DNA of 64,000 nucleotides. It comes from Draconibacterium mangrovi. GTDB lineage: Bacteria; Bacteroidota; Bacteroidia; Bacteroidales; Prolixibacteraceae. Location of the stretch: contig NZ_JAAAGB010000001.1 in assembly GCF_010586825.1 (NCBI RefSeq), positions 1,178,001 through 1,242,000 of the forward strand, in the 5' to 3' direction. Under the pieces are notes generated by a model. That model was not told the DNA's origin. It ran no database searches and worked only from the letters and a program-made list of their open reading frames with translations. The position numbers and the translations under genes were made by a program. Below are positions 1-64,000 of this stretch, one piece after another. Within the stretch, counting starts at the first letter, position 1. The number at the start of each line of letters is the position of its first letter.

Positions 1-747
1 GGTTTCGAAACTATTTGTTACCGGATCTTTTGTAATCAGGTTTATGGTTCCGGCAATAGCGTTACTTCCATACATCGACGAACCGCCACCGCGAATAACT
101 TCTACCCGCTCAATCATGTTGGCTGGAATCAACTCCAGACCATAAACACCGGCCAATCCGCTAAAAACCGGGCGCGAGTTAATCAGAATCTGTGAGTACG
201 GTCCTTCCAGTCCGTTCATACGTACCTGCGAAAAACCACAGTTCTGGCAGTTGTTCTCCATACGTAATCCGGGCGAAAAATTCAGTCCTTCGCTTAGCGT
301 AACACTTTGCACACGGTCGAATAATTTTGGATTGATACTGTTTACAATTGTTGGCGTTTCTTTGCGGCTTTTGGCATTTCTGTCGGCCGAAACCACCACC
401 TGTTCAATACCGATGTTATCAGGTTCCAGTTCGGCCAAAATGGTAACACTTGTTTTGGCTTCCATCTTCACTTCTTTCTCAAAAGTTTGGTAGCCAATGG
501 CCGAAATTACAACCACTTGTTTTCCAAGCGGCAAATGGCTCATTTTAAAATGCCCGGTGGCATCGGCTGCAGTACCAATGGTAGTTCCTTTAATGGTTAC
601 AGTTGCAAACGGAATATGTTCTTCGCCCGATTTTACATCGCCAAAAAGCATGGCATCGGTTTTATTTTTATTGTCGTTCTCAGGCTCTTCTGCCGAGACA
701 ATCTGAAATGAAAAAAATAGCAATAGAATTGCATATATGGGTTTCAT
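1..747 (-). CDS. TonB-dependent receptor, N-terminal part (runs off the window edge)
   Basis: The reverse strand from 747 to base 1 is open for 249 codons and continues beyond the window, so only the N-terminus is seen. It starts with a signal peptide (MKPIYAILLLFFSF...VSA). A carboxypeptidase-regulatory/CNA-B-like domain follows at about residues 35-110 (FATVTIKGTTIGTAADATG), then a plug domain with ...NCQNCGFSQVRMNGL and the typical ERVEVIRGGGSSMYG segment. Proteins of this family are outer-membrane gated channels powered by TonB-ExbBD. The paired cysteines CQNC in the plug are notable. A histidine-rich exported peptide is encoded just upstream on the same strand, which suggests a metal or metal-chelate substrate; that is inference. 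Family assignment is firm, substrate is not. Confidence 0.9.
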   Translation of the reverse strand, partial: MKPIYAILLLFFSFQIVSAEEPENDNKNKTDAMLFGDVKSGEEHIPFATVTIKGTTIGTAADATGHFKMSHLPLGKQVVVISAIGYQTFEKEVKMEAKTSVTILAELEPDNIGIEQVVVSADRNAKSRKETPTIVNSINPKLFDRVQSVTLSEGLNFSPGLRMENNCQNCGFSQVRMNGLEGPYSQILINSRPVFSGLAGVYGLELIPANMIERVEVIRGGGSSMYGSNAIAGTINLITKDPVTNSFET

Positions 748-914
748 AATCTTTGTAATATGTTGTTTTCAAACTACTAAATCTGTTTTTTTTAAAAAGC
801 GACAAATCATCGCTTCATCCATCGGCAAAACACGGATTAAATGGATTACAATCCGCTTAAACACTGATGACATGGTGGTTGCACATTTTGCAACGCTACT
901 AAGTATTTTGAAAA

Positions 915-1268
915 CTAGGCAGGAGGTGCCCGGGGAATGGTTTGTAATGAAACAGAAACTGGAATTTCCTGCTCATTGTAAACAATGTATTCGATATGAT
1001 CTGCGGGCACTTCAAAATTGAAAGCGGTTAGTCCCGGAGTTTCATAAAGATCGGAATGCAGCGAGGAATAAAGATTAATCTCACGCTGCGAATGGTTGTG
1101 ATTGTTTCCTGAACCATCCGAATCGGATGTTGGGTGCGAGTGGGTAACAACAATACCGTTAGCATAAACATGGGTATGCTTATTTTGTATTGATGTTTGA
1201 ACGATGTACAAATACACCGGAAGAATCAGTACAAACAGTAAATTTGTATGTTTTCTTATTAAATTCAC
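915..1268 (-). CDS. Histidine-rich exported small protein upstream of TonB receptor
   Basis: This 117-residue protein has an N-terminal hydrophobic segment (LLFVLILPVYLYIV) that can act as signal peptide or anchor. After it comes a histidine-rich stretch, HTHVYANGIVVTHSHP, and then NNHNHSQ. The start used is GTG at 1268; no ATG is available in frame near it. The gene lies 167 bp upstream of the receptor on the same strand, so the two may be co-transcribed. Clustered histidines before a TonB receptor suggest periplasmic binding of zinc, copper, nickel or haem, but no catalytic domain is recognisable. I do not know an assigned function for it. Confidence 0.65.
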   Translation of the reverse strand: MNLIRKHTNLLFVLILPVYLYIVQTSIQNKHTHVYANGIVVTHSHPTSDSDGSGNNHNHSQREINLYSSLHSDLYETPGLTAFNFEVPADHIEYIVYNEQEIPVSVSLQTIPRAPPA

Positions 1269-1327
1269 ACAATCGATTAGAGGGAGCTAAATTAAGAACC
1301 TTTCTAAATAAAAAACATTACAATTGC

Positions 1328-1335
1328 TATTTTTG
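1328..1335 (+). promoter_or_regulatory. Bacteroidota -7 promoter element (TATTTTTG)
   Basis: TATTTTTG matches the TAnnTTTG consensus exactly. It ends 14 bp before the ATG of the DUF3859 gene, giving a leader of only about 10 nt. The -33 TTTG box is weak (TTTC at 1301-1304, with spacing that is too long). Confidence 0.55.
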
Positions 1336-1349
1336 TATTTTATTTAACA

Positions 1350-1733
1350 ATGGCAAAACGCAGACCAATATTTAAAATCTACAGTTACGGCGAGTACTCG
1401 AAATGGGATCGGGAAAGCAGGGACATCCCAAAGATATTGGATTTTACCACTGAAATTAAAGCTGAAATTGGAACTGAGTTTGGCTATGTGTTGCACATAA
1501 AAAATGGCAAGGGTGAGAAGGTTGATTTTCAGATCGATCATCCGCCGTTTACCGATGATGAAGGGAATTTGCGTCCTCCGTTTACCGGCGAACAGTTTAT
1601 TCGCACCAACGATTACGAGTTTTATCTTGGCGATTGTATTTGGGAACCATTGGAAGACAAGCTGGGAAAATGGGAGCTAACCACCTGGTATAAAGGCAAA
1701 GTGGTTGCTCACAAAATTTTCACGTTGATTTAA
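1350..1733 (+). CDS. DUF3859 domain protein
   Basis: The 127-residue soluble protein has no signal peptide. It carries the pattern I associate with DUF3859: a beta-rich N-terminus (IFKIYSYGEYSKWDR), a central IDHPPFTDDEG segment and a C-terminal YLGDCIWEPLEDKLGKWEL. These are conserved in a family found in Bacteroidota and Proteobacteria with no established biochemical role. Its stop codon directly abuts the stop of the convergent gene at 1734, so the two genes leave no spacer. The function is unknown. Confidence 0.75.
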   Translation: MAKRRPIFKIYSYGEYSKWDRESRDIPKILDFTTEIKAEIGTEFGYVLHIKNGKGEKVDFQIDHPPFTDDEGNLRPPFTGEQFIRTNDYEFYLGDCIWEPLEDKLGKWELTTWYKGKVVAHKIFTLI

Positions 1734-2030
1734 CTACCTGGCTACTTTTTTCACCTCGGCCGACAATCTTTCCAAAGCGGCATCGGCAGCAGACAGCATA
1801 TCCTGAACGACCTCTTTGTAATATTGCTTCACCAGTTTTGGATTATCTTTTCCATCAGGATGAGTAGCACGCAAACGCAACTCGCGATGACTTTTTACAA
1901 TATCGCCGGCAATTTCGTATACCGCTTTTTCGTCTACTTCATTGTTATATTCCATCACGTAAAAACAATCGCTTAAAGCCATCGACATAATCAAATCAAT
2001 GTCCTTTTTAAGGTCTCTTACACTTGCCAT
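1734..2030 (-). CDS. Conserved hypothetical protein, helical, 98 aa
   Basis: This small acidic/basic mixed, mainly helical protein has no signal peptide or membrane segment. It contains a central HRELRLRATHPDGKDNPKLVK stretch followed by an amphipathic C-terminal helix. I recognise it only as a type of short conserved Bacteroidota protein; no function can be assigned. The start at 2030 has an A/T-rich leader (ATTTTATTAATAAAG), normal for this phylum. It converges with the DUF3859 gene and lies 60 bp downstream of the Ig-like lipoprotein gene on the same strand, so it may be read from that transcript. Confidence 0.65.
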   Translation of the reverse strand: MASVRDLKKDIDLIMSMALSDCFYVMEYNNEVDEKAVYEIAGDIVKSHRELRLRATHPDGKDNPKLVKQYYKEVVQDMLSAADAALERLSAEVKKVAR

Positions 2031-2090
2031 AATTTTATTAATAAAGTTTATTAAAGGTAGATATTTTAACCGAAAATGTAGCTACCCAGC

Positions 2091-4046
2091 CTATCTCCGC
2101 TGAAAACCACCAGCGCCACTACCAGTGTCACCCGGTCGGATCATACTGTTATTTCGTTGCTCTTCCTCTTCTTTTTGTTGTTTCTCCAGTGCTTCTTCAC
2201 GCTTCCGTTCTTCTTCTTCCTTATCGCGGATATTTTTACTAAAAAGCGGATCGGGCGTTAAATCCCAGCTGTGACTTTCGCTCCAGTTCGAGCGTAGCTT
2301 AATTACTTCCTGCACATACGCCACGCGTTCAGGTTGCACTTTGTCCTGAAAACTTCCGGCATCCCATTTGCCGTTTCCATTGGCATCGTAAATTACTTTT
2401 ACCTTGTACTTTTCGGGTGCCAGGTATTCGAACAACACTGTACCATCTTCGGTAAAAGTTTTTTGGCGCAACACCTCTTCTTCATCGTTATTTTTCAGAA
2501 CCTGAACAACCATTGGCATTGTTACATTCGAGAAATCAAATTCCAGGCTGCCGTAATAATCTTCTTCACGTGTTTTAAAACCTTTTGAAAAGGCCTTGCT
2601 TGTAATTCCAAAAATATTTACGCATGCTGCGGAGTCAATCACAAAGCTGTATTCAGTTTGTGGTTCCCAATTGTAACTAATTGAGTAACTCCGGTATTTT
2701 GCGGTGTCTTCTTGTACATTTATCGGGAGGGCATTTTCCAAGGTATCAGCAGTAAGATACATCTTCACCATCGAAGTGTTAAAACTCTGAACAGGCTCGG
2801 GCGATACAAAACGGATCACTCCATTCAACTCCATGGTTGACGGAATATCGGTTTGCCAGGTAAACTGCGGTATGGGTTCCGGCTTCTCTTCCTCTTCTTC
2901 CTCTTCCTTTCCCCGTCTGCGGCTTTTCTTTTCCTCCTCCACCTTTGGGTCGGCATAATGCATTAATATCGTATCGTTTTGCACGTATGGCATGCCTGCT
3001 GAATCCAGCTGCGTATAGCACAACTCCATATAAAGCGAGTCGTATCTCGAAACCATTGTGTCGGTAATCCACATCAGTATCGAGTCCTTATTCTGCCCGT
3101 ATTCAAAAAGCTGCCAATCGCTTGCATCGTGGTCGATCAAATTTACCGAGAAGGTATCGGCAATCGATTCATTAAACTCAAAAAAACATTTATTGCGGCT
3201 CTGGCGTACGGTCGATTCAACATACTGTTCAAAAATATCTTCCATCACAAAGCGCATATAAAACGGCTCGGGAGAAAAATGTGTATGCCCCAAAACCAGC
3301 ATCGAGTCAACGCCACTAACCATCGTATCGGCTTCGGCATGAAAATGCGCCTCAGGAATTACCAATGTATCCAGAAAAGCAATTTCCTCCGCACCTTCGT
3401 TATACATCAGGTCGTTGTTCATGTCGTTAATCGCAAACAAATTATAGGTTCCTTCGGCAATATTATCGATCATAAACAAACCTTCCTCATCGGTTTTTGC
3501 AATGTAATCGGGGCGTACCCTGAACACAGCCGAATCGTGCAAATTTGAATGCATAATCAATAACGAACCATCTTTATTTGGCTCAAGATTAAAGGCGTTT
3601 ATAACGCGCCCAGCCACACGCAACGAGTCGTATTCGGGCCCAGTGCTAAACGAGAAACGCAGGTTTTTAAGCGGATTTTGCTCATTGTTATCTACAATCG
3701 CATTTTTAAAATCAAGCGAATACGTTACGCTGTCTTTTAAATCCTCGTTGAACTCAATAATCAGGGTTTTCGATTTGGTTTTAATTAACGGGCGTTTTTC
3801 CAGCGGAGGCGAAATGACCAGCTGTTCTGATATTTTATCCGTTTGTAAATATTCGTTGAATGTAAACCGGATATTGTCTTTATCAAAGTTCAATGCACGG
3901 TATTCCGGGCTGGTTTCCAGCAAAACCGGTGGCACCGAGTCGCGTGGTCCTCCGGCCGGCATCCCCATATTGGCACACGACGAAATAATAACAATCCAGG
4001 CCAGCATTGCAACAATAAAAAACGGTAGTTTCCCCTTTAACTTCAT
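2091..4046 (-). CDS. Ig-like (Big_5/SbsA-type) domain lipoprotein
   Basis: The 651-residue protein begins with a lipoprotein signal (IVIISSC, Cys at about residue 24). An SbsA-type Ig-like domain follows (PPVLLETSPEYRALNFD...IRFTFNEYLQ, about residues 38-135). Next come an extended beta-rich region and a highly charged low-complexity stretch of K/R/E around residue 380 (KKSRRRGKEEEEEEE). A final region has a DANGNGKWD motif, and the tail is Glu/Gln-rich with glycines at the end. The overall architecture is a common Bacteroidota surface lipoprotein annotated as Ig-like domain-containing protein; its role is unknown and may be structural. The runs of negatively charged residues near the end are unusual for a folded domain and probably form flexible linkers. 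Confidence 0.8.
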   Translation of the reverse strand: MKLKGKLPFFIVAMLAWIVIISSCANMGMPAGGPRDSVPPVLLETSPEYRALNFDKDNIRFTFNEYLQTDKISEQLVISPPLEKRPLIKTKSKTLIIEFNEDLKDSVTYSLDFKNAIVDNNEQNPLKNLRFSFSTGPEYDSLRVAGRVINAFNLEPNKDGSLLIMHSNLHDSAVFRVRPDYIAKTDEEGLFMIDNIAEGTYNLFAINDMNNDLMYNEGAEEIAFLDTLVIPEAHFHAEADTMVSGVDSMLVLGHTHFSPEPFYMRFVMEDIFEQYVESTVRQSRNKCFFEFNESIADTFSVNLIDHDASDWQLFEYGQNKDSILMWITDTMVSRYDSLYMELCYTQLDSAGMPYVQNDTILMHYADPKVEEEKKSRRRGKEEEEEEEKPEPIPQFTWQTDIPSTMELNGVIRFVSPEPVQSFNTSMVKMYLTADTLENALPINVQEDTAKYRSYSISYNWEPQTEYSFVIDSAACVNIFGITSKAFSKGFKTREEDYYGSLEFDFSNVTMPMVVQVLKNNDEEEVLRQKTFTEDGTVLFEYLAPEKYKVKVIYDANGNGKWDAGSFQDKVQPERVAYVQEVIKLRSNWSESHSWDLTPDPLFSKNIRDKEEEERKREEALEKQQKEEEEQRNNSMIRPGDTGSGAGGFQRR

Positions 4047-4273
4047 AGGCTTAAAATGTCTGTTTTCAAGGCGTTCAAAGGCAAGACACCGAACCCTTAA
4101 AATGGTTTACAAACATACAAATTCCTGTAAATATAGGAGGTGCCGAGTTGTTAAATATTCCGAAATAAACTTATAGCTACCTCAGTTCGATCTCATATTG
4201 TTCGCAACTTCCGCACTTATTATTAAAACATGAATAATAATTATTTTAACTTGCTTGTGATAATTAAAACAAA

Positions 4274-6436
4274 ATGGGAAGAAAGAAAAAGAATAAGCTG
4301 CACAAAAAGAAACGCGGCGGCACATACAACAAGAAAAAGCTAAAAAACGCCATACTTTCAACACTTTACGAAAACCCGGGGAAGGCGGTTAATTACCGTC
4401 AGATTTCAGGCTCGCTGAGTATAAAAGATCCGGAGACTCGCAAATTGATAAACGTTGCCCTTCAGGAATTGGCCGACGATGGTTACGTTGATCAGATATC
4501 GCGGGGAAAATTCAAACTGAAAGCACGCACCGGAAAAGTTACGGGTATTATTGAAATGCAACCACAGGGTTTTGCATACGTCATCAGCGACGAACTGGAG
4601 CAACCGGCTGTTATTTCATCGCGTAACCTCAACCATGCCATGGAAGGCGACAAAGTACGAATCCATGTTTATGCGCGGCGCAAGAAACACGATTTGGAAG
4701 GCGAAGTTACCGAGATTCTGGAACGGGCAAAAACAATATTTGTAGGAACAGTACAAACCACCAAAAACTTTGCGTTTTTGATTCCGTCAGGGAAAGTTGG
4801 TTTCGATATTTTTATTCCGAAAGAAAAACTAAACGGTGCAAAAGACGGGCAAAAAGCCATTGCAGAAATTAAAGACTGGCCACAAAATGCGCGTAGCCCG
4901 TTTGGTGAAATTATTGAAGTGTTGGGCGACACCGGCGACAACGATGCTGAGATGCACGCTATTCTGGCCGAGTTTGAACTGCCACACAAATTCCCTCAAA
5001 ATGTAGATAAGGCTGCCGAAAAAATTCCGCTGGAAATTCCGAAAGAAGAGATTAAAAAGCGGCGCGATATGCGCAATACCACCACATTTACCATCGACCC
5101 GGTTGATGCAAAAGATTTTGATGATGCCCTGTCGTTAAAGAAACTTGACAACGGAAACTGGGAAGTTGGTGTGCACATTGCCGATGTTACGCATTACGTG
5201 CGGCCAAATACCATTATTGAAAACGAGGCGCAAGACCGTGCAACCTCTGTTTACCTGGTCGACCGCGTTGTTCCGATGCTTCCCGAGCGCTTATCGAACG
5301 GTGTTTGTTCACTTCGTCCAAACGAGGATAAATTGTGTTTTTCGGCCGTTTTTGAAATTACCGAAGATGCAAAAGTAAAAAAACAGTGGTTTGGCAAAAC
5401 AGCCATCCATTCCGACCGAAGATTTACCTACGAAGAAGCACAGGAAATTATCGAAACCGGACAGGGCGATTTTTCTGAGGAGATGCTAAAAATCAATGAA
5501 TTGGCGATAAAATTGCGCGACGAACGTTTCGATACAGGATCGATTGCTTTTGAGCGTATTGAAATGAAGTTTGAAATTGACGAGAAAGGAAAACCAATAT
5601 CCGTTTCATTTAAAGAATCAAAAGAATCGAACCACCTGATTGAGGAGTTTATGCTGCTGGCCAACAAAAAGGTGGCTGAGTTTATAGGCAAAGTTCCGGA
5701 AAAGAAAACGCCAAAAACCTTTGTTTACCGTATTCACGACAAACCCGATCCCGACAAACTTTCGTCGTTCAACACGTTTATAAAGCGCTTTGGGCATGGC
5801 ATTCAACTGTCAACGCCGCGGGCCATTTCAACATCGCTAAACAAATTGCTTACCGAAGTAAAAGGTAAAAGCGAACAGAATGTGGTAGAAACACTGGCCA
5901 TCCGCACCATGGCAAAAGCAGCCTATTCAACCCGGAACATCGGGCACTACGGGCTTTCGTTCGATTATTATACGCACTTTACCTCGCCAATCAGGCGCTA
6001 CCCCGATATGATGGTGCACCGTCTGCTGGAAAAATATTTAGACGGCGCACGTTCGGTTAACGAGCAAAAATATGAGGGGCTTTGCAAACACTCGTCCGAC
6101 ATGGAGGCCAAAGCAGCCAATGCTGAACGGGCGTCGATAAAGTATAAGCAGGTGGAGTTTATGCAGGATCATATCGGAAAAACATACCCGGGAACGATTT
6201 CAGGTGTCACCGATTGGGGAATTTACGTGGAGCTGGAGAATAAAATTGAAGGCATGATTCCGATCGCACAAATGGATGATGATTTTTATATTTTCGACGA
6301 AAAAAATTATGCGTTGGTTGGACGTCATTCACGTAAGAGTTTTCAGTTGGGCGAAAAAATAAATGTACGTGTTTGGCGCACCAATCTTGAAAGAAAGCAG
6401 CTCGACTTCAGACTGGCAGAACAGGATAAAGAGTAG
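4274..6436 (+). CDS. rnr: Ribonuclease R
   Basis: This is a 720-residue 3'-5' processive exoribonuclease of the RNase II/R family that degrades structured RNA in the cytoplasm. The order of domains is a lysine-rich N-terminus (KKKNKLHKKK), a winged-helix region (about 25-85), cold-shock domains (about 90-245), the RNB catalytic domain with DPVDAKDFDDA at 275-285 supplying the metal-binding aspartates, HYGLSFDYYTHFTSPIRRYPD further on, and a C-terminal S1 domain (GTISGVTDWGIYVELENKIEG). Length fits RNase R rather than the shorter RNase II. It stands alone, divergent from the lipoprotein gene at 4046. The basic N-terminus may help RNA binding. Confidence 0.97.
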   Translation: MGRKKKNKLHKKKRGGTYNKKKLKNAILSTLYENPGKAVNYRQISGSLSIKDPETRKLINVALQELADDGYVDQISRGKFKLKARTGKVTGIIEMQPQGFAYVISDELEQPAVISSRNLNHAMEGDKVRIHVYARRKKHDLEGEVTEILERAKTIFVGTVQTTKNFAFLIPSGKVGFDIFIPKEKLNGAKDGQKAIAEIKDWPQNARSPFGEIIEVLGDTGDNDAEMHAILAEFELPHKFPQNVDKAAEKIPLEIPKEEIKKRRDMRNTTTFTIDPVDAKDFDDALSLKKLDNGNWEVGVHIADVTHYVRPNTIIENEAQDRATSVYLVDRVVPMLPERLSNGVCSLRPNEDKLCFSAVFEITEDAKVKKQWFGKTAIHSDRRFTYEEAQEIIETGQGDFSEEMLKINELAIKLRDERFDTGSIAFERIEMKFEIDEKGKPISVSFKESKESNHLIEEFMLLANKKVAEFIGKVPEKKTPKTFVYRIHDKPDPDKLSSFNTFIKRFGHGIQLSTPRAISTSLNKLLTEVKGKSEQNVVETLAIRTMAKAAYSTRNIGHYGLSFDYYTHFTSPIRRYPDMMVHRLLEKYLDGARSVNEQKYEGLCKHSSDMEAKAANAERASIKYKQVEFMQDHIGKTYPGTISGVTDWGIYVELENKIEGMIPIAQMDDDFYIFDEKNYALVGRHSRKSFQLGEKINVRVWRTNLERKQLDFRLAEQDKE

Positions 6437-6554
6437 CTATTCGAATATTAGCAAAAAAGATTTCAACCAGTTACAGGGCATTCAACCAACCAAAGTAAAT
6501 GTCGTCTGCCAGAGTAAAATGTTCTAAAAAATAATAACAGCTAAAATAAATAGT

Positions 6555-6562
6555 TATATTTG
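6555..6562 (+). promoter_or_regulatory. Bacteroidota -7 promoter element (TATATTTG)
   Basis: TATATTTG fits TAnnTTTG exactly and lies 34 bp before the start of the TetR-type regulator. No clear -33 TTTG box is seen at the expected distance. Confidence 0.5.
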
Positions 6563-6596
6563 GCCAAGTTTTAACATAGACAAAACGTTTCAATTC

Positions 6597-7199
6597 ATGC
6601 AAAATTCAGCGGATACTGCGAATAAAAAGGATGTAAACAGGGAAAATATCCTAAAGATTGCCCGTGAAATTTTCAGTAAATACGGCTACAAAAAAACCAC
6701 ACTCGACGACATCGCTAATGCTGTTCGTAAGGGGAAAAGCTCACTTTACTATTATTTTAAAAGTAAAGAAGACCTTTTTCAGGCAGTTATTATGAAAGAG
6801 GTTGATATTTTGGCGCACGAACTTGAGATTGTGATAAACAGAAACACCGATCCGGTGGACAAGTTACGCGATTACATTCTAACTAAAATGGCCACATTCC
6901 GGAATCTGGCGAATTTCTATCATGCCATTGAAAACGATGTTACCGCCGTTGGATTTATCGACGAGATAAAACTTAAATATGAGCAGGACGAAATCCGGAT
7001 GATAAAACGGATACTGATAGAAGGAGTAAGGAAAAATGAATTTGAGATTTATGATTTTAACCTGGCAGCTATTGGTATTACCACCGCGATTAAAGGACTG
7101 GAAATGCCGCTCGCCGCAGGAAATTACAGCGACGTAAATCTGGAACGAAGCGTTGATATTATTCTGAAAATTATGTGTTACGGAATAATGAAAAGGTAG
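6597..7199 (+). CDS. TetR/AcrR-family transcriptional regulator
   Basis: The 200-residue protein has a typical TetR N-terminal helix-turn-helix at about residues 15-62: ENILKIAREIFSKYGYKKTTLDDIANAV then GKSSLYYYFKSKEDLF. The C-terminal part is helical and would bind a ligand and dimerise. Family members usually repress an efflux or lipid-metabolism gene next to them. Here no obvious target is adjacent: RNase R lies upstream on the same strand and the downstream region is a long spacer. The regulator may therefore act elsewhere or on itself. The ligand is unknown. Confidence 0.9.
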   Translation: MQNSADTANKKDVNRENILKIAREIFSKYGYKKTTLDDIANAVRKGKSSLYYYFKSKEDLFQAVIMKEVDILAHELEIVINRNTDPVDKLRDYILTKMATFRNLANFYHAIENDVTAVGFIDEIKLKYEQDEIRMIKRILIEGVRKNEFEIYDFNLAAIGITTAIKGLEMPLAAGNYSDVNLERSVDIILKIMCYGIMKR

Positions 7200-7226
7200 T
7201 TCTCAATCAAAAAAAAACTATAATCT

Positions 7227-7257
7227 AAGGCTGTTGGAGTAATCCGGCAGCCTTTTT
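7227..7257 (+). terminator. Rho-independent terminator after TetR gene
   Basis: AAGGCTG pairs with CAGCCTT over a 14-nt loop that can extend the stem (CTGTTGG/CCGGCAG), followed by a run of T. It lies 28 bp after the regulator's stop codon. Confidence 0.75.
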
Positions 7258-7260
7258 ATT

Positions 7261-7365
7261 TGAATATTGGAACGCAGATAACACAGATCAACAGGATTTT
7301 CATTGATTAATCGAAAATCCTGGATAACACTGACTGATTTAATTTATACGGATTAAGTTTAGTGG
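7261..7365. repeat. Degenerate palindromic intergenic repeat
   Basis: This intergenic tract contains the perfect 10-bp inverted repeat CAGGATTTTC (7292-7301) and GAAAATCCTG (7313-7322), embedded in AACGCAGATAACACAGATC-like wording. It does not encode a protein. Such cggatt/cagatt palindromes are frequent in Bacteroidota spacers. Confidence 0.5.
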
Positions 7366-7382
7366 TTTTAAAAATTTATAAA

Positions 7383-7512
7383 AAAGAAAAGGCTGCCCTT
7401 CTGACAGCCTTTTTAACCTAAACCAACTAAACCTAATAAACCACAAACTTGTCAGAACGACAAGCCCGTTGTTTGTCTTAAATATCGTTTACTTTTTTAC
7501 TTCGTATATCTG
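7383..7512 (-). ncRNA. Candidate small RNA, minus strand
   Basis: On the reverse strand TATCTTTG (7516-7523) matches the -7 consensus. The predicted transcript of about 125 nt contains a perfect hairpin CTTGTC-GTTCT-GACAAG, a G/U-rich unpaired linker, and then a strong terminator: AAAGGCTG pairing with CAGCCTTT (7388-7412) followed by T residues. No gene on this strand lies upstream to need that terminator. The -33 box is poor. The reading as an independent small RNA is inference from promoter, hairpin and terminator. The terminator could also serve as a bidirectional boundary. Confidence 0.5.
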
Positions 7513-7572
7513 GGACAAAGATATCAATTTTTTTTAGTTGAAAGACTCACACAGTAAATTCTGCCTTTTTCG

Positions 7573-7603
7573 TTTCCCACAAGATAACATTCTCTTATTT
7601 TTG
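7573..7603 (+). promoter_or_regulatory. Promoter for the GHL10 gene (TTTC-N19-TATTTTTG)
   Basis: TTTC at 7573-7576 and TATTTTTG at 7596-7603 are separated by exactly 19 bp. This is one mismatch from the Bacteroidota consensus. It predicts a start near 7607 and a leader of about 105 nt. Confidence 0.65.
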
Positions 7604-7623
7604 TGTGCAACAATGTCCATAAT

Positions 7624-7707
7624 ATGAAACGAGCATCTAAATCCAACACTCCGAAATTAATCATAGAGGTGCGGGTACATACGATGCCTTCAAACAATAA
7701 ATTTTAA
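7624..7707 (+). CDS. Possible 27-codon upstream ORF in the GHL10 leader
   Basis: An ATG at 7624 opens a 27-codon frame (MKRASKSNTPKLII...) ending with TAA at 7705-7707, four bases before the GHL10 start. It lies fully inside the predicted leader. It resembles no known protein and may be chance. If translated, it would couple to or attenuate the downstream gene. Confidence 0.25.
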   Translation: MKRASKSNTPKLIIEVRVHTMPSNNKF

Positions 7708-7711
7708 TCGT

Positions 7712-9214
7712 ATGAAAAAGCTATTAGTCCTTCTTTCTGCTTGCCTGTTCCTTTCTGTCATTGCCCGGACGCAACCCAAATACGAGTTCAGAGCCGTTTG
7801 GGTAGCCACCGTTGTTAACATCGACTGGCCCTCGAAACCGGGGCTAAGCACTGATGCCCAGAAACGCGAAATCATCGATATTTTAAATTTACATAAAAGT
7901 TTAGGCATGAATGCCATTATTTTGCAGGTTCGCCCCGCTGCCGATGCTTTTTATCAATCAGATCTGGAACCATGGTCGCGTTACCTCACCGGCGTTCAGG
8001 GACAGGCACCGCTGCCTTTTTACGATCCGCTGAAGTTTTGGATTGAAGAATGCCACAAACGCGGAATGGAACTTCATGCCTGGCTCAACCCCTACCGGGT
8101 AGCACAAAATCTTGATGATCCGCTTTCCATCGATCACATTGCATTTCGTCACCCCGATTGGATTTTAAAATACGGCAACCGTTTGTATTTCGACCCGGGA
8201 TTACCGCAAGCCCGCGAATTTGTAACCGATGTGGTGCAGGACATTGTGAAACGTTATGATGTGGATGCCATCCATTTCGACGACTATTTTTATCCTTACC
8301 CCTTAAAAGAAGAATTCCCGGATACAACATCTTTCAAATACTACAACCGTGGATTTACTGCTGAGAACAAAGCCGACTGGCGCCGCGAAAATGTTGATAT
8401 TACCATTAAAATGCTGAACGACTCGATTAAAACCACCAAACCCTGGGTTAAATTTGGCATCAGTCCGTTTGGTGTGTGGCGAAATAAAACCGACGATCCG
8501 ATAGGTTCCGACACAAAAGCCGGAACAACAAATTACGACCACTTGTATGCCAACATAATAAAGTGGCAGGAAGAAGGTTGGATCGATTATACACTGCCGC
8601 AATTATACTGGCAAATCGGTCATCCAACTGTTGACTTTCAGCTGCTGGCCAATTGGTGGAAAGATCATGCCTATGGCCGCGCAATGTACATCGGACAGGC
8701 ACCTTATAAAGTTAGCAGCACTTCGCAAACCAAAGAATGGACGGAACCTGACCAGCTTACAAAACAAATACGGATACTGCGTTCGATACCTGAGATTCAG
8801 GGCTCATCGTTTTATAGCAGCAAGTGGTTTAATGGTGATTTACTGGGATTGCAGGACAGTTTAAAACTGGACTATTACAAATCTCCGGCTATCGTTCCGC
8901 CAATGCCATGGCTTGACAACAAGGCACCACAGCCGCTGGTAAAAATAAACAAGCGGGGCAGCAAAATTAAATGGACACCTGCCGAAACACAAAACGAAAT
9001 GGACAAAGCCTGGAGTTATGTGCTTTACCTGAATGAGGAAGGACAAAAGTTCGATCCGGAGAATTGCAAATATATTTATAGCATCACGAAAGATCAGGAA
9101 ATTAAGTTTGAGCGAATAAACCGGAAAAAGAAAAAATACGAAGTACGTATTTCGGTGCTCGACCGCTTAAGTAACGAAAGCAGGCTGAGTGCCCCGATAA
9201 AAGTCAAGCTCTGA
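7712..9214 (+). CDS. GHL10 family (DUF187) exported glycosidase, DigH/YngK-like
   Basis: The 500-residue protein has a signal peptide (MKKLLVLLSACLFLSVIA) and a GHL10/DUF187 TIM-barrel catalytic domain (about residues 25-370). The domain is recognised by EFRAVWVATVVNIDWPSKPG, GMNAIILQVRPAADAFY, LHAWLNPYRV, VDAIHFDDYFYPYP and FGISPFGVWRN. A C-terminal beta-sandwich of fibronectin type III kind follows (about 400-500). E. coli DigH/YddW of this family cleaves denuded peptidoglycan glycan strands at the division site, so a role in cell-wall glycan turnover is likely. Its last 11 bases overlap the end of the convergent SRAP gene. Confidence 0.9.
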   Translation: MKKLLVLLSACLFLSVIARTQPKYEFRAVWVATVVNIDWPSKPGLSTDAQKREIIDILNLHKSLGMNAIILQVRPAADAFYQSDLEPWSRYLTGVQGQAPLPFYDPLKFWIEECHKRGMELHAWLNPYRVAQNLDDPLSIDHIAFRHPDWILKYGNRLYFDPGLPQAREFVTDVVQDIVKRYDVDAIHFDDYFYPYPLKEEFPDTTSFKYYNRGFTAENKADWRRENVDITIKMLNDSIKTTKPWVKFGISPFGVWRNKTDDPIGSDTKAGTTNYDHLYANIIKWQEEGWIDYTLPQLYWQIGHPTVDFQLLANWWKDHAYGRAMYIGQAPYKVSSTSQTKEWTEPDQLTKQIRILRSIPEIQGSSFYSSKWFNGDLLGLQDSLKLDYYKSPAIVPPMPWLDNKAPQPLVKINKRGSKIKWTPAETQNEMDKAWSYVLYLNEEGQKFDPENCKYIYSITKDQEIKFERINRKKKKYEVRISVLDRLSNESRLSAPIKVKL

Positions 9215-9959
9215 ATTTAAGCTCGGGGTAAACAAATTCTTCGATTGCTTCCGGCGAATTACCAACGGCTTCTTTCCCGCGTAATCGCCTTACGGTGTGT
9301 GCTTTCAACAGGCCATCGGTGGCAGGTTGAATCATCGCCTTTGCCTCGGCAACAGTGCCATTCAGCCATTTATCGGCCTCCTCTTCGCTGAGGATCAATG
9401 GCATCCGGGCTTCGTTAAGTTTCGGGGTATTATGGATTTTTTTCATCAATGTATTGGCTTTGGTGGTAACAATCGTAAACGAGTTCACCACTTCACCGGT
9501 AGCTTTGTTGGTCCATTCGTCCCACAAGCCTCCCAAAATGATTGGCTCTCCATCCACCCGCTGAATATAAAAAGGATAAGTTTTGCCACCAAAATGGTGA
9601 TGTTCGAAAAAACCATCGATGTAAACCAGGCAACGTTTTGATTTGGCTGAGGTTCGAAAGGAAGGTTTTTCAAAAATACTTTCGCCGCGCGCATTAATCG
9701 TTTTATTCCAGATATCAAGTTGTTGCTGTTCGTTTTTTACCCAAAACGGAATAAGCCCCCAGCTGGCAATGGCCGGTAATTCAAAATTCTCACTGGTATA
9801 AATCAGCATTTTGGGATGCTGAAAACCCGAAACGTGAAAAAACTCCTCTTCCAGAAAAGGACGAAACTGTTCAATCAGCATTTGTATGGCCTCTTCGTTG
9901 CCATAATGCCGTGCCCGTTTTAATGCTGCTTCAACCTTGGTTTTTATATCGTAACACAT
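9204..9959 (-). CDS. SOS response-associated peptidase (SRAP/HMCES, YedK-like)
   Basis: The 251-residue SRAP protein has the catalytic cysteine directly after the start methionine (MCYD). NARGE (Asn at about 89), a glutamate in GFFEHH (about 119), and a histidine in KIHNT (about 176) followed by ARMPLIL complete the site. Family members form a thiazolidine crosslink with abasic sites in single-stranded DNA and protect them at replication forks. The canonical GFYEW motif is altered to GFFEH, and about six residues separate the active histidine from RMPLIL, which is longer than usual. Catalytic residues are intact. The gene overlaps the GHL10 gene tail to tail. Confidence 0.93.
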   Translation of the reverse strand: MCYDIKTKVEAALKRARHYGNEEAIQMLIEQFRPFLEEEFFHVSGFQHPKMLIYTSENFELPAIASWGLIPFWVKNEQQQLDIWNKTINARGESIFEKPSFRTSAKSKRCLVYIDGFFEHHHFGGKTYPFYIQRVDGEPIILGGLWDEWTNKATGEVVNSFTIVTTKANTLMKKIHNTPKLNEARMPLILSEEEADKWLNGTVAEAKAMIQPATDGLLKAHTVRRLRGKEAVGNSPEAIEEFVYPELKFRA

Positions 9960-10273
9960 AATCTTAAAAACATTATTGAGCTCAGAATAGTTCTTCTAAA
10001 ATTATAAAAAACTACCGAAAACAGCCTCTTTTTTAACCATCCAACCAGCGAAAGAATCGTTTCTTAAAAATCCACATTACGTTAAATACAATAGACCACA
10101 ACCAACCTTTTGTTAATTTTGTTCTCCTCGTTTTTCAACCTGCCAGCAGATATGAACATTTCTATTCTTTTAGTATTTTATGATAAACTAAATCTAAAAT
10201 CATTCTCTTTAAGCTGATTTCTTCCACTTTTTCGTTGAAATATTTGGAAATTAATAAACAACACTATACTTTG
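9960..10273. other. AT-rich intergenic spacer
   Basis: No reading frame of interest is present in the 314 bases between the SRAP start and the structured RNA candidate. A forward TAATTTTG at 10114-10121 fits the -7 consensus but has no -33 box; it could alternatively be the start of the RNA that follows. Confidence 0.5.
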
Positions 10274-10531
10274 GCAGCTACAAACCCTTATTTTTTATCT
10301 TTTTGTTTTTATTATGGGCAGCTTTTTGTGGACGAAGAGTTGCCCATTTGTGCCCTTTTGCGAGGCTAACGGGCTGAAATTGAGTTAAAATACTACTTAT
10401 TGAGAAGTAGATAACTATACCATTTTATTGCAATAAAAGTTTGGGAAGACTTTTATTGCCAACGGGCATTCATTAGGAATGATAAAAAATTAGAGTTTTT
10501 TGAAAGGCGGGGTTCACCTGCCTTTTTCTTT
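10274..10531 (+). ncRNA. Candidate highly structured non-coding RNA
   Basis: The forward strand holds no protein but has a series of strong hairpins. A 14-bp stem pairs 10314-10327 with 10334-10347 (loop GTGGAC). GCCC 10352-10355 pairs with GGGC 10371-10374. CTACTT/AAGTAG pairs at 10393-10410, closed further out by GTTA/TAAC. An 11-bp stem pairs 10430-10440 with 10449-10459 (loop TTGGGAAG). CATTC/GAATG pairs at 10467-10481. A terminator ends the set at 10503-10527. AACGGGC occurs twice (10368, 10461), so alternative pairings with the GCCC segments are possible. A near-consensus promoter (TTTG at 10243, TATACTTTG at 10265) precedes it. It could be a 6S-type or other housekeeping RNA; the class is not established here. 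Confidence 0.6.
10503..10531 (+). terminator. Terminator, probably bidirectional
   Basis: AAAGGC-G-GG pairs with CC-T-GCCTTT around GTTCA, then TTCTTTT. It ends the structured RNA on the forward strand and can also stop the epimerase operon on the reverse strand. Confidence 0.75.
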
Positions 10532-10540
10532 TACCGGATT

Positions 10541-11563
10541 TTAGTCCAGATCTTCTTTTAAAAAGCCGGCTGTTTTTTTAATCGACTCCGCAATTGGGAG
10601 ATAATGGTAACCGGTCATCCGCGTTATTTTTGTGCCGTCAAAATTATTTACGGTATTACGGCCTGTTGCAGCTTCGCGGGTTATCAACGGTGGTTTGCGT
10701 GTAAACCAGCTGGCAAAAGTAGCTGCCCGCCAGACAAAACCCATCAAAAAGTCGTTGGCCCAAATCGTAGGTTTTGGTTTTTGTAAGGCTTCTGCAATTT
10801 GCGTAAACACCTGCTGGTAGCTTAAATTCTCTGCACTTAGAATATAGCGCTGGTTTTTGCTGTTTTCAAAGTTTTCCGCTTCCATCAATTTAATCATAGG
10901 TCGCACAACATCAAAAACATCAACAAAGCCGGTAACGCCTTTGGTGTAGAATTTCATGCGATCCCAAATGGTTTTGAAGATTTTTGCACTTCCGTTCTCC
11001 CAGTTTGCAGGGCCAAAAATTATCGACGGATTTACAATAATGGCATCCAATCCTTCTTCAATACCGCGCCAGATTTCGGTTTCAGAATAAAACTTACTTT
11101 CGGAATACGCCGAATTCTTTTTCGATGGCACCCAGTTCGTTTCCTCCGTAACCAGAGCACCATTTTGTAATTTCCCTAGTGCAGCAATGGAACTTACATG
11201 GCAGATCTTTTTCACACCATTTTCAATTGCAGCATCAACAAGATTGGCTGTTCCCTCCACGTTATTTGAGATCATCCGCTGCCGTTCTTTGCTTTCGAAC
11301 GAAACGATGGCCGCACAATGGTAGATCTCCGTTACGCCGTTCAATAATTTTTCGAGTGAGAAATAATCCAGAATATCGCCATCCACCCATTCAATGGTGT
11401 CGAACAGTTGACGGGCATCGTCGGTGTAGTAGGCAAAAGTTTTGCGCACCTGCTCTAAATTGCTTGTGTTCCGCTTTAAAGCTTTAACTTTTTTGCCTGT
11501 TTTACAAAACTCATACAATAAATGAGCTCCAACCAATCCGGTTCCTCCTGTTACAAAAATCAT
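10541..11563 (-). CDS. NAD-dependent epimerase/dehydratase (extended SDR)
   Basis: The 340-residue extended short-chain dehydrogenase has an N-terminal Rossmann motif TGGTGLVGAHL (residues 5-15). A catalytic serine region lies at CHVSSIAALG, and the catalytic YSESKF gives the YxxxK pair at about residue 153. NPSIIFGP follows. It belongs to the DihydroFlavonol-4-reductase-like / NAD(P)H-binding family acting on sugar nucleotides or lipid-like carbonyl substrates; the substrate cannot be told. It lies 9 bp downstream of the FMN-binding gene and, with dnaG, forms a three-gene unit. Confidence 0.87.
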   Translation of the reverse strand: MIFVTGGTGLVGAHLLYEFCKTGKKVKALKRNTSNLEQVRKTFAYYTDDARQLFDTIEWVDGDILDYFSLEKLLNGVTEIYHCAAIVSFESKERQRMISNNVEGTANLVDAAIENGVKKICHVSSIAALGKLQNGALVTEETNWVPSKKNSAYSESKFYSETEIWRGIEEGLDAIIVNPSIIFGPANWENGSAKIFKTIWDRMKFYTKGVTGFVDVFDVVRPMIKLMEAENFENSKNQRYILSAENLSYQQVFTQIAEALQKPKPTIWANDFLMGFVWRAATFASWFTRKPPLITREAATGRNTVNNFDGTKITRMTGYHYLPIAESIKKTAGFLKEDLD

Positions 11564-11572
11564 TGAATTAGT

Positions 11573-12055
11573 TTATGAATTCCAGGGTGTTACAGCTTTA
11601 GCGCCAAACTCTTTCCCTGTAATGTTTTCAATATGCACTTTAAAAATCCCGACATTTTTTACCGCCGGTGTTCCGAATTTAAATTCGCGGTCGCTGTATT
11701 GTTTCATTAGCAATCCCAGACAACGGTATTTTTCATCAAAATCGTCGATAAACTCTACTTTCCCTTCCACGTTTACCGTTTTCGATTTTACCCTGTAACT
11801 ACAGCCAACACGTACATCCTGCCAGGCCAGTTCTTCGCCCAGGGTCCAGTTAATACACACCTGCGGATTTTTCTTTATGGTTTCCCACATGCGTCCCTCC
11901 GGAGCCGAATGCAAAATAATAGTATCGCCTTCCAACGCAAAATTCAGCGGCAATACATAAGGTTTATCATCTACCGACATGGCAAAATAACAGGTTTTGC
12001 AGGCACGGATTACTTCGTCGATTTCTTTGCGGTCTTCGATAAAATTTGTTCGCAT
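11573..12055 (-). CDS. Pyridoxamine 5'-phosphate oxidase-related flavin-binding protein (NimA-like)
   Basis: The 160-residue single-domain protein has the split-barrel FMN-binding fold of the Pyridox_ox_2/NimA group. Motifs are IRACKTCYFAMSVDDKPYVLPLNFA near the N-terminus, ILHSAPEGRMWETIKKNPQVC in the middle and SYRVKSKTVNVEGKVEFIDD after it. Relatives bind FMN or haem. Some reduce nitroimidazoles, others have unknown cellular substrates. It starts 4 bp after dnaG's stop, so it is translated from the dnaG transcript. Drug resistance should not be assumed from the family alone. Confidence 0.82.
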   Translation of the reverse strand: MRTNFIEDRKEIDEVIRACKTCYFAMSVDDKPYVLPLNFALEGDTIILHSAPEGRMWETIKKNPQVCINWTLGEELAWQDVRVGCSYRVKSKTVNVEGKVEFIDDFDEKYRCLGLLMKQYSDREFKFGTPAVKNVGIFKVHIENITGKEFGAKAVTPWNS

Positions 12056-12059
12056 AACG

Positions 12060-14015
12060 TTAATTTATGGTTCGGCTGCCAAGGCTTTTTGCCAATTCTT
12101 TTTCAGCCCGTTTCAGATTCATATATATCGATTGTTCTTCAATCACTTTATCAAAATCGTTGTCCGCTGCTGCTTTATCAATGGCCTTTTCAATTTCGGC
12201 CATCATCATTTTAATTTTCCGCAGTTTGTACTCGTTAACGATCCGGGGAATGAGAACATCCAGAATGTCTTCTTCTTTTTCGGTAAAAGCACCGGCTTTG
12301 GTCCAGCGTTTACTCTCGGTATATTTTTCTGAAAGCAGATCGGTTGCAAACTTGCTCATCGAAGCATCGGGGTGATAAACAAAGTGTTTCCACGGATCGA
12401 AATTCTCTTTGTATAAATTCTCCCGAACTTCGTAAAACACCTTTTTAAACAGCGCATTTTCCGACACCAACTCATCGGCTTCCAGTTCATCAATCATATA
12501 CTCTCCAACCGTCAAAGTGCGGGTTTCGTGAGTTTCCACATCCTCCTCTTCAATCAAATCGGTTATACAATATTTGAGCAGAAAACGCAAAAACTCCAGT
12601 TCTTCCACCAAAAGTCTTACAGGCCGAACTACCGGTTCTTCCTGAGCAGGTTGCGGAGGTGCCGCCTCCCGACGGCTTTGCTCGCGAAATTCCTTTTTAC
12701 GAAACTCCTCGGTTTGCTGATGTTTTTGTTTCCTAACCTCGGTATACAACACTTCTTCGTCAACACCAAGCAAACGACTACATTCTTTTATATAAACCGA
12801 ACGGGTAATGGAATCAGGTATTACGGAAACCGACCGGATAACGTCAGAGATCAGGCGCGCTTTGGCAACCGGATCATTCTCGGTACTTTTTAAAAGCAGT
12901 CGGGTTTTAAACTGAATGAAGTCAGTCTCGTTCTGCTCCATATATTCCTGGAAACCGGAAGCTCCCATCTTCTTGGCAAACGAATCAGGGTCTTCTCCAT
13001 CGGGCAGCGGCAACACTTTAACGTTCATGCCCTCTTCCAGCACCATGTCAATTCCGCGTAAAGATGCCTTTATTCCCGCTGCATCGCCATCGTAAATTAT
13101 CGTGATATTGGGCGTAAAACGGCGCACCATTCGGATTTGATCTGGCGTCAGCGAAGTACCTGATGAAGCAACAACATTCTCGATACCAACCTGGTGCAAC
13201 GACATAACATCGGTATAACCTTCAACCAGATAACATTTATCGGTACGGGTCATTTCGCGTTTGGCCTGATAAATTCCGTACAACACCCGGCTTTTGTGGT
13301 AAATATCTGATTCAGGCGAATTCAGGTATTTGGCCGTTTTTTTATCGTTTGTTAAAATACGGCCTCCAAAAGCAATTACACGCCCTGCCAGGTTATGAAT
13401 TGGAAACATTACACGTCCGGCAAAACGGTCGCGCAACCAGTCGTCGCGTTTTATGGTTAATCCTGTTTTTTCAAGGAAATCGAGTTTATAACCTTGCCTT
13501 TGTGCCGCTTCGGTAAAGGGTGTTTTGCCATCAGGGGCAAAACCTACTTCGAATTTTTTCAGAATATCGTCGCGAAAACTACGCTCGCGGAAGTATCCCA
13601 GTCCAATAGTTCTGCCCTCGTTTTCTTCCCACAAATAGCGGGTAAAAAATTTCTGGGCAAAGCTGGAAACGATCATCAGACTTTCGCGCGAATCTTTTAG
13701 CTGTTTTTGCTCTTCTGTTTCCTCCTCCTCACTAACCTCGATATGATATTTTTTTGCCAGCCATTTCAGCGCCTCCGGATAAGTGAGATTCTCGTGTTCC
13801 ATAATAAAGTTCACCGAGTTCCCTCCTTTTCCGCATCCGAAACATTTAAAAATCCCTTTGGCCGGTGACACGGTAAACGATGGCGTTTTCTCGTTGTGAA
13901 ACGGGCACAATCCAAGCATGTTTACACCTCGTTTTCGGAGTGTAACAAAATCGCCTACTACGTCTGAAATTTCCGCAGCGTCAATAATCCGGTCTATCGT
14001 GGAATGATCAATCAT
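12060..14015 (-). CDS. dnaG: DNA primase
   Basis: This 651-residue primase synthesises RNA primers at the replication fork. The CHC2 zinc-binding motif is complete (Cys37, His40, Cys58, Cys61: CPFHNEKTPSF and CFGCGKGG). The catalytic core and Toprim domain follow (CYLVEGYTDVMSLHQ, IIYDGDAAGIKASLRG, PDGEDPDSFAKK), then a C-terminal helicase-interaction domain. A longer frame extends to 14093, but the ATG at 14015 is preferred. It begins with the conserved MIDHSTIDRI, and a TATTTTTG promoter ends six bases upstream, so the extension lies outside the transcript. The gene heads an operon with the flavoprotein and epimerase. Confidence 0.96.
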   Translation of the reverse strand: MIDHSTIDRIIDAAEISDVVGDFVTLRKRGVNMLGLCPFHNEKTPSFTVSPAKGIFKCFGCGKGGNSVNFIMEHENLTYPEALKWLAKKYHIEVSEEEETEEQKQLKDSRESLMIVSSFAQKFFTRYLWEENEGRTIGLGYFRERSFRDDILKKFEVGFAPDGKTPFTEAAQRQGYKLDFLEKTGLTIKRDDWLRDRFAGRVMFPIHNLAGRVIAFGGRILTNDKKTAKYLNSPESDIYHKSRVLYGIYQAKREMTRTDKCYLVEGYTDVMSLHQVGIENVVASSGTSLTPDQIRMVRRFTPNITIIYDGDAAGIKASLRGIDMVLEEGMNVKVLPLPDGEDPDSFAKKMGASGFQEYMEQNETDFIQFKTRLLLKSTENDPVAKARLISDVIRSVSVIPDSITRSVYIKECSRLLGVDEEVLYTEVRKQKHQQTEEFRKKEFREQSRREAAPPQPAQEEPVVRPVRLLVEELEFLRFLLKYCITDLIEEEDVETHETRTLTVGEYMIDELEADELVSENALFKKVFYEVRENLYKENFDPWKHFVYHPDASMSKFATDLLSEKYTESKRWTKAGAFTEKEEDILDVLIPRIVNEYKLRKIKMMMAEIEKAIDKAAADNDFDKVIEEQSIYMNLKRAEKELAKSLGSRTIN

Positions 14016-14020
14016 CAGTA

Positions 14021-14049
14021 CAAAAATATCAGAAATAGCCTGAAACAAA
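14021..14049 (-). promoter_or_regulatory. dnaG promoter giving a nearly leaderless mRNA
   Basis: On the reverse strand TTTG (14046-14049), 17 bp and TATTTTTG (14021-14028) precede the ATG at 14015 by only six bases. Transcription would begin at or within about 3 nt of the start codon. Confidence 0.6.
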
Positions 14050-14168
14050 CATCTTTTAAGCCGAATAATATCCACAATTAAAAGCCGCTTCAAATAAGCA
14101 CCAGATTATCAGCCCCGATTTGAATGCGATTATTATTAATTGTACATTTAATCGTTGGAACATTTTTA

Positions 14169-14858
14169 ATGATGAAAAAATTGGTAGTTCTTTCGGGAGC
14201 CGGCATGAGCCAGGAAAGCGGATTAAAAACATTTCGCGATATGGGCGGAATTTGGGAGCAATACGATGTTACCGAAGTTGCCACACCCGAAGCCTGGGCA
14301 CGTGATCCGGAGCTGGTTTTGCGATTTTACAACGAACGCCGAAAGCAACTTTTTGAAGCCCAGCCCAACGGCGGACACCGCGGAATTGCGGAACTGGAAA
14401 AATGGTTTGATGTTCAGGTTGTAACTCAAAATGTGGACAATTTGCATGAGCGGGCCGGAAGCACAAAAGTTACACATTTACATGGAGAGTTGATGAAAGC
14501 CCGAAGCACGCTGGATTCATATCTGATTTACGAACTTGACAACTGGGAGCTCAAACTGGGCGATTCTTGCAAAAAGGGAAGCCAGTTGCGCCCTCATATT
14601 GTTTGGTTTGGCGAGGCTGTACCTGAAATTTCAAATGCAATTGGCATTGTTCAGCAGGCCGATATTCTGGTGGTAATTGGTACTTCGCTGGCGGTTTATC
14701 CTGCCGCAAGCCTTGTAAACTACGTGCGAAAAGGAACACCGATATTTGTTATCGACCCCAACCGGCCGGAAGTTTACCAGGAAAATGTTACGTATATCGA
14801 AAAAAAAGCGGAAATTGGGGTTAAGATGCTAAAAGAGGAACTGGAAAAACTAAAATAA
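14169..14858 (+). CDS. Sirtuin-type NAD-dependent protein deacylase (zinc-less, Sir2 family)
   Basis: About 229 residues with the Sir2 Rossmann core: GAGMSQESGL and FRDMGGIWEQY for NAD binding, TQNVDNLHERAG, and catalytic histidine in HLHGEL. Toward the end come GTSLAVYPAASL and VIDPNRP. A Tyr-x-x-Arg (FYNERR) at the acyl pocket matches the signature of Sirt5/CobB-type deacylases that accept succinyl or malonyl lysine. The usual four zinc cysteines are absent; the module contains only one cysteine (GDSCKKGSQ). Two consecutive ATGs (14169, 14172) are the likely start; an upstream in-frame ATG at 14124 lies in a divergent spacer and is unlikely. The barrel gene follows with no spacing. Confidence 0.9.
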   Translation: MMKKLVVLSGAGMSQESGLKTFRDMGGIWEQYDVTEVATPEAWARDPELVLRFYNERRKQLFEAQPNGGHRGIAELEKWFDVQVVTQNVDNLHERAGSTKVTHLHGELMKARSTLDSYLIYELDNWELKLGDSCKKGSQLRPHIVWFGEAVPEISNAIGIVQQADILVVIGTSLAVYPAASLVNYVRKGTPIFVIDPNRPEVYQENVTYIEKKAEIGVKMLKEELEKLK

Positions 14859-15467
14859 ATGAAACGGATAGTTGTTGCCTTTGGATTTCTTTTGATTGCA
14901 AACTTTGTTGTGGCCCAGCGTTTCGATGCCGGAATAATTGCAGGATTTAACGGAACACAGGTTGAAGGAGACAATCTGAAAGGCTATCATAAAGCGGGTA
15001 TTTTAGCCGGTCTTTTTGTTCAGACTGATATTGCTCCGGCAATTGTGGCCGGAATGGAAATAAAATATTCGCAAAAAGGTTCACGCAGAGCATTCGACCC
15101 TAAACAGCCCAATATTGACAAATACATTATGCGATTGGGATATATTGACATTCCAATTTTTATGGCATTCCGTACCAACGACCGAAGTATGATTATTGGT
15201 GGTATTGCGCCGGGCGTTTTAATCCACTCGAAAGAAGTAAACAGCGATGGAGAAATTCCTGAACCCGACCGGCAGGATTTTAATACCTTCGACTTGCAGC
15301 CTTTTATAGGTTTTCAGTTTGATTTTCTGGAACATGCATCGGTAGATCTGCGTTTTGCGTTATCCGTTCTTCCGTGCAGCGACAAATCGGAAACCAATTA
15401 TTATTTCCACAACGGCTTGTTTAATAATGTAATTTCGCTGGCCTTGTATTACCGGCTGGGGCGGTGA
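14859..15467 (+). CDS. Outer-membrane beta-barrel protein (PorT/OMP_b-brl_2-like)
   Basis: The 202-residue protein has a signal peptide (MKRIVVAFGFLLIANFVVAQ) followed by alternating hydrophobic beta strands (FDAGIIAGFNGTQVEGD, AGMEIKYSQKGSRRAF, LGYIDIPIFMAFR, VISLALYYRLGR). This is typical of small Bacteroidota eight-stranded barrels of the OMP_b-brl_2/PorT type. The start codon immediately follows the sirtuin stop, so the two are one transcription unit, though the functions do not obviously relate. No ligand can be proposed. Confidence 0.8.
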   Translation: MKRIVVAFGFLLIANFVVAQRFDAGIIAGFNGTQVEGDNLKGYHKAGILAGLFVQTDIAPAIVAGMEIKYSQKGSRRAFDPKQPNIDKYIMRLGYIDIPIFMAFRTNDRSMIIGGIAPGVLIHSKEVNSDGEIPEPDRQDFNTFDLQPFIGFQFDFLEHASVDLRFALSVLPCSDKSETNYYFHNGLFNNVISLALYYRLGR

Positions 15468-15878
15468 GAATAATGGAGATTGAAAAATTGCTGAATTGCT
15501 GAATTGTAAAACTGTCAAATTGTTCTATTGCTAAATTGCAGAATGGTTAACTGCAACTGTAAACTTTCTTCCTGCTTCCAAATCTAAAATCGTTAATCAT
15601 TATCCGAAATTCTTTAAAGATTTTTCTTGCAAAGACACGGAGATGAGAAGGTTTAACTGTTTGCATATTGCTATATGCCGATTGCCAATTCATACTGGCA
15701 AATTGTAATGTAGCCAAATTGTAAAACTGAAAACTGCGACGAAAACTGAAAACTTTCCTCCCCCTTCTGCAATCAACAATCGTTAATCGTCATTCAAGGT
15801 TCTTTATATGCTCCTCATTCACCCAATTACTCATTCACTTAATCCTATTTTCCACTCAATCCTTAAACACTAATCCTT
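15468..15878. repeat. Low-complexity degenerate intergenic tract
   Basis: The 411-bp spacer has repeats of the words AAATTG, GAATTGCTG and AAAACTG, then a pyrimidine-rich block and the phrase AATCGTTAATCGTCATTC. Closely related phrases occur at about 50.65-50.95 kb and, more loosely, at about 54.58-54.83 kb. No gene is visible. Confidence 0.6.
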
Positions 15879-16307
15879 TCAATAGCTATTTACCATCCAC
15901 TTCGAAAAATCATCAAGGTAAGTCCAGAATGATTTCAGCGCCTCATCGGGCAAATCCAGTTTGCTTAAAACCTGTTTATAACAATTCAACCATTCGATGC
16001 GCGCTTCAGCGGTAATTTTAAACGGCAAATGCCTTCTGTTTAATTGAGGTTTCCCGCGGTGTTGGTTAAAGTAATCGGGGCCTCCGCAAATCTGAATAAA
16101 AAAATCAGCCGAGTGTTCTTTTGCTTTTTCAAGCGCTATCGGATTTTTCGGGAACAGATCTTTAATCGGGCTCTGCACAACCAAATCGTAATGATCGCTC
16201 ACCATTTTCCGGATTCCCTCCTCTTTCAAAATCTCCAACATTAACGGCGAAGGAAGTGTAATGCCGGGGCGAACCCCCTTGAAATATTTACTGATCTCTA
16301 ATTCCAT
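15879..16307 (-). CDS. Truncated haemoglobin-like (2/2 globin) protein
   Basis: The 142-residue protein shows the pattern of group II truncated globins. LFPKNPIALEKAKEHSADFFIQICGGPDYF is followed by the conserved RRHLPFKI, whose histidine is the expected haem-proximal ligand, and ARIEWLNCYKQVL. Globins of this group bind oxygen, NO or sulfide; the role here is unclear. A longer frame begins at 16340, but MELEISKYF at 16307 gives a normal N-terminus. It is adjacent to, and in the same direction as, the envelope gene at 16353. Confidence 0.8.
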   Translation of the reverse strand: MELEISKYFKGVRPGITLPSPLMLEILKEEGIRKMVSDHYDLVVQSPIKDLFPKNPIALEKAKEHSADFFIQICGGPDYFNQHRGKPQLNRRHLPFKITAEARIEWLNCYKQVLSKLDLPDEALKSFWTYLDDFSKWMVNSY

Positions 16308-16352
16308 CTTTGCTTTTTGTCCTGAAACAACTAAAAGCAAAAGTTGTTGAGA

Positions 16353-17177
16353 TTACTTTCCAAAAACCCAACCAATTCGTAATCCGCTGGTAAGTGCGAT
16401 CGGAAAATCATCCGGTGCAACAATAAAACCATATGGCAATCCCTCGTAATCATCGGCACCAAAACCATACCCTACTCCCCAGTAAATGTCTACTAAAAAA
16501 GCATCGTCGAAAACCCATTGTTTACCGAATTTTAGCATTATGGCTAAAGTTACCTGACTATCTCTTTCGGAACTTGAAGATGAATGATAATAACCGCTGG
16601 AATCATAATAATAGTTGTACGAATAATCATCATACGACATGTAACGCAATGCAATTTCCGGAGCAATATAGCCTCCTTTTAAAATATGTGAGTAATGCAT
16701 TTTATGCATGTAATAATCAGGGTCGCGCATAAATTTATAAGCAAACTTTCCATAAACACCTCGGGGATCAATATCCTCGAGATCATTTCCAAGGCCAACA
16801 ATTCCTAAAGCTGTTTCCCACGACCGGCCGGGCTTTAAGCTCTTTTCGTAAACAAACTCGGTAGTACCAAACAAAGGTGACAGAAAATTGACTTTTAAAG
16901 CATTTTTCGATTGATCGGAATAATACGCAGGATCATCAAAAGTATTCTTCTGAATTTCAACCACCTCACCAGTGCCAAATTCAACACGGGCCACCAGTGC
17001 ATTATCAATTCCAAAAATAAGTTTGTCGTTTCCGTCGTAATAATATTTTACTTCTTCGGCTCCCAGTTCCGTAACTTTACAATTAATAACATCGCCTGTT
17101 TTTTTGATAATTTGATCTTGCGAATAGGCAGAAAATGCAACAATTAAGACCAAACATAGTGTAGTTAAGGTTTTCAT
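16353..17177 (-). CDS. Exported envelope protein of unknown function, possibly a beta barrel
   Basis: About 274 residues with a signal peptide (MKTLTTLCLVLIVAFSAYSQ). A short N-terminal domain (about 22-80) of the type QDQIIKKTGDVINCKVTELGAEEVKYYY is seen in many Bacteroidota secreted proteins. The C-terminal part is Tyr/Ser/Gly-rich and beta-stranded, ending in GLRIGWVFGK. A tyrosine/serine-rich insert (YSYNYYYDSSGYYHSSSSSE) is unusual. The start at 17177 is chosen because the longer frame at 17237 places extra residues before the signal peptide. No function is recognised. Confidence 0.7.
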   Translation of the reverse strand: MKTLTTLCLVLIVAFSAYSQDQIIKKTGDVINCKVTELGAEEVKYYYDGNDKLIFGIDNALVARVEFGTGEVVEIQKNTFDDPAYYSDQSKNALKVNFLSPLFGTTEFVYEKSLKPGRSWETALGIVGLGNDLEDIDPRGVYGKFAYKFMRDPDYYMHKMHYSHILKGGYIAPEIALRYMSYDDYSYNYYYDSSGYYHSSSSSERDSQVTLAIMLKFGKQWVFDDAFLVDIYWGVGYGFGADDYEGLPYGFIVAPDDFPIALTSGLRIGWVFGK

Positions 17178-17373
17178 GATTTTTGTTTTTAGTATGTTCC
17201 GTTGATCAAATATGGTGCCGAAATATATAAAACTCATGACTTACAAACTAATTATTTATGTTAGAATAGGTGCCGACCATGACTAACACAAACTCCACAC
17301 TGGAGATTTTACTGTTGATTATTTCCGCATCCCACAAAACAATCAACTCCTTTGATTTGTCTTTAGAGTTACC

Positions 17374-17387
17374 GGTTAAGTTTAACC
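17374..17387 (+). promoter_or_regulatory. Palindrome overlapping a putative -7 element upstream of the YeeE gene
   Basis: GGTTAA-GT-TTAACC is a perfect 14-bp inverted repeat. It overlaps TAAGTTTA (17377-17384, seven of eight matches to TAnnTTTG), with TTTG at 17356-17359, 17 bp upstream. This arrangement suits a repressor operator for the sulfur operon. No regulator is identified. Confidence 0.4.
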
Positions 17388-17403
17388 AAAACCTTTTACT
17401 ACG

Positions 17404-17913
17404 ATGAGAAAAAAATACATGAATCCATACCTGGCAGGGGTGCTACTTGGATTGGTACTTTTAACCGCGATGTTCTTTTCAGGGCGCGGACTGGGAGCGA
17501 GTGGCGGATTAAAATACGCAGTAGTGGCAGCTGTTGAAACAGTTGACCATGAACACGCCATGGAATCTTCGTACTACAGCAAATATTTCGAAGACGGTAA
17601 AAGTCCGCTAAAAAGCTGGCTGGCTCTTGAAGTCCTCGGCATGTTTTTAGGAGGATTTATCTCGGGAGCCATTTCGGGCCGTTTGAAATTTAAAATTGAA
17701 AAATCACCAAAAATTTCGAACGGGAAACGCTTATTGTTTGCCTTTCTTGGCGGTGTATTTTTTGTTTACGGCGCACAATTGGCTCGTGGATGTACCAGCG
17801 GCGCCGCGCTCTCAGGAATGGCAGTACTTTCAGTAGCCGGATTTATGACCATGCTCGGCATTTTTGGCTCTGCCTTTTTATTTGCATGGTTTTTCAGAAA
17901 ACTTTGGATCTAA
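17404..17913 (+). CDS. YeeE/YedE-family sulfur transporter, first half
   Basis: A 169-residue multi-pass membrane protein of the YeeE/YedE (Sulf_transp) family. The conserved signature containing the thiosulfate-relay cysteine is seen as ARGCTSGAALSGMAVLS (about residues 127-143). Full-length relatives such as TsuA import thiosulfate; in Bacteroidota and others the protein is often split into two half-size subunits. The second half is encoded 36 bp downstream. A loop with HEHAMESSYYSKYFEDGKS faces outside one membrane segment. It begins the operon with the two cysteine-less rhodanese-like proteins. Confidence 0.88.
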   Translation: MRKKYMNPYLAGVLLGLVLLTAMFFSGRGLGASGGLKYAVVAAVETVDHEHAMESSYYSKYFEDGKSPLKSWLALEVLGMFLGGFISGAISGRLKFKIEKSPKISNGKRLLFAFLGGVFFVYGAQLARGCTSGAALSGMAVLSVAGFMTMLGIFGSAFLFAWFFRKLWI

Positions 17914-17949
17914 AATTCAACCCTTCAGTAACTCAGTAAATCAAAAATT

Positions 17950-18552
17950 ATGGGACCGATTACAATACTTAACGACCTTCCTGAATGGATGAATCTCGGC
18001 ATCGGATTTTTTATCGGAATTGGCTTTGGCTTTGCGCTGGAGCAGGCCGGTTTTTCATCGAGCCGTAAACTGGCCGGAATGTTTTACGGATACGACACCA
18101 CTGTTTTGAAGGTGTTTTTTACGGCCGCAATAGTGGCGTTGGCAGGTTCGCAATTGCTCAGCTATTTTGGCTTGCTCGATTTAAACCTGGTTTATGTAAA
18201 TCCTTACTACGTAACCGCAACACTCGTTGGCGGAGTAATTATGGGAGCCGGATTTATAATGGGCGGTTTTTGCCCGGGCACCGGAATCAGTGCAATGTCG
18301 ATCGGGAAAATTGATGCCTTGTTTTTTCTGGTGGGCGGATTGAGTGGCGCATTTCTTTTTGCCGAAACTTACCCGATGATCCAGACACTGGCCGGAGCAA
18401 ATTACAAAGGTCCGGTACGTGTAGATGAATGGCTCGGTGTTTCTCCCGGAGTTTTTACGTTTCTGCTGATAGCAGCTGCCATTGCAATGTTCTGGCTGGC
18501 AGAACTAGCCGAGAAGAAATATGCACGAAACGATATCACAACAGAAATTTAA
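17950..18552 (+). CDS. YeeE/YedE-family sulfur transporter, second half
   Basis: A 200-residue membrane protein with about five helices. It has FALEQAGFSSSRKLAGMFYGYD and a second cysteine signature, GGFCPGTGISAMSIGKID, both characteristic of YeeE-type proteins. Together with the preceding gene it would form one transporter with two pseudo-symmetric cysteine sites for passing sulfane sulfur or thiosulfate across the inner membrane. The next gene starts 6 bp downstream, indicating a single operon. Confidence 0.88.
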   Translation: MGPITILNDLPEWMNLGIGFFIGIGFGFALEQAGFSSSRKLAGMFYGYDTTVLKVFFTAAIVALAGSQLLSYFGLLDLNLVYVNPYYVTATLVGGVIMGAGFIMGGFCPGTGISAMSIGKIDALFFLVGGLSGAFLFAETYPMIQTLAGANYKGPVRVDEWLGVSPGVFTFLLIAAAIAMFWLAELAEKKYARNDITTEI

Positions 18553-18558
18553 TCAGCA

Positions 18559-19170
18559 ATGAATGCACGAATAAAAATATCATTATTACTGGCAGGAGTT
18601 GGGTTGATTCTGGCTTTTCTACCATTTAATGCGGCGAAGTCTTTTCAACTAAAACCGACAGAATTGCTGGATGTTTCGTCAAATTCCGACATGTATTTTT
18701 CGGTTGACGAAGTGGCGCGCTTTGTAAATAACGAAGACACAACTATTCAACTGATCGATTTGCGAAGTGCCTCAGAGTTTATGGAAAGTAACATTCCGGG
18801 ATCAATCAATATTCCTTTCAACGATTTGCTAAATCCCAGCTGGGAAGGTTACTTGAATCAGGATAAAGTGAGAAATGTGTATTATGCAAACGGTGACGAA
18901 ACGGCAAACATGGCCTGGACGATTGTAAGTGGATTGGGCTATTCGAATTCGTTTGTAATGAAAGGCGGAATGAATGAATGGTATAAAACGGTTATGTTGA
19001 GCAAATTTGAAGGTGAACGGATTACACCACGCGAGAATGCGTTATTTGAAAACCGTTACAAAGCGCGCAGAACATTTACACAAATTAATAGTTTGCCCGA
19101 CAGTTTAAAGATGCAATACCTCGAAGCAAAACGTTTGGAAGAATCGCAACTGGATGGAGGTTGCGAATAA
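18559..19170 (+). CDS. Membrane-anchored rhodanese-like protein lacking the catalytic cysteine
   Basis: The 203-residue protein has an N-terminal hydrophobic segment (ISLLLAGVGLILAFLPF) and a rhodanese-like domain at about 46-140: LIDLRSASEFMESNIPGSINIPF, then VYYANGDETANMAW, then LGYSNSFVMKGGMNEWY. Active rhodaneses have cysteine at the position of Ala110 in YYANGDE; here it is alanine, so sulfur transferase activity is not expected. The C-terminal ERITPRENALFE...LDGGCE tail has one late cysteine. It sits in the YeeE operon and may bind or chaperone sulfur carriers rather than catalyse. Confidence 0.8.
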   Translation: MNARIKISLLLAGVGLILAFLPFNAAKSFQLKPTELLDVSSNSDMYFSVDEVARFVNNEDTTIQLIDLRSASEFMESNIPGSINIPFNDLLNPSWEGYLNQDKVRNVYYANGDETANMAWTIVSGLGYSNSFVMKGGMNEWYKTVMLSKFEGERITPRENALFENRYKARRTFTQINSLPDSLKMQYLEAKRLEESQLDGGCE

Positions 19171-19182
19171 AACCGTTACAAA

Positions 19183-19617
19183 ATGAAAAGAAATATACTT
19201 TGGATTTTAGGTGCTCTGCTTGTATTAGTTGTACTTGTTTTGGTACGAACTTTTAATACAAATCTTTTCAAAAGAAATGTGAGCGAGGCATTAACCACAG
19301 AAATGACAATTTCGGTGCAGGAGTTAAGCGAATTAAAAGAAAACTACTCAATAGTTGAGTTAGACGCCGAAAATCAACGCTTCCCAAATTCAGTGGTAAT
19401 ACCTTTTGATAAACTACTTGATAAAGATAATAAGGAAAAACTGGCTTCGATTGATGGTAAAACCCTGCTTTATTCCGGCGATATTGCCACAAGTTCAAAA
19501 GCCTGGGTAATTCTTAATCAATTGGAATTTGAGGCCGTTTATATTCTCTCGGATGAAGCAAATCCGGAGGAGTTAAAATATAAATTCCAGCCCGACACAA
19601 GGATCAGGCTGGAATAA
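19183..19617 (+). CDS. Membrane-anchored degenerate rhodanese-like domain protein
   Basis: A 144-residue protein with one N-terminal helix (ILWILGALLVLVVLVLV) and a small domain of rhodanese proportions: SIVELDAENQRFPNSVVIPF, then TLLYSGDIATSSKAW, then FEAVYILSDE. The segment LLYSGDIATSS corresponds to the active-site loop, but the cysteine is replaced by serine (Ser98). It is the last gene of the YeeE operon, 12 bp after the preceding one. It resembles its neighbour more than active rhodaneses, probably a diverged duplicate. Confidence 0.65.
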   Translation: MKRNILWILGALLVLVVLVLVRTFNTNLFKRNVSEALTTEMTISVQELSELKENYSIVELDAENQRFPNSVVIPFDKLLDKDNKEKLASIDGKTLLYSGDIATSSKAWVILNQLEFEAVYILSDEANPEELKYKFQPDTRIRLE

Positions 19618-19641
19618 TATCTTTTAGAAAAAATCTCCTAC

Positions 19642-20685
19642 TTAATTTTGAACGTACGGATAGTCGTGAATTTCGGCTTCGGTAAACGGCAGCCACGAAA
19701 GCGCACTTTCTTCTTCCTTCATTTTATCGTACATAAACGCATTGTTGCCATAGGTCAGCGTTTTGGCATCGTAGCCAAACAAACGCAGGTAAGCAGTTGC
19801 AAATCCGGAATTATGCCCGGTGTTACAATACAATACCACTTCCTTATCAACCGGAATAGTTTGCATTTCTGAAACAATACCAAGTGTACCACCCGGTTTG
19901 TAACGCACTGCACCCGGAATATGGCCCGAGTCGTATTTGTCTTTCCGATCGTAATTAATCGTGTAATAATTTCCGGAATTCTCAAACACATCCTTTGCAT
20001 TTACCAAGGCATCGCGATAACCGGCGGCAAAAAGCGCATCGATTCTTTGTTGTAAAATTTCATCGCCAGTGCTTTTGTTCGTATTCAGTTTTGGGAAATC
20101 TGAAACCGGTGCTTTATCGTGATCCTCCGTTTCCAGCTGATCCTGATAATCGGAAGAAACTTTAGCAAGCCACGAATCTTCAGCAAAATGTTTGTTCCAG
20201 CCACTCATTCCCCAGCGCATTGCATAAACATTGCCATAACCTGCCAGTCGCAACAACGAAACTGCATAACTGGAAATCTGTCCGGAATAGCATACCACCA
20301 CAATTTTATCGTATTCAAACGGCTTAATATCATTGGTAAGATATGCCGGTAAGTTGCTAAAATCAACCCGAACAGCACCTTTTATATGTCCGTCGTTATA
20401 TGCTTCTTCATTGCGAAGGTCAATGATGTAAATGTTTCCATCCAGTTCTTCATAAACTGACGATGGTTTTATAAGAGAAGGGAAATTACGGCTATTGGCA
20501 TAATCACCCATTTCATTCAGGGTTTTCAGCAGTAATTTTGCCTCCTCATTTACCTCAATTTTTGGTGTTGTTTCTGTTTCGCTGGTTTGTGTCTGTTCAG
20601 TTTTTTTCTGTCCTCCTGAACAGGAAATCAAAACGACAAAAGCAGCCAGTGAAAGAAATCTTAAAATCGGTTTTATCTGAATCAT
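19642..20685 (-). CDS. Lipoprotein with two rhodanese domains, both with cysteine
   Basis: The 347-residue protein has a lipoprotein signal (VLISC, Cys22) and two rhodanese domains. The first (about 73-170) has CYSGQISS with the catalytic cysteine at 132 after IIDLRNEEAYNDGHIKGAV. The second (about 215-330) has CNTGHNSG with Cys287 after GHIPGAVRY. Tandem rhodaneses transfer sulfane sulfur between thiosulfate, thiols or proteins. The position on a membrane anchor outside the cytoplasm suggests sulfur processing in the envelope. It shares an apparent operon with the upstream lipoprotein gene (13 bp gap), and it converges on the YeeE operon. Confidence 0.9.
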   Translation of the reverse strand: MIQIKPILRFLSLAAFVVLISCSGGQKKTEQTQTSETETTPKIEVNEEAKLLLKTLNEMGDYANSRNFPSLIKPSSVYEELDGNIYIIDLRNEEAYNDGHIKGAVRVDFSNLPAYLTNDIKPFEYDKIVVVCYSGQISSYAVSLLRLAGYGNVYAMRWGMSGWNKHFAEDSWLAKVSSDYQDQLETEDHDKAPVSDFPKLNTNKSTGDEILQQRIDALFAAGYRDALVNAKDVFENSGNYYTINYDRKDKYDSGHIPGAVRYKPGGTLGIVSEMQTIPVDKEVVLYCNTGHNSGFATAYLRLFGYDAKTLTYGNNAFMYDKMKEEESALSWLPFTEAEIHDYPYVQN

Positions 20686-20698
20686 AAATTAAAAGGTA

Positions 20699-21751
20699 TT
20701 AGCTCTGACTTTCAACAGGATTCATTTCTTTGTCGTAACGAAGAGTCTCTACTCTCCTTCCCTGATCATCGTATTTATATTCAACAATGGCTACACCGTT
20801 ATTCGGATTGTTAACCACATTTCCGTCGGCATCTTTCGATACACTTTTTACCAGCGCTCCATATTCATCGTATTCATTCTCGGTTACAGGAATTCCTTTT
20901 CCGCCGAGTAATTCATTGTCCTGATCGTAAATAACCGTTTTAACTGCGTTGCCATATTCATCAACCTCATTTTGACGCTTGGCCCAACCCCAGTATAAAT
21001 TGGAAAGCTGCCCGGTAGTACTGTGAACCGAAAAGCTCAGCACATCGCCTTTGTCGTTATTTTCGAATAAGAAATATGAAACACCAACATCGCCACAATT
21101 TTCGGCCGTACAATTGTACAATGTGTCTTCAATGTAATTGGCCATTCGGGTTACATATCCGTTCGCATCGTAGGTAAAACGCAATTCATAAAACGGGCAG
21201 AAAGGATTCATGATCGTTTCTTCTTTTGCCAGGTTGTAACGCAATTCGCGAATCATCCCGTCTTCGAGTTTCGACCAAACGTAATTATGAATGTTATTAC
21301 TGTTCTCTGTTGGATTTCCCTCTTTATCGAGGAAACGCATTGCAACGCGCATTCCTGAATCATCAACCGTATACTCATGCGTAAATGCACCGGCGCTTTC
21401 GATTGGCTCTCCTTTATCATTAAAGAAATGCTTAAGCTGTTTATTGCCTTCGTAAGTGTAAGTAATTTTTGCTGCACGTAAACCCGAGTATCCCAACAAT
21501 ACTCCATTGCGGTTGTATTCTACTGATGCCAGTTTCCCGTCATCGTTCCATGTGAATTTATAATTATTCACTTTTTCAGCTTCTTCGTCCGAAATTTCGT
21601 GCGAACCACGCTCGGTATCCCAGGGCGTTTCACTAAACAGCAACTGTCGGTAATACTTCACATTCGCATCTTCAGTGGTTGCAGGCTTCTGGTTACATGC
21701 CACAAAACCAAGTACCACAAGGGCAAGGAAAAACAAATTTGTAATTTTCAT
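20699..21751 (-). CDS. Lipoprotein with YD-like repeats
   Basis: The 350-residue protein has a lipoprotein signal (VLGFVAC) and repeated units of the type ...YTYEGN..., EYTVDDSG, LRFTYDANGYVTRM, VEYKYDDQGRRVETLRYD. These are like the YD/RHS repeats that make beta-solenoid or beta-hairpin arrays. No toxin or enzyme domain is seen. A short cysteine region DTLYNCTAENC could be a disulfide. Its place directly upstream of the tandem rhodanese lipoprotein suggests co-expression. The function is unknown; it is too short for an RHS toxin. Confidence 0.7.
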   Translation of the reverse strand: MKITNLFFLALVVLGFVACNQKPATTEDANVKYYRQLLFSETPWDTERGSHEISDEEAEKVNNYKFTWNDDGKLASVEYNRNGVLLGYSGLRAAKITYTYEGNKQLKHFFNDKGEPIESAGAFTHEYTVDDSGMRVAMRFLDKEGNPTENSNNIHNYVWSKLEDGMIRELRYNLAKEETIMNPFCPFYELRFTYDANGYVTRMANYIEDTLYNCTAENCGDVGVSYFLFENNDKGDVLSFSVHSTTGQLSNLYWGWAKRQNEVDEYGNAVKTVIYDQDNELLGGKGIPVTENEYDEYGALVKSVSKDADGNVVNNPNNGVAIVEYKYDDQGRRVETLRYDKEMNPVESQS

Positions 21752-21872
21752 TTCGTTGTATTTTAATGATATTTAGATCCGTTATTCTGTTGCTTTAACA
21801 CATTGAAGGGAAACATTGTTTAATGGGAGTTCCGGAAGTATTGATAAGATTTTGAGGAAATATGATCGACTC

Positions 21873-22574
21873 TTAAATATCGGCAAAGGCAAGTGTGGCA
21901 ATACTAACTTTTGTTCCGGCCTGTTTTAACAGGTGAATGGCACAGGCTTCGAGCGTTGCACCGGTGGTTACCACATCGTCAACCAACAGAATATGTTTGT
22001 CTTTCAGCGCATTAGTATCAGTCATTCCAAAAACGCTTTCAACATTCTGCCAACGTTCGTAGCGGTTCCTTCTTGTTTGCGTTGAGGTATATACTTTGCG
22101 ATAAAGCGTTTTTGCATCGACAGGCTTCTTTAAAACCTCTCCAATTCCCCGGGCGATCCATTCACTTTGATTAAAACCGCGCTTCTTTTCTTTTCGTGGA
22201 TGGAGCGGCACCGGCATTATAACATCAACATCAGCAAAGTCCGGTGATTCTAATAGCTGGTAACCATACTTTTTCCCGGTTTCATAACCCAACTCTTTTA
22301 GCCCTTTGTATTTTACAAAATGAATTAGCTGTTGGTATTTACTCCCCTTTTTGTAGCTGAAAAAAGCTGTTGCTGCTGAAATGTCAACCCTTCCCCAAAA
22401 CAACTGAGCAACTTTATTCTCCGGTTTTAAATGAAAGTTTGTTAGCGGAAGATCCCGCCAACATTCAAAACACACGAACTTTTCCTGCGACACCAAACGT
22501 TTTCCGCAGGTTACACAAAGCTCGGGGAAAAACAGGCCCAGCACATCTGAAATACTTTGCTTGAGAAGGTTCAT
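21873..22574 (-). CDS. comF: ComF-family phosphoribosyltransferase-like protein
   Basis: The 233-residue protein has an N-terminal zinc-finger (CVTCGKRLVSQEKFVCFECW, four cysteines) and a C-terminal phosphoribosyltransferase-like domain with the PRPP-binding motif ILLVDDVVTTGATLEAC. ComF/GntX proteins act in natural-competence DNA uptake or in related DNA metabolism; their exact reaction is unclear. The gene is divergent from the tetraheme cytochrome region and apparently monocistronic. Confidence 0.9.
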   Translation of the reverse strand: MNLLKQSISDVLGLFFPELCVTCGKRLVSQEKFVCFECWRDLPLTNFHLKPENKVAQLFWGRVDISAATAFFSYKKGSKYQQLIHFVKYKGLKELGYETGKKYGYQLLESPDFADVDVIMPVPLHPRKEKKRGFNQSEWIARGIGEVLKKPVDAKTLYRKVYTSTQTRRNRYERWQNVESVFGMTDTNALKDKHILLVDDVVTTGATLEACAIHLLKQAGTKVSIATLAFADI

Positions 22575-22980
22575 AGCTGAAAGTTACAAAATTCTCTATT
22601 TAACCATTTAATATTTAGTTAAAAGTTGATTGCTACCGATTAATAATTCGTTAACTCACTAGTAATTTTTACATAATCAGAGTTGGATAAAACATCCATA
22701 ACTTGCAACTGTATAAAAAATATTTCCCTATCTCTCTTGTATTCCTCTCAAGAAATCATCTCCAAAGGTTGTCGCGTTCGAGACAACCTTTTTGTTTTGG
22801 AATAAATAGGTATTTTTCGAAGAGGCTGCGTCATAACAACAGACAAATGGCTAAATTATCTGTGACTTGTTGAAAAATATAGTACAATTGAAAATTTTTA
22901 AACATACAAAAGTCAGGATTTTCGCCATATAAATTAGTATTTTTACCAGCATTGTTAAATCAAGAAACCTATAATAACCA
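22575..22980. other. Intergenic region containing an orphan forward terminator
   Basis: A hairpin AAAGGTTGTC (22764-22773) with GACAACCTTT (22782-22791) and a T-rich tail stands on the forward strand. The nearest forward gene upstream ends at 19617 and the nearest reverse gene starts at 22574, so the terminator has no parent gene. A forward small RNA from about 22.65 kb would explain it, though no consensus promoter is clear. The 3' part forms the leader of the cytochrome gene, with a weak TATTTTTA at 22938-22945. Confidence 0.45.
22764..22795 (+). terminator. Orphan rho-independent terminator
   Basis: The 10-bp perfect stem, eight-base loop and following TTGTTTT tract are as strong as the terminators behind protein genes in this window. 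There is no upstream forward gene. Confidence 0.65.
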
Positions 22981-24516
22981 ATGGCCATATTTCAACGTTT
23001 TGGTAACTACCTTAGAAAAAAACTGTTACTGATCATTTTTATCGGATTTATAATTGGTATCGCTGTTACCATTTCTTCTCTTAAAGTTATTGAAGCTACC
23101 TCAACAAATGAATCGTGCGAAGTGTGTCACGTACACCCTCATGTTTTTGATTCGTGGAAACTCTCTGTTCATCACGAGAACAGGACAGGTATGCATATCG
23201 GATGCGTGGAATGTCACCTCCCGCCAAAAGGACAAGGCTACCTAAAAGAAAAAGTAAAAGCCGGAGCCCGCGATGCGTATGGATATTTCTTTAAAGACAG
23301 TGCCGATTTTAACTGGGAAGCCAAGTCTTCGCTTGAGCAGGCGCAACATTTTGTTTTTGAAGAATCGTGCATTAGTTGCCACAATAATTTATTTCCGCTG
23401 ACTCTTACTTCCGAAGGTCAGCAGGCGCACCTTTATTATTCGCAAAACGAGGAGAAACTGCGCTGTATTAATTGCCACCTGAATGTTGGCCATTACGACC
23501 CAAATGCGTTACATGCCAAAAATGTTGAGTTTGGAAGTACCGGTGCCGAGGCAAAAGAAATTTATATAGCTGCAGCCGAAGTCACGGCTCATGAAGATTA
23601 TACCGAAACTATTCCGGGAACAACCATTGCCTTTAATATGAAAGCCATTCCGGGCGGAAGTTTCAAAATTGGAAGTCCTGAAGCGGAACAACTTCGCGAA
23701 ATCGATGAAGGCCCGCAAAAAACGGTAAATGTAAGTCCGTTCTTTATGGCTGAAATAGAAGTTAGCTGGGATGAATACCTGGCCTTTTACAGTGCCACTG
23801 CCGCCGAAGGCAGAACCACCGACACCGAAGGTGCACGCACCAAAGCAGATGTTGATGCAATTTCAGGCCCAACGCCACCTTACGGACAACCCGACCAAAA
23901 CTGGGGAATGGGAAGCCGGCCAGCCATTACAATGAGCTACCATTCGGCCGAAACCTACTGCAAATGGTTATCGCAGGTTACCGGAAAAACCTACCGCCTG
24001 CCAACTGAAGCCGAGTGGGAATATGCAGCCCGCGGAGGCACTGAAACTCCGTTCTTCTTTGAAGGTCAGCCAAAAGACTTTAAAGACAAAAACTTTATAG
24101 GAAAACTATTCGGAAAAGGAAGCGACATTATTAATAACTATGTCGTTTATGAGAAAAACAGTAGCCTGAAAACGGCCAAGCCCGATGTTGTTGAAGCCAA
24201 TCCGTTTGGGTTGAAAAATATGCTTGGTAATGCAGCAGAATATTGTGCCGACTGGTACGCCGAAGATGCCTATTCGAAATTAAGCGATGGTGCTACCGAC
24301 CCAAAAGGACCGGTTTCCGGCAACGAACACGTTATTCGTGGCGGAACATTTAAAAGCCCCGTTGGTGAAGTTAGAAGTGCTGCCCGCGATTACACCCGTA
24401 GCGAAGAATGGATGAAAACCGATCCGCAAATGCCGAAGAGTATCTGGTGGCTATCGGACTGTAATTACATTAGCTTCAGGGTAGTATGTGAATATGATGA
24501 GAATAACGGAAAATAA
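22981..24516 (+). CDS. NapC/NrfH-type tetraheme cytochrome fused to FGE-like (SUMF1) domain
   Basis: A 511-residue fusion. Residues about 15-35 form a membrane helix. Four CxxCH haem sites (46-50 CEVCH, 75-79 CVECH, 130-134 CISCH, 162-166 CINCH) follow in a NapC/NrfH-like module; such proteins are quinol dehydrogenases feeding periplasmic reductases. The C-terminal part (about 211-505) is a SUMF1/formylglycine-generating-enzyme fold: AIPGGSFKIGSP, YCKWLSQVTGKTYRLPTEAEWEYAARGG, GNAAEYCADWY, HVIRGGTFKSP. The two copper-binding cysteines expected after RGG in a true FGE are absent (RGGTFKSPVGEVRSAARDY), so sulfatase activation is unlikely. The domain more likely serves as a binding or structural unit. 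The next gene lies 43 bp downstream and is probably co-transcribed. Confidence 0.9.
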   Translation: MAIFQRFGNYLRKKLLLIIFIGFIIGIAVTISSLKVIEATSTNESCEVCHVHPHVFDSWKLSVHHENRTGMHIGCVECHLPPKGQGYLKEKVKAGARDAYGYFFKDSADFNWEAKSSLEQAQHFVFEESCISCHNNLFPLTLTSEGQQAHLYYSQNEEKLRCINCHLNVGHYDPNALHAKNVEFGSTGAEAKEIYIAAAEVTAHEDYTETIPGTTIAFNMKAIPGGSFKIGSPEAEQLREIDEGPQKTVNVSPFFMAEIEVSWDEYLAFYSATAAEGRTTDTEGARTKADVDAISGPTPPYGQPDQNWGMGSRPAITMSYHSAETYCKWLSQVTGKTYRLPTEAEWEYAARGGTETPFFFEGQPKDFKDKNFIGKLFGKGSDIINNYVVYEKNSSLKTAKPDVVEANPFGLKNMLGNAAEYCADWYAEDAYSKLSDGATDPKGPVSGNEHVIRGGTFKSPVGEVRSAARDYTRSEEWMKTDPQMPKSIWWLSDCNYISFRVVCEYDENNGK

Positions 24517-24559
24517 CTTATAACGATTGAATCCTAAATTCAACTAAAACATTAATATC

Positions 24560-25912
24560 ATGAGTAACAACAATTTTTCAAGAAGGAAATTTTTAGCCGG
24601 AGCCGCAACAGTAGGTGCAGCAGGGGCTATGGGAATCGGAACTTTGTCGTCGTGCTCTGGCGGAGGATCTTCTGAAAGTGGCGAATACGACTGGCTGCAA
24701 CGAGAGTACAAATATCCACCTTTGCTGGATGAAGTGCCTGCCGGAACAGTTTTAAAAGCCGGTATTGTTGGTTGCGGCGGACGAGGAACCGGTGCAGCTC
24801 TTAACTTTTTGGAAGCCGGTGGTTCAACCGTTCAGGTAACTGCACTGGCCGATGTTTTTCAGGACAGGCTGGATAGCTGTGCCGAGAAAATTAAAACAGA
24901 AACCGGACAGGAAGTACCTGCAGAAAACTGTTTTGTTGGTTTTGATGCTTATGAAAAAGTTCTTGATTCGGGTGTTGATATTGTAATTCTGGCAACTCCG
25001 CCAAAATTCCGTCCTCAGCAATTCGAGGCAGCTGTAAAAGCGCGTAAGCACGTATTTATGGAGAAACCAATTGCTGTTGATCCGGTTGGAATTCGTCAGG
25101 TTTTGGCCGCTGCAAAAATGGCCGATGCTGCCGGATTAAAAGTGGTTACAGGTACACAACGCCGCCACCAGCATAAATATTTAAATGTATATAAAGAACT
25201 CAGCAATAACGCCATTGGTAAACTCACCACAGCCGAAGTATATTGGAATGGTGGACAATTGTGGTACAGAAACAGCAAGCCCGAATGGAGCGAAATGGAA
25301 TGGATGATTCGCGACTGGGTAAACTGGTGCTGGCTTTCGGGCGACCATATTGTTGAACAACACGTGCACAATATCGACGTTGCCAACTGGTTTTTTGGCA
25401 AACACCCGATAAAAGCTTTAGGTTTTGGTTCACGTCAGCGTCGCCCAACCGGCGATCAGTATGATAATTTTGCCGTTCGATATGAACTGGATGACGGACG
25501 CCAGATTTTAAGCACATGCCGTCAGATTAATGGCTGTACAAATGCCGTAAACGAAGTAATGCACGGTACAAAAGGAAAAGCATTTACAGCTCAGGGTGGC
25601 ACAGCAAAAATTACCGATCTGGATGGTAATGATCTTTTCTCGTACGAAGATCATGCAACCAGCCCATACGTTCAGGAGCATAAAGACCTGATTACCTGTA
25701 TTCGCCAGGATATTCCGTTTAACGAGGCCGAAGAAACTGCCAATTCGGTAATGACGGCAATTATGGGCCGCGTTTCGGCATACACCGGAAAAGAAGTTAC
25801 CTGGGATGAAATGATGAATTCGGACATGAAACTGGGTCCTGACACTTTCATCATGGGTGATATTGGCTTTATGGAAACTGCAAGCGTACCTGTACCGGGA
25901 ACACTTGAATAG
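24560..25912 (+). CDS. Tat-exported lipoprotein, Gfo/Idh/MocA-family oxidoreductase
   Basis: The 450-residue oxidoreductase has a twin-arginine signal (NNNFSRRKFLAGAATVG) ending in a lipobox (LSSC), so it should be exported folded and lipidated. The Rossmann motif GIVGCGGRGTGAALNF binds NAD(P), and FMEKPIAVDPVGIRQ holds the conserved catalytic-region lysine. VVTGTQRRHQ follows. Cofactor is probably loaded before export. Exported relatives oxidise or dehydrogenate sugars, including 3-keto forms. It directly follows the tetraheme cytochrome, with which it may exchange electrons; that coupling is inferred only from position. Confidence 0.9.
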   Translation: MSNNNFSRRKFLAGAATVGAAGAMGIGTLSSCSGGGSSESGEYDWLQREYKYPPLLDEVPAGTVLKAGIVGCGGRGTGAALNFLEAGGSTVQVTALADVFQDRLDSCAEKIKTETGQEVPAENCFVGFDAYEKVLDSGVDIVILATPPKFRPQQFEAAVKARKHVFMEKPIAVDPVGIRQVLAAAKMADAAGLKVVTGTQRRHQHKYLNVYKELSNNAIGKLTTAEVYWNGGQLWYRNSKPEWSEMEWMIRDWVNWCWLSGDHIVEQHVHNIDVANWFFGKHPIKALGFGSRQRRPTGDQYDNFAVRYELDDGRQILSTCRQINGCTNAVNEVMHGTKGKAFTAQGGTAKITDLDGNDLFSYEDHATSPYVQEHKDLITCIRQDIPFNEAEETANSVMTAIMGRVSAYTGKEVTWDEMMNSDMKLGPDTFIMGDIGFMETASVPVPGTLE

Positions 25913-25958
25913 AGTAAAGCAACAGGCTCCTTAAGATTGATCAATCAATTCAAATATA

Positions 25959-25987
25959 AACCTTCGGCAATAGCCGAAGGTTTTTTT
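25959..25987 (+). terminator. Rho-independent terminator after the Gfo/Idh/MocA gene
   Basis: AACCTTCGGC pairs perfectly with GCCGAAGGTT over a tetraloop AATA, followed by five more T (seven in the run). It ends the cytochrome-oxidoreductase operon. Confidence 0.9.
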
Positions 25988-26044
25988 GGCACTATACTTG
26001 TTTTAACACTAAAAAATGAAGTTTAATTATAAAAGTCTATAGCT

Positions 26045-26659
26045 ATGAAAACAATTGAAAACAAACAAACAATTACCTTCAAAAAAATTTCTGCGGTTCT
26101 TTTAATAATTGTTGCAACAGTTCTGGCCTCGTGCGAAGGCCCGATGGGACCTCCGGGAATCCCGGGAGAAGATGGTTACAATTTTATTGGAACCACATTT
26201 GAATTTACAGGAGACTTTACCCCCGCAAACAATTACCAACTGGTTTTTAACTTTTCGGATAACGGATTTGATCCTTATGAATCGGATGTAATTTTAGCCT
26301 ACATTTTGTGGACCAACGAGGATGGATTGGATTTCTGGCGTCCGCTACCACAAACCACTTATTTTCAGTCGGGTGCTATTTTGCAGTATAATTTCGATTT
26401 TACCGGCGATATCCCCAACAATCTCATTAATGATATGTCGGTATTTTTAGATGGCGATGTGGACCTTTCAAGTTTGCCAAGCGATTACACCATGAACCAA
26501 ACTTTCAGAGTGGTAGTTGTTCCATCTGATTTTATGAGTTTGGCCAATGTTGATGCCAGCGATCTGAACTCCATATTGAATTCATCCAGTATTCAGCTTA
26601 ACTCCCTGGGTACACTTGAACCGGGATCGGTTATTGACACGAACATAGAGATCAAATAA
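26045..26659 (+). CDS. Lipoprotein with short collagen-like segment
   Basis: The 204-residue protein has a lipoprotein signal (TVLASC). Immediately after the cysteine it has a short Gly-x-y collagen-like stretch GPMGPPGIPGEDG, then a beta-rich domain (NFIGTTFEFTGDFTPANNY...). This pattern is a frequent Bacteroidota surface-lipoprotein design in which the triplet repeat acts as a short stalk. No enzyme motif is visible. It has its own terminator and stands between the cytochrome operon and the sulfurtransferase operon. Confidence 0.75.
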   Translation: MKTIENKQTITFKKISAVLLIIVATVLASCEGPMGPPGIPGEDGYNFIGTTFEFTGDFTPANNYQLVFNFSDNGFDPYESDVILAYILWTNEDGLDFWRPLPQTTYFQSGAILQYNFDFTGDIPNNLINDMSVFLDGDVDLSSLPSDYTMNQTFRVVVVPSDFMSLANVDASDLNSILNSSSIQLNSLGTLEPGSVIDTNIEIK

Positions 26660-26678
26660 TTAGAAACAACAAAATAAA

Positions 26679-26714
26679 AAAACCGCTAGCCAGTTTTGGT
26701 TAGCGGTTTTTTTA
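26679..26714 (+). terminator. Rho-independent terminator after the collagen-like lipoprotein
   Basis: AAAACCGCTA (26679-26688) pairs with TAGCGGTTTT (26701-26710) and is followed by T residues. Confidence 0.85.
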
Positions 26715-26830
26715 TGCTCTCATGTTAGCCTGTTTACTGATGAATCAGCGTATTATTTTAGTAAAAACAATCATGATTCCCGGAAATCATCAACAGGAAT
26801 GAAAGTGAAACAATAGTCGACGAACTCTCC

Positions 26831-26889
26831 CTCACTCCCTCTCTTCGCGAAGAGAGGGACGATTGTGTCGAAGGCACAATCAGGGTGAG
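26831..26889. repeat. Three-stem palindromic intergenic element
   Basis: A 22-bp perfect palindrome (26837-26858, CCCTCTCTTCG and its complement) is followed by GATTGTG/CACAATC (26861-26867 and 26875-26881). Outer arms CTCAC (26831-26835) and GTGAG (26885-26889) close the structure. It resembles the REP-type elements dispersed in Bacteroidota spacers. Confidence 0.75.
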
Positions 26890-26937
26890 TCAATAAATTT
26901 TGAAGCATATTTTGCTATCAATTTTTACATGACTTTC

Positions 26938-26972
26938 AGAAAAAAGAGCGCCCGGTAAATACCAGGGCGCTC
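26938..26972 (-). terminator. Rho-independent terminator of the sulfurtransferase operon
   Basis: On the reverse strand GAGCGCCC (26965-26972) pairs with GGGCGCTC (26946-26953), followed by TTTTTTC. It stands 15 bp after the stop of the secreted sulfurtransferase gene. Confidence 0.85.
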
Positions 26973-26987
26973 AGGACATGCGAAAGG

Positions 26988-27842
26988 CTAACCTATCTCA
27001 TTCGAATCGACAGATTGCCATTCCAAATAAGCTCCGTCGTATACTTTTACGTTTGGATACCCCAAACCTTTCAATGCCAAATAAATAACTCCGGCACGTA
27101 CACTGGTTTCGCAATAAACAATAACCGTTTTATCTTTGGTAATCCCCTTCGATTCAAACATCGAAGTAAGTGCTTCGTTCGATTTTAGCAAACTCTTTCC
27201 ATCAACCAGGGTTTCGTAGTTCACATTAACAGCGCTCGGAACGTGTCCCGGTCTTGCCAGTTCTGTTTCCGCAGTACCGGCATATTCTTCCGGTGTGCGT
27301 GCATCAACAATTACATACGATGGGTTGTTAACCGCCTTTTTTACCTCAGCCATAGTAGCCAGCTGGTTGGCGTCAACATTGGCGGTAAATGTAGTTTTGC
27401 TGCCTTTTGATGCTGTCCCGATTGGTCCGCGTGTTGCTTTCCACCCCGTAATGTTACCATCCAACATTTTTACATTTGGTGCTCCCAAATACTTTAACAT
27501 CCAGTACATCCGTCCGGCATATTTTGTTGACCCCTCATCGTACACAACAATGGTTTTATCAGCTGATATACCATTGTTTCCAAGCTCTGCAGCCATTTCT
27601 TCCGGCGATTTGATAATATTACGGATAGGCTCGTCGGTACACAGTGTGCCATGTGGTAGATCAATCGCACCACGAATAAACACTTTTTGATTTGCAGCAG
27701 CATTAAGAATGATGTAATTCGGGTTTTTCAGATTCTGTTTGAGCTCATTTGCCGAGATCAAATCCTGTGCTGACACAGCAGAAGCCATCAACAACACCAA
27801 TCCTAAGAAAAATAATCTATTAAGTTTCATATCCTTTGTCAT
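26988..27842 (-). CDS. Exported tandem-rhodanese sulfurtransferase (SseA/thiosulfate sulfurtransferase-like)
   Basis: The 284-residue protein has a signal peptide (MKLNRLFFLGLVLLMASAVSA, start possibly the inner ATG at 27830) and two rhodanese domains. The first (about 30-140) lacks the cysteine (VVYDEGSTKYAGR), as in classical two-domain sulfurtransferases. The second (about 155-280) has Cys244 in YCETSVRAG after DARTPEEYAG. It should transfer sulfane sulfur from thiosulfate or 3-mercaptopyruvate in the periplasm. It starts 6 bp after the porin gene and belongs to a three-gene operon. Confidence 0.9.
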   Translation of the reverse strand: MTKDMKLNRLFFLGLVLLMASAVSAQDLISANELKQNLKNPNYIILNAAANQKVFIRGAIDLPHGTLCTDEPIRNIIKSPEEMAAELGNNGISADKTIVVYDEGSTKYAGRMYWMLKYLGAPNVKMLDGNITGWKATRGPIGTASKGSKTTFTANVDANQLATMAEVKKAVNNPSYVIVDARTPEEYAGTAETELARPGHVPSAVNVNYETLVDGKSLLKSNEALTSMFESKGITKDKTVIVYCETSVRAGVIYLALKGLGYPNVKVYDGAYLEWQSVDSNEIG

Positions 27843-27848
27843 TTAAAA

Positions 27849-28892
27849 TTAGAATCTTACCTGTAGCTGAACCATGATCATATCGTTCGAAATTTCATTG
27901 GCCCATTCAGCTTTATATTCGTAGTTCACCTGTAAACGAGTCCACTCGTTAAAGAAATAGTTGAAACCTACGGTTGTAATATGTTCCATGTTGTTATTTC
28001 CCAAACTCAAATCGCTGTTGTAATTCTCGTATTTAATAACAGGCTGGAAATTATAAGTCAGGTTATAAAGGGCCATAATTGATAAACCTTCGCGTTCAAC
28101 ACTACCCTGTACCAATTCAGGATCGCCGCCACATCCGCCGCCAACCAGGTACGAACCTTTGTCTTCGGCCCAGATGTATTCTCCCTGCACAAGGAATCCA
28201 TATTTCTCCACTTCAAATTCAGCTCCCCAGCGAGTTCTTTCGTCGGGTTCTGTAACCGTTTCATCCTGGCTGGTAGCTTTACCAACACGGAAACTACCAC
28301 CAACATGCATCCAGTCGAATGGCTGAACCAAAACTCTACCTACTAAATCTTTGTATTTGTCGGCATCTTTAACCAAAAGTCCGGTACCGTTCATCAAGGC
28401 AACCGAATATTGAATTAAAGTAGTATCCGATCCACCAAGTACCATCACCCCCATATCGCGATCGGGTGCAGTAAGTTCGTTTATAAATTTCGAACGATTG
28501 ATAGTATACAAAGAGTGACAAGGTGTACCCAATTCTTGTCCGAAAGGAGATTTGAAGGAACCCAAACTTACCTTTGCAAACGAAAAACGTTTGTAAGTGA
28601 TAAAAGCGTCAAGCAGATATGCTTTTGGCCCGTCTTTTTTAAACGGACTGGTTTCTACCAAAACATAGTAACTAAAGTCGTACGGAATATTTCCCATAAC
28701 ACCAATACGTGAGCGGTTAAAACCAAAAGTGTTGGTATTATCACCTTCTGCAAAACCATAATCGTATTGCGCCTGCAGGTATCCGAAAACAGAAACACCT
28801 TCGTCTGAGGCTGGCTCGGAGCATCCCTGTGCCTGTGCATTGTAAGCCAACAAGCAGGCTGCTGATAATATAAATAATAATTTGCGTAACAT
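27849..28892 (-). CDS. OprP/OprO-type porin
   Basis: The 347-residue protein has a signal peptide (MLRKLLFILSAACLLAYNAQAQ) and the phosphate-selective porin O/P type barrel: VFGYLQAQYDYGFAEGDN, FNRSRIGVMGNIPYDFSYYVLVETSP, LGSFKSPFGQELGTPC, and a C-terminal MIMVQLQVRF ending in the barrel-signature phenylalanine. Such porins prefer anions such as phosphate; here the sulfurtransferase neighbours suggest passage of thiosulfate or sulfate, which is inference. It sits between the two rhodanese genes in the operon. Confidence 0.85.
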   Translation of the reverse strand: MLRKLLFILSAACLLAYNAQAQGCSEPASDEGVSVFGYLQAQYDYGFAEGDNTNTFGFNRSRIGVMGNIPYDFSYYVLVETSPFKKDGPKAYLLDAFITYKRFSFAKVSLGSFKSPFGQELGTPCHSLYTINRSKFINELTAPDRDMGVMVLGGSDTTLIQYSVALMNGTGLLVKDADKYKDLVGRVLVQPFDWMHVGGSFRVGKATSQDETVTEPDERTRWGAEFEVEKYGFLVQGEYIWAEDKGSYLVGGGCGGDPELVQGSVEREGLSIMALYNLTYNFQPVIKYENYNSDLSLGNNNMEHITTVGFNYFFNEWTRLQVNYEYKAEWANEISNDMIMVQLQVRF

Positions 28893-28957
28893 AATCTGTT
28901 CTTTTAGTTGATAATTAAGAGAGCGGACTGAAAAACCAGCTTCCCGCTCCTACACTT

Positions 28958-29947
28958 TTAGTTAGAAGATACTGTAGGAAGATCCTTAGGATTTGAATCG
29001 AATCCCCAGTGATTTGTTACGCCACCAGCTTCCCAGAATGAGTTGGTATGGCTTAAACCGTTCATACCGAAAAGAAGACTGTAAGCATCGAAACCAAGCA
29101 CATTCAAGTATGCGGTAATAACTGCTGAAGTTTGTCCGGTGTAGCAGTATGTAACTACTTTACCGTTTGGATCAAGTTTGCTGCAATCGTCGATTAATAA
29201 CGGGCTGATTCGTACAGCACCATTTACGTGTCCAAAACCGGTGTAATGGTCGGCCGAGAAATAGTTATTTACATAGTAATTAGCTGGGGTGGCTAAAACG
29301 TCGGCAGCTTTTACTGTTTTAAATCCTGCGGCAACAACTTCTTCAACTCTTTCGGCAAGAATATCAGCACCATTTGTTGATGTGCTTGTCCATGTTGGAG
29401 CGTCAAAACTTCCGGCTGTAGCTTCGTTGCTTGTCCAGTTATTTGCATCATCCAGAGATTTACAGTTTGGTGTCCATTTATCAAATGTTGTATTCCATCC
29501 ACTCATTCCCCATTTTAAGGCTTGTGTATCTTCGTAACCGTAAAGGCGAAGTAATGAAGTAGCGTAGCAAGCAGTTTGTCCGGTGTAACAAACCACCAAA
29601 ATAGGTTTATCGGCAGTGGCTGCAGCAGTTAGAATATCGCCAAAAGCAACGTTATTTGCACCTTCAATATGTGCAGCAGCAAAATCATCGCCCCCACGAA
29701 TATCCATAATCCATTTTGATGAAAGATCGCCATCAGCAGGAGCAGCCATCACAAACTTCTGTCCTGCAGCATTAGTTAATATATGGTTTACATCCATATC
29801 AACCGATTTCAGGTAAGTGGTCAACGTTTCGTAAGCTACCGGTTCCGAACCTGAACAATCGCATTCTTCTTCTTCATATTTACATCCGGTAAACGTGACT
29901 GAAGCAAAAATTGCAAGTAGTAATGTGTAAAAAAAGTACTTTTTCAT
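28958..29947 (-). CDS. Lipoprotein with two rhodanese domains, both with CYTGQT loop
   Basis: The 329-residue protein has a lipoprotein signal (TFTGC, Cys22), an acidic-cysteine linker (KYEEEECDC) and two rhodanese domains. Both retain a catalytic cysteine: Cys120 in VVCYTGQTACYA and Cys268 in YCYTGQTSAV. The first ends in LKWGMSGWN and the second in LLFGMNGLSH. The CYTGQT loop and the LRLYGY / LNVLGF helices are close to those in the protein at 19642-20685, so these are paralogues. It heads the sulfurtransferase-porin operon. Confidence 0.9.
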   Translation of the reverse strand: MKKYFFYTLLLAIFASVTFTGCKYEEEECDCSGSEPVAYETLTTYLKSVDMDVNHILTNAAGQKFVMAAPADGDLSSKWIMDIRGGDDFAAAHIEGANNVAFGDILTAAATADKPILVVCYTGQTACYATSLLRLYGYEDTQALKWGMSGWNTTFDKWTPNCKSLDDANNWTSNEATAGSFDAPTWTSTSTNGADILAERVEEVVAAGFKTVKAADVLATPANYYVNNYFSADHYTGFGHVNGAVRISPLLIDDCSKLDPNGKVVTYCYTGQTSAVITAYLNVLGFDAYSLLFGMNGLSHTNSFWEAGGVTNHWGFDSNPKDLPTVSSN

Positions 29948-30363
29948 TTTATAAAATTTTAGGTTATTTAAGTGATAGTATAAACCCGGATAATTCTTGC
30001 ACTAATGCAATATTGGCATCCCGGTTTTTACCTGATTATCTTGTCGTGTTATGATTGAGGTTGTGCAATAAACACAACTCCCGGTTAATAAATGATGATT
30101 GAATTTTGGTGAAAAGAAAGTATGTATTGAGAATAGCTGCGAATTCAAAAGAATATTTAGTGCTTTTCGATTAGCTGTAACAACTTTACTGAGCCATATA
30201 ACAAAGCCTAACATCAACAAAATGAATGCCTTTCTCATGTCCTGTTAAAATTTACATTTGATGAATTAATCACCAATCCAAAAGTAACACAGCTACTTAT
30301 ACCAATTGGAAAACCGGCCTGTCACCACCTCAAAACGGATTCATATTGTGGTCAGTAGAATAT
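29948..30363. other. Intergenic region upstream of rhodanese lipoprotein
   Basis: The spacer contains the leader of the rhodanese lipoprotein gene and a marginal 78-codon reverse frame, described separately. Apart from the FNR box just beyond its right end I see no defined site. Confidence 0.4.
30002..30238 (-). CDS. Possible small membrane/secreted peptide upstream of the rhodanese operon
   Basis: A 78-residue frame begins with a signal-like segment (MRKAFILLMLGFVIWL) and contains a CVYC pair, but the rest has no recognisable domain and composition looks like translated spacer. The start lies 55 bp downstream of no obvious promoter. It may be real because it would be co-transcribed with the rhodanese lipoprotein; I regard it as more likely chance. 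Confidence 0.25.
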   Translation of the reverse strand: MRKAFILLMLGFVIWLSKVVTANRKALNILLNSQLFSIHTFFSPKFNHHLLTGSCVYCTTSIITRQDNQVKTGMPILH

Positions 30364-30377
30364 TTGATTTAGATCAA
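30364..30377. promoter_or_regulatory. Perfect FNR-type box upstream of a Crp/Fnr-family gene
   Basis: TTGAT-TTAG-ATCAA matches the FNR consensus exactly, extended to ATTTGAT/ATCAAAT (30362-30368 and 30373-30379). It is centred about 78 bp before the predicted transcription start of the regulator at 30449. Confidence 0.7.
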
Positions 30378-30434
30378 ATACATGATTGACTTACTGATTA
30401 AGTACCAACTTTTTAACTATATTAGCCCCCTTTA

Positions 30435-30442
30435 TAACTTTG
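30435..30442 (+). promoter_or_regulatory. Bacteroidota -7 element of the Crp/Fnr gene (TAACTTTG)
   Basis: TAACTTTG matches TAnnTTTG exactly and ends six bases before the ATG at 30449, so the message would be leaderless or nearly so. Confidence 0.6.
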
Positions 30443-30448
30443 ATAATT

Positions 30449-31138
30449 ATGCCATTAAACAAACTGGATAAATGTGTTGGATGTAGGTGCATGTCAGCAC
30501 CTTTTAAGAAACTTACGAACGAAGAGTTGATTCAGATTAACCGAAACCGGGTTGAAGTAAATTTCAAAAAAGGAGAGATTATCGCAAAGCAGGGTGCCTT
30601 AGCAGCACACATCATTTACATTAAAAGTGGCCTGGTGAAAGTTTACCGCGAACATGCCAACGATGAATTGATATTATCCGTCGAAAACCAGGGCAAAATA
30701 TTAGGCTTGCAGGCGCTCTATTCAAAAAATATTTATCCCTACTCTGTCAAAGCATATACCGATACCAGCGTTTGCCTTCACGATATAAAAACAATTGATT
30801 CATTTATTCACAATAATGCTGCGTTCAGCGCAAGCATTTTGCGTCATTTAAACGATGAGTCGTTGTTCTCGTACAACCGAATGGCTTGCCTAACCCTGAA
30901 ACAATTACACGGCCGTTTTGCCGACTTACTTTTGTGTTTCAGCCTTCGTTTGTTCAAGCGAAAAAAGTTCAGTGTTCCGATCAGTAAAAAAGACATGGCT
31001 GCTATTACCAACATGTCGCAGGAAAGTCTTTCGCGTGTGATTAAGGAATTTGTTTCTGAAAATATTATCGAATTAAAAGGCAAAGAAATTACGATTCTTG
31101 ATTTCGACCGGGTGCGCCATCTCAGCCAGGTAGGTTAA
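30449..31138 (+). CDS. Crp/Fnr-family transcriptional regulator
   Basis: The 229-residue protein has a cyclic-nucleotide-binding-like sensor domain (about 25-120; VNFKKGEIIAKQGALAAHIIYIKSGLVKVY) and a C-terminal winged helix (about 150-225; ISKKDMAAITNMSQESLSRVIKEF). The N-terminal MPLNKLDKCVGCRCMSAPF has three cysteines near the start, as in regulators that bind iron-sulfur or haem, so redox or oxygen sensing is possible. The start at 30449 is set by the TAACTTTG promoter just upstream, because a longer frame begins with a TTG inside that promoter. A perfect FNR box lies upstream. It converges with a second family member. Confidence 0.87.
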   Translation: MPLNKLDKCVGCRCMSAPFKKLTNEELIQINRNRVEVNFKKGEIIAKQGALAAHIIYIKSGLVKVYREHANDELILSVENQGKILGLQALYSKNIYPYSVKAYTDTSVCLHDIKTIDSFIHNNAAFSASILRHLNDESLFSYNRMACLTLKQLHGRFADLLLCFSLRLFKRKKFSVPISKKDMAAITNMSQESLSRVIKEFVSENIIELKGKEITILDFDRVRHLSQVG

Positions 31139-31827
31139 CCTTTTTGTTTAATTTCCTCCAGTTTTTTTTCGTTTAAAATGGTAAGCACATTCTGTTCAAG
31201 TGCTATAATTCCCATTTCCTGGAATTCCTTTAATATCCGTGAAACGCTTTCGCGCGAAGTGCCAATTAATGCAGCAATTTCAGTTTGGGTAAGGTTTAAG
31301 GCAAAAGTGTTCTCGCCATAAACTTCGTTGGCGAAATAACTTATGGTATTAGCCAATCTGCCGGGTAACTGTTGCTGCACGTTTTTCACCAATCGGTCGA
31401 AATAATTCATTTCGTCGCTAAAAACTGTTGATAATACCTTCAGGGCAAACTCGCCGTTTTGTTGTAACAGACTGGCAAAACAATGTCTGTCGATAAAACA
31501 CACTTCCGAGTTCGTTAATGTAATGGCCGAGAAATAATTGGTTTTTATGTTTTCATCCAGGTTCTGAATCCCAAGGTACGATCCCTGTTTTGAAACGCTC
31601 AGAATAAAATCTTTACCGCCGGCACCTTTTTTTACCAGTTTCACAAAACCTTTCCGAATATAAATGATATGCTGAACCGGCCCACCCTCTTTAAAAATAA
31701 GTTCGCCTTTTTTGTACGCTGTTTTTGCACATCCTCCTTCAAGAACACATAACTCATTGTTATCCAGAACAGAAACAGCTCCCGATTTTAGACTGCAATC
31801 AACACAGGTATTGGCAATTAAGTTCAT
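31135..31827 (-). CDS. Crp/Fnr-family transcriptional regulator, second copy
   Basis: The 230-residue paralogue has a sensor domain (AYKKGELIFKEGGPVQHIIYIRKGFVKLV) and a winged helix (LTQTEIAALIGTSRESVSRILKEF). It also has cysteines near the N-terminus (NTCVDCS), different in spacing from its neighbour. A longer frame starting at a TTG inside the TAAGTTTG promoter is rejected; the ATG at 31827 lies three bases after that element, giving a leaderless message. Its stop codon overlaps the stop of the forward gene in the palindrome TTAA. It may regulate the same sulfur or anaerobic genes. Confidence 0.87.
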   Translation of the reverse strand: MNLIANTCVDCSLKSGAVSVLDNNELCVLEGGCAKTAYKKGELIFKEGGPVQHIIYIRKGFVKLVKKGAGGKDFILSVSKQGSYLGIQNLDENIKTNYFSAITLTNSEVCFIDRHCFASLLQQNGEFALKVLSTVFSDEMNYFDRLVKNVQQQLPGRLANTISYFANEVYGENTFALNLTQTEIAALIGTSRESVSRILKEFQEMGIIALEQNVLTILNEKKLEEIKQKG

Positions 31828-31830
31828 CTG

Positions 31831-31838
31831 CAAACTTA
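31831..31838 (-). promoter_or_regulatory. Bacteroidota -7 element of the reverse Crp/Fnr gene (TAAGTTTG)
   Basis: Exact TAnnTTTG match three bases before the start codon. The predicted transcription start coincides with the ATG. Confidence 0.65.
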
Positions 31839-31892
31839 AAATGTAATTAATATCACAATTATACGAGATTTATCTCACATTGTTTAATAAAC

Positions 31893-31911
31893 CAATGTTC
31901 TTTATTGGTCG
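31893..31911. promoter_or_regulatory. Inverted repeat in the divergent spacer
   Basis: ACCAAT and ATTGGT form a 6-bp inverted repeat with a 7-base gap between the reverse Crp/Fnr gene and the small membrane protein gene. It could be an operator or a chance repeat. Confidence 0.3.
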
Positions 31912-31934
31912 TATAATTGTAAAAACTTAATACG

Positions 31935-32138
31935 ATGAATAAAATAGTGACATTAATCTGCTACAATTTAGGACTCTGGGGAATTTTAGGCTTTTTCGTC
32001 ACCATAATCCTTGGCTTTATTTCATGCTGTGCCAATTTATCAAGTCAGGTATTTTTTATCAGCCTGATTTCATTTGCAGCCATAGGATTAGCCGCCACCA
32101 CATTTTGTGTTGTACGCGGATGTAAAAAAGTACGATAA
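31935..32138 (+). CDS. Small membrane protein, 67 aa, unknown
   Basis: A 67-residue protein with two hydrophobic segments (LICYNLGLWGILGFFVTIILGFI and VFFISLISFAAIGLAATTFCVV) separated by CCANLSSQ and ending in the basic VRGCKKVR. It has six cysteines. It is divergent from the reverse Crp/Fnr gene and so shares the regulatory spacer. TATAATTG near the start is a near-match to the -7 element. I do not recognise the family. Confidence 0.6.
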   Translation: MNKIVTLICYNLGLWGILGFFVTIILGFISCCANLSSQVFFISLISFAAIGLAATTFCVVRGCKKVR

Positions 32139-32204
32139 GCACCCGGCCTGTACAACAAGCTGTTTGTGTACCCTGGTTACTCATTAGTCGGAGCGTTTAT
32201 TGCC

Positions 32205-32684
32205 TTAAAACCTTTCCAGTTTCGGATAAGCCTCGTGCCATGCTTTCCATCCTCCGTTAAGCGAATACACATGATCGTAACCCAGCATATTTAGCGACTT
32301 TGCAGCTAGTGCCGATCGGCTGCCACTGCGGCAATACAAAATTATAGTATCTGTTTTTTTAGGTAGCGCGTGATGAAAACCTTCCCAAACAGTTTCCTTT
32401 TCAATGTGCGATTCTAACACACCGCGTTGCACGAGGTAAGCTCCCGGAATATGTCCGGCCCGGTATTCATCTTCTGTACGCACGTCGATTAAAATATAGC
32501 CGGGCTTTCGGCTTTTCAGTCCTTCCACATATTGGTGATGAAATCCTTCCGCATCAAGCTCATCTATTTCCTGTTTTACGGCAGCAACCAATTCTTTATA
32601 TCCGCTGTAAACCTTATTTTCCTGAGCAGATAGCACAGAAAACATCCCCATCATCAAAACGATGATAACCCCAAATTTCTTCAT
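32205..32684 (-). CDS. Secreted single-domain rhodanese
   Basis: A 159-residue protein with a signal peptide (MKKFGVIIVLMMGMFSVLSAQ) and one rhodanese domain (about 45-155): ILIDVRTEDEYRAGHIPGAYLV, LYCRSGSRSALAAKSLNMLGYDHV and LNGGWKAWH. The CRSGSRS loop has the catalytic Cys118, and the R/G-rich loop is like PspE/GlpE-type sulfurtransferases. It is the sixth rhodanese-type protein in the 17.4-32.7 kb region. Confidence 0.9.
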   Translation of the reverse strand: MKKFGVIIVLMMGMFSVLSAQENKVYSGYKELVAAVKQEIDELDAEGFHHQYVEGLKSRKPGYILIDVRTEDEYRAGHIPGAYLVQRGVLESHIEKETVWEGFHHALPKKTDTIILYCRSGSRSALAAKSLNMLGYDHVYSLNGGWKAWHEAYPKLERF

Positions 32685-32813
32685 AATATCAAAGATTTTT
32701 TAAAACATTAACCGGTGAGAACAAGCACCAATCGCGCTCCTTCTATATAGAAACGTACAATAGTGTTTGCTCAAAAACAATTTCGGGGATTGAAGGTATA
32801 AAGAATTTCTGCC

Positions 32814-33542
32814 TTATTTTAAATTCCGAATCCTTAATTCGGTTTTGTTTTGATTTTTTAATAATTCAGCCAGTTCGTCGGTATTTGTTTCGCCGAAGTG
32901 ATACGGATAAAGCACTTTGGGTTGAAACATTTTAGTGGCATCAGCCACCATTTTTGGGGTCATTGTATAAGGTAAGTTCATGGGCAGAAAAGCCACATCA
33001 ATGTCTTTTAACCCGGCCATTTCCGGAATGTTTTCGGTATCGCCGGCAACGTACACTTTCTTATCGCCAAAATGAAGCACGTAACCATTTCCCACTCCTT
33101 TTGGGTGAAAAGGTTTCCCGGCTTCACGTTCGTGTTTTATATTGTAAGCGGGTACAGCATCCACTTTAATTCCGGCAAAAGTTCCCGATTCGCCATTACT
33201 TAGCACTTTGGTTCCGGTGTATTTTTCGTTGCAGGTTTTTGTGAGCACCACCTGGGTTTCCTCTTTCTTAACCGCATCAATTGCTTTGGCATCCAAATGG
33301 TCGCCGTGCTCGTGGGTTATCAGAATCAGATCCGCTTTTGGCATTGTTGCATAATCGGCATACCAGGATACCGGATCAATATGAATTACTTTCCCGTTAA
33401 ATTGCATCATCAATGTTCCGTGAGCAATAAATGAAATTTCCAAATCGCCTTCTGAAGTCGCAATAACATCCTTTTCAAATTGCTGAGACTGTGCCGAAAC
33501 AACGAATAAAAATAATGTTATGAGCGTAACTATATTCTTCAT
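32814..33542 (-). CDS. Exported metallo-beta-lactamase-fold hydrolase
   Basis: The 242-residue protein has a signal peptide (MKNIVTLITLFLFVVSAQSQ). It has a metal-binding THEHGDHLDAKAI, then HFGDKKVYVAGDTENIPEM and a final FHFGE-like region (YPYHFGETNTDEL). This is the UPF0173/YtnP-type MBL fold with the first motif HxHxDH in altered spacing. Substrate cannot be deduced; relatives hydrolyse lactones, lipids or thioesters. It is near the rhodanese cluster, so a persulfide or thioester substrate is possible but not shown. Confidence 0.82.
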   Translation of the reverse strand: MKNIVTLITLFLFVVSAQSQQFEKDVIATSEGDLEISFIAHGTLMMQFNGKVIHIDPVSWYADYATMPKADLILITHEHGDHLDAKAIDAVKKEETQVVLTKTCNEKYTGTKVLSNGESGTFAGIKVDAVPAYNIKHEREAGKPFHPKGVGNGYVLHFGDKKVYVAGDTENIPEMAGLKDIDVAFLPMNLPYTMTPKMVADATKMFQPKVLYPYHFGETNTDELAELLKNQNKTELRIRNLK

Positions 33543-33682
33543 AACCTTTGATTTAAAATTTACCGTAAGATAGGTATAAAATCATTTTTTTGCATCTTCC
33601 TTTATAAAAAACAGAACATATGTATATGTTTCTGACATCATTTAATTTGTACTTTCGGAACAAAATTCAAAAACTATCTGAT

Positions 33683-35632
33683 ATGAAAAGATTATTTCTA
33701 GTGATTGCCATAATTGGCCTTGTTTTCTCGCTTTCGGCCAAAGAATATACGGTTGAATCTTCATCGGGGCAACTACAGGTAAAGGTGAATATTGACGAAA
33801 CCGTTACTTACTCGGTGCTGCTAAACGGAACCCCGATTATTGCGCCATCGCAGATTTCGATGGAATTGAACGATGGAACAGTCTGGGGAGTGGACGCCAA
33901 AGTACGAAAAGCAAAAACCAACAGCGTGTCGCAGGTGCTAACTCCGGTTGTACAGCGAAAAAGCGCTACCATAAAAGACGAATACAAAGAACTGACTTTG
34001 ACGTTTAAAGGTTATGCCTTGCAATTCAGGGCATACGACGATGGCGCTGCTTACCGTTGGGTGTCGGACAAAGATGGCGAATACAAAGTTAAAAGTGAGC
34101 TGGCCACTTTTACGTTCCCGACTGACAACAAACTTTGGTTTCCTGAAGAAGAAAGTATGATGACGCACCAGGAACGCGAATACCTGCGCGAAACACTGTC
34201 GAATATCGGTAGCGATCGTTTTGCTTCGACCGGTTTATTGGTTGACTGTGGAAATGGTGTTAAAACCTACATTTCGGAATCGAACCTGATGGATTACCCG
34301 GGAATGTTTTTGCGTGGTTGCGACGATAACAAATTTGCGTTGATTGGAAAATACCCCGGTGTGGTACTGGAAACCGAACAGCTGCGCGACCGCGATGTAA
34401 AACCAACAAAATACGCTGATTATATTGCCGAATGTAACGGCCCGCGCGATTTCCCATGGCGTGCCATGGTAATTACTGAGAACGATGGACAGTTGATAGA
34501 AACAGAAATGATATACAAACTTGCCCCTGAGTGCAGATTGGAGAATACCGACTGGATCAAGCCGGGTAAAGTGGCATGGGACTGGTGGAATGCCAATAAT
34601 ATTTACGGTGTTGATTTTGTGGCAGGCGTAAATACCCAAACCTACAAATACTTCATCGATTTTGCGTCGAAATACGGATTGGAATATATCATTCTGGACG
34701 AAGGCTGGTATGAACTTTCTGATATTCTGAAACTGGAAAAAGATGTGGATGTAAAAGAGATCATCGATTACGGAAAAGAAAAAAATGTTGACGTAATTCT
34801 TTGGGTTGTTTGGAAAGCCATGGATGATAAACTGGAGGAAGCACTTGATCAGTTTCAGGCTTGGGGCGCCAAAGGTATTAAAATGGACTTTATGCAACGC
34901 GACGACCAGTGGATGGTAAATTTTTACGAAAAAATTGCCCGCAAATGTGCCGAACACGAATTGTTGGTTGATTTCCACGGAGCTTACAAACCAAGTGGTT
35001 TAGATCGTGCTTACCCAAACGTAATTTCGTACGAGGGAGTTAAAGGAATGGAAAATACAAAATGGTCGAACTTACCCGATCCGGAGCATGATGTAACTTT
35101 GCCTTTTATTCGTATGGTTGCCGGTCCGATGGATTATACTCCGGGGGCAATGATCAATAAAACAAAAGAGAATTTCGCGCAGGTATTTACCGAGCCAATG
35201 AGCCAGGGAACACGCTGCCACCAGTTGGCTTTGTACCCTGTTTTTGAAAGCCCGCTGCAAATGTTGGCCGATAATCCATCGAACTATTACCGCGAACCGG
35301 AATGTATGGAGTTCCTTTCAGCGGTTCCATCGGTTTGGGACGAAACCCAGGTGTTGGAAGCTAAAGTTAGCGACTACATTGCCGTTGCACGTCGTTCGGG
35401 AGAAACCTGGTATGTGGGTGCTTTAACCGACTGGGATCCTCGCGAATTGGATTTAAAACTCGATTTCCTTGCCGAAGGAACGTACACCATGAAAGTGTGG
35501 AAAGACGGACTGAACGCCGATAAACATGCTGCCGATTTTGCACAGGAAACTGTTGAAGTAACTGCAGGATCAACTGTAAAAGTTAAAATGGCTCCCGGTG
35601 GTGGCTGGGCGGCTATTATTGAGAAGAAATAG
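33683..35632 (+). CDS. Glycoside hydrolase family 97 enzyme, probably alpha-galactosidase-type
   Basis: About 649 residues with a signal peptide (MKRLFLVIAIIGLVFSLSA). An N-terminal beta-super-sandwich lies at about 25-260, then a TIM barrel: WDWWNANNIYGVDFVAG, IILDEGWYELSDIL, GIKMDFMQRDDQWMVNFYE and DFHGAYKPSGLDRAYPNVISYEG. The C-terminal beta domain follows. GH97 includes inverting glucosidases (SusB type) and retaining alpha-galactosidases. The sequence DFHG replaces the glutamate-containing HEAV of the inverting type, so I favour the retaining type. The longer frame at 33620 is rejected because the signal peptide fits the inner ATG. Confidence 0.9.
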   Translation: MKRLFLVIAIIGLVFSLSAKEYTVESSSGQLQVKVNIDETVTYSVLLNGTPIIAPSQISMELNDGTVWGVDAKVRKAKTNSVSQVLTPVVQRKSATIKDEYKELTLTFKGYALQFRAYDDGAAYRWVSDKDGEYKVKSELATFTFPTDNKLWFPEEESMMTHQEREYLRETLSNIGSDRFASTGLLVDCGNGVKTYISESNLMDYPGMFLRGCDDNKFALIGKYPGVVLETEQLRDRDVKPTKYADYIAECNGPRDFPWRAMVITENDGQLIETEMIYKLAPECRLENTDWIKPGKVAWDWWNANNIYGVDFVAGVNTQTYKYFIDFASKYGLEYIILDEGWYELSDILKLEKDVDVKEIIDYGKEKNVDVILWVVWKAMDDKLEEALDQFQAWGAKGIKMDFMQRDDQWMVNFYEKIARKCAEHELLVDFHGAYKPSGLDRAYPNVISYEGVKGMENTKWSNLPDPEHDVTLPFIRMVAGPMDYTPGAMINKTKENFAQVFTEPMSQGTRCHQLALYPVFESPLQMLADNPSNYYREPECMEFLSAVPSVWDETQVLEAKVSDYIAVARRSGETWYVGALTDWDPRELDLKLDFLAEGTYTMKVWKDGLNADKHAADFAQETVEVTAGSTVKVKMAPGGGWAAIIEKK

Positions 35633-35666
35633 GTTTGAGTTTCGAGACACGAGTTTCGAGTTATAG

Positions 35667-35714
35667 AAAAATGCCATCCTTGATGAGATTTCTCATGGGG
35701 ATGGCATTTTTTTG
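35667..35714 (+). terminator. Rho-independent terminator after GH97
   Basis: AAAAATGCCATCC (35667-35679) pairs with GGATGGCATTTTT (35699-35711) and is followed by further T residues. Confidence 0.8.
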
Positions 35715-35872
35715 TCCCCCTTGGCGAAGTGCCTGTCCCGATCTCGGTATCGGGAGGGAATAAGGGGGATTGAAATTCGTTTACACAAAAATTTATACAT
35801 CACAGTAATCCTCCGTCTCGATGCTGTGATCGGGACACCTCCTTTAAATAAAGGAGGATGAGATCAATGTAA
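35715..35872. repeat. Two adjacent palindromic intergenic elements
   Basis: The first spans CCCCCTT (35716-35722) to AAGGGGG (35762-35768), with the internal hairpin CCCGAT-CTCGGT-ATCGGG. The second contains CCTCCTTT-AAAT-AAAGGAGG (35838-35857). The sequence GTCCCGAT occurs in one and its complement ATCGGGAC in the other. The whole block fills the spacer between GH97 and the BlaR1-type gene. Confidence 0.7.
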
Positions 35873-35893
35873 CTCGGCAGCGTTCAGCAACCA

Positions 35894-35935
35894 AACAAAA
35901 ACAGCGGGCGACTAATAAATAATAGTCGCCCGCTG
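35894..35935 (-). terminator. Rho-independent terminator of the BlaI-BlaR1 unit
   Basis: A 13-bp perfect stem, CAGCGGGCGACTA and its complement (35902-35914, 35923-35935), is followed by T-rich sequence on the reverse strand. Confidence 0.88.
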
Positions 35936-35964
35936 AATTATTTTATGTAAGGTAAATCTACTTT

Positions 35965-38856
35965 TTACTTTTCTTGCAGTACGTATTTTAGTGTAAATAA
36001 AAGGGTCTCTCCCTTGTATTCCGGAATATTTACTGTAGGGAGTTGCAATAACAAGGTTTTGGCTGCGCGATCAAGTTTTTCCTGTGCATCTTCAACTGTA
36101 GTTCCTGACACTTCTTTTGGTTTATAACCAATTGCTACCACCTCATCAACCTGAATTGCATTTTTACTTCCGGTCTCTTTAACCGATACTACAGCTCCTT
36201 GCTTATTCACTTTTACATACATTTTACTTTCACCGGTTATGTTGGCTTCCCGTAATTCAGCTGGATATTTCATCCGTTTCGCAATAAACTTGCGTAACTC
36301 CAAATCAGAGGTAATTTCTTCCGGTCTTGTGCTAATGAGTATCACCCCGTCTTTAGCTTCTGCACCATAAATACCAACTGCCGAAGCATCTTTTAAAACG
36401 TCGATTGACTGAATACTTTTAGGATCAATATCATCCATGTCGCCGGAATATTTTTCGCCGTCGAGAAAGATCAGTGGCGATTTTCCACCAAGATCAGCTG
36501 AACCTTTCAGTTTAATCGAAATGGCTCCGTTTTTAGCGATTGGTCCGTATATTTTAGTCGCACTTTCGTCTTTCAGCACTTCCATTGATTCAATGGTTTT
36601 CGGATCGATATCATTAATATCGCCATCGTAAGGAATACCTTCAACAAGTATCACAGCATCATCCATCATAGCTTTTGCAGCTTCTTTGGTTGTAACAATG
36701 ACTACTCCGTTTTTCCCTCCAACCGATCCATATAATGCTGTAGCTTGTATTCCTTTTAAAACAGAAACACTTTCAATTTCGTTCGGATCAATTGATTTAA
36801 TTTCAGCAACCGGTTTCCCATCAACAATATATAGCGGGTCCTCAGAATTACCTGCAATATGTACCCGAACGCTTTCCAACGGCTCATTCTTTGTTTGCTG
36901 TTTTCCGTAGCCAATCACTTTCACCTCATCAGTTTTTCCGCTGCTATCAGCTTTTAGTTTTACATCCAGCTGAGTTTTTCCATTTACTGCAGTTTCTTTC
37001 TTATCAAAACCAAGCATCATAAATACCAGTTCGCCAAATTTGTCGTCTGATTGTAATACATAATTTCCATTTATATCCGTGATGGTTCCAATGGATGTAC
37101 CTTTCATTAACACTGCAGTTCCGGCAAGTGGTTTCCCGTTTTCATCGGTAACTTTTCCTTTTACCATATTGGCTTTGGTCTTCACGGCCATTACTTCCGC
37201 CGTTTCCGGTTTTCCGCTACCGTCGGCTTTTAGCTGAACATCAAGTTCTGATTTCCCATCAATTGCCACCTCTTTTTGGGCATAACCGATCATCATAAAC
37301 ACCAGCGTACTGTTTTTATCGGTTTCGATTTTATAGTTTCCTGAGAAATCGGAAATAGTACCAACTGTAGATCCTTTTACCAACACGGCTGCTGCCGGAA
37401 GTCCATCGCCATTTTCGTTGGTGATTTTTCCTGAGACAGTGTGTTCCGCCGCTACTACTATTCCATATGGCGATTGTTTCGATTCAATATCACTTTTAGT
37501 CAGCACCACATTGATTTCCTCACTGTTAGCCGGAACTTTTCTGAACTCATAACCCAACATATTAAAAACAAGTACTGCATCTTCGTTGGCTACATTTATC
37601 ACGTAATTTCCTGAAAAATCGGAAATAGTACCGGTTGTGGTTCCTTCTATCAGCACTGCCACTGCAGGAATTGGTTCACCTTTGTCGTTGGTAATTTTTC
37701 CTTTAACGGTAAGTTCCGAAGTTAGTGTTCCGTTAACGGCCTGTTCAAAATCAGTATTGGTTCCGGGAACATAGTCGCTGGTTTGAATGTAGTAAACACC
37801 GTCCTCTTTCGGATTTATATCGAACGACAGCGCATTGGCAACCACTTTGTCTTCAAGGCCAAGTGCATTTATAACTTCACCCCCATCAAATCCATTGGCA
37901 AAATCAAGTTTGATCAAATCGGGGTGATCGGCAGGAAGTTCAACACCATCAACAACTACTTTTAGCTCTCCGGCATCGTGAAGCACTTCGGTTCGTACTT
38001 CTTTGTTCGACAAACCCATAACCAAAATGGCCAGCAGGGGCAGTACAACCAGCTGTTTCAGCAGGCTGTATCGATTTTCTGTTTTCTTTTTCATCATGAT
38101 AATACGGTTTTTTAATTGTGAGCCGTTAAGCGCAGTCAAAAAGGGAGCTACTCCTTTTTTATGCGCTAATCCTACCATGGCCAATTGATAAGCTTCGGCA
38201 TTATGATTTTGGGCTACCTGATGATCAGTCAGGTATTCCAGGTTATTTCGCATCGCATCGCGGGTTAACCAGGCAAACGGGTTAAACCACTGGAAGAGGA
38301 ACAAGAGCTCGGCAAAAAGAATATCGAGCGTATGATGTTCCCTTACGTGAATCATTTCGTGATCGACGATCATTTTCAGATCGGGATTCTTCAATGTTTT
38401 TTCCGACAGCACGATTCGCGAGAAGAATGAGAATGGATGCACATCTTTCTGTGTAAGGTTAACTTGTGCTCCAAACAATTCTTTCAGGCGGCAAAAACGG
38501 ATAATATTCATGGCTTTGAGGTGCCCGATCAACAGATTCAGGAGAAATACAAAGATTCCGAGTGCATAAATCGCCAACAGGTAATGATACCATTCGAAGG
38601 TAAATTGCGGTTCGGTTGCCACAGCGGCCTCAGGCAGAAAAGCAAAACCAGTTGAAGCAGCTGCAGGAATCGGCTGTATATAATTCACTTTGGTAAACGT
38701 AATCAGCGGAATAAGGAAACTTACCAAAAACGACACCGGCAAAAAAATCCGGTTGAACAGAAAATGTTTCTGGTGCTGGAAAAGAGCCAGGTAAGCCAGG
38801 TAAAAAGCACCCAGCGCCAAAGCCGCCTTTCCGATATAGAGGATAAAATCTTCCAT
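35965..38856 (-). CDS. BlaR1-type M56 metallopeptidase with carboxypeptidase-regulatory, TonB-plug-like and TonB C-terminal domains
   Basis: A 963-residue protein. An N-terminal membrane-embedded M56 zinc metallopeptidase (1-280) has HEMIH (166-170) and a downstream glutamate (LEYLTD, 207), followed by a helix at about 268-282. The outer part has three CarboxypepD_reg-like repeats (about 383-455, 473-543, 564-635), each with GTISDFSGNY or GTITDINGNY. Three SusC-plug-like repeats follow (about 673-724, 733-784, 793-844; each with DPnxI-S-x-VLK-A-x-IYG). It ends in a TonB C-terminal-like domain (about 855-960). M56 proteins sense a ligand and cleave a BlaI-type repressor. The stop of blaI overlaps its ATG (TAATG). 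Confidence 0.9.
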   Translation of the reverse strand: MEDFILYIGKAALALGAFYLAYLALFQHQKHFLFNRIFLPVSFLVSFLIPLITFTKVNYIQPIPAAASTGFAFLPEAAVATEPQFTFEWYHYLLAIYALGIFVFLLNLLIGHLKAMNIIRFCRLKELFGAQVNLTQKDVHPFSFFSRIVLSEKTLKNPDLKMIVDHEMIHVREHHTLDILFAELLFLFQWFNPFAWLTRDAMRNNLEYLTDHQVAQNHNAEAYQLAMVGLAHKKGVAPFLTALNGSQLKNRIIMMKKKTENRYSLLKQLVVLPLLAILVMGLSNKEVRTEVLHDAGELKVVVDGVELPADHPDLIKLDFANGFDGGEVINALGLEDKVVANALSFDINPKEDGVYYIQTSDYVPGTNTDFEQAVNGTLTSELTVKGKITNDKGEPIPAVAVLIEGTTTGTISDFSGNYVINVANEDAVLVFNMLGYEFRKVPANSEEINVVLTKSDIESKQSPYGIVVAAEHTVSGKITNENGDGLPAAAVLVKGSTVGTISDFSGNYKIETDKNSTLVFMMIGYAQKEVAIDGKSELDVQLKADGSGKPETAEVMAVKTKANMVKGKVTDENGKPLAGTAVLMKGTSIGTITDINGNYVLQSDDKFGELVFMMLGFDKKETAVNGKTQLDVKLKADSSGKTDEVKVIGYGKQQTKNEPLESVRVHIAGNSEDPLYIVDGKPVAEIKSIDPNEIESVSVLKGIQATALYGSVGGKNGVVIVTTKEAAKAMMDDAVILVEGIPYDGDINDIDPKTIESMEVLKDESATKIYGPIAKNGAISIKLKGSADLGGKSPLIFLDGEKYSGDMDDIDPKSIQSIDVLKDASAVGIYGAEAKDGVILISTRPEEITSDLELRKFIAKRMKYPAELREANITGESKMYVKVNKQGAVVSVKETGSKNAIQVDEVVAIGYKPKEVSGTTVEDAQEKLDRAAKTLLLQLPTVNIPEYKGETLLFTLKYVLQEK

Positions 38857-39215
38857 TACTTTTTGTTTTTTATGAGCTTAACCAATTCGTCGATCTCGTC
38901 TTCCGACAGGTTTTTCTCTTTTACAAAAAAGGCCACGGCACTTTTGTACGAGTTATCGAAATAGTCACTCACCACCTGGTTCATAAACGAGCGGCGGTAA
39001 TCTTCTTTCGAGATAAGCGGAAAATACTGATAGGTATTGCCGTATTGTTTAAAACCGATCACACCTTTATCCTGCAACAAACGCACCAACGACGAAATGG
39101 TGTTGTAATGTGGTTTTGGCTCGGGATACAACTCAACAATGTCTTTTACAAATGCTTTTTCCAGATTCCAGAGGATCTTCATCAACTCCTCTTCCTTTTT
39201 TGTTAGTTTTTTCAT
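38856..39215 (-). CDS. blaI: BlaI/MecI-family transcriptional repressor
   Basis: The 119-residue winged-helix protein has LTKKEEELMKILW at the N-terminus, HYNTISSLVRLLQDKGVIGFKQYGNTYQYFPL as recognition and wing region, then a C-terminal helical dimerisation domain (YRRSFMNQVVSDYFDN...). BlaI/MecI proteins bind palindromes with the sequence ACTG/CAGT-like arms and are cut by the M56 partner. Matching AACTGA-TTTT-TCAGTT palindromes lie upstream at the promoter. The M56 gene starts in its stop codon, so both are made from one message. A role in a beta-lactam response is not implied. Confidence 0.92.
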   Translation of the reverse strand: MKKLTKKEEELMKILWNLEKAFVKDIVELYPEPKPHYNTISSLVRLLQDKGVIGFKQYGNTYQYFPLISKEDYRRSFMNQVVSDYFDNSYKSAVAFFVKEKNLSEDEIDELVKLIKNKK

Positions 39216-39237
39216 TTTTCCTTCTTTTCAAGTTTGT

Positions 39238-39316
39238 TGTCATTTCGAGCGAGGAACGAACTAGAAATCGTTTTCCTAAGAATTGAGATTTCTCCTCCCC
39301 TGTCGTCGAAATGACA
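39238..39316. repeat. Palindromic repeat of the TGTCATTTCGA type in the blaI leader
   Basis: The 11-bp arms TGTCATTTCGA (39238-39248) and TCGAAATGACA (39306-39316) flank an inner pair AGAAATC/GATTTCT (39263-39269, 39287-39293). It resembles a repeat common in Bacteroidota spacers. Here it lies in the 5' untranslated region of blaI. Confidence 0.75.
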
Positions 39317-39334
39317 TTTCGCTCAACATGAAGA

Positions 39335-39342
39335 CAAACATA
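39335..39342 (-). promoter_or_regulatory. blaI -7 promoter element (TATGTTTG)
   Basis: Exact TAnnTTTG match on the reverse strand, directly abutted by the BlaI-type operators. It predicts transcription from about 39331 and a leader of about 115 nt. Confidence 0.65.
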
Positions 39343-39343
39343 C

Positions 39344-39399
39344 AACTGATTTTTCAGTTTCGCAACTGATTTTTCAGTTATTAAACGAATTTATCAGTT
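39344..39399. promoter_or_regulatory. Three BlaI-type operators at 20-bp spacing
   Basis: AACTGA-TTTT-TCAGTT occurs at 39344-39359 and 39364-39379. A third, imperfect copy (AACGAA-TTTA-TCAGTT) lies at 39384-39399. The start-to-start distance is 20 bp each time, about two helix turns. The first two overlap the space between -33 and -7 and the -33 region of the promoter. Confidence 0.8.
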
Positions 39400-39450
39400 G
39401 CTCTTGTACTGATCAACCTCAAAACCCCATGGAATAAGTACTTCTTCGGA

Positions 39451-39488
39451 GATAAAAAAATGCCATTCTTTTAAAAAGAACGGCATTT
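39451..39488 (-). terminator. Rho-independent terminator of the TonB receptor gene
   Basis: AAATGCC-G-TTCTT pairs with AAGAA-T-GGCATTT on the reverse strand, followed by a T run. It stands about 25 bp after the receptor's stop codon. Confidence 0.82.
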
Positions 39489-39514
39489 CATAGTATTGTT
39501 TTTGCGTATTATCG

Positions 39515-41995
39515 TTAAAATTCTCCTCCACCCATGTCCATTCCGCCATCGCCGCCACGGTCGCCGCCACGATCTTCTTTAAAGTTGTTAATCTTGTAGC
39601 TCAATGTAAGCATTACTACACGTGGTTCACGTTCAAAACGAAACCAGCTTTTAAAGTCGTCGCCATAGCTTGTACGTTCAAAACGACCAGTTCCCAAAGG
39701 ATCGCGAACGCTAACGGTTGCCGATAGTTTTTTATTCATAAACTCCTGGCGATACGAGATATTGGTGAAGAACATGGCACCGCTTTCGCCCTGCGCTGAT
39801 ACTGACTTCCCGCGGAAGAATGCATTTACCTGGAGACGTGAACTTTCAGCGAGTTTAAATGTGGTATTCATACGTCCGCCCCAGTTGGTACTTTGCCGGT
39901 CGATTGATTCGCCATTCAACTCGCCGGTAATTTTATAATCGTAAACGTTCACACTGGTATTAACGGTTAACCATTTTTTGTAACTCAGGTTTCCGGTAAC
40001 TTCAAGACCGGTGCTGTAGTCTTTATCAAAATTGTCGGTGTACATGTAAAAAATACCGTCTTCGCCCAATTCCTGTGTGCGGTCGATTTTATTGTTGGTT
40101 ACCCTGCGAAACACATCGGCCGAAACAAACGAACGTGATTCACCAAAGCGTTTCATAAAACCAAGTTCGTACGAGTTGGTGTATTCAGGTTCCAAATCAG
40201 GATTACCAAAACGAATGGTGTAACGGTTGTAATAATTCGGTGTAGGGTCAAGATCTCTGCCACTTGGTCGGTTTATCCTTCGGCTGTAGCTGGCGGTAAC
40301 ATCAGCCGTTTGCGCTAAAGGATACGAAAAGTGTGCCGTTGGAAACAAATCGAAACGATTTAACGACGACACATTTTCAGCACTTGTATTTTTTATTTCA
40401 CGAACGGTCAACTCTCCACGCAAACCGGCCATGTAAGCAAGTTTGCCCACCTTGTTGCTGTATGTAGAATAAGCTGCGTGTATATCGCGTTGAAAATCGG
40501 TAGCGCTCGAATATTTATCATTTATAATCCAGCTGTCGCTTGCCTGGTCGTAATCGCGAAATTCGAGTGTCTCGTTTTCGCTTTCCAGGCGCCCCTGGTA
40601 ACCGGCCTCAAAACGGCCATCTTCGCTAAACGGATAGGTATAATCGAGTTTTAAACGAATATCTTGCTCATCCTCGGTTTCAAATGTCGAAACATTCGAC
40701 AGGTACTCGTTGGTAGGATTAAAATTTTCGTCGGCCAGCAATTCAGCTTCTATTTCACTGTCAGTTCCGGTCTCATCCGAATAGTAGGCCGTAGCCTCAA
40801 TGCGGTGTCCGTTATCATCGAAGTTATGTTGGAAATTCATGTTCAGCGTATAAAAGTCGTTGTTACGTTCCGAGGTCTCTTCGCTGATTGAAAGAATTTG
40901 TTCCGAGGCCGGAACCGTAAAATTTTCTGTTCGCCCACCACCTTCGTTTCCTCGTTCCGAGGTTCCGGTTTCTCCCGAGAGGGTTAAAGTTGTGTTGGTT
41001 CCTAAATAAAAATCGGCACCTCCCTTAAAACGGTGTCCGCCACGAATCCATTTGCGGTCGCCACCCATATTCAAAAATTCAGTAGTATCTTTGTAATACG
41101 TTTCACGTTCCGAAGCCATTTCTCCGTTGTTGATTTCATCACTCCAGTCGGCACCAAAAAACAGATTTAGTTTTTCAAAACGGTAATTCAGCATAAAATC
41201 GCCGCGGTATTTTTCGCCCGTTCCAACACTTGTGTTTACAATACCATTCAGTCCGTTCATCGAGTTCTTTTTCATTACCAGGTTAATGATACCTGCCGCA
41301 CCATCCGGCTCATATTTTGCCGATGGATTGGTAATGATCTCAATATTCTCGATCGCCGAAGAAGGAATCTGACGCAATGCATCGCTTCCGCTCAAAACAC
41401 TTGGCCGGCCGTCAATCAATACGGTAAAATTTCCCGACCCGCGCAACGATACATTTCCTTCGATGTCAACCTGAATCGAAGGCGTGTTTTCCAAAACATC
41501 GACGGCTGTACCGCCAATAGCACTGATTACCTGGCTAACATTCACCACTTTTTTATCGAGTTTGTATTCCACTGCAGCTTTGTCGGCCACCACGTTAACC
41601 TCGCCAATGGCAACGGTTGAAGGAGCGAGGTTAATTTCGCCCAAATTATATATACGGTTGCTGCGGTCGAGCTTAATATCTTCAACATTTTCCTCATTGA
41701 AACCAATAAAATTAGCCACAAGGTAATAATCACCATATTCTAAATTTGTTATTTCAAATACGCCTTTTTCGTTGGTAATACCTCCGGTTACAAGGGTTGA
41801 ATCGGTCTCTTTGTAGACGGCTATATTGGCAAATTCCATAGGGGTTTCCGTATCCTTTTCTACGATCGTACCAACGATCTTTCCCTTACCATCGTCGTTT
41901 GGGTCGTTCTCTTTTACCGGGTCTTCAATTAATGCATAAGAATTCACCCCAATAAATAGAAGGGCGATTAAAATTACGTTCTTCAAGTACTTCAT
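39515..41995 (-). CDS. TonB-dependent receptor with carboxypeptidase-regulatory domain (OMP_b-brl_3 family)
   Basis: The 826-residue outer-membrane protein has a signal peptide (MKYLKNVILIALLFIGVNSYA). A CarboxypepD_reg-like domain follows (IVGTIVEKDTETPMEFANIAVY, about 40-125), then a plug (VDVLENTPSIQVDIEGNVSLRGSGNFTVLIDG, about 150-250). A 500-residue beta barrel carries many GxxYxF-like strands. The C-terminus is unusual: NFKEDRGGDRGGDGGMDMGGGEF, a glycine/aspartate-rich tail with methionines. The substrate is unknown. It lies beyond blaI in the same direction and may be part of the same sensory system, since the M56 protein carries similar domains. Confidence 0.92.
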   Translation of the reverse strand: MKYLKNVILIALLFIGVNSYALIEDPVKENDPNDDGKGKIVGTIVEKDTETPMEFANIAVYKETDSTLVTGGITNEKGVFEITNLEYGDYYLVANFIGFNEENVEDIKLDRSNRIYNLGEINLAPSTVAIGEVNVVADKAAVEYKLDKKVVNVSQVISAIGGTAVDVLENTPSIQVDIEGNVSLRGSGNFTVLIDGRPSVLSGSDALRQIPSSAIENIEIITNPSAKYEPDGAAGIINLVMKKNSMNGLNGIVNTSVGTGEKYRGDFMLNYRFEKLNLFFGADWSDEINNGEMASERETYYKDTTEFLNMGGDRKWIRGGHRFKGGADFYLGTNTTLTLSGETGTSERGNEGGGRTENFTVPASEQILSISEETSERNNDFYTLNMNFQHNFDDNGHRIEATAYYSDETGTDSEIEAELLADENFNPTNEYLSNVSTFETEDEQDIRLKLDYTYPFSEDGRFEAGYQGRLESENETLEFRDYDQASDSWIINDKYSSATDFQRDIHAAYSTYSNKVGKLAYMAGLRGELTVREIKNTSAENVSSLNRFDLFPTAHFSYPLAQTADVTASYSRRINRPSGRDLDPTPNYYNRYTIRFGNPDLEPEYTNSYELGFMKRFGESRSFVSADVFRRVTNNKIDRTQELGEDGIFYMYTDNFDKDYSTGLEVTGNLSYKKWLTVNTSVNVYDYKITGELNGESIDRQSTNWGGRMNTTFKLAESSRLQVNAFFRGKSVSAQGESGAMFFTNISYRQEFMNKKLSATVSVRDPLGTGRFERTSYGDDFKSWFRFEREPRVVMLTLSYKINNFKEDRGGDRGGDGGMDMGGGEF

Positions 41996-42204
41996 TTCTG
42001 TTTAAATTGTTTCCTTTTGTTTGTTTTCACTATAATAAGACCGTTTATTCTTTATTTAGTTTAATCCAAGCGTGTTAAATAGTTGTTAACGTATTTCAAC
42101 GCTTTTGGGGCTAGTTAGAAGGTTTAGTTGTTCTGTTGTTCAGATTGTTTCGTGATCTTCCCATCTCGAAAAACCATTACAACTGCAAAATAGGTAGGCG
42201 CTAA
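41996..42204. other. Leader and spacer of the TonB receptor gene
   Basis: This AT-rich stretch between the receptor start and the small RNA terminator holds no reading frame or clear promoter of the TAnnTTTG type. The receptor's own start signals are not obvious. Confidence 0.4.
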
Positions 42205-42292
42205 AAAAAAAATGCCACCCCTCCGGATGGCATTCTACCAAAACTTAAAATCTATGGAAAAAGTGCCTTCTGCTCCTTAATCCATAAGGAGT
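42205..42292 (-). ncRNA. Candidate small RNA with strong promoter and terminator
   Basis: On the reverse strand a consensus promoter (TTTG at 42321-42324, 18 bp, TACTTTTG at 42295-42302) is followed within about four bases by a hairpin CTCCTTA-TGGAT-TAAGGAG (42274-42292). An unpaired linker follows (with CAGAAGGCAC and TTTTAAGTTTTGG), then the terminator AATGCCA/TGGCATT with ten T residues (to about 42207). The transcript is about 88 nt. It has no convincing reading frame and no gene directly downstream within its span. A role as trans-acting small RNA is inference. Confidence 0.7.
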
Positions 42293-42294
42293 GC

Positions 42295-42324
42295 AAAAGT
42301 AAAACGAATCGAATCATGACAAAT
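42295..42324 (-). promoter_or_regulatory. Consensus promoter of the small RNA (TTTG-N18-TACTTTTG)
   Basis: Both boxes match the Bacteroidota consensus exactly and the spacing is within one base of the preferred 19. It is the best complete promoter match I found in the window. Confidence 0.75.
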
Positions 42325-42486
42325 TAAGACATCAGATTGATGCTTTATTTTAATAAATTTTAAGATTTAGGTTAACATTTAGGATATATAAGCCCCAAAA
42401 TTCACGCTGCATTTTACAGCATATACTTTGTTATACTTATTCGTTCGTTTAACTTTGCTTTCATCAAGTCTTAAAAACTACTTATC

Positions 42487-42777
42487 ATGAACGAACAAGT
42501 AAATCACCGGCAAGTACCACCACCTAATTACCTGGTATTTGCGATTCTTACCACCCTGTTTTGCGGAAAAATATTTGGGATTGTAGCCATTGTTTTTGCC
42601 GCGCAGGTAAATTCGCACTGGAATGCCGGAAATTACGAGGCAGCCCTGTCGGCAAGTAGAAATGCCAAATTATGGGCCTGGGTGTCGTTTGCAGCCGGTT
42701 TGGCCTGGATAATTTTAGCAGTAACACTATCGATTTTTGGTGTACTTGCAGGAATAATGCAGGGAGCTTTTAATTAA
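42487..42777 (+). CDS. CD225/dispanin-family membrane protein
   Basis: A 96-residue protein with two hydrophobic segments: NYLVFAILTTLFCGKIFGIVAIVFAAQVN and LWAWVSFAAGLAWIILAVTLSI, joined by the loop SHWNAGNYEAALSASRNAK. This is the CD225/dispanin pattern, related to interferon-induced transmembrane proteins. The bacterial function is unknown; several sit beside membrane-protein genes such as the DUF2752 gene that follows 6 bp downstream. The N-terminus (MNEQVNHRQVPPPNY) is short and proline-containing, as usual for the family. Confidence 0.85.
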   Translation: MNEQVNHRQVPPPNYLVFAILTTLFCGKIFGIVAIVFAAQVNSHWNAGNYEAALSASRNAKLWAWVSFAAGLAWIILAVTLSIFGVLAGIMQGAFN

Positions 42778-42783
42778 TAATAA

Positions 42784-43185
42784 ATGAAACGAACAATCAA
42801 TAGCATACTGCTACTCGTAATTATTGGAGTAGCAGTTCTTTTTTTTGTACTCGACCCTGCCCAACACGAAATATTCCCGCAGTGCCTGTTTCATTCGTTA
42901 ACCGGGGGCTATTGCCCGGGATGCGGGTCGCAACGCGCTTTACACAGTTTATTGCATTTAGATTTTGCCGGTGTGATTGGGTATAACTTTTTGTTTCTTC
43001 CGGCGGCATTATTTATTTTGTATCACTACTTGTATCCTCTACTGAATAAAGCTTTTGGGTGGAAACTACCTAACTTGTTTTACAAAAAACAAACGCCCTT
43101 AATTGTTTTAGCCATAGTTGTTCTGTTTTGGATAGCACGAAATCTTCCCTGGTATCCGTTTAATGTACTTGCACCTGTGGGATAG
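42784..43185 (+). CDS. DUF2752 membrane protein
   Basis: The 133-residue multi-pass protein has the DUF2752 signature CLFHSLTGGYCPGCGSQRALHSLLHLD, with cysteines in PGCG after the first helix, and hydrophobic helices on both sides. It forms a pair with the CD225 gene, a common Bacteroidota combination, but no biochemical role is known. Hypothetically the cysteine motif may bind metal or haem. Confidence 0.85.
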   Translation: MKRTINSILLLVIIGVAVLFFVLDPAQHEIFPQCLFHSLTGGYCPGCGSQRALHSLLHLDFAGVIGYNFLFLPAALFILYHYLYPLLNKAFGWKLPNLFYKKQTPLIVLAIVVLFWIARNLPWYPFNVLAPVG

Positions 43186-43189
43186 GCAC

Positions 43190-43219
43190 AAAAAAACGGA
43201 TGCGAAAACGCACCCGTTT
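43190..43219. terminator. Bidirectional terminator
   Basis: AAACGG-(A)-TGCG pairs with CGCA-(CC)-CGTTT around AAAA, between the convergent DUF2752 and TIM-barrel genes. T tracts occur on both sides. Confidence 0.7.
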
Positions 43220-43240
43220 ATGTATTTAACTTGGTTAGGA

Positions 43241-44173
43241 TCACTTCACGAATGAAGCGTCATTTAAATAATCGAAACATTTTTCAACACCTTCAAACTG
43301 TGTCATACTTCCGCCTCTGATTCCTTCCAGTTCCACATAAAAACCGTCCAGCCCATTTTCGTACGCTTTGTTAAAGATGTTTTTAAAGTTCATCATTCCC
43401 GACTGGCCAAGAACCGAGCGGTCTTTAATATGCAGTACAGGGAATCTGCCGGCATACTTTTCGAAGTATTCCAACGGATCGTTTGCGCCCATAACCGTCC
43501 AGTAAACATCCATTTCGAAGAATACCAAATCCGGATCGGTACCGTTCAGGAACAAGTCGTAAATTACATCACCCACAGGCATCCAAGGGTTACTTGGTTT
43601 ATCCTTGTCTTCCGGTTTTACAACACGGCCGAATTCCATGCTGTGGTTGTGGTACCCGAACTTAATTCCGGCTGATTTTGCAATTTCACCGGCCTTGTTA
43701 AACGATTCGCAAACCACCTTTACGGCATCATGTGTTGGCACATTCGGCATCATTGGCTGAACCAAAGTTTTTACTCCAAATTTCACATGGTCTTCAACGG
43801 TTTGTTTCCAGAAATCGGCAATCTCACCGAGTTTATCTTTGGTGATATCGCGGGTAGGAGGATTTACGTGCGAGCTGGTTATTTTCAAACCTGCATCGTC
43901 GGCCAGTTTTTTGTATTCTTCAACCGAATATTCTCCCATTTTGCGATTGCCGTATCCGGCCAGTTCAATAGTGCTATAGCCGATATCTTTTATTTTTTTC
44001 AAGCCATTTGGAACATCGGCAGTCAATTCCCGTCCCAGAGAATAAATCTGTAACCCGATTTCCTTTTGACCCATGCCAACCATGGCGGCAGCACTGGCAG
44101 GCTTAATGGAGCCAGCTACCATACCTCCGGCAGTGAGCAGCCCCATCCTTTTCAAAAATTCTCTTTTATTCAT
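43241..44173 (-). CDS. Tat-exported sugar phosphate isomerase/epimerase-type TIM-barrel protein
   Basis: The 310-residue protein has a twin-arginine-like signal (MNKREFLKRMGLLTAGGMVAGSI) and an AP-endonuclease-2/xylose-isomerase-type TIM barrel (about 35-305). It contains GLQIYSLGRELTADVPNGL, YSTIELAGYGNR, a metal-site FGYHNHSMEFG and VFFEMDVYWTVMGANDP, then VLHIKDRS and GFYVELEG. Exported members of this family occur beside Gfo/Idh/MocA enzymes in loci that process 3-keto-glycosides in Bacteroides. The oxidoreductase gene starts 20 bp upstream on the same strand. The signal (KREFLKRMG) does not have the canonical RR pair but resembles a Tat signal. Confidence 0.85.
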   Translation of the reverse strand: MNKREFLKRMGLLTAGGMVAGSIKPASAAAMVGMGQKEIGLQIYSLGRELTADVPNGLKKIKDIGYSTIELAGYGNRKMGEYSVEEYKKLADDAGLKITSSHVNPPTRDITKDKLGEIADFWKQTVEDHVKFGVKTLVQPMMPNVPTHDAVKVVCESFNKAGEIAKSAGIKFGYHNHSMEFGRVVKPEDKDKPSNPWMPVGDVIYDLFLNGTDPDLVFFEMDVYWTVMGANDPLEYFEKYAGRFPVLHIKDRSVLGQSGMMNFKNIFNKAYENGLDGFYVELEGIRGGSMTQFEGVEKCFDYLNDASFVK

Positions 44174-44193
44174 TTCGTTTTTAGTTGGTTGAT

Positions 44194-45600
44194 TTATAGT
44201 TTATACGAACCACGATATTGGTAATCATACAAACGGTGGTTCCATGCTTCTTTATCGGTTCCGAAGCTATGCGTTGCAGGATTCCATTTTACCGAACGTT
44301 GTAATTCAGTAGCCATATTTCCTAAACAACAAGTGATTGCTGTACTTGCACCTACTTCAACCGGAGCAATTGGTTTTTGTCGGGAACGTACACAGCTGAT
44401 GAAATCTTCCATGTGAGGAGAACTGATCTCGAAGCTGCCACCACCTTTTGCCTGTGCTTTCTGCATTTCTTCGAACATCTTTCTGCGCTCTTCAGGAGTA
44501 AGGTTCTGTGGACGGCGGCCTCTTAACTTATCAGGAATCAAATCTGATTTTGAACAAGCCAGGTATCCACGAGCTACTTCAATCCAACCATCGTCGCCGA
44601 TGAATTTAATACCCTGCGCATTTGGCATATCTTCCAGGTACGGTTGTTCTGTCATCACAACACCATTCAGGTACTTAAATGTCAGGTAATCTGCGCCATC
44701 AACTCCTTTAGGGATAATTTCTGCAGGACCCGAACCGTCCATACCAATAGCAGCTTGTGCAATATCGAACATGTGCGCACCCCAATCTGCGGTAAATCCG
44801 TTACCGGTTTCGCGGTACCAACGCCATGCCCCCCACAATTTTTCTCTTTCCGCGGGATCGAGAGAAATAGGAGGACAAAGATCTGAATGATAATGAATTT
44901 TAGGATCATTCAATGGTCCCATCCAAAGGTTGAAATTCAGGTTAGCAGGAACTTGCATCTCTGGTAAATCAAGCGGTGCTGGTGGATCGCCAACTTTAGC
45001 GTAAACTTTGTCGATATGACCGATAGCACCACTCTGAACCAATGCAATTGCTTTTTGGAATTCAGCACTTGAACGCTGCTGACTACCTACCTGAACAATA
45101 CGTTTTGTATCGTTTGCCACGCGAACCATTTTTTCGGCTTCGGTAATGGTAAAAGAAAGTGGTTTTTGAACATATACGTCTTTACCGGCCTGGCAAGCGT
45201 GAATGGTCATTAAAGCATGCCAATGGTCAGGAGAACAAACTTCTACTGCATCGATGTCTTTGCGCTCAAGAAGTTCTTCATATTGTTCATACTTATCAAC
45301 GCGAGGTGACAAACCCAACGATTGTTGCCACTCTTCAACAGTACGTTTAAAACGTTCTGTTTTCATGCTGTCAACATCGCAACCTGCAACAACTTCTACT
45401 CCGGGAACTGCCGAGAAACTGCGGAAGTCATTCATACCTTGCTGTCCAAGGCCAATAAAACCCATTGTTACTCTGTCGCTTGGAGCGATTTTAATACCGT
45501 TGATAGTCCAACTTGGAAGGATGGTCAAACTGGATAATCCCAGTGCTGAAAGACCCAGAAATTTCCTTCTGTCTAATTGATTCGATTTCTTTGAATCCAT
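44194..45600 (-). CDS. Tat-exported Gfo/Idh/MocA-family oxidoreductase
   Basis: The 468-residue oxidoreductase has a canonical twin-arginine signal (QLDRRKFLGLSALGLSSLTIL). A Rossmann motif (MGFIGLGQQGMNDFRSF) follows, then VYVQKPLSFTITEAEKM and RIVQVGSQQRSSAEFQKAIA, and a C-terminal catalytic domain with GMDGSGPAEIIPKGVDGADYLTFKYLNG. It is related to, but not adjacent to, the Tat lipoprotein at 24560. NAD(P) would be carried out with the folded enzyme. Together with the next gene it probably acts on a periplasmic sugar, such as a 3-keto glycoside; the reaction is not determined from sequence. Confidence 0.9.
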   Translation of the reverse strand: MDSKKSNQLDRRKFLGLSALGLSSLTILPSWTINGIKIAPSDRVTMGFIGLGQQGMNDFRSFSAVPGVEVVAGCDVDSMKTERFKRTVEEWQQSLGLSPRVDKYEQYEELLERKDIDAVEVCSPDHWHALMTIHACQAGKDVYVQKPLSFTITEAEKMVRVANDTKRIVQVGSQQRSSAEFQKAIALVQSGAIGHIDKVYAKVGDPPAPLDLPEMQVPANLNFNLWMGPLNDPKIHYHSDLCPPISLDPAEREKLWGAWRWYRETGNGFTADWGAHMFDIAQAAIGMDGSGPAEIIPKGVDGADYLTFKYLNGVVMTEQPYLEDMPNAQGIKFIGDDGWIEVARGYLACSKSDLIPDKLRGRRPQNLTPEERRKMFEEMQKAQAKGGGSFEISSPHMEDFISCVRSRQKPIAPVEVGASTAITCCLGNMATELQRSVKWNPATHSFGTDKEAWNHRLYDYQYRGSYKL

Positions 45601-45718
45601 AGGTTTAGATTTTTATTAGTGATCAAATGTTTTTCGAAATTGGACACAAGATAATTTAATTTGTCAAAAAGACGCAATGAAAAATTAAAAAATGCATGCT
45701 CCTCTGGTTAACCTTAAG

Positions 45719-46147
45719 TTATTTAGAAACCTTCAAAGAAAACAAATATTGTTGAAGCGGTTTTTTAAGTTGCTCAAAATCTGAATAATGAATCAACCGG
45801 ACGTCCTTACAACCTGCAATCATTGCCGACAGATTAGCATTAGCTCCTTCGCGAAAAAGGCACAACACCGGTTTACCCATTTCCACGGCACGGCCAATTT
45901 CGTAACCAACTCCCATCGACACTGCGGTTACTTCGGCCACAATTACATCGGAACTTTGCAGCCATTCCAAATCACGATCGTGAATAAACTGATCGTTTGG
46001 TCCGTCGTCGCCGGCATTTGTTAACGAGGGATCGCCAACGTGCTCGGTAAGTACTTCTCCAAAGGTTTTCAGGTACTGAATGATTTGTTCGTAAAGGCCG
46101 GCGTCTTGTCTGCCTCCACGTATTGAACCGGCAAAATAGATCTTCAT
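45719..46147 (-). CDS. Nucleoside 2-deoxyribosyltransferase-family protein, DNPH1/Rcl-like
   Basis: The 142-residue protein begins MKIYFAGSIRGGRQDAG, a signature of the DNPH1/Rcl N-hydrolases that remove the base from 2'-deoxynucleoside 5'-monophosphates. VAEVTAVSMGVGYEIGRAVE carries the catalytic glutamate, and GKPVLCLFREGANANLSAMI follows. The close match to DNPH1 rather than to a general deoxyribosyltransferase suggests nucleotide-pool sanitation. It begins 6 bp after the MscS-type gene on the same strand, forming a three-gene unit with the two channels. Confidence 0.88.
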   Translation of the reverse strand: MKIYFAGSIRGGRQDAGLYEQIIQYLKTFGEVLTEHVGDPSLTNAGDDGPNDQFIHDRDLEWLQSSDVIVAEVTAVSMGVGYEIGRAVEMGKPVLCLFREGANANLSAMIAGCKDVRLIHYSDFEQLKKPLQQYLFSLKVSK

Positions 46148-46153
46148 TGCTAT

Positions 46154-47107
46154 TTAGACTTTTTTCTTGCTTGGTATGTTAGTGGTTGACTTTTGTTCTC
46201 CCTGCTCAAAAACAACACGTGTACGCGGTAAACTCTCCGGGTAATTTTTCTGAATAAATTCGATCATTTTCTCGCGGAGAAAAACGCGCAAATCCCAAGC
46301 TGTTGGCGAGTCTTTGGCACTTACCAAAACACGTATTTCAACACCATATTCTTTGGCGTCGGTAACCTGCAATACGTTTACCCGTTTATCCCACAGCGGA
46401 GTGCTCTCAAGCAAGCGAGTCAGCTCTTCGCGCAAAGCATCAAACGACACATGATAATCGGTATATAAAAACACGGTTCCCAAAATCTCGGAGGTATTGC
46501 GTGTCCAGTTCTGAAATGGTTTTTCGAAAAAATAGGTTGATGGCACCACCAAACGGCGCTGATCCCAGATTTTTACAACCACATAGGTAAGTGTAATTTC
46601 TTCAATTCGTCCCCATTCATTTTCAATGACAACCACATCGTCGATACGGATTGGCTGCGTTATTGCAATTTGCAAACCGGCCAAAACAGTGGCAATAAGT
46701 TTTTGTGCAGCAAAACCAATAATAATACCGGCAACTCCTGCCGAGGCAAAAAGACTGATTCCCAACTGCCTCACATCTTCGAACAACATTAATGATGCAC
46801 CAATTGAAATTAAAACGATCAGGAAATAAATGATGCTTTCCATGACATTGAACTGTGTAAGAAACTTACGTTGGCGTAAATTATCTTCTTGTGAAGTATC
46901 TAATTTGGAAAGGATAACTTTTTTAAAGGCACGCAAAATAGCCATCACCCCCCATGCAATACTTACAATTAGCAAAATGGAACCTGCTTTATTAAAAAAG
47001 TTAGACCAATCGGCTGAAACCAATTCGCTTTTTTCAACAAATAGTTTAAAGTATACCGCCAGAAGCAGCAATAAAAACGGGACAATAAATTTTATAATTT
47101 TCTTCAT
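46154..47107 (-). CDS. MscS-family mechanosensitive channel
   Basis: The 317-residue protein has about four membrane helices (IIKFIVPFLLLLLAVYFKLF..., ILLIVSIAWGVMAILRAF, VMESIIYFLIVLISIGASLMLF). The pore helix glycine/alanine pattern is ASAGVAGIIIGFAAQKLIATVLAGLQIA. The cytoplasmic MscS beta domain follows (IDDVVVIENEWGRIEEITLTYVVVKIWDQRRLVVPSTYF). A C-terminal soluble region ends FEQGEQKSTTNIPSKKKV. It forms a tandem with another MscS gene 14 bp upstream. The channel should open on membrane tension. Confidence 0.93.
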   Translation of the reverse strand: MKKIIKFIVPFLLLLLAVYFKLFVEKSELVSADWSNFFNKAGSILLIVSIAWGVMAILRAFKKVILSKLDTSQEDNLRQRKFLTQFNVMESIIYFLIVLISIGASLMLFEDVRQLGISLFASAGVAGIIIGFAAQKLIATVLAGLQIAITQPIRIDDVVVIENEWGRIEEITLTYVVVKIWDQRRLVVPSTYFFEKPFQNWTRNTSEILGTVFLYTDYHVSFDALREELTRLLESTPLWDKRVNVLQVTDAKEYGVEIRVLVSAKDSPTAWDLRVFLREKMIEFIQKNYPESLPRTRVVFEQGEQKSTTNIPSKKKV

Positions 47108-47121
47108 ATAAACAGTGTGTT

Positions 47122-47967
47122 TTATTTTGCGTGTTCAACCGTACTTTTAATATGTATATCGCGCTGCGGAAAAGGAATTTGCACGCCGTTTTTCCGGAAC
47201 TCATCATCTATGGCGTAGCGTATTTCGCTCTTGGTATTTTCTACCCAAAACGACTCGCGCACCCAAAAGAAAACCTGAAATTCGAGTGCCGAATCGCCAA
47301 AATTCTTAAACCTGACAAACGGTTTAGGCGAAAGCGAAACATTGTTGTTTCTTGCCGCGCAATCGAGCAAAATTTGCGTTACCAATTTCGTATCTGATCC
47401 GTAAGCCACCCCAACATCAACCGAAAAACGGGTGTTGTAATCCATGTGGCTCCAGTTAATTATTTTGTCGTTTACAAAATTCGAATTGGGAACGACCAGA
47501 ATTATATCGTCGCGGGTTTTTAACCGCGATGTACGTAGCCCGATATGGATAACCCGCCCCACTGTACCATCTTGCAGCTGTATAACATCATTGATCTGCA
47601 GGTTTCGTTCTACCAGCAATACAATACCCGATGCTATATCGCTAAACAACTGCTGAATACCAAATCCAACACCCACCAACAGGGCCGTAATACTGGCCAG
47701 CAAAACCGAAACTTTCAGCCCCGATGATTCTAATAGAAAAACGATAATAATCACCCATACTACATACCTTAATATCAGGTAAATCGACCAGTATGAGCGC
47801 CGTTCGGCTTCCTGTTTATTGATAAAACGTTTGAAGAAGCGGCGGATAATCTTAAGCACTATTAAGGTGATCAGAACTACAACAAGTATTAGAAAGATGT
47901 TGTAAACGGTAATTGTAAAATCGCCTTTATGGTACAATTCAATATTTAAAATCTCTTTAAATGTCAT
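47122..47967 (-). CDS. MscS-family mechanosensitive channel, second
   Basis: The 281-residue channel has a first helix (ITVYNIFLILVVVLITLIVLKII), a second (YLILRYVVWVIIIVFLL), and the pore TM3 with LLVGVGFGIQQLFSDIASGIVLL. The beta domain follows (INDVIQLQDGTVGRVIHIGLRTSRLKTRDDIILVVPNSNFVNDKIINWS). It is shorter than the downstream copy and lacks the longer N-terminal helices. It starts the operon with the second MscS gene and the DNPH1-like gene. Confidence 0.93.
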   Translation of the reverse strand: MTFKEILNIELYHKGDFTITVYNIFLILVVVLITLIVLKIIRRFFKRFINKQEAERRSYWSIYLILRYVVWVIIIVFLLESSGLKVSVLLASITALLVGVGFGIQQLFSDIASGIVLLVERNLQINDVIQLQDGTVGRVIHIGLRTSRLKTRDDIILVVPNSNFVNDKIINWSHMDYNTRFSVDVGVAYGSDTKLVTQILLDCAARNNNVSLSPKPFVRFKNFGDSALEFQVFFWVRESFWVENTKSEIRYAIDDEFRKNGVQIPFPQRDIHIKSTVEHAK

Positions 47968-48085
47968 AACTCTTTATCAATCAATTGGAGTTAGAAAAGT
48001 ACTAAAATCTGTCAGATATGAAAAGTTTTAGGGAGCGATAATGATTTAGCTTTATTATACCAACAATGAAAGGAGTGTATGGTTG

Positions 48086-48120
48086 AAAAAAAAGGAGACC
48101 TTATAGAAAAGATCTCCTTT
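48086..48120 (-). terminator. Rho-independent terminator of the S41 peptidase gene
   Basis: AAAGGAGA (48091-48098 on the forward strand) pairs with TCTCCTTT (48113-48120) and is followed on the reverse strand by T residues. Confidence 0.8.
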
Positions 48121-48143
48121 ATTCCTGTGTCGAACAGTATCTC

Positions 48144-49811
48144 TTAGTTCATTCCAACTACCTGCCCTGGCATAAAAAAAGCAGCATATGCAGTTTCCGA
48201 ATGTAATGCCTCTATAGTTTTTGTAATTCCTTTATCGTCGTTAATTGATGCTCTTATCGATCCTTTTTGGTAATAAAAACGCGAAACGATCTCGCTTTCG
48301 AGCAAATCGCTGATTTCCGGTCTGAATACCGATAAGTCTTTATCCAGATCAGGTTCAATTTTAGCTGCCAGTGCATCAAACTCTTCCTTCGCCAGTTCGT
48401 AATATTTTTCCTGTTTTGCAGTCTCCAGCAACTCTTTCAAATCGTCTTGCAATGCCGATTCGTAGTTAAACTCGCTTTGCTCAACAAAATCGGCAAACTG
48501 CTTGTAAATGTCGTCGGTAATCGTAAATTGTTCCGGCTCCGGTATACTTTCGTTCTCATTTGAATATTTCGTGGCAAAATCGAAAATCATAAAACGGGTA
48601 ACCAGCTCGATACTTAAACTGCTGAGTCTGTCGCCTTCAATTTTTACATCCGGCACAACGCCACCGCCGTCGTATACTTTGCGGCCTTTTTTGGTTGTAA
48701 ATTCAGTAATCAGCGAATCAGGAACATGTCCCACACTGCCGTCTTCGTTGCGGTGCGAATAATCCAGCGCCTGAATACAACGGCCACTCGGTATGTAATA
48801 TTTAGCGGTAGTAACCTTTAGTTTTGTGTTATAGCTTAAATCGCGCGTGGTTTGCACCAATCCTTTTCCGAATGTGCGTGTACCCACAATAATTCCGCGG
48901 TCGAGATCCTGAATAGCCCCTGATACAATTTCGGATGCCGATGCCGATCCGCTGTTTACCAGAACAGCAATTTTCATTGTGGTATCCAAAGGTTCGGCCG
49001 TTGCTTTATACACTTTGTCCCATTGTGTTACTTTGCCGCGGGTGCTCACAATCTCTTCGCCTTTCGGCACAAATAAATTTACAATTTTCACGGCTTCCAC
49101 CAACAAACCACCTGGATTACCACGCAAGTCGAGAATCAATCCGTCAGGGTTATTTTCTTTTAGTTCCAGGAAAGCCCTTTTTACATCTTCGCTACAGTTG
49201 GTCGTAAAATTCGACAAACGAATGTAGGCTGTATTCTGATCGATCATGCCGTAATAAGGGACGGCATCAATACTGATCTTCTCGCGAATAACATCAACCG
49301 TAAAAGGCTTTTTCTGGCCGGGGCGTTGCAATTTTATGGTAACCGGTTTATTGGCCGGTCCCTTCAACAGCGAACTAACATCCTCGGTATTCATGTCTTT
49401 GGTGTCTTTACCCGAAACCTCGAGAATAATGTCACCCGCTTTTATTCCAAATTTCTGTGCCGGAAATCCTTCGTAAGGTTCGGCAATAACAATGTTATCC
49501 TTTTGTTTGCTGATTAACGCACCGATACCCGCATATTCTCCGGTAGTCATGAAACGGAAATCTTCCATCTGGTCCTCCGAAATGTAATTCGTGTAAGGAT
49601 CGAGCGACTCCAGCATTTTATCGATACTGGTTTTTACCAGGTCATTCGGATTCACTTCGTCAACATAAAACATATTCAACTCGCGAAACAAAGTATGGTA
49701 AATATCCAGATTTTTTGCAATTTCAAAATTCTTCTCGTCGCGGGTAAAGCTAAAAAAGCTAATACCAATTATCGCAACTATCGTTATTCCTATTAATAAT
49801 CTTTTCTTCAT
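48144..49811 (-). CDS. C-terminal processing peptidase, S41 family
   Basis: About 555 residues with one N-terminal membrane segment (MKKRLLIGITIVAIIGISFFSF). A PDZ domain lies at about 75-155 (YAGIGALISKQKDNIVIAEPYEGFPAQKFGIKAGDIILEVSG). The S41 catalytic domain has YIRLSNFTTNCSEDVKRAF, LRGNPGGLLVEAV, the catalytic serine in GSASASEIVSGAI and lysine in TFGKGLVQT. A C-terminal helical region follows. It resembles CtpA/Prc enzymes that cleave periplasmic proteins near the C-terminus. The longer frame at 49904 is rejected because the anchor begins at 49811. Confidence 0.92.
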   Translation of the reverse strand: MKKRLLIGITIVAIIGISFFSFTRDEKNFEIAKNLDIYHTLFRELNMFYVDEVNPNDLVKTSIDKMLESLDPYTNYISEDQMEDFRFMTTGEYAGIGALISKQKDNIVIAEPYEGFPAQKFGIKAGDIILEVSGKDTKDMNTEDVSSLLKGPANKPVTIKLQRPGQKKPFTVDVIREKISIDAVPYYGMIDQNTAYIRLSNFTTNCSEDVKRAFLELKENNPDGLILDLRGNPGGLLVEAVKIVNLFVPKGEEIVSTRGKVTQWDKVYKATAEPLDTTMKIAVLVNSGSASASEIVSGAIQDLDRGIIVGTRTFGKGLVQTTRDLSYNTKLKVTTAKYYIPSGRCIQALDYSHRNEDGSVGHVPDSLITEFTTKKGRKVYDGGGVVPDVKIEGDRLSSLSIELVTRFMIFDFATKYSNENESIPEPEQFTITDDIYKQFADFVEQSEFNYESALQDDLKELLETAKQEKYYELAKEEFDALAAKIEPDLDKDLSVFRPEISDLLESEIVSRFYYQKGSIRASINDDKGITKTIEALHSETAYAAFFMPGQVVGMN

Positions 49812-50065
49812 AATTCCTTCTTTTCTGAATTCACTGTCTGCACAATTGCATCGAACTGCCAAAAGTAACAAATCTTGCCTGATATCAGTAATACAACCCG
49901 GCAATCCATTACGTTAATTTATATTAAAACCAATAGTTTATGCTTATGGTAGAACATTTTTCAGGCCGAAAAGTTAAAGGTGGTTAAAAAAAATGTTACG
50001 TTAAACCATTGCAAAACACGATCGTCAAAGCTCCTGAAAACGGAACAATTAAATTTTATTGAATC

Positions 50066-50554
50066 ATGAAAACAAGAATTTTAAGTTTAGCATTAATTGC
50101 ACTATTTGCTTTTTCGCTTACCGCAATCGCACAGCAACCGGAACGACAACGGAGATCACCCGAACAACGCGAAATGATGGCCAGGCATTTTGACAAGGAA
50201 AGGGCCAGTTTTAAAACCTTCTTTACTGAAGAACAACAGGAGAAACTGAAAGAACTTCGGCTTGAATCGACCAAAGAAATTCAGCCGTTGCGCAATGAAT
50301 TGAACGAATTAAAAGCCAAACAACGCACACTAACAACTGCTGAAAAGGCAGATATGAAAGCCATAGACAACAATATTGAAAAAATGGCTGATGTTGAGGT
50401 ACAAATTCAAAAAATAAGAGCTAAGGAACACCAGGAAATTCGTACGATGTTAAGCGATGAACAACGCATTAAATTTGACGAAAGGAAAAGTAGAAAAGAC
50501 AGAGAATTTAACAGGAACCCAACAACCCGTAATAGTTTTAAACACGGTGCTTAA
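50066..50554 (+). CDS. Spy/CpxP-like exported helical protein
   Basis: The 162-residue protein has a signal peptide (MKTRILSLALIALFAFSLTAIA). It consists mainly of amphipathic helices rich in Glu/Lys/Arg and Gln (FFTEEQQEKLKELRLESTKEIQPLRNELNELKAKQRTL, then ADMKAIDNNIEKMADVEVQIQK). This fits the Spy/CpxP fold of periplasmic chaperones, although the canonical LTxxQ motif is only partly visible (LSDEQRIKFDE). The role would be periplasmic stress response. It has its own terminator. Confidence 0.7.
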   Translation: MKTRILSLALIALFAFSLTAIAQQPERQRRSPEQREMMARHFDKERASFKTFFTEEQQEKLKELRLESTKEIQPLRNELNELKAKQRTLTTAEKADMKAIDNNIEKMADVEVQIQKIRAKEHQEIRTMLSDEQRIKFDERKSRKDREFNRNPTTRNSFKHGA

Positions 50555-50576
50555 CGGTTAATAGATAGATGTTTTG

Positions 50577-50608
50577 GAGCCGGCATTGTAGTTTGCCGGC
50601 TTTTTTTA
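50577..50608 (+). terminator. Rho-independent terminator after the Spy-like gene
   Basis: AGCCGGCA (50579-50586) pairs with TGCCGGCT (50594-50601), followed by seven T residues. Confidence 0.88.
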
Positions 50609-51044
50609 TGCTTAAATCTTTAAAAACGAAGACTCAAAGAATTGAACCACATTAGGTATATAGGACACAATAGATATTAGTTACAATTGCGAAACTGTTA
50701 AATTGTAAAACTGTCAAATTGTAAAACTGAAAACGTTCCTCCCACTTCTGAAATCAGCAATCGTTAATCGTCATTCGAAATTCATCATTCAATTGCTCCT
50801 CGTTCACTCAATAACTCATTCACTATACTACTGCTAAACTGTTCTATTGTCAAATTGTTAAACTGAAAACTGCGACTGAAAACTTTCTTCCCCCTTCCGC
50901 AATCTAAATTCGTTAATCATTATTCGAAATTCACTGTTTTCAATTCCTGCTTACCGACAAAATACCCCGGTTTAACGAAATAATTTCCTGCGTTCGTCAG
51001 GATTGCAATAATTTGCACAACAATTATAAACCAAACAAAGAATT
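50609..51044. repeat. Low-complexity degenerate intergenic tract, second copy
   Basis: Contains AAATTGTAAAACTG phrases, a CCTCCC..TTCTG block and AATCGTTAATCGTCATTCG, closely matching the tract at 15468-15878. It fills the spacer before the DUF2807 genes. No gene or promoter is visible. Confidence 0.65.
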
Positions 51045-51758
51045 ATGAAACAGTTTGTAGTATTCCTCTCGGTGATCATTTTATCACTTTTTACTTCTTC
51101 GTGTTTATTGCAGTCAACCGTTAAAGGAAATGGCAATGTAACAACCGAGGAGCGGGACCTTGAAGATTTTAATGCTTTAAATGTCAGCCGTGGGATGAAT
51201 GTTTACGTCACCATGGGAAACGATTATAAAGTGGTGGTTGAAGCCGATGAAAATCTGCACAATAGCATTGTAACCGAATTACACGGCGAAGAGCTTCGTA
51301 TAAAAGCTATCGACATCATCCGAAATGCAAGCAGCCTAAAAGTATTTGTTACGCTTCCACAGCTCGAAGCGGCAAAATCATCATCGGGCAGCAATGTATA
51401 TTCCGAGAACATTTTAAACGTAAAAAATATCGACCTTGCCGTTTCGTCGGGTGCCAATTTAACATTCTCGCTTAATGCCGACGAGGTGAATGCAAAGGCC
51501 AGCTCGGGATCGAATATTTTTCTCGAAGGAAATGCCGGTTCGATAAATGCCAAAGCCAGTTCTGGATCGAACATTAAAGCCGGAGATTTAAAAGCAAAAT
51601 CGGCCCAGGCAAATGTTAGCAGTGGTGCAAACATTTGGCTAAGCACCGAAGAAGAACTGCAGGCAACTGCCAGCAGCGGTGGAAATGTATTCTATAATGG
51701 CAACCCGTCTGAAACCGAAATAAGCAAATCATCGGGCGGAAATGTGATAAAAAATTAG
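51045..51758 (+). CDS. DUF2807 (head GIN domain) lipoprotein
   Basis: The 237-residue protein has a lipoprotein-like signal (LFTSSC) and a DUF2807 right-handed beta-helix/putative auto-transporter adhesin-type domain. The first part (FNALNVSRGMNVYVTMGNDYKVVVEADENL) is the head GIN region. The second part has repeats of [K/S]-ASSGSNI or VSSGAN (about 120-230), each a turn of a beta helix. The function is unknown; related proteins are envelope surface proteins. It is followed after 73 bp by a second, diverged DUF2807 gene. Confidence 0.85.
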   Translation: MKQFVVFLSVIILSLFTSSCLLQSTVKGNGNVTTEERDLEDFNALNVSRGMNVYVTMGNDYKVVVEADENLHNSIVTELHGEELRIKAIDIIRNASSLKVFVTLPQLEAAKSSSGSNVYSENILNVKNIDLAVSSGANLTFSLNADEVNAKASSGSNIFLEGNAGSINAKASSGSNIKAGDLKAKSAQANVSSGANIWLSTEEELQATASSGGNVFYNGNPSETEISKSSGGNVIKN

Positions 51759-51831
51759 CCGGAACTGTAACTTTCCATTTTTGACAGCGTCTCTTCAACA
51801 GTCGAAATTCAAAAAACAAAAAACGATACAC

Positions 51832-52545
51832 ATGAAAACATTTTCAAAAATTCTATTCCTGTTTATGATAGCTGTTACCAGCTACGGAACTGTACTTGCT
51901 GGACACAGCGACGAAACACAAATGCGCCAAATCAGTGGTTTTAATGCTATAAAAGTCTCAACCGGAATCGACCTGTACCTGACAATGGGCAACACCGAAG
52001 AAGTAAAAGTTGTTGCCGACGATGATATTATCGATGACCTGATTACCGAGGTAGAAGGCGGTACCCTTAAAATTTACATGAAACGCAACAATTGGTTTAA
52101 CTGGGGTAGCGGCAACCAAACAAGGAAAGTTTATGTAACCGTAAAAGAACTGAACGAACTTTCGGCATCGTCGGGTTCCGATGTGGAATCGACAAATACC
52201 CTGGAAGGCGAATCGCTTGAAGTAAGCTGCAGCAGCGGTTCCGATTTAAAAATAGAGGTTTTTTATAAAAATCTGTCGGTTGATACCAGCAGTGGCAGCG
52301 ATGCCAAACTAAGTGGCAAAGTAAAAACACTTCGTGTTGATGCCAGCAGTGGTTCGGATATAAAAGCCAGCGATCTTGAATCGGCAATTTGTTATGCCAA
52401 CGCAAGCAGCGGATCGGATATTACCGTAAGTGTTAGCAGTGAGCTTTATGCCAATGCCAGCAGCGGATCGGACATTAATTACCACGGAAATCCGGAAATC
52501 AGAGACATCGACGAATCGAGCGGTGGCGATGTTAGTCAACGATAG
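51832..52545 (+). CDS. DUF2807 exported protein, second copy
   Basis: About 237 residues with a signal peptide (MKTFSKILFLFMIAVTSYGTVLA), the head GIN region (ISGFNAIKVSTGIDLYLTMGNTEEVKVVADDD) and a repeat array of ASSGSD units (about 125-230). It is a paralogue of the preceding gene but is not a lipoprotein and has aspartate where the other has asparagine. The longer frame at 51781 begins with TTG and is not used. Its own terminator follows. The function is unknown. Confidence 0.85.
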   Translation: MKTFSKILFLFMIAVTSYGTVLAGHSDETQMRQISGFNAIKVSTGIDLYLTMGNTEEVKVVADDDIIDDLITEVEGGTLKIYMKRNNWFNWGSGNQTRKVYVTVKELNELSASSGSDVESTNTLEGESLEVSCSSGSDLKIEVFYKNLSVDTSSGSDAKLSGKVKTLRVDASSGSDIKASDLESAICYANASSGSDITVSVSSELYANASSGSDINYHGNPEIRDIDESSGGDVSQR

Positions 52546-52566
52546 AAAACTAAAATACAAATAAAG

Positions 52567-52591
52567 AAGGCGGTCGTTTCCGCCTTTTTTT
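52567..52591 (+). terminator. Rho-independent terminator after the DUF2807 pair
   Basis: AAGGCGG (52567-52573) pairs with CCGCCTT (52580-52586), followed by a T run. Confidence 0.88.
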
Positions 52592-52742
52592 GTGCCTGTA
52601 ATCTACTAATACCAATTTTTCTTTAAAATGCTGTAAGAAAATTTAATGTTTATCCCGCAATCATCGGGAGTTAATACAGATTAAACAAATTGAAAATATG
52701 CGACTTTTTGCAGCTACATTGCTACTAACTCAATAGAAACCA

Positions 52743-52750
52743 TATTTTTG
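52743..52750 (+). promoter_or_regulatory. Bacteroidota -7 promoter element (TATTTTTG)
   Basis: Exact TAnnTTTG match; a weak ATTG lies 21 bp upstream. It predicts transcription from about 52754 toward the DUF5723 gene and a leader of about 100 nt. Confidence 0.55.
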
Positions 52751-52775
52751 CGTTGTAATAAAACAAAAAGATAAA

Positions 52776-52853
52776 ATGATTTTCCTGAAGGAAAAAGGTT
52801 ATTCGCGTGTTTTTCGCCAGCGGCGGGTTACAACATGCAATAATCGTTTATAA
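52776..52853 (+). CDS. Possible 25-residue leader peptide before the DUF5723 gene
   Basis: An ATG behind an A-rich leader opens a 25-codon frame (MIFLKEKGYSRVF...) ending with TAA four bases before the next start. It lies within the predicted leader of the following gene. Nothing else supports it; it could be chance or a translated leader. Confidence 0.25.
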   Translation: MIFLKEKGYSRVFRQRRVTTCNNRL

Positions 52854-52857
52854 TCCA

Positions 52858-54228
52858 ATGAAAAGCTTAGCCACAAAAATAGGATTCATGATAATTCTGG
52901 TTGCTGCAATTTGCAGGATACCAGCAATGGCACAAAACGGAAATCCACTGCAGTTTTTGTCGGAGGTTAGTCAATCGTCGCAATCAAATCCGGCATTTCA
53001 TAATAAAACCGAAAAACTGGTGATCGGTCTTCCACTATTATCGGGTGCCCTAATTAACTGGAATGCTAATTTTTCTTCCGATTATTTATTTACCGAAAAT
53101 TTTGATTATGATTTCGATCATTTTTATACGTCATTAGGCGAACCCGGCAATGCTAAAGCAAATGCAACACTTCCACTTGTATATTTAAGTCATCGAATCG
53201 ATAAACGAACCTTGAGCTTTTCCCTGTCGGAACGGGTTCTGCTTTGGGGAAATTTCGATCACGAGTTTCTGAAGTTTATCGATCAGGGGCTTCTACCCTA
53301 TTATGGGAAGGAAGAGGAATTTGGTCCCATCTCGTTTAAAACACAACTTTATAGGGAGTTGGCTTTCACGTATGCCAAACAAATTACTAAGAAGTTGAGC
53401 ATTGGAATACGACCAAAAGTGATGTTTGGCCGCTTTTTTTACGACATCGAAAACCTGAACGTAATGGTACACACCGATGAAGACAGGAAAGTGCTGCAAG
53501 TTATTCCCAACGGAGATTATCGCATTTCAGGCCCCATCGATGTGCAGTACGATCCGCTAAAAGGTAAAACAACAATTAAAACCGATTTTACTGCCGGAGA
53601 TTATTTTTTTAAGTTCAAAAATATGGGAGCCGGCATCGATTTGGGATTTACCTACCAACCGAACAAACAAACCACCCTGGCGGTGTCAATTGCCGATATT
53701 GGTTTTACCACGATAAACGACAAAGCTTTTAACAATACCTTTGTTGGTTCGATAGATTATACTCGTCTTTACCAGTCTTCCGACACGGCAGCAGCCTACT
53801 ACTTTGAACCCAGAGCTGCCCTGGAGGCCCTAACCGATTCGTTGCCTTATAAAACAATCGCCGAAGCCTTTACCCAGCGCCAGTACGAACTGCTTCCGGT
53901 AAAACTGAACCTGATGGCAACACATCATCTAAATGACAAAATGAAGTTAAACTTTTCCGACAACCTTACCTACTACAACGGAGAAGTCAGTAATTATTTG
54001 GCTGCCTATTTCAATGTTCTTTTAGGAACCCGATTCGAATTAAGCAGTGGGCTAAATCTTTATAATTTAGGGCAGGTTATGCCCGGTTTTGCATGCAGCT
54101 ATACGGCCAGAGGTGTACAACTTTACCTGGCAACAAATAATATTCCCCGGCTTGTGCAACCATCTAAAGCAAAAAATTTAAATTTGCGATTTGGTGTAAA
54201 CTTATTATTTTCCACACAGCCAAATTAG
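52858..54228 (+). CDS. DUF5723-family outer-membrane-type protein
   Basis: About 456 residues with a signal peptide (LATKIGFMIILVAAICRIPAMAQ). The N-terminal part fits DUF5723: NGNPLQFLSEVSQSSQSNPAF, then LVIGLPLLSGALINWNANFSSDYLF. Antiparallel beta strands follow (FSLSERVLLWGNFDHEFLKF, GIDLGFTYQPNKQTTLAVSIADIGF) and a barrel-like C-terminus (LNLRFGVNLLFSTQPN). Such proteins are predicted outer-membrane barrels of unknown function. The longer frame at 52807 is rejected because the signal peptide starts at 52858. DUF4834 follows after 8 bp. Confidence 0.78.
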   Translation: MKSLATKIGFMIILVAAICRIPAMAQNGNPLQFLSEVSQSSQSNPAFHNKTEKLVIGLPLLSGALINWNANFSSDYLFTENFDYDFDHFYTSLGEPGNAKANATLPLVYLSHRIDKRTLSFSLSERVLLWGNFDHEFLKFIDQGLLPYYGKEEEFGPISFKTQLYRELAFTYAKQITKKLSIGIRPKVMFGRFFYDIENLNVMVHTDEDRKVLQVIPNGDYRISGPIDVQYDPLKGKTTIKTDFTAGDYFFKFKNMGAGIDLGFTYQPNKQTTLAVSIADIGFTTINDKAFNNTFVGSIDYTRLYQSSDTAAAYYFEPRAALEALTDSLPYKTIAEAFTQRQYELLPVKLNLMATHHLNDKMKLNFSDNLTYYNGEVSNYLAAYFNVLLGTRFELSSGLNLYNLGQVMPGFACSYTARGVQLYLATNNIPRLVQPSKAKNLNLRFGVNLLFSTQPN

Positions 54229-54236
54229 TTTTTGAT

Positions 54237-54509
54237 ATGACTTTATTTATTACACTATACCTGGTAGGCTTCCTCCGAACACTCGTTATAATTGCGGTCA
54301 TCTACTTCGGATTCCGTTTTGTTGTGCGCTATCTTTTCCCAAAAATAATCGATAAAGGGATGAAAAACATGCAGCAAAAAATGCAGGAGCAGCAACGTCA
54401 ACAGCAACCAAAACGCCCTGAAGGTGAAGTTACTGTTGAAAACCGGCGTTCAAACCAAAGGAACAGCCAGGACAACAGCGAATATGTTGATTTTGAGGAA
54501 GTAGATTAA
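54237..54509 (+). CDS. DUF4834-family small membrane protein
   Basis: A 90-residue protein with an N-terminal membrane segment (LVGFLRTLVIIAVIYFGFRFVVRYLFPKII) and a charged, low-complexity C-terminus (MQEQQRQQQPKRPEGEV...EYVDFEEVD). This is the typical Bacteroidota DUF4834 layout of a short membrane helix plus a disordered cytoplasmic tail. Its role is unknown. It is the second gene of a unit with DUF5723. Confidence 0.85.
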   Translation: MTLFITLYLVGFLRTLVIIAVIYFGFRFVVRYLFPKIIDKGMKNMQQKMQEQQRQQQPKRPEGEVTVENRRSNQRNSQDNSEYVDFEEVD

Positions 54510-54862
54510 AAAATATACGATGAAGGACAGATTTGTTGAAGGATTGATCAGCAAGTTACATCAGGAAAAAGTGAATGGTTTTTCGAGTGAATGAGTCGGC
54601 AAATGGCAAATAACAGTTGGCAAATACGTGACACTTCTTCGTCTATACAGTTCAAATATCCAGAATGATAATACCTATTTGTCATTAGACAATAAACTAC
54701 AATTTAACAGTTTTTCAATTTCTCAATCCATTCCGATCTCTGAAGATTTTTCGATCCTCATTCACTCATTCCTTGTTCACTCACTCACTAAATCTCCTAT
54801 TAATCTTTAATCACTAATCCTTAATCTTGCGGCTCTCTCTCCTGTACTTTAGAATTTTATCC
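54510..54862. repeat. Low-complexity intergenic tract, third degenerate copy
   Basis: The spacer has ACTCATTC-rich and AATTTAACAGTTTTTCAATTTC-like phrases related to the tracts at 15.5 kb and 50.6 kb, but more diverged. No reading frame of interest and no terminator is apparent. Confidence 0.5.
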
Positions 54863-54870
54863 TATTTTTG
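54863..54870 (+). promoter_or_regulatory. Bacteroidota -7 promoter element for glyS (TATTTTTG)
   Basis: Exact TAnnTTTG match 27 bases before the glyS start. The -33 box is not clear. Confidence 0.5.
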
Positions 54871-54897
54871 CGTTCACAATTCAGAAATTATAGTTAG

Positions 54898-56433
54898 ATG
54901 GCACAGGAAGATATTTTCAAGAAATTAGTAGCACACTGCAAAGAATACGGATATGTATTTCAATCGAGCGAGATTTACGACGGGCTTGGAGCAGTGTACG
55001 ATTACGGACAAATGGGTGTTGAACTGAAAAACAACATCAAAAAATACTGGTGGGACAGCATGGTGCTGTTACACGAAAATGTGGTTGGTTTAGACTCAGC
55101 CATTTTTATGCACCCCACAATTTGGAAAGCATCGGGCCACGTTGATGCTTTTAACGATCCGTTAATCGATAACAAAGATTCGAAAAAACGTTACCGTGCC
55201 GACGTACTTATTGAAGACCAGCTGGCAAAGTACGAGGAAAAAATGAACAAAGAAGTAGCCAAAGCCGCAAAACGTTTTGGTGAATCTTTTGATGAAAAAC
55301 AATTCCGTGAAACCAATCCTCGCGTATTGGCCAATCAGGAAAAATGGAATGAACTACATACTCGTTTTTCAAATGCACTGAATGATAACAATCTGGCAGA
55401 ATTAAAACAAATAATTGAAGACGAAGGTATTGTTTGCCCGATTTCAGGCTCACGAAACTGGACCGATGTTCGCCAGTTTAACCTCATGTTTTCTACCGAA
55501 ATGGGATCGACTGCTGAAGGCGCTTCAAAAATTTTCCTTCGCCCGGAAACGGCGCAGGGTATTTTTGTGAACTACCTGAACGTGCAAAAAACCGGACGTA
55601 TGAAAATTCCGTTCGGTATTGCGCAAATCGGTAAAGCTTTCCGTAACGAAATTGTTGCGCGTCAGTTTATTTTCCGTATGCGCGAATTCGAACAAATGGA
55701 AATGCAATTCTTTGTTCGTCCAGGCAGCGAGCTCGACTGGTTCGAAAAATGGAAAGAGACCCGTATGAAATGGCACCGTGCCCTTGGTTTTGGCGACGAA
55801 AACTACCGTTTCCACGAGCACGAAAAGCTGGCTCACTATGCCAACGCTGCAGTTGACGTTGAATATAAATTCCCATTCGGATTTAAAGAAGTGGAAGGCA
55901 TCCACTCGCGTACCGATTTCGATTTATCGCAACACGAACAATATTCGGGCAAAAAAATCCGCTACTACGATCCGGAACTTGGCGAGTCGTACGTTCCTTT
56001 TGTTGTTGAAACATCGATTGGTGTCGACCGCATGTTCCTGCAGGTAATTTCGGCAAGTTATTGCGAAGAACAACTGGAAAAAGATACACGTGTAGTACTG
56101 AAACTTCCTCCGGTTCTGGCTCCTGTAAAACTGGCTGTTATGCCGCTGGTGAAAAAAGACGGTCTGCCTGAAAAAGCCCGCGAAATTATCGATGAGCTGA
56201 AATTTGATTTCAACTGTCAGTACGACGAAAAAGATTCGATTGGTAAACGTTACCGCCGTCAGGATGCCATTGGTACTCCGTTCTGCGTAACTGTCGATCA
56301 CCAAAGTGCAGAAGACAACACCGTAACCATCCGTTACCGCGACACGATGGAACAGGAACGTGTTGCCATTGCCGATTTAGGCAAAATTATTGGCGAGCAG
56401 GTTAGCTATAAGAAGTTGTTTGGGAAGATGTAA
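54898..56433 (+). CDS. glyS: Glycyl-tRNA synthetase, dimeric (alpha2) type
   Basis: The 511-residue enzyme charges tRNA-Gly. Residues about 1-130 include the class II motif region (SSEIYDGLGAVYDYGQMGVELKNNIKKYWW). Motif 2 lies in FRNEIVARQFIFRMREFEQMEMQFF (about 255-280). Motif 3 lies in SIGVDRMFLQVI (about 368-380). The C-terminal anticodon-binding domain (about 405-505) has LAVMPLVKKDGLPEKAREI. The family is the eukaryote/archaea/Bacteroidota-type dimer rather than the alpha2beta2 bacterial enzyme, consistent with this phylum. Confidence 0.97.
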   Translation: MAQEDIFKKLVAHCKEYGYVFQSSEIYDGLGAVYDYGQMGVELKNNIKKYWWDSMVLLHENVVGLDSAIFMHPTIWKASGHVDAFNDPLIDNKDSKKRYRADVLIEDQLAKYEEKMNKEVAKAAKRFGESFDEKQFRETNPRVLANQEKWNELHTRFSNALNDNNLAELKQIIEDEGIVCPISGSRNWTDVRQFNLMFSTEMGSTAEGASKIFLRPETAQGIFVNYLNVQKTGRMKIPFGIAQIGKAFRNEIVARQFIFRMREFEQMEMQFFVRPGSELDWFEKWKETRMKWHRALGFGDENYRFHEHEKLAHYANAAVDVEYKFPFGFKEVEGIHSRTDFDLSQHEQYSGKKIRYYDPELGESYVPFVVETSIGVDRMFLQVISASYCEEQLEKDTRVVLKLPPVLAPVKLAVMPLVKKDGLPEKAREIIDELKFDFNCQYDEKDSIGKRYRRQDAIGTPFCVTVDHQSAEDNTVTIRYRDTMEQERVAIADLGKIIGEQVSYKKLFGKM

Positions 56434-56456
56434 GAAAACAAGCCAAAAAAATATAC

Positions 56457-56490
56457 AAAAGGGGAGTGCAGTTTTGCACATCCCCTTTTT
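56457..56490 (+). terminator. Rho-independent terminator after glyS
   Basis: AAAAGGGGA...GTGCA pairs with TGCAC...TCCCCTTTT, a long stem with one interruption, followed by a T run. Confidence 0.82.
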
Positions 56491-56574
56491 ATTTAATGAC
56501 AAAATCCCAGAACTCATTCATCAAAATCTAATATCTTTATCGGATAGAAGCAAACAGCCATTAACATATCTAGG

Positions 56575-57732
56575 ATGCACAAGCAAACTCAGGAGGAAAA
56601 AAAGATTGTAATTGTAGGTTCGGCTTACCCTTTACGAGGTGGTGGAATAGCTACTTTTAACGAACGGATGGCAAAGGCGTTTATGGATAATGGTGACGAT
56701 GTAAAAATATACACTTTTAGCCTCCAATACCCATCTATCCTGTTCCCCGGTAAAACACAATATTCAGAGGAAGAACCTCCTGAGAGACTTGATATTGAAG
56801 TGATGGTTAATTCCATTAATCCTTTTAACTGGATAAAAGTTGGAAGATACCTTCGAAAACAGGCTCCTGATCTTGTCATTCTGCGCTACTGGATACCTTT
56901 TATGGGGCCTTGTTTGGGTACTATTTCCAAAATTGTCAGGAAAAACAAAAAAACCAAAGTAATTGCCATTACCGACAATGTAATCCCTCACGAGAAAAAG
57001 CCGGGAGACACTTTACTGTCGAAGTACTTTGTGAAAAATGTTGATGCATTTATTACGATGTCGAAAAGTGTTTTGAACGACCTGAACAACTTTGACACCG
57101 AAAAACCACGCAGCTATACACCGCACCCACTATATGACAATTTCGGAGCAATAATTCCCAAACAAATAGCAAAAGAACAACTTGGTCTCGAAAAGAATAC
57201 AAACTACATCCTGTTTTTTGGTTTTATCCGCGATTACAAAGGACTGGATATTCTCCTGGAGGCTTTTGCCAATAAAAAATTGCGCGAACTTCCGTTAAAA
57301 TTATTGATTGCAGGAGAGTTTTACTCCAAGCCGGACAAATACCTGGAGATCATAAAAAAGCATCAACTGGAAGAATATATTGAACTGCGAACCGACTTTA
57401 TTCCCAATACTGACGTACACAAGTATTTCTGTGCTTCGGATGTTGTGGTACAACCCTACAAAACTGCCACACAAAGTGGAATTACTCAAGTAGCTTATCA
57501 CTTTAACAAGCCAATGATTACCACCAATGTTGGAGGCCTGGCAGAACTGATACCAAACGAAAAAGTGGGTTATGTGGTAAACACCAGCCAAAAGGAAATA
57601 GCTGATGCCATTTATAAATTCTATGAACTGAATAAGGAAACGGAATTTAGCACCAATGCTGCCGAAGAGAAAAAGAAGTATTCGTGGGAGGTGTTTGTTG
57701 AAAATTTATTACATATCTACCAATCACTTTAG
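56575..57732 (+). CDS. Glycosyltransferase, GT4-type
   Basis: The 385-residue GT-B glycosyltransferase has an N-terminal Rossmann domain (IVIVGSAYPLRGGGIATFNERMAKAF) and a C-terminal one with the nucleotide-sugar motif (FFGFIRDYKGLDILLEAF, then ASDVVVQPYKTATQSGITQVAYHFNKPMITTNVGGL). The gene opens the surface polysaccharide cluster, 2 bp before the next glycosyltransferase. Substrate sugars cannot be predicted. A promoter (TATCTTTA) precedes it at about 56.53 kb. Confidence 0.85.
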   Translation: MHKQTQEEKKIVIVGSAYPLRGGGIATFNERMAKAFMDNGDDVKIYTFSLQYPSILFPGKTQYSEEEPPERLDIEVMVNSINPFNWIKVGRYLRKQAPDLVILRYWIPFMGPCLGTISKIVRKNKKTKVIAITDNVIPHEKKPGDTLLSKYFVKNVDAFITMSKSVLNDLNNFDTEKPRSYTPHPLYDNFGAIIPKQIAKEQLGLEKNTNYILFFGFIRDYKGLDILLEAFANKKLRELPLKLLIAGEFYSKPDKYLEIIKKHQLEEYIELRTDFIPNTDVHKYFCASDVVVQPYKTATQSGITQVAYHFNKPMITTNVGGLAELIPNEKVGYVVNTSQKEIADAIYKFYELNKETEFSTNAAEEKKKYSWEVFVENLLHIYQSL

Positions 57733-57734
57733 TA

Positions 57735-59027
57735 ATGAAAAAAGTTCTGATCATAACTTATTATTGGCCGCCAAGTGCCGGAGGCGGAGTAATGAGGTGG
57801 CTTAAAATGTCAAAATATTTACCCGAACACGGCTGGCAGCCCATTATTTATACTCCTGAAAATCCTGACTCCTCGGTAGATGACGAAAGTTTACTACACG
57901 AAATTCATCAAGATAGCATAATAATCAAACATCCAATCTGGGAACCATACGATGTGTACCGACGTCTTTCCGGGAAAAAGAAAGGAACAAAATTCAAAGC
58001 CGGTTATGTTTCGGAAGCTTCTACAGGTAACTGGAAAAGTAAACTATCTGTTTTTATTAGGGGAAACTTCTTAATTCCCGATCCAAGAAAATTTTGGATA
58101 AAACCCTCAATCCGTTTTTTGTCAAAATATCTAAAAGAAAACGATATTGATGCCATTGTTTCAACCGGACCGCCACATAGCATGCATTTAATAGCTTTGG
58201 GATTAAAAAAGAAATTTCCGAACATTAAGTGGATAGCCGATTTTAGGGATCCCTGGACCAACATTGATTTCTATTTCAAATTAAGGTTAACTAATTGGGC
58301 CGATAAGAAACATAAAAGGCTGGAGAAGGAGGTTCTGATAAAGGCAGATCATGTGGTTACGGTTACTCCCCGTTGGCAAGAAGAATTAGCCAATATTGGG
58401 AATCGGGAAATTGACCTGGTATACAATGGGTTTGATCATATTGATTTCGAAAACCTAAACCCTGATATCGATGATAAATTTTCTATATCTCATTTCGGCT
58501 CCTTCAATAAAGACAGAAACCCGGACGCTCTTTGGATTGCATTAAATGAAATGCTGATTGAAATTCCTGAACTTAAAGAATCCCTTTCCATACAGTTAAT
58601 TGGACAAACCGATGATTCGATCACTCATTCAATCAAAAAAGCAGGCTTAGATAAGTTTCTAACCAATATCGACTTTCTTCCTCATAATAAAGGAGTGGTC
58701 TTATTAAAAAAATCTCAGGTGTTGTTATTACCCATCAATAATGCCCCAAATGCTTTGGGAATCATACCTGGCAAAATGTATGAATATATAGCTCTTAACA
58801 GGCCAATACTTGCAATTGGTCCGACAGAATCTGACTCTGCACAAATCATTTCCGAAACAAATTCCGGTATTTGTAATAATTTCGAAGATGTGGAAGGCAT
58901 AAAAAGTACCTTGCAATTGTATTTTAATCATTTTAAAAAAGGAACGTTAAAAACAAATTCAAAATCCTACGAAAAATACTCCAGGAAAAACCAAACCGCC
59001 AATTTCGTTAAGTTACTTAACAAGTAA
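57735..59027 (+). CDS. Glycosyltransferase, GT4-like
   Basis: The 430-residue glycosyltransferase has an N-terminal YYWPPSAGGGVMRWLKMSKYL and TGPPHSMHLIALGLKKKF motif. The C-terminal domain has the pattern LSIQLIGQTDD and LLLPINNAPNALGIIPGKMYEYIALNRPILAIG. It lacks a signal peptide and is cytoplasmic or peripheral. It follows the first glycosyltransferase after 2 bp, indicating translational coupling. The function is inferred from the cluster: assembly of a capsule or O-antigen repeat. Confidence 0.85.
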   Translation: MKKVLIITYYWPPSAGGGVMRWLKMSKYLPEHGWQPIIYTPENPDSSVDDESLLHEIHQDSIIIKHPIWEPYDVYRRLSGKKKGTKFKAGYVSEASTGNWKSKLSVFIRGNFLIPDPRKFWIKPSIRFLSKYLKENDIDAIVSTGPPHSMHLIALGLKKKFPNIKWIADFRDPWTNIDFYFKLRLTNWADKKHKRLEKEVLIKADHVVTVTPRWQEELANIGNREIDLVYNGFDHIDFENLNPDIDDKFSISHFGSFNKDRNPDALWIALNEMLIEIPELKESLSIQLIGQTDDSITHSIKKAGLDKFLTNIDFLPHNKGVVLLKKSQVLLLPINNAPNALGIIPGKMYEYIALNRPILAIGPTESDSAQIISETNSGICNNFEDVEGIKSTLQLYFNHFKKGTLKTNSKSYEKYSRKNQTANFVKLLNK

Positions 59028-59088
59028 TGGGATTGTTATACCTTTTTTAATCTTCAAAAAATCTAAATTTGGCCTATAAACTTACCAT

Positions 59089-60297
59089 ATGAGATATTGT
59101 TTTGAAAATGCCGTAATGCTTGGCCTGGGTTATATCGGGCTTCCAACCGCCGCTTTAATGGCAAAAAACGGGATCAATGTATTGGGTGTTGATGTCAATC
59201 CCGAAGTGGTTGAAACTGTAAACAAGGGAAAAATCCATATCGTTGAACCGGAATTAGGCGGTTTAGTAAAATATGTCATCGAAAATCAATTCCTAAAAGC
59301 TTCAACAGCTGTTACCCAAGCTGATGTTTTTTTAATTGCCGTTCCAACTCCATTTAAAGGAGATCATCAACCAGATATTAGTTATGTGGAATCGGCAACC
59401 CGCATGATCATACCTTTCCTTCGTGAAGGAAACTTGTTTCTTATCGAATCGACAAGCCCAATATACACCACCGAAAAAATGGCTAACTTAATCTATCAGG
59501 AACGTCCGGAGTTAAAGGATAAGATCAATATTGCCTATTGCCCCGAACGGGTGCTGCCGGGAAATGTAATTTACGAGTTGGAAAATAACGACCGGGTGAT
59601 TGGTGGAATCAATCCCGAATCAACGAAAGCTGCCAGTGCATTTTACCGCAAATTTGTAAAATCCGAATTACATGAAACCAATGCCCGCACTGCAGAAATG
59701 TGTAAACTGGTCGAGAACTCCTCTCGTGATGTAAGCATCGCGTTTGCCAATGAACTATCACTCATTTGCGATAAGGCCGACATCAACGTATGGGAATTGA
59801 TTCAACTGGCCAATAAACACCCTCGTGTAAATATATTACAACCCGGCACCGGTGTGGGTGGACATTGTATTGCAGTCGATCCCTGGTTTATTGCTTCCGA
59901 CTTCCCGGATGAAGCTCGCATTATCCGAAAAGCCCGGGAGATCAATAATTATAAAACGCTTTGGGTAATTGAAAAAATTAAGACTACCATACTCCAATTT
60001 CAGAATGAAAACAAACGCCAGCCCATTGTGGCATTAATGGGACTCGCGTTTAAACCAAATATTGACGACCTGCGAGAATCCCCGGCCAAAACAGTAGCTG
60101 ATGCATTGGTAAAATTTGAAGAAGCAGAATATTTGCTGGTGGAACCTAATATTAATAAATACAATGGAACGGGTTTGACCGATTACATTGATGCATACGA
60201 AGACGCGGACATCATCGTTTATCTGGTAGCGCACAAAGAATTTCTTGAATTAGAACCAAAAACCGGAGAACTGGATTTCTGCGGGATAAGAAAATAG
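59089..60297 (+). CDS. wecC: UDP-N-acetyl-D-mannosaminuronate dehydrogenase
   Basis: The 402-residue UDP-glucose/GDP-mannose dehydrogenase-type enzyme has an N-terminal NAD motif (GLGYIGLPTAALMAKNGINVLGVDV) and a central helical domain. The catalytic cysteine lies in GTGVGGHCIAVDPWFIAS. The C-terminal domain has ALMGLAFKPNIDDLRESPAKTVADAL. The WecB gene immediately follows (4 bp), supporting the ManNAcUA assignment: WecB makes UDP-ManNAc, and WecC oxidises it to UDP-ManNAcA for polysaccharide assembly. Confidence 0.93.
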   Translation: MRYCFENAVMLGLGYIGLPTAALMAKNGINVLGVDVNPEVVETVNKGKIHIVEPELGGLVKYVIENQFLKASTAVTQADVFLIAVPTPFKGDHQPDISYVESATRMIIPFLREGNLFLIESTSPIYTTEKMANLIYQERPELKDKINIAYCPERVLPGNVIYELENNDRVIGGINPESTKAASAFYRKFVKSELHETNARTAEMCKLVENSSRDVSIAFANELSLICDKADINVWELIQLANKHPRVNILQPGTGVGGHCIAVDPWFIASDFPDEARIIRKAREINNYKTLWVIEKIKTTILQFQNENKRQPIVALMGLAFKPNIDDLRESPAKTVADALVKFEEAEYLLVEPNINKYNGTGLTDYIDAYEDADIIVYLVAHKEFLELEPKTGELDFCGIRK

Positions 60298-60301
60298 GTA
60301 A

Positions 60302-61450
60302 ATGAAGAAGAAAATATTATCCGTTTTTGGAACCCGCCCCGAAGCCATTAAAATGGCTCCGCTGGTAAAAGAACTGGAGAAAAATAAAGATATAATCGAC
60401 TCGAAAGTATGTGCGACGGCCCAACACCGCGAGATGCTTGATCAGGTGCTGGAAATTTTTGACATTCATCCGGATTACGACCTCGATATCATGAAACCCA
60501 ACCAGGATCTGTACGAAATAACCAGCAGGGTTCTACTGAAAATGCGTGACGTCCTCGACGATTACCAACCTGATGTGGTATTAGTCCATGGTGATACCAC
60601 TACTTCATCCACCGCTGCTCTTGCTGCCTTTTACAAACAAATTGCAGTTGGGCATATCGAAGCTGGCCTTCGTACAGGCAATATATATTCGCCCTGGCCC
60701 GAAGAAATGAACCGTAAAATGACCGGCGCCCTAAGTACCTGGCATTTTGCCCCTACACAACTTGCGCAGGAAAATTTACTACGTGAAAACATAAACAAAA
60801 CCAACATATTTATTACCGGCAATACGGTTATTGATGCCCTGTTTCTGGCCACCGAAAAGATAAAAACATCGCCCGAACTGGAACAAAAAATTACGAATGA
60901 GCTAAACGACCTGTTCCAAACCGACTTAGAATCGGTAGTAAACTCAAGGTTTATTCTGGTAACCGGGCACCGCCGCGAGAATTTTGGCGATGGTTTTATT
61001 CAGATTTGTGAATCCTTACAGGAAATTGCCCGCGAATTCCCGGATGTAAACATTGTATACCCGGTACATTTAAATCCGAATGTAAAAGGCCCTGTTTACG
61101 AATTGTTAAACGGATTCAATAACATTCATTTGATACAACCACTCTCCTATCTCCCCTTTATCTATTTGCTGGAGAAATGTTACTTTGTTTTAACCGACAG
61201 CGGCGGTATTCAGGAAGAAGCACCAAGTTTTGGGAAACCGGTACTGGTGATGCGCAATACCACTGAGCGCCCCGAGGCAGTAAATGCCGGAACCGTAAAA
61301 CTGGTTGGTACCAATAAGGATAAAATCCTTACCGAAACCCGCCGGCTAATTAACGAACAGAGCTACTACAACTCAATGGCCGAAGCCCATAATCCTTATG
61401 GAGATGGGAAAGCTTGCGAAAGGATTGTAAAACAACTCATCGAAATTTAA
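60302..61450 (+). CDS. wecB: UDP-N-acetylglucosamine 2-epimerase (non-hydrolysing)
   Basis: The 382-residue epimerase has the motifs FGTRPEAIKMAPLVKEL at the N-terminus, VHGDTTTSSTAALAAFY, GHIEAGLRTGN, the C-terminal VTGHRRENFG and TDSGGIQEEAPSFGKPVLVMRNTTERPEAV. It converts UDP-GlcNAc to UDP-ManNAc, the substrate for the upstream WecC. It starts 4 bp after wecC and precedes a glycosyltransferase by 3 bp. Confidence 0.95.
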   Translation: MKKKILSVFGTRPEAIKMAPLVKELEKNKDIIDSKVCATAQHREMLDQVLEIFDIHPDYDLDIMKPNQDLYEITSRVLLKMRDVLDDYQPDVVLVHGDTTTSSTAALAAFYKQIAVGHIEAGLRTGNIYSPWPEEMNRKMTGALSTWHFAPTQLAQENLLRENINKTNIFITGNTVIDALFLATEKIKTSPELEQKITNELNDLFQTDLESVVNSRFILVTGHRRENFGDGFIQICESLQEIAREFPDVNIVYPVHLNPNVKGPVYELLNGFNNIHLIQPLSYLPFIYLLEKCYFVLTDSGGIQEEAPSFGKPVLVMRNTTERPEAVNAGTVKLVGTNKDKILTETRRLINEQSYYNSMAEAHNPYGDGKACERIVKQLIEI

Positions 61451-61453
61451 CTG

Positions 61454-62458
61454 ATGGCAGAAGCAAAACAAAAAATACTGTTTATTTACTCGCCTTGGTC
61501 CACCTTCATAAAAACAGATTATGACATACTTGCCTCTAAATACGAAGTTGCAAAATACCAGTTTAAACCGCAGAAAGGATTAATAAAAGTTTCGATTCAA
61601 TTTCTAAAACAACTTTTTTATCTGGCATTCAATATTTGGCGTTTTGACATCGTTTATGTTTGGTTTGGAGATTTTCATTCTTTTCTTCCAGTGATATTTG
61701 CCAAAGTTCTAAAGAAAAAATCTTTTGTTGTCATTGGAGGTTATGACGTGGCAAATATCCCTGAAATAAACTACGGATCACTAAGCCGCCCTTTGCGTAA
61801 AAAACTAACACTATTTTCTTTTCGTTATGCAACTTTATGCCTTCCCGTTGTTGAAGGACTGGAAGAAAAACTAAAACAAATTTGCCCCAAAGCGAAAAGC
61901 AAAACAATACATACCGGTTACCAATTTCAGTTAAATGAAAGATTCGACTTTGATGCTCCTCGTGAAAAAATTGTTCTTACAGTTAGTATAACGGAAAATT
62001 ACCAACGATATATGGTAAAGGGGCTTGACCGTTTTAAAGAACTTGCCGAGAAATTACCCGAATACAAATTTATTGTTGTAGGCGTTAAGGAAGCTGCAAA
62101 AAGTTTATTCGAACCGATACCGAAAAACCTCTTTCTTTTTCCTCCTGTTGAACAACACGAACTTATAAACTTTTACAAGCAAGCATCGTATTATGCTCAG
62201 TTTTCACGCAGCGAGGGTTTACCCAATGCGCTTTGTGAGGCTATGTTATATGGATGTGTTCCTTTGGGAATGGAAGTTGGAGGAATAGCAACAGCCATTA
62301 ATACCGACGGCTTACTTCTTAAAGATTGGGCCCCAGAAATCTGTATGAATTATGTATTAAGCAATTCTAGGTTAAATCGTACTCAAATTTCGAATGAAAT
62401 CTTAAATAAATTTGAATTAAAAAACCGAATAAAAATGCTGTTAGAAATAATTAATTGA
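61454..62458 (+). CDS. Glycosyltransferase, GT4-type, late gene of the polysaccharide cluster
   Basis: The 334-residue glycosyltransferase has an N-terminal region with ILFIYSPWSTFIKTDYDIL, VVIGGYDVANIPEINYG (likely UDP-sugar domain) and the C-terminal FSRSEGLPNALCEAMLYGCVPLGMEVGGIATAI, a GT4/GT1-type donor-binding motif with the EGLPNALCEAM signature. It ends 21 bp before the convergent flippase gene. The donor and acceptor sugars are not known. Confidence 0.85.
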   Translation: MAEAKQKILFIYSPWSTFIKTDYDILASKYEVAKYQFKPQKGLIKVSIQFLKQLFYLAFNIWRFDIVYVWFGDFHSFLPVIFAKVLKKKSFVVIGGYDVANIPEINYGSLSRPLRKKLTLFSFRYATLCLPVVEGLEEKLKQICPKAKSKTIHTGYQFQLNERFDFDAPREKIVLTVSITENYQRYMVKGLDRFKELAEKLPEYKFIVVGVKEAAKSLFEPIPKNLFLFPPVEQHELINFYKQASYYAQFSRSEGLPNALCEAMLYGCVPLGMEVGGIATAINTDGLLLKDWAPEICMNYVLSNSRLNRTQISNEILNKFELKNRIKMLLEIIN

Positions 62459-62479
62459 TACTTTTCAAACTATTGACAT

Positions 62480-63979
62480 TCATCGAATACTCATTATACT
62501 TAATATTTTAACTAGTATTCGTCTTACGGCATTAGGTAACGATACATTATTAAACATTTCAATATCGTCCTTCCTGAACAAATTAAACTGCCTGGAAAAG
62601 AGTACTGCAAAAACCACTATAGCAATACTTAGAACCATTCTCATCCAATAATCAATCGGCAAAAGGTTAACAACAAGAACAAATACCGTTAGGCCACCAT
62701 AAAACAATGACAGGTAACGTTTTATCTCAAATTTTCTAGAGATAATAATCAGTAATACAACGGGCCCCAAAGAAAAAATAAAAAATGAAGCAATTGCAGG
62801 TCCGATAATATTAAAGTAGCGAACCAAAATCAAGTCAGCAACAACATTAAATACTCCCCAAAAAACGCCCAATATTGAGATGGTCTTTGTCATATCAAAC
62901 GCAAAAAAGAAACCAGTAATTAAACTCGATAACATCGTAAATGTGAGAGTAGAGCTTAATATTTTAAAAGGAACTACAGATGGCGCGAATTCATTCCCAT
63001 ACACCAACGCAAATATCGCATCGGCCCCAACAATTATTATGGTAACAAGAAGGAAAGCAAAAAAAGTTCCCTGAGGAACAATTCGCTTTATGTATTTGCT
63101 CATTATCTCTTGTTTACCCTCTGTTTTTAATGCAATAATAAGAGGTATGCTGATAGCCGTAATCCCGCCAACAAAATTTTTCAATGTTAAAAATATCTTA
63201 TAAGCAGCCGAATAAATCCCAACATCTTCCATTGTCAGATAATAGTTAATTGTATAGGTATCGATGTAACTAACAACATAGCTTGACCAAGCTCCAAAAA
63301 ACAGTGGGATCGAAAACAATAATATTAGCCTTAATTGCTGCCAGTTAATTTGTATCGGAACTATATATTTTCTTTTTACAAAAAATAAACCCACCAAAAC
63401 TATTGACAAATCGGCTATCAGAAAAACACCAATAAGATACTCAACCGAAATCCAATCGAAAGCAAATACAACTGGGAATAGTACTGCAAATGCAATTACG
63501 AGTTTAATTCCTAATCGTTCTAATAGTGTTTGAAGTTTAATTAGACGAATAGCTTTTAGTGTTTCAAGAACGTACGTTTTTAAGATTTGAATACAAACTC
63601 CGACAACGATAATTAATAATGCATTTGGATGCTTCACCTCCAAGAAATTCAGAATCCATTCCCGAAACAAATAAAAAGGAACCAAGCCAATGGCCATACT
63701 AAAAAATGCTAAAATAAAATAACTGGATGTTGATTTTCGCAAATGTCCTTCGCTTATCATTTCCTCTTTCCCAAACCTCACCAAGCTCATTCTTAGCCAG
63801 CTAATCGAAACCAAAAACAAAAGCGATATAGCACTGTAAAACAAGGTTACTTTACCATAATTAGTTACTCCAAGGTAACGAGCCTGGATCACCTCAGAAA
63901 CTAACATCAAAGGAATTACCAACACTGTACTTCCACTTAGTACAACAAAATCCCAAAACGATTTTTTTATTTCACGCAT
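62480..63979 (-). CDS. Polysaccharide flippase (Wzx/MATE-like oligosaccharide flippase family)
   Basis: The 499-residue protein has about 12-14 membrane helices. It starts with MREIKKSFWDFVVLSGSTVLVIPLMLVSEVIQARYLGVTNYGKVTL and is hydrophobic throughout (LILLFSIPLFFGAWSSYVVSYIDTYTINYYL is the typical core). It belongs to the RfbX/PST transporter group that moves undecaprenyl-linked repeat units across the inner membrane. It is convergent with the glycosyltransferases and the opposite strand suggests a separate transcript, continuing beyond the window. Confidence 0.87.
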   Translation of the reverse strand: MREIKKSFWDFVVLSGSTVLVIPLMLVSEVIQARYLGVTNYGKVTLFYSAISLLFLVSISWLRMSLVRFGKEEMISEGHLRKSTSSYFILAFFSMAIGLVPFYLFREWILNFLEVKHPNALLIIVVGVCIQILKTYVLETLKAIRLIKLQTLLERLGIKLVIAFAVLFPVVFAFDWISVEYLIGVFLIADLSIVLVGLFFVKRKYIVPIQINWQQLRLILLFSIPLFFGAWSSYVVSYIDTYTINYYLTMEDVGIYSAAYKIFLTLKNFVGGITAISIPLIIALKTEGKQEIMSKYIKRIVPQGTFFAFLLVTIIIVGADAIFALVYGNEFAPSVVPFKILSSTLTFTMLSSLITGFFFAFDMTKTISILGVFWGVFNVVADLILVRYFNIIGPAIASFFIFSLGPVVLLIIISRKFEIKRYLSLFYGGLTVFVLVVNLLPIDYWMRMVLSIAIVVFAVLFSRQFNLFRKDDIEMFNNVSLPNAVRRILVKILSIMSIR

Positions 63980-64000
63980 GATACACGATATAATACAAAC

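Follow-up and report, generated by a model that had tools for sequence, protein, structure and literature searches.

A NapC/NrfH-type tetraheme cytochrome fused to an FGE-like domain and its pairing with a putatively exported Gfo/Idh/MocA oxidoreductase

The DNA stretch analyzed here, referred to as the window (64,000 nt; all coordinates are positions within it), contains a gene in which a tetraheme cytochrome and an FGE/SUMF1-like domain are joined in one frame, followed by a gene for a Tat-lipoprotein of the Gfo/Idh/MocA family (Gfo); this arrangement is correct and is not an artefact. What is new is that the FGE-like domain tends to be a recurrent partner of exported Gfo proteins, in several phyla. 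We propose, at about an even chance of being right, that the products of the two genes form a periplasmic redox unit anchored in the membrane, in which the FGE-like domain docks Gfo and the cytochrome passes electrons to menaquinone. No description of a fusion/Gfo unit was found in the literature searched. The features of the two genes are given in Table 1.

Table 1. Features of the fusion gene and the neighboring Gfo gene
Feature	Position	Strand	Basis
Fusion gene, NapC/NirT-type tetraheme cytochrome and FGE/SUMF1-like domain, 511 aa	22981..24516	+	ORF, profile matches
N-terminal membrane helix, about residues 14-36	23020..23088	+	Sequence; AlphaFold2 helix over residues 2-40
Heme site 1, CEVCH followed by V-H52	23116..23130	+	H52 aligned with Met49 of NrfH
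Heme site 2, CVECH	23203..23217	+	Sequence, alignment
K91...D98, aligned with NrfH Lys82/Asp89	23251..23274	+	Invariant in 14 of 14 aligned fusions
Heme site 3, CISCH	23368..23382	+	Sequence, alignment
Heme site 4, CINCH	23464..23478	+	Sequence, alignment
Linker, residues 179-205, loosely constrained	23515..23595	+	Selection analysis; low pLDDT over residues 167-189
FGE-like domain, residues 206-511	23596..24513	+	Profile and fold matches; C-terminal motif TDPQ-P-S-WW
Predicted Tat-exported lipoprotein Gfo/Idh/MocA oxidoreductase, 450 aa	24560..25912	+	Profiles, alignment, fold
Twin-arginine signal (R8, R9) with lipobox L-S-S-C32	24560..24655	+	Alignments
Terminator-like hairpin and T run after the Gfo gene	25960..25988	+	Seen by eye

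The fusion ORF has no internal stops, and its CxxCH motifs lie at residues 46-50, 75-79, 130-134 and 162-166. The Pfam profiles Cytochrom_NNT (PF03264, residues 13-175, 94.2 bits against a cut-off of 24.1) and FGE-sulfatase (PF03781, residues 221-473, 128.7 bits against 23.3) match the same protein. The original prediction, that four CxxCH sites and a helix are joined in one frame to a SUMF1-type domain without copper cysteines, was confirmed. Strong purifying selection acts on both halves, with dN/dS values against four relatives of 0.008-0.058 for the cytochrome and 0.050-0.064 for the FGE-like part. From the AlphaFold2 model of the fusion (pTM 0.63), no contact of the cytochrome with the FGE-like domain could be read reliably, and the inter-domain uncertainty was too great for the hemes to be placed relative to the FGE-like part.

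Judged by its profile match, four CxxCH motifs, N-terminal helix and Lys/Asp pair, the cytochrome half is a member of the NapC/NirT family. Lys82 and Asp89 of NrfH are named as conserved residues in excerpts of PMC4683180. The fusion does not qualify as NrfH proper: its score against the NrfH equivalog was below the cut-off (72.7 versus 134.2 bits, NCBIfam), its first heme site reads CxxCHxH, and the genome encodes a separate NrfH-like protein (L137) in which this site is CTNCHIM. In the fusion, H52 stands at the place of Met49, a heme ligand in NrfH. NapC/NrfH proteins usually transfer electrons from quinol to the periplasm, and this habit, along with the conserved K/D pair of the quinol site, would suit a reductive direction, in which menaquinol feeds Gfo via the tetraheme module for the reduction of a keto-sugar or another periplasmic acceptor. 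We consider this direction very unlikely, since menaquinol, judged by its potential, is a weak reductant for an NAD-dependent ketone reduction, and since the replacement of Met49 by H52 is a departure from the quinol-oxidizing NrfH.

The closest fold match of the FGE-like domain was PvdO, with FGE also among the top folds, and PvdO was likewise the top NCBIfam match of the fusion. The score of 100 bits is, however, far below the equivalog cut-off of 500 bits, and membership in PvdO was rejected. A role as true FGE in sulfatase activation was also rejected because the copper-cysteine pair is absent from the fusion and its paralog; the pattern was found in none of the 51 FGE-only relatives, whereas L125, another FGE-like protein encoded in this genome, shows RGGSFLCNDSYC at the corresponding alignment position. 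Alignment A3, which comprises 29 fusions and 24 proteins from the set of 51 FGE-only relatives, shows D481, P482, P485, S487 and W489 to be invariant in all 53 rows. These strongly conserved residues and the resemblance to PvdO, an FGE-fold oxidase, would be expected if the FGE-like domain were itself an enzyme that acts on the substrate of Gfo and is served by the hemes. Considering the missing cysteines and the low PvdO score, we judge such a catalytic role to be decidedly unlikely.

The Gfo ORF begins 43 bp after the fusion ORF, on the same (+) strand. Its assignment to the Gfo/Idh/MocA family is based on a match to PF01408 (55 bits, cut-off 24), a G-rich NAD motif, the EKP lysine and a D/E...H pair; G71, G73, G76, K169 and H270 are invariant in 15 rows, with E or D at position 266. 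Its fold matches include inositol dehydrogenases, GFOR and AAOR. The twin-arginine signal was recognized by TIGR01409 (19.6 bits, cut-off 16.7), and the Pfam TAT_signal match stayed below its cut-off (17.2 versus 22.7 bits). R8 and R9 are invariant in all 43 sequences of the larger alignment (A4; 22 fusion-linked, 17 FGE-only-linked and 4 unlinked Gfo proteins), and lipobox C32 is invariant in 15 of 15 sequences of the smaller alignment, but not in all 43 of the larger one. The Tat signal, lipobox and family predicted for this downstream neighbor agree with the sequence analysis. Orthology to BT2158 or BT2159 was rejected, as scores were below the NCBIfam cut-offs (22.2 versus 750 bits and 18.4 versus 650 bits, respectively).

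A lack of co-occurrence of the two genes in related genomes, which would have refuted the original prediction, was not observed. Among the matches listed, the fusion is present in 40 of the 61 genomes searched, the own genome included, and at 71 of 72 fusion places Gfo lies directly downstream on the same strand, with 27-228 bp between the matches. Counted as the 72 places were those rows, among the matches listed, in which 354 or more query residues are matched; this set leaves out three partial rows (G016:C87:71112-71573, G029:C1:755330-755515 and G035:C183:9-212) and the rows restricted to the FGE part. The gene reads through in one frame at 70 of these 72 places (among the matches listed), the splits being located between the domains in G016:C87 and near the 3' end in G029:C1; a sequencing error, the second outcome that would have refuted the original prediction, is thereby ruled out. 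A whole fusion at G031:6313950 is without Gfo, and 25 of 96 Gfo rows (strong rows of the Gfo search plus fragments) are unpaired, some of which are fragments. In the named collection (L045-L059), Gfo was on the same strand at all 15 fusion loci, 14 times downstream and once upstream.

At least two fusion copies were observed in 31 of the 40 fusion-bearing genomes, among the matches listed. The own genome harbors a second pair (L025), in which the fusion is about 50% and Gfo 52% identical to the window pair, as if the pairs had been duplicated as units. Within about 1.5 kb of flanking sequence, Gfo accompanies both fusions of this genome and none of its seven other FGE-like genes. The mirror-tree comparison of fusion/FGE with Gfo resulted in r = 0.81 for 38 pairs (none of 2,000 permutations was as high) and r = 0.78 within 22 fusion pairs, shared species history being retained in both values. 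Conserved adjacency, co-occurrence and selection contradict the view that the fusion arose by chance or has no function and that the sugar enzyme beside it is unrelated; nothing was found in favor of this view, and its probability is practically nil.

The pairing of FGE-like genes with Gfo, in a form that the original prediction did not foresee, exists elsewhere without the NapC part. In a phylum sample that excluded the own genome, Gfo followed 26 of 30 putatively NapC-free FGE-like subfamily genes (frames of 317-440 aa). For this sample, up to seven FGE and five Gfo candidates were scored per genome, and adjacency was based on 71 FGE rows after two from the own genome had been left out. In a second set, 37 of 51 NapC-free subfamily members adjoined Gfo; the best 80 of at least 544 confirmed relatives were kept. 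Counted as misses among the 51 were L079, in which the stretch ends right after the FGE gene, and L096, whose sole Gfo match is weak (26.8 bits), and L062, with one gene between FGE and Gfo, was left out of the 37. By association, these counts and those for the fusion places bear out the predicted link of the FGE-like part to the oxidoreductase. This Gfo type was present in 30 of 30 sampled genomes with a subfamily FGE gene versus 15 of 265 without. No Gfo was found beside 41 other FGE-like matches, which is a weak control as all belong to one family (f42) and come from 20 genomes, none of which holds this Gfo type.

In four Verrucomicrobia loci (L067, L072, L074 and L097), an FGE-like relative is joined in one gene to a second kind of cytochrome, PSCyt1. 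Gfo lies beside the gene in L074, and none was seen in the stretch examined of the other three; the exact C-terminal motif pattern is missing in all four. Long ORFs in L073, L094 and L105 that suggested single-chain FGE-Gfo fusions were rejected as ORF-calling artefacts, because the FGE match is in another frame. According to CxxCH counts, no regular cytochrome gene accompanies the NapC-free FGE-Gfo pairs, and the FGE-Gfo association itself therefore does not imply electron transfer. Given that FGE-Gfo pairs also occur on their own, the NapC-type cytochrome appears to be an addition to them.

The gene neighborhood was inspected for a sulfur connection. The pair has YeeE-type halves and rhodaneses on its flanks in the window, in L035 and in L041, whereas YeeE-type genes are missing beside the pair in L033, L036, L040 and L042. 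L033, L040 and L042 nevertheless retain one rhodanese-cluster gene nearby, within the stretch, so that a weak sulfur link is retained. No YeeE/rhodanese clusters were seen in L036, the second own pair (L025), L026, L027, L029 and L030. Considering these absences and the sugar-type family of the partner enzyme, a sulfur-linked redox unit is extremely unlikely; sulfur metabolism was rejected, and the sulfur side of the predicted "sugar or sulfur" complex found little support. In several other families, a xylose-isomerase-like TIM-barrel gene adjoins the pair; of 15 fusion loci, 9 have such a gene no more than 2.5 kb from the start of FGE, once on the opposite strand, and in the window none is near the pair. 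Cleavage of 3-keto-glycosides by TIM-barrel enzymes is described for operons in excerpts of PMC10628242 and PMC8563793. For 3-keto hydrolases, the own genome has 20 matches to PF06439, none of which is in the two-gene unit.

In the proposed redox unit, Gfo, whose sequence carries the Tat signal and lipobox, would be exported folded by Tat, with NAD(P) bound as may be expected from its family, and would oxidize a hydroxyl of a sugar or glycoside. The FGE-like domain, consistently associated with Gfo, would be a dedicated non-FGE partner that docks it. In Bacteroidales, this putative docking domain is fused to the NapC/NrfH-type tetraheme module, in which the quinol-site residues are kept, and electrons would leave Gfo through this module to menaquinone. 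In excerpts of PMC11239390, the Gfo/Idh/MocA glycoside oxidoreductase DgpA is described to recycle its bound NAD(H) with 3-oxo-sugars, and the need for such recycling would be removed. On this reading, a quinone-linked cytochrome was added in Bacteroidales, probably as an outlet through which electrons from the oxidized sugar reach menaquinone. Against this model count that the proposed flow is opposite to the usual direction in the NapC/NrfH family, and that no flavin or other two-to-one-electron converter between NADH and heme is visible in the unit.

The DgpA precedent would also suit a redox-neutral Gfo that carries out oxidation, elimination or hydrolysis, and reduction on one bound NAD, with the FGE-like domain docking Gfo and the cytochrome only resetting mis-poised enzyme. 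The NapC-free FGE-Gfo pairs are widespread, so catalysis can probably proceed without the NapC part. A whole membrane tetraheme protein, strongly selected and co-duplicated with the enzyme, is nevertheless costly for such a role, and we regard this explanation as unlikely.

Bacteroidota and the PVC phyla have many exported Gfo/Idh/MocA enzymes, which are now being encountered in the breakdown of glycans by 3-oxidation. We tentatively suggest that the FGE-fold subfamily may be a dedicated partner of these enzymes across Bacteroidota, Planctomycetota, Verrucomicrobiota and Acidobacteriota, and may have joined with unrelated cytochromes c, of the NapC and PSCyt1 types, on two or more occasions, making quinone-linked respiratory dehydrogenases from enzymes that otherwise recycle bound NAD(P). 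If so, a conserved docking partner and fused cytochromes, quinone-linked in one lineage and of another type in a second, would tie Gfo chemistry to respiration, and many proteins labeled only as sulfatase-modifying-factor domain would gain a function. The unit of two genes makes the question of reoxidation testable.

Compared with known systems, the fusion resembles the NrfH/NapC/TorC quinol dehydrogenases (PF03264; PDB 2j7a) in its four CxxCH motifs, single N-terminal helix and equivalents of K82/D89. It differs in the additional C-terminal FGE-like domain, in the His at the Met49 position of NrfH, and in having a Gfo/Idh/MocA enzyme instead of a multiheme or molybdenum reductase as neighbor. 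The FGE-like domain shares the fold of FGE/SUMF1, PvdO and PorK/GldK (PF03781), but is without copper cysteines, carries the extra C-terminal TDPQ-P-S-WW and occurs either in fusion with a cytochrome or as a partner of Gfo. Gfo has the Rossmann fold and active-site Lys/His in common with the Tat-exported or periplasmic sugar oxidoreductases of its family, GFOR, aldose-aldose oxidoreductase and BT2158, for which no cytochrome or FGE-like partner is known. Excerpts of PMC11300592 present BT2158 as a glycoside 3-dehydrogenase of the periplasm. The LacABC-type lactose 3-dehydrogenase of Caulobacter has three components, is membrane-bound and oxidizes glycosides at C3 in the periplasm (excerpts of PMC9007349). 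The proposed unit would be similar to it as a membrane-bound periplasmic sugar oxidation system. However, the flavoprotein and cytochrome components that make up the LacABC type are unrelated to the parts of the unit described here.

The first protein of the unit joins two domains in a single open reading frame (ORF): residues 13-175 match the NapC/NirT cytochromes and residues 221-473 the FGE/SUMF1 domain, both with scores far above the Pfam cut-off. The second is a Gfo/Idh/MocA oxidoreductase (here Gfo) carrying a twin-arginine signal and an LSSC lipobox. The ORFs, Pfam matches, signal and lipobox agree with the original prediction, which had accurately described a cytochrome-FGE fusion followed by a Tat lipoprotein oxidoreductase.

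Features of the two-gene unit in the window
Feature	Position	Strand	Remarks
Fusion gene	22981-24516	+	511-codon ORF
Gfo/Idh/MocA oxidoreductase gene	24560-25912	+	450-codon ORF, 43 bp 3' of the fusion
Hairpin and T run, 3' of both genes	about 25960-25988		Seen by eye in the sequence

Searching 61 genomes (our own, 36 of the same genus and 24 from other families of the order) with the full-length protein returned 72 places matching at least 354 residues of the fusion, in 40 genomes. These include 35 of the 37 genomes of the genus, our own among them, and 5 of the 24 outside it; at least two copies were present in 31 of the 40. The frame is split at two of the 72 places, between the domains in G016:C87 and near the 3' end in G029:C1. 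A Gfo match starts 27 to 228 bp downstream on the same strand at 71 places, the sole exception being a third copy in genome G031, and the adjacency that the original prediction had proposed to look for elsewhere is thus borne out. Selection is evident from codon comparisons with four relatives, in which dN/dS was 0.008 to 0.058 for the cytochrome half, 0.050 to 0.064 for the FGE half, and 0.19 to 0.72 for the linker (three estimable comparisons of four). A scan of species genomes, drawn from a collection of 84,980, confirmed at least 544 stretches, and among the best 80 of these, which were used here, 15 loci (L045-L059) contained the whole fusion, with records named Bacteroidales, Bacteroidia, Bacteroidetes, Sunxiuqinia, Maribellus, Parabacteroides, Tannerella or Dysgonamonadaceae. 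All 15 had a Gfo gene within 800 bp on the same strand, 14 downstream and 1 upstream. Since strong matches to the cytochrome half in a phylum sample of 296 genomes were confined to our own genome (460 and 154 bits; next best 37 bits), the fusion is, as far as sampled, restricted to Bacteroidales and near kin. Its closest relatives with names, Sunxiuqinia and Maribellus, suggest that the window belongs in or close to Prolixibacteraceae.

The second pair of our own genome (G000:C11:1310103-1312942) is about 50% (fusion) and 52% (Gfo) identical to that in the window. At its locus (L025:5227-8080 and 11210-13720), a glycosyltransferase of family 2 and a PMT/TPR membrane protein follow the pair, a Laminin_G_3 protein flanks it, and these same neighbor clusters recur in L031, L032, and L037. 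Beside the Gfo-free third copy in G031 (L034:7951-9513) lie genes for a thioredoxin-like protein and an esterase. The second pair in G016 (L037:7763-10589) has both genes disrupted through frame changes or a stop, which may be real decay or an assembly error.

H52 of the fusion replaces NrfH Met49, which we take to be the heme-1 ligand, and is invariant in the aligned fusions, whereas the separate NrfH-like protein of the same genome (L137) has CxxCHxM. NrfH was therefore rejected as an identity, and the cytochrome is assigned to the NapC/NirT family. K91 and D98, conserved without exception across the 14 aligned fusions, align with Lys82 and Asp89 of NrfH chain 2j7a (E = 0.0007), which PMC4683180 gives as conserved residues of a quinone-pool-interacting NrfH. 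The predicted model of the fusion (mean pLDDT 78.5, above 90 in much of the FGE core) has an FGE-like fold with PvdO as top match. The cysteine pair of FGE is absent from the fusion and its own-genome paralog, and its pattern was not found in any of 51 FGE-only relatives; another own-genome protein (L125) has the pair. The fusion ends in a TDPQ-P-S-WW stretch absent from the other aligned own-genome FGE-like proteins.

The recurrent partner of Gfo is the FGE-like domain. The remaining 65 of the best 80 loci (of at least 544) match mainly the FGE part of the fusion; a same-strand Gfo gene lies within 800 bp in 37 of the 51 closer loci (L060-L110; records of Acidobacteria, Verrucomicrobia, Planctomycetes, Bacteroidota, Rhodothermota, Balneolota, and Armatimonadetes) and in none of the 14 more distant ones (L111-L124). 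The phylum sample, drawn without regard to neighbors, yielded 30 FGE-like matches from other genomes that extend as far as the query's C-terminal motif, one per genome, and Gfo lies within 1000 bp downstream of 26. This Gfo type (E <= 1e-50) occurred in all 30 genomes, versus 15 of 265 others. None of the 41 FGE-like matches stopping short of the motif was followed by Gfo, a weak control, as all belong to one family and 20 genomes that lack this Gfo type. A better control comes from within our own genome, where nine FGE-like genes with flanks of ~1.5 kb have Gfo beside both fusions and none of the other seven. Distances of the FGE-like domain and Gfo, which still include shared species history, correlated across 38 pairs with r = 0.81, a value that none of 2000 permutations reached, and within 22 fusion pairs with r = 0.78. 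Fusion-linked and FGE-only-linked enzymes separate in the Gfo tree, with four unpaired enzymes in the fusion-linked part; all 43 aligned Gfo proteins have the twin arginine, with or without an FGE neighbor. In two Maribacter records (L061:7863-14797 and L066:2-7889), an FGE-like gene without Gfo precedes genes for proteins of about 780 aa (two CxxCH), 486 aa (RRHFF N terminus), and 476 aa (one CxxCH).

In four Verrucomicrobia records (L067, L072, L074, and L097), PSCyt1 domains, a planctomycete cytochrome c type, are likewise joined to an FGE-like relative. Gfo adjoins the gene in L074 and was not found in the stretches examined around the other three. The exact C-terminal motif pattern occurs in 39 of the 51 FGE-only relatives and in none of these four, which may therefore form a side branch. 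Even so, that a cytochrome was apparently joined independently is the best indirect sign of electron involvement. An FGE-fold partner family dedicated to exported Gfo enzymes, one that has captured cytochromes repeatedly, is conceivable, though we give it slightly less than an even chance.

Rhodanese-like or rhodanese-cluster proteins are dense in the window (17404-19617, 19642-20685, 26988-27842, 28958-29947, and 32205-32684; Pfam scope 17404-19170 and 19642-20685) around a sulfur transporter of the YeeE/YedE type that is divided between two ORFs (169 and 200 aa). In L035 and L041, too, the pair has YeeE halves and rhodaneses nearby; L033, L040, and L042 have a rhodanese-cluster gene but no YeeE, and L036 has neither. 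Convergent ORFs at 30440-31138 (+) and 31135-31833 (-), of 232 aa each, overlap by 4 bp, form a single sequence cluster and by eye look like Crp/Fnr-type regulators.

The Gfo model (pLDDT 87.9) matched inositol dehydrogenases, Zymomonas GFOR, and Caulobacter AAOR. Since, in addition, neither K169 (in EKP) nor H270 varies among the aligned proteins and the catalytic Asp place is taken by E or D, the enzyme should be an active dehydrogenase. Its neighbors hint at sugar catabolism. In 9 of the 15 fusion loci, a TIM gene resembling xylose isomerase is located no more than 2.5 kb from the FGE start (once on the opposite strand); such a gene also adjoins the pair in L026, L029, and L030 and, going by cluster membership only, in L027. 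Near relatives without the fusion are accompanied by a SusD-like gene, a PIG-L-type deacetylase, a TIM gene (in L038) or, in L039, a 3-keto-disaccharide hydrolase, and our own genome has 20 PF06439 matches. No gene of this kind adjoins the window pair.

The original prediction held that the FGE-like part docks the exported oxidoreductase, or its substrate, on a quinone-linked cytochrome. This reading is borne out in part: the conserved FGE-Gfo pairing favors docking. FGE-Gfo pairs are, however, widespread without the NapC part and, by CxxCH counts, have no regular cytochrome gene beside them, which argues against a purely electron-transfer reading and makes the docking claim the firmer one. 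The most likely arrangement, with an about even chance of being right, is that the FGE-like domain would hold Gfo at the membrane while the hemes pass its electrons to menaquinone; the enzyme, with bound NAD(P), would act on a sugar. The weakest step leads from NADH, a hydride donor, to hemes that take up one electron each, with no flavin visible. A search of open-access literature returned no paper joining Gfo/Idh/MocA with formylglycine-generating enzyme and, among the matches listed, none combining that enzyme with NapC, cytochrome or MocA, and no Gfo/Idh/MocA paper on cytochrome, quinone or Tat. A 3-keto glycan pathway has reportedly been studied in B. theta. Glycoside operons described in PMC10628242 and PMC8563793 combine oxidation with subsequent elimination by TIM-barrel enzymes, and the Gfo/Idh/MocA enzyme DgpA, according to PMC11239390, reoxidizes its own bound NADH using a 3-oxo-sugar.
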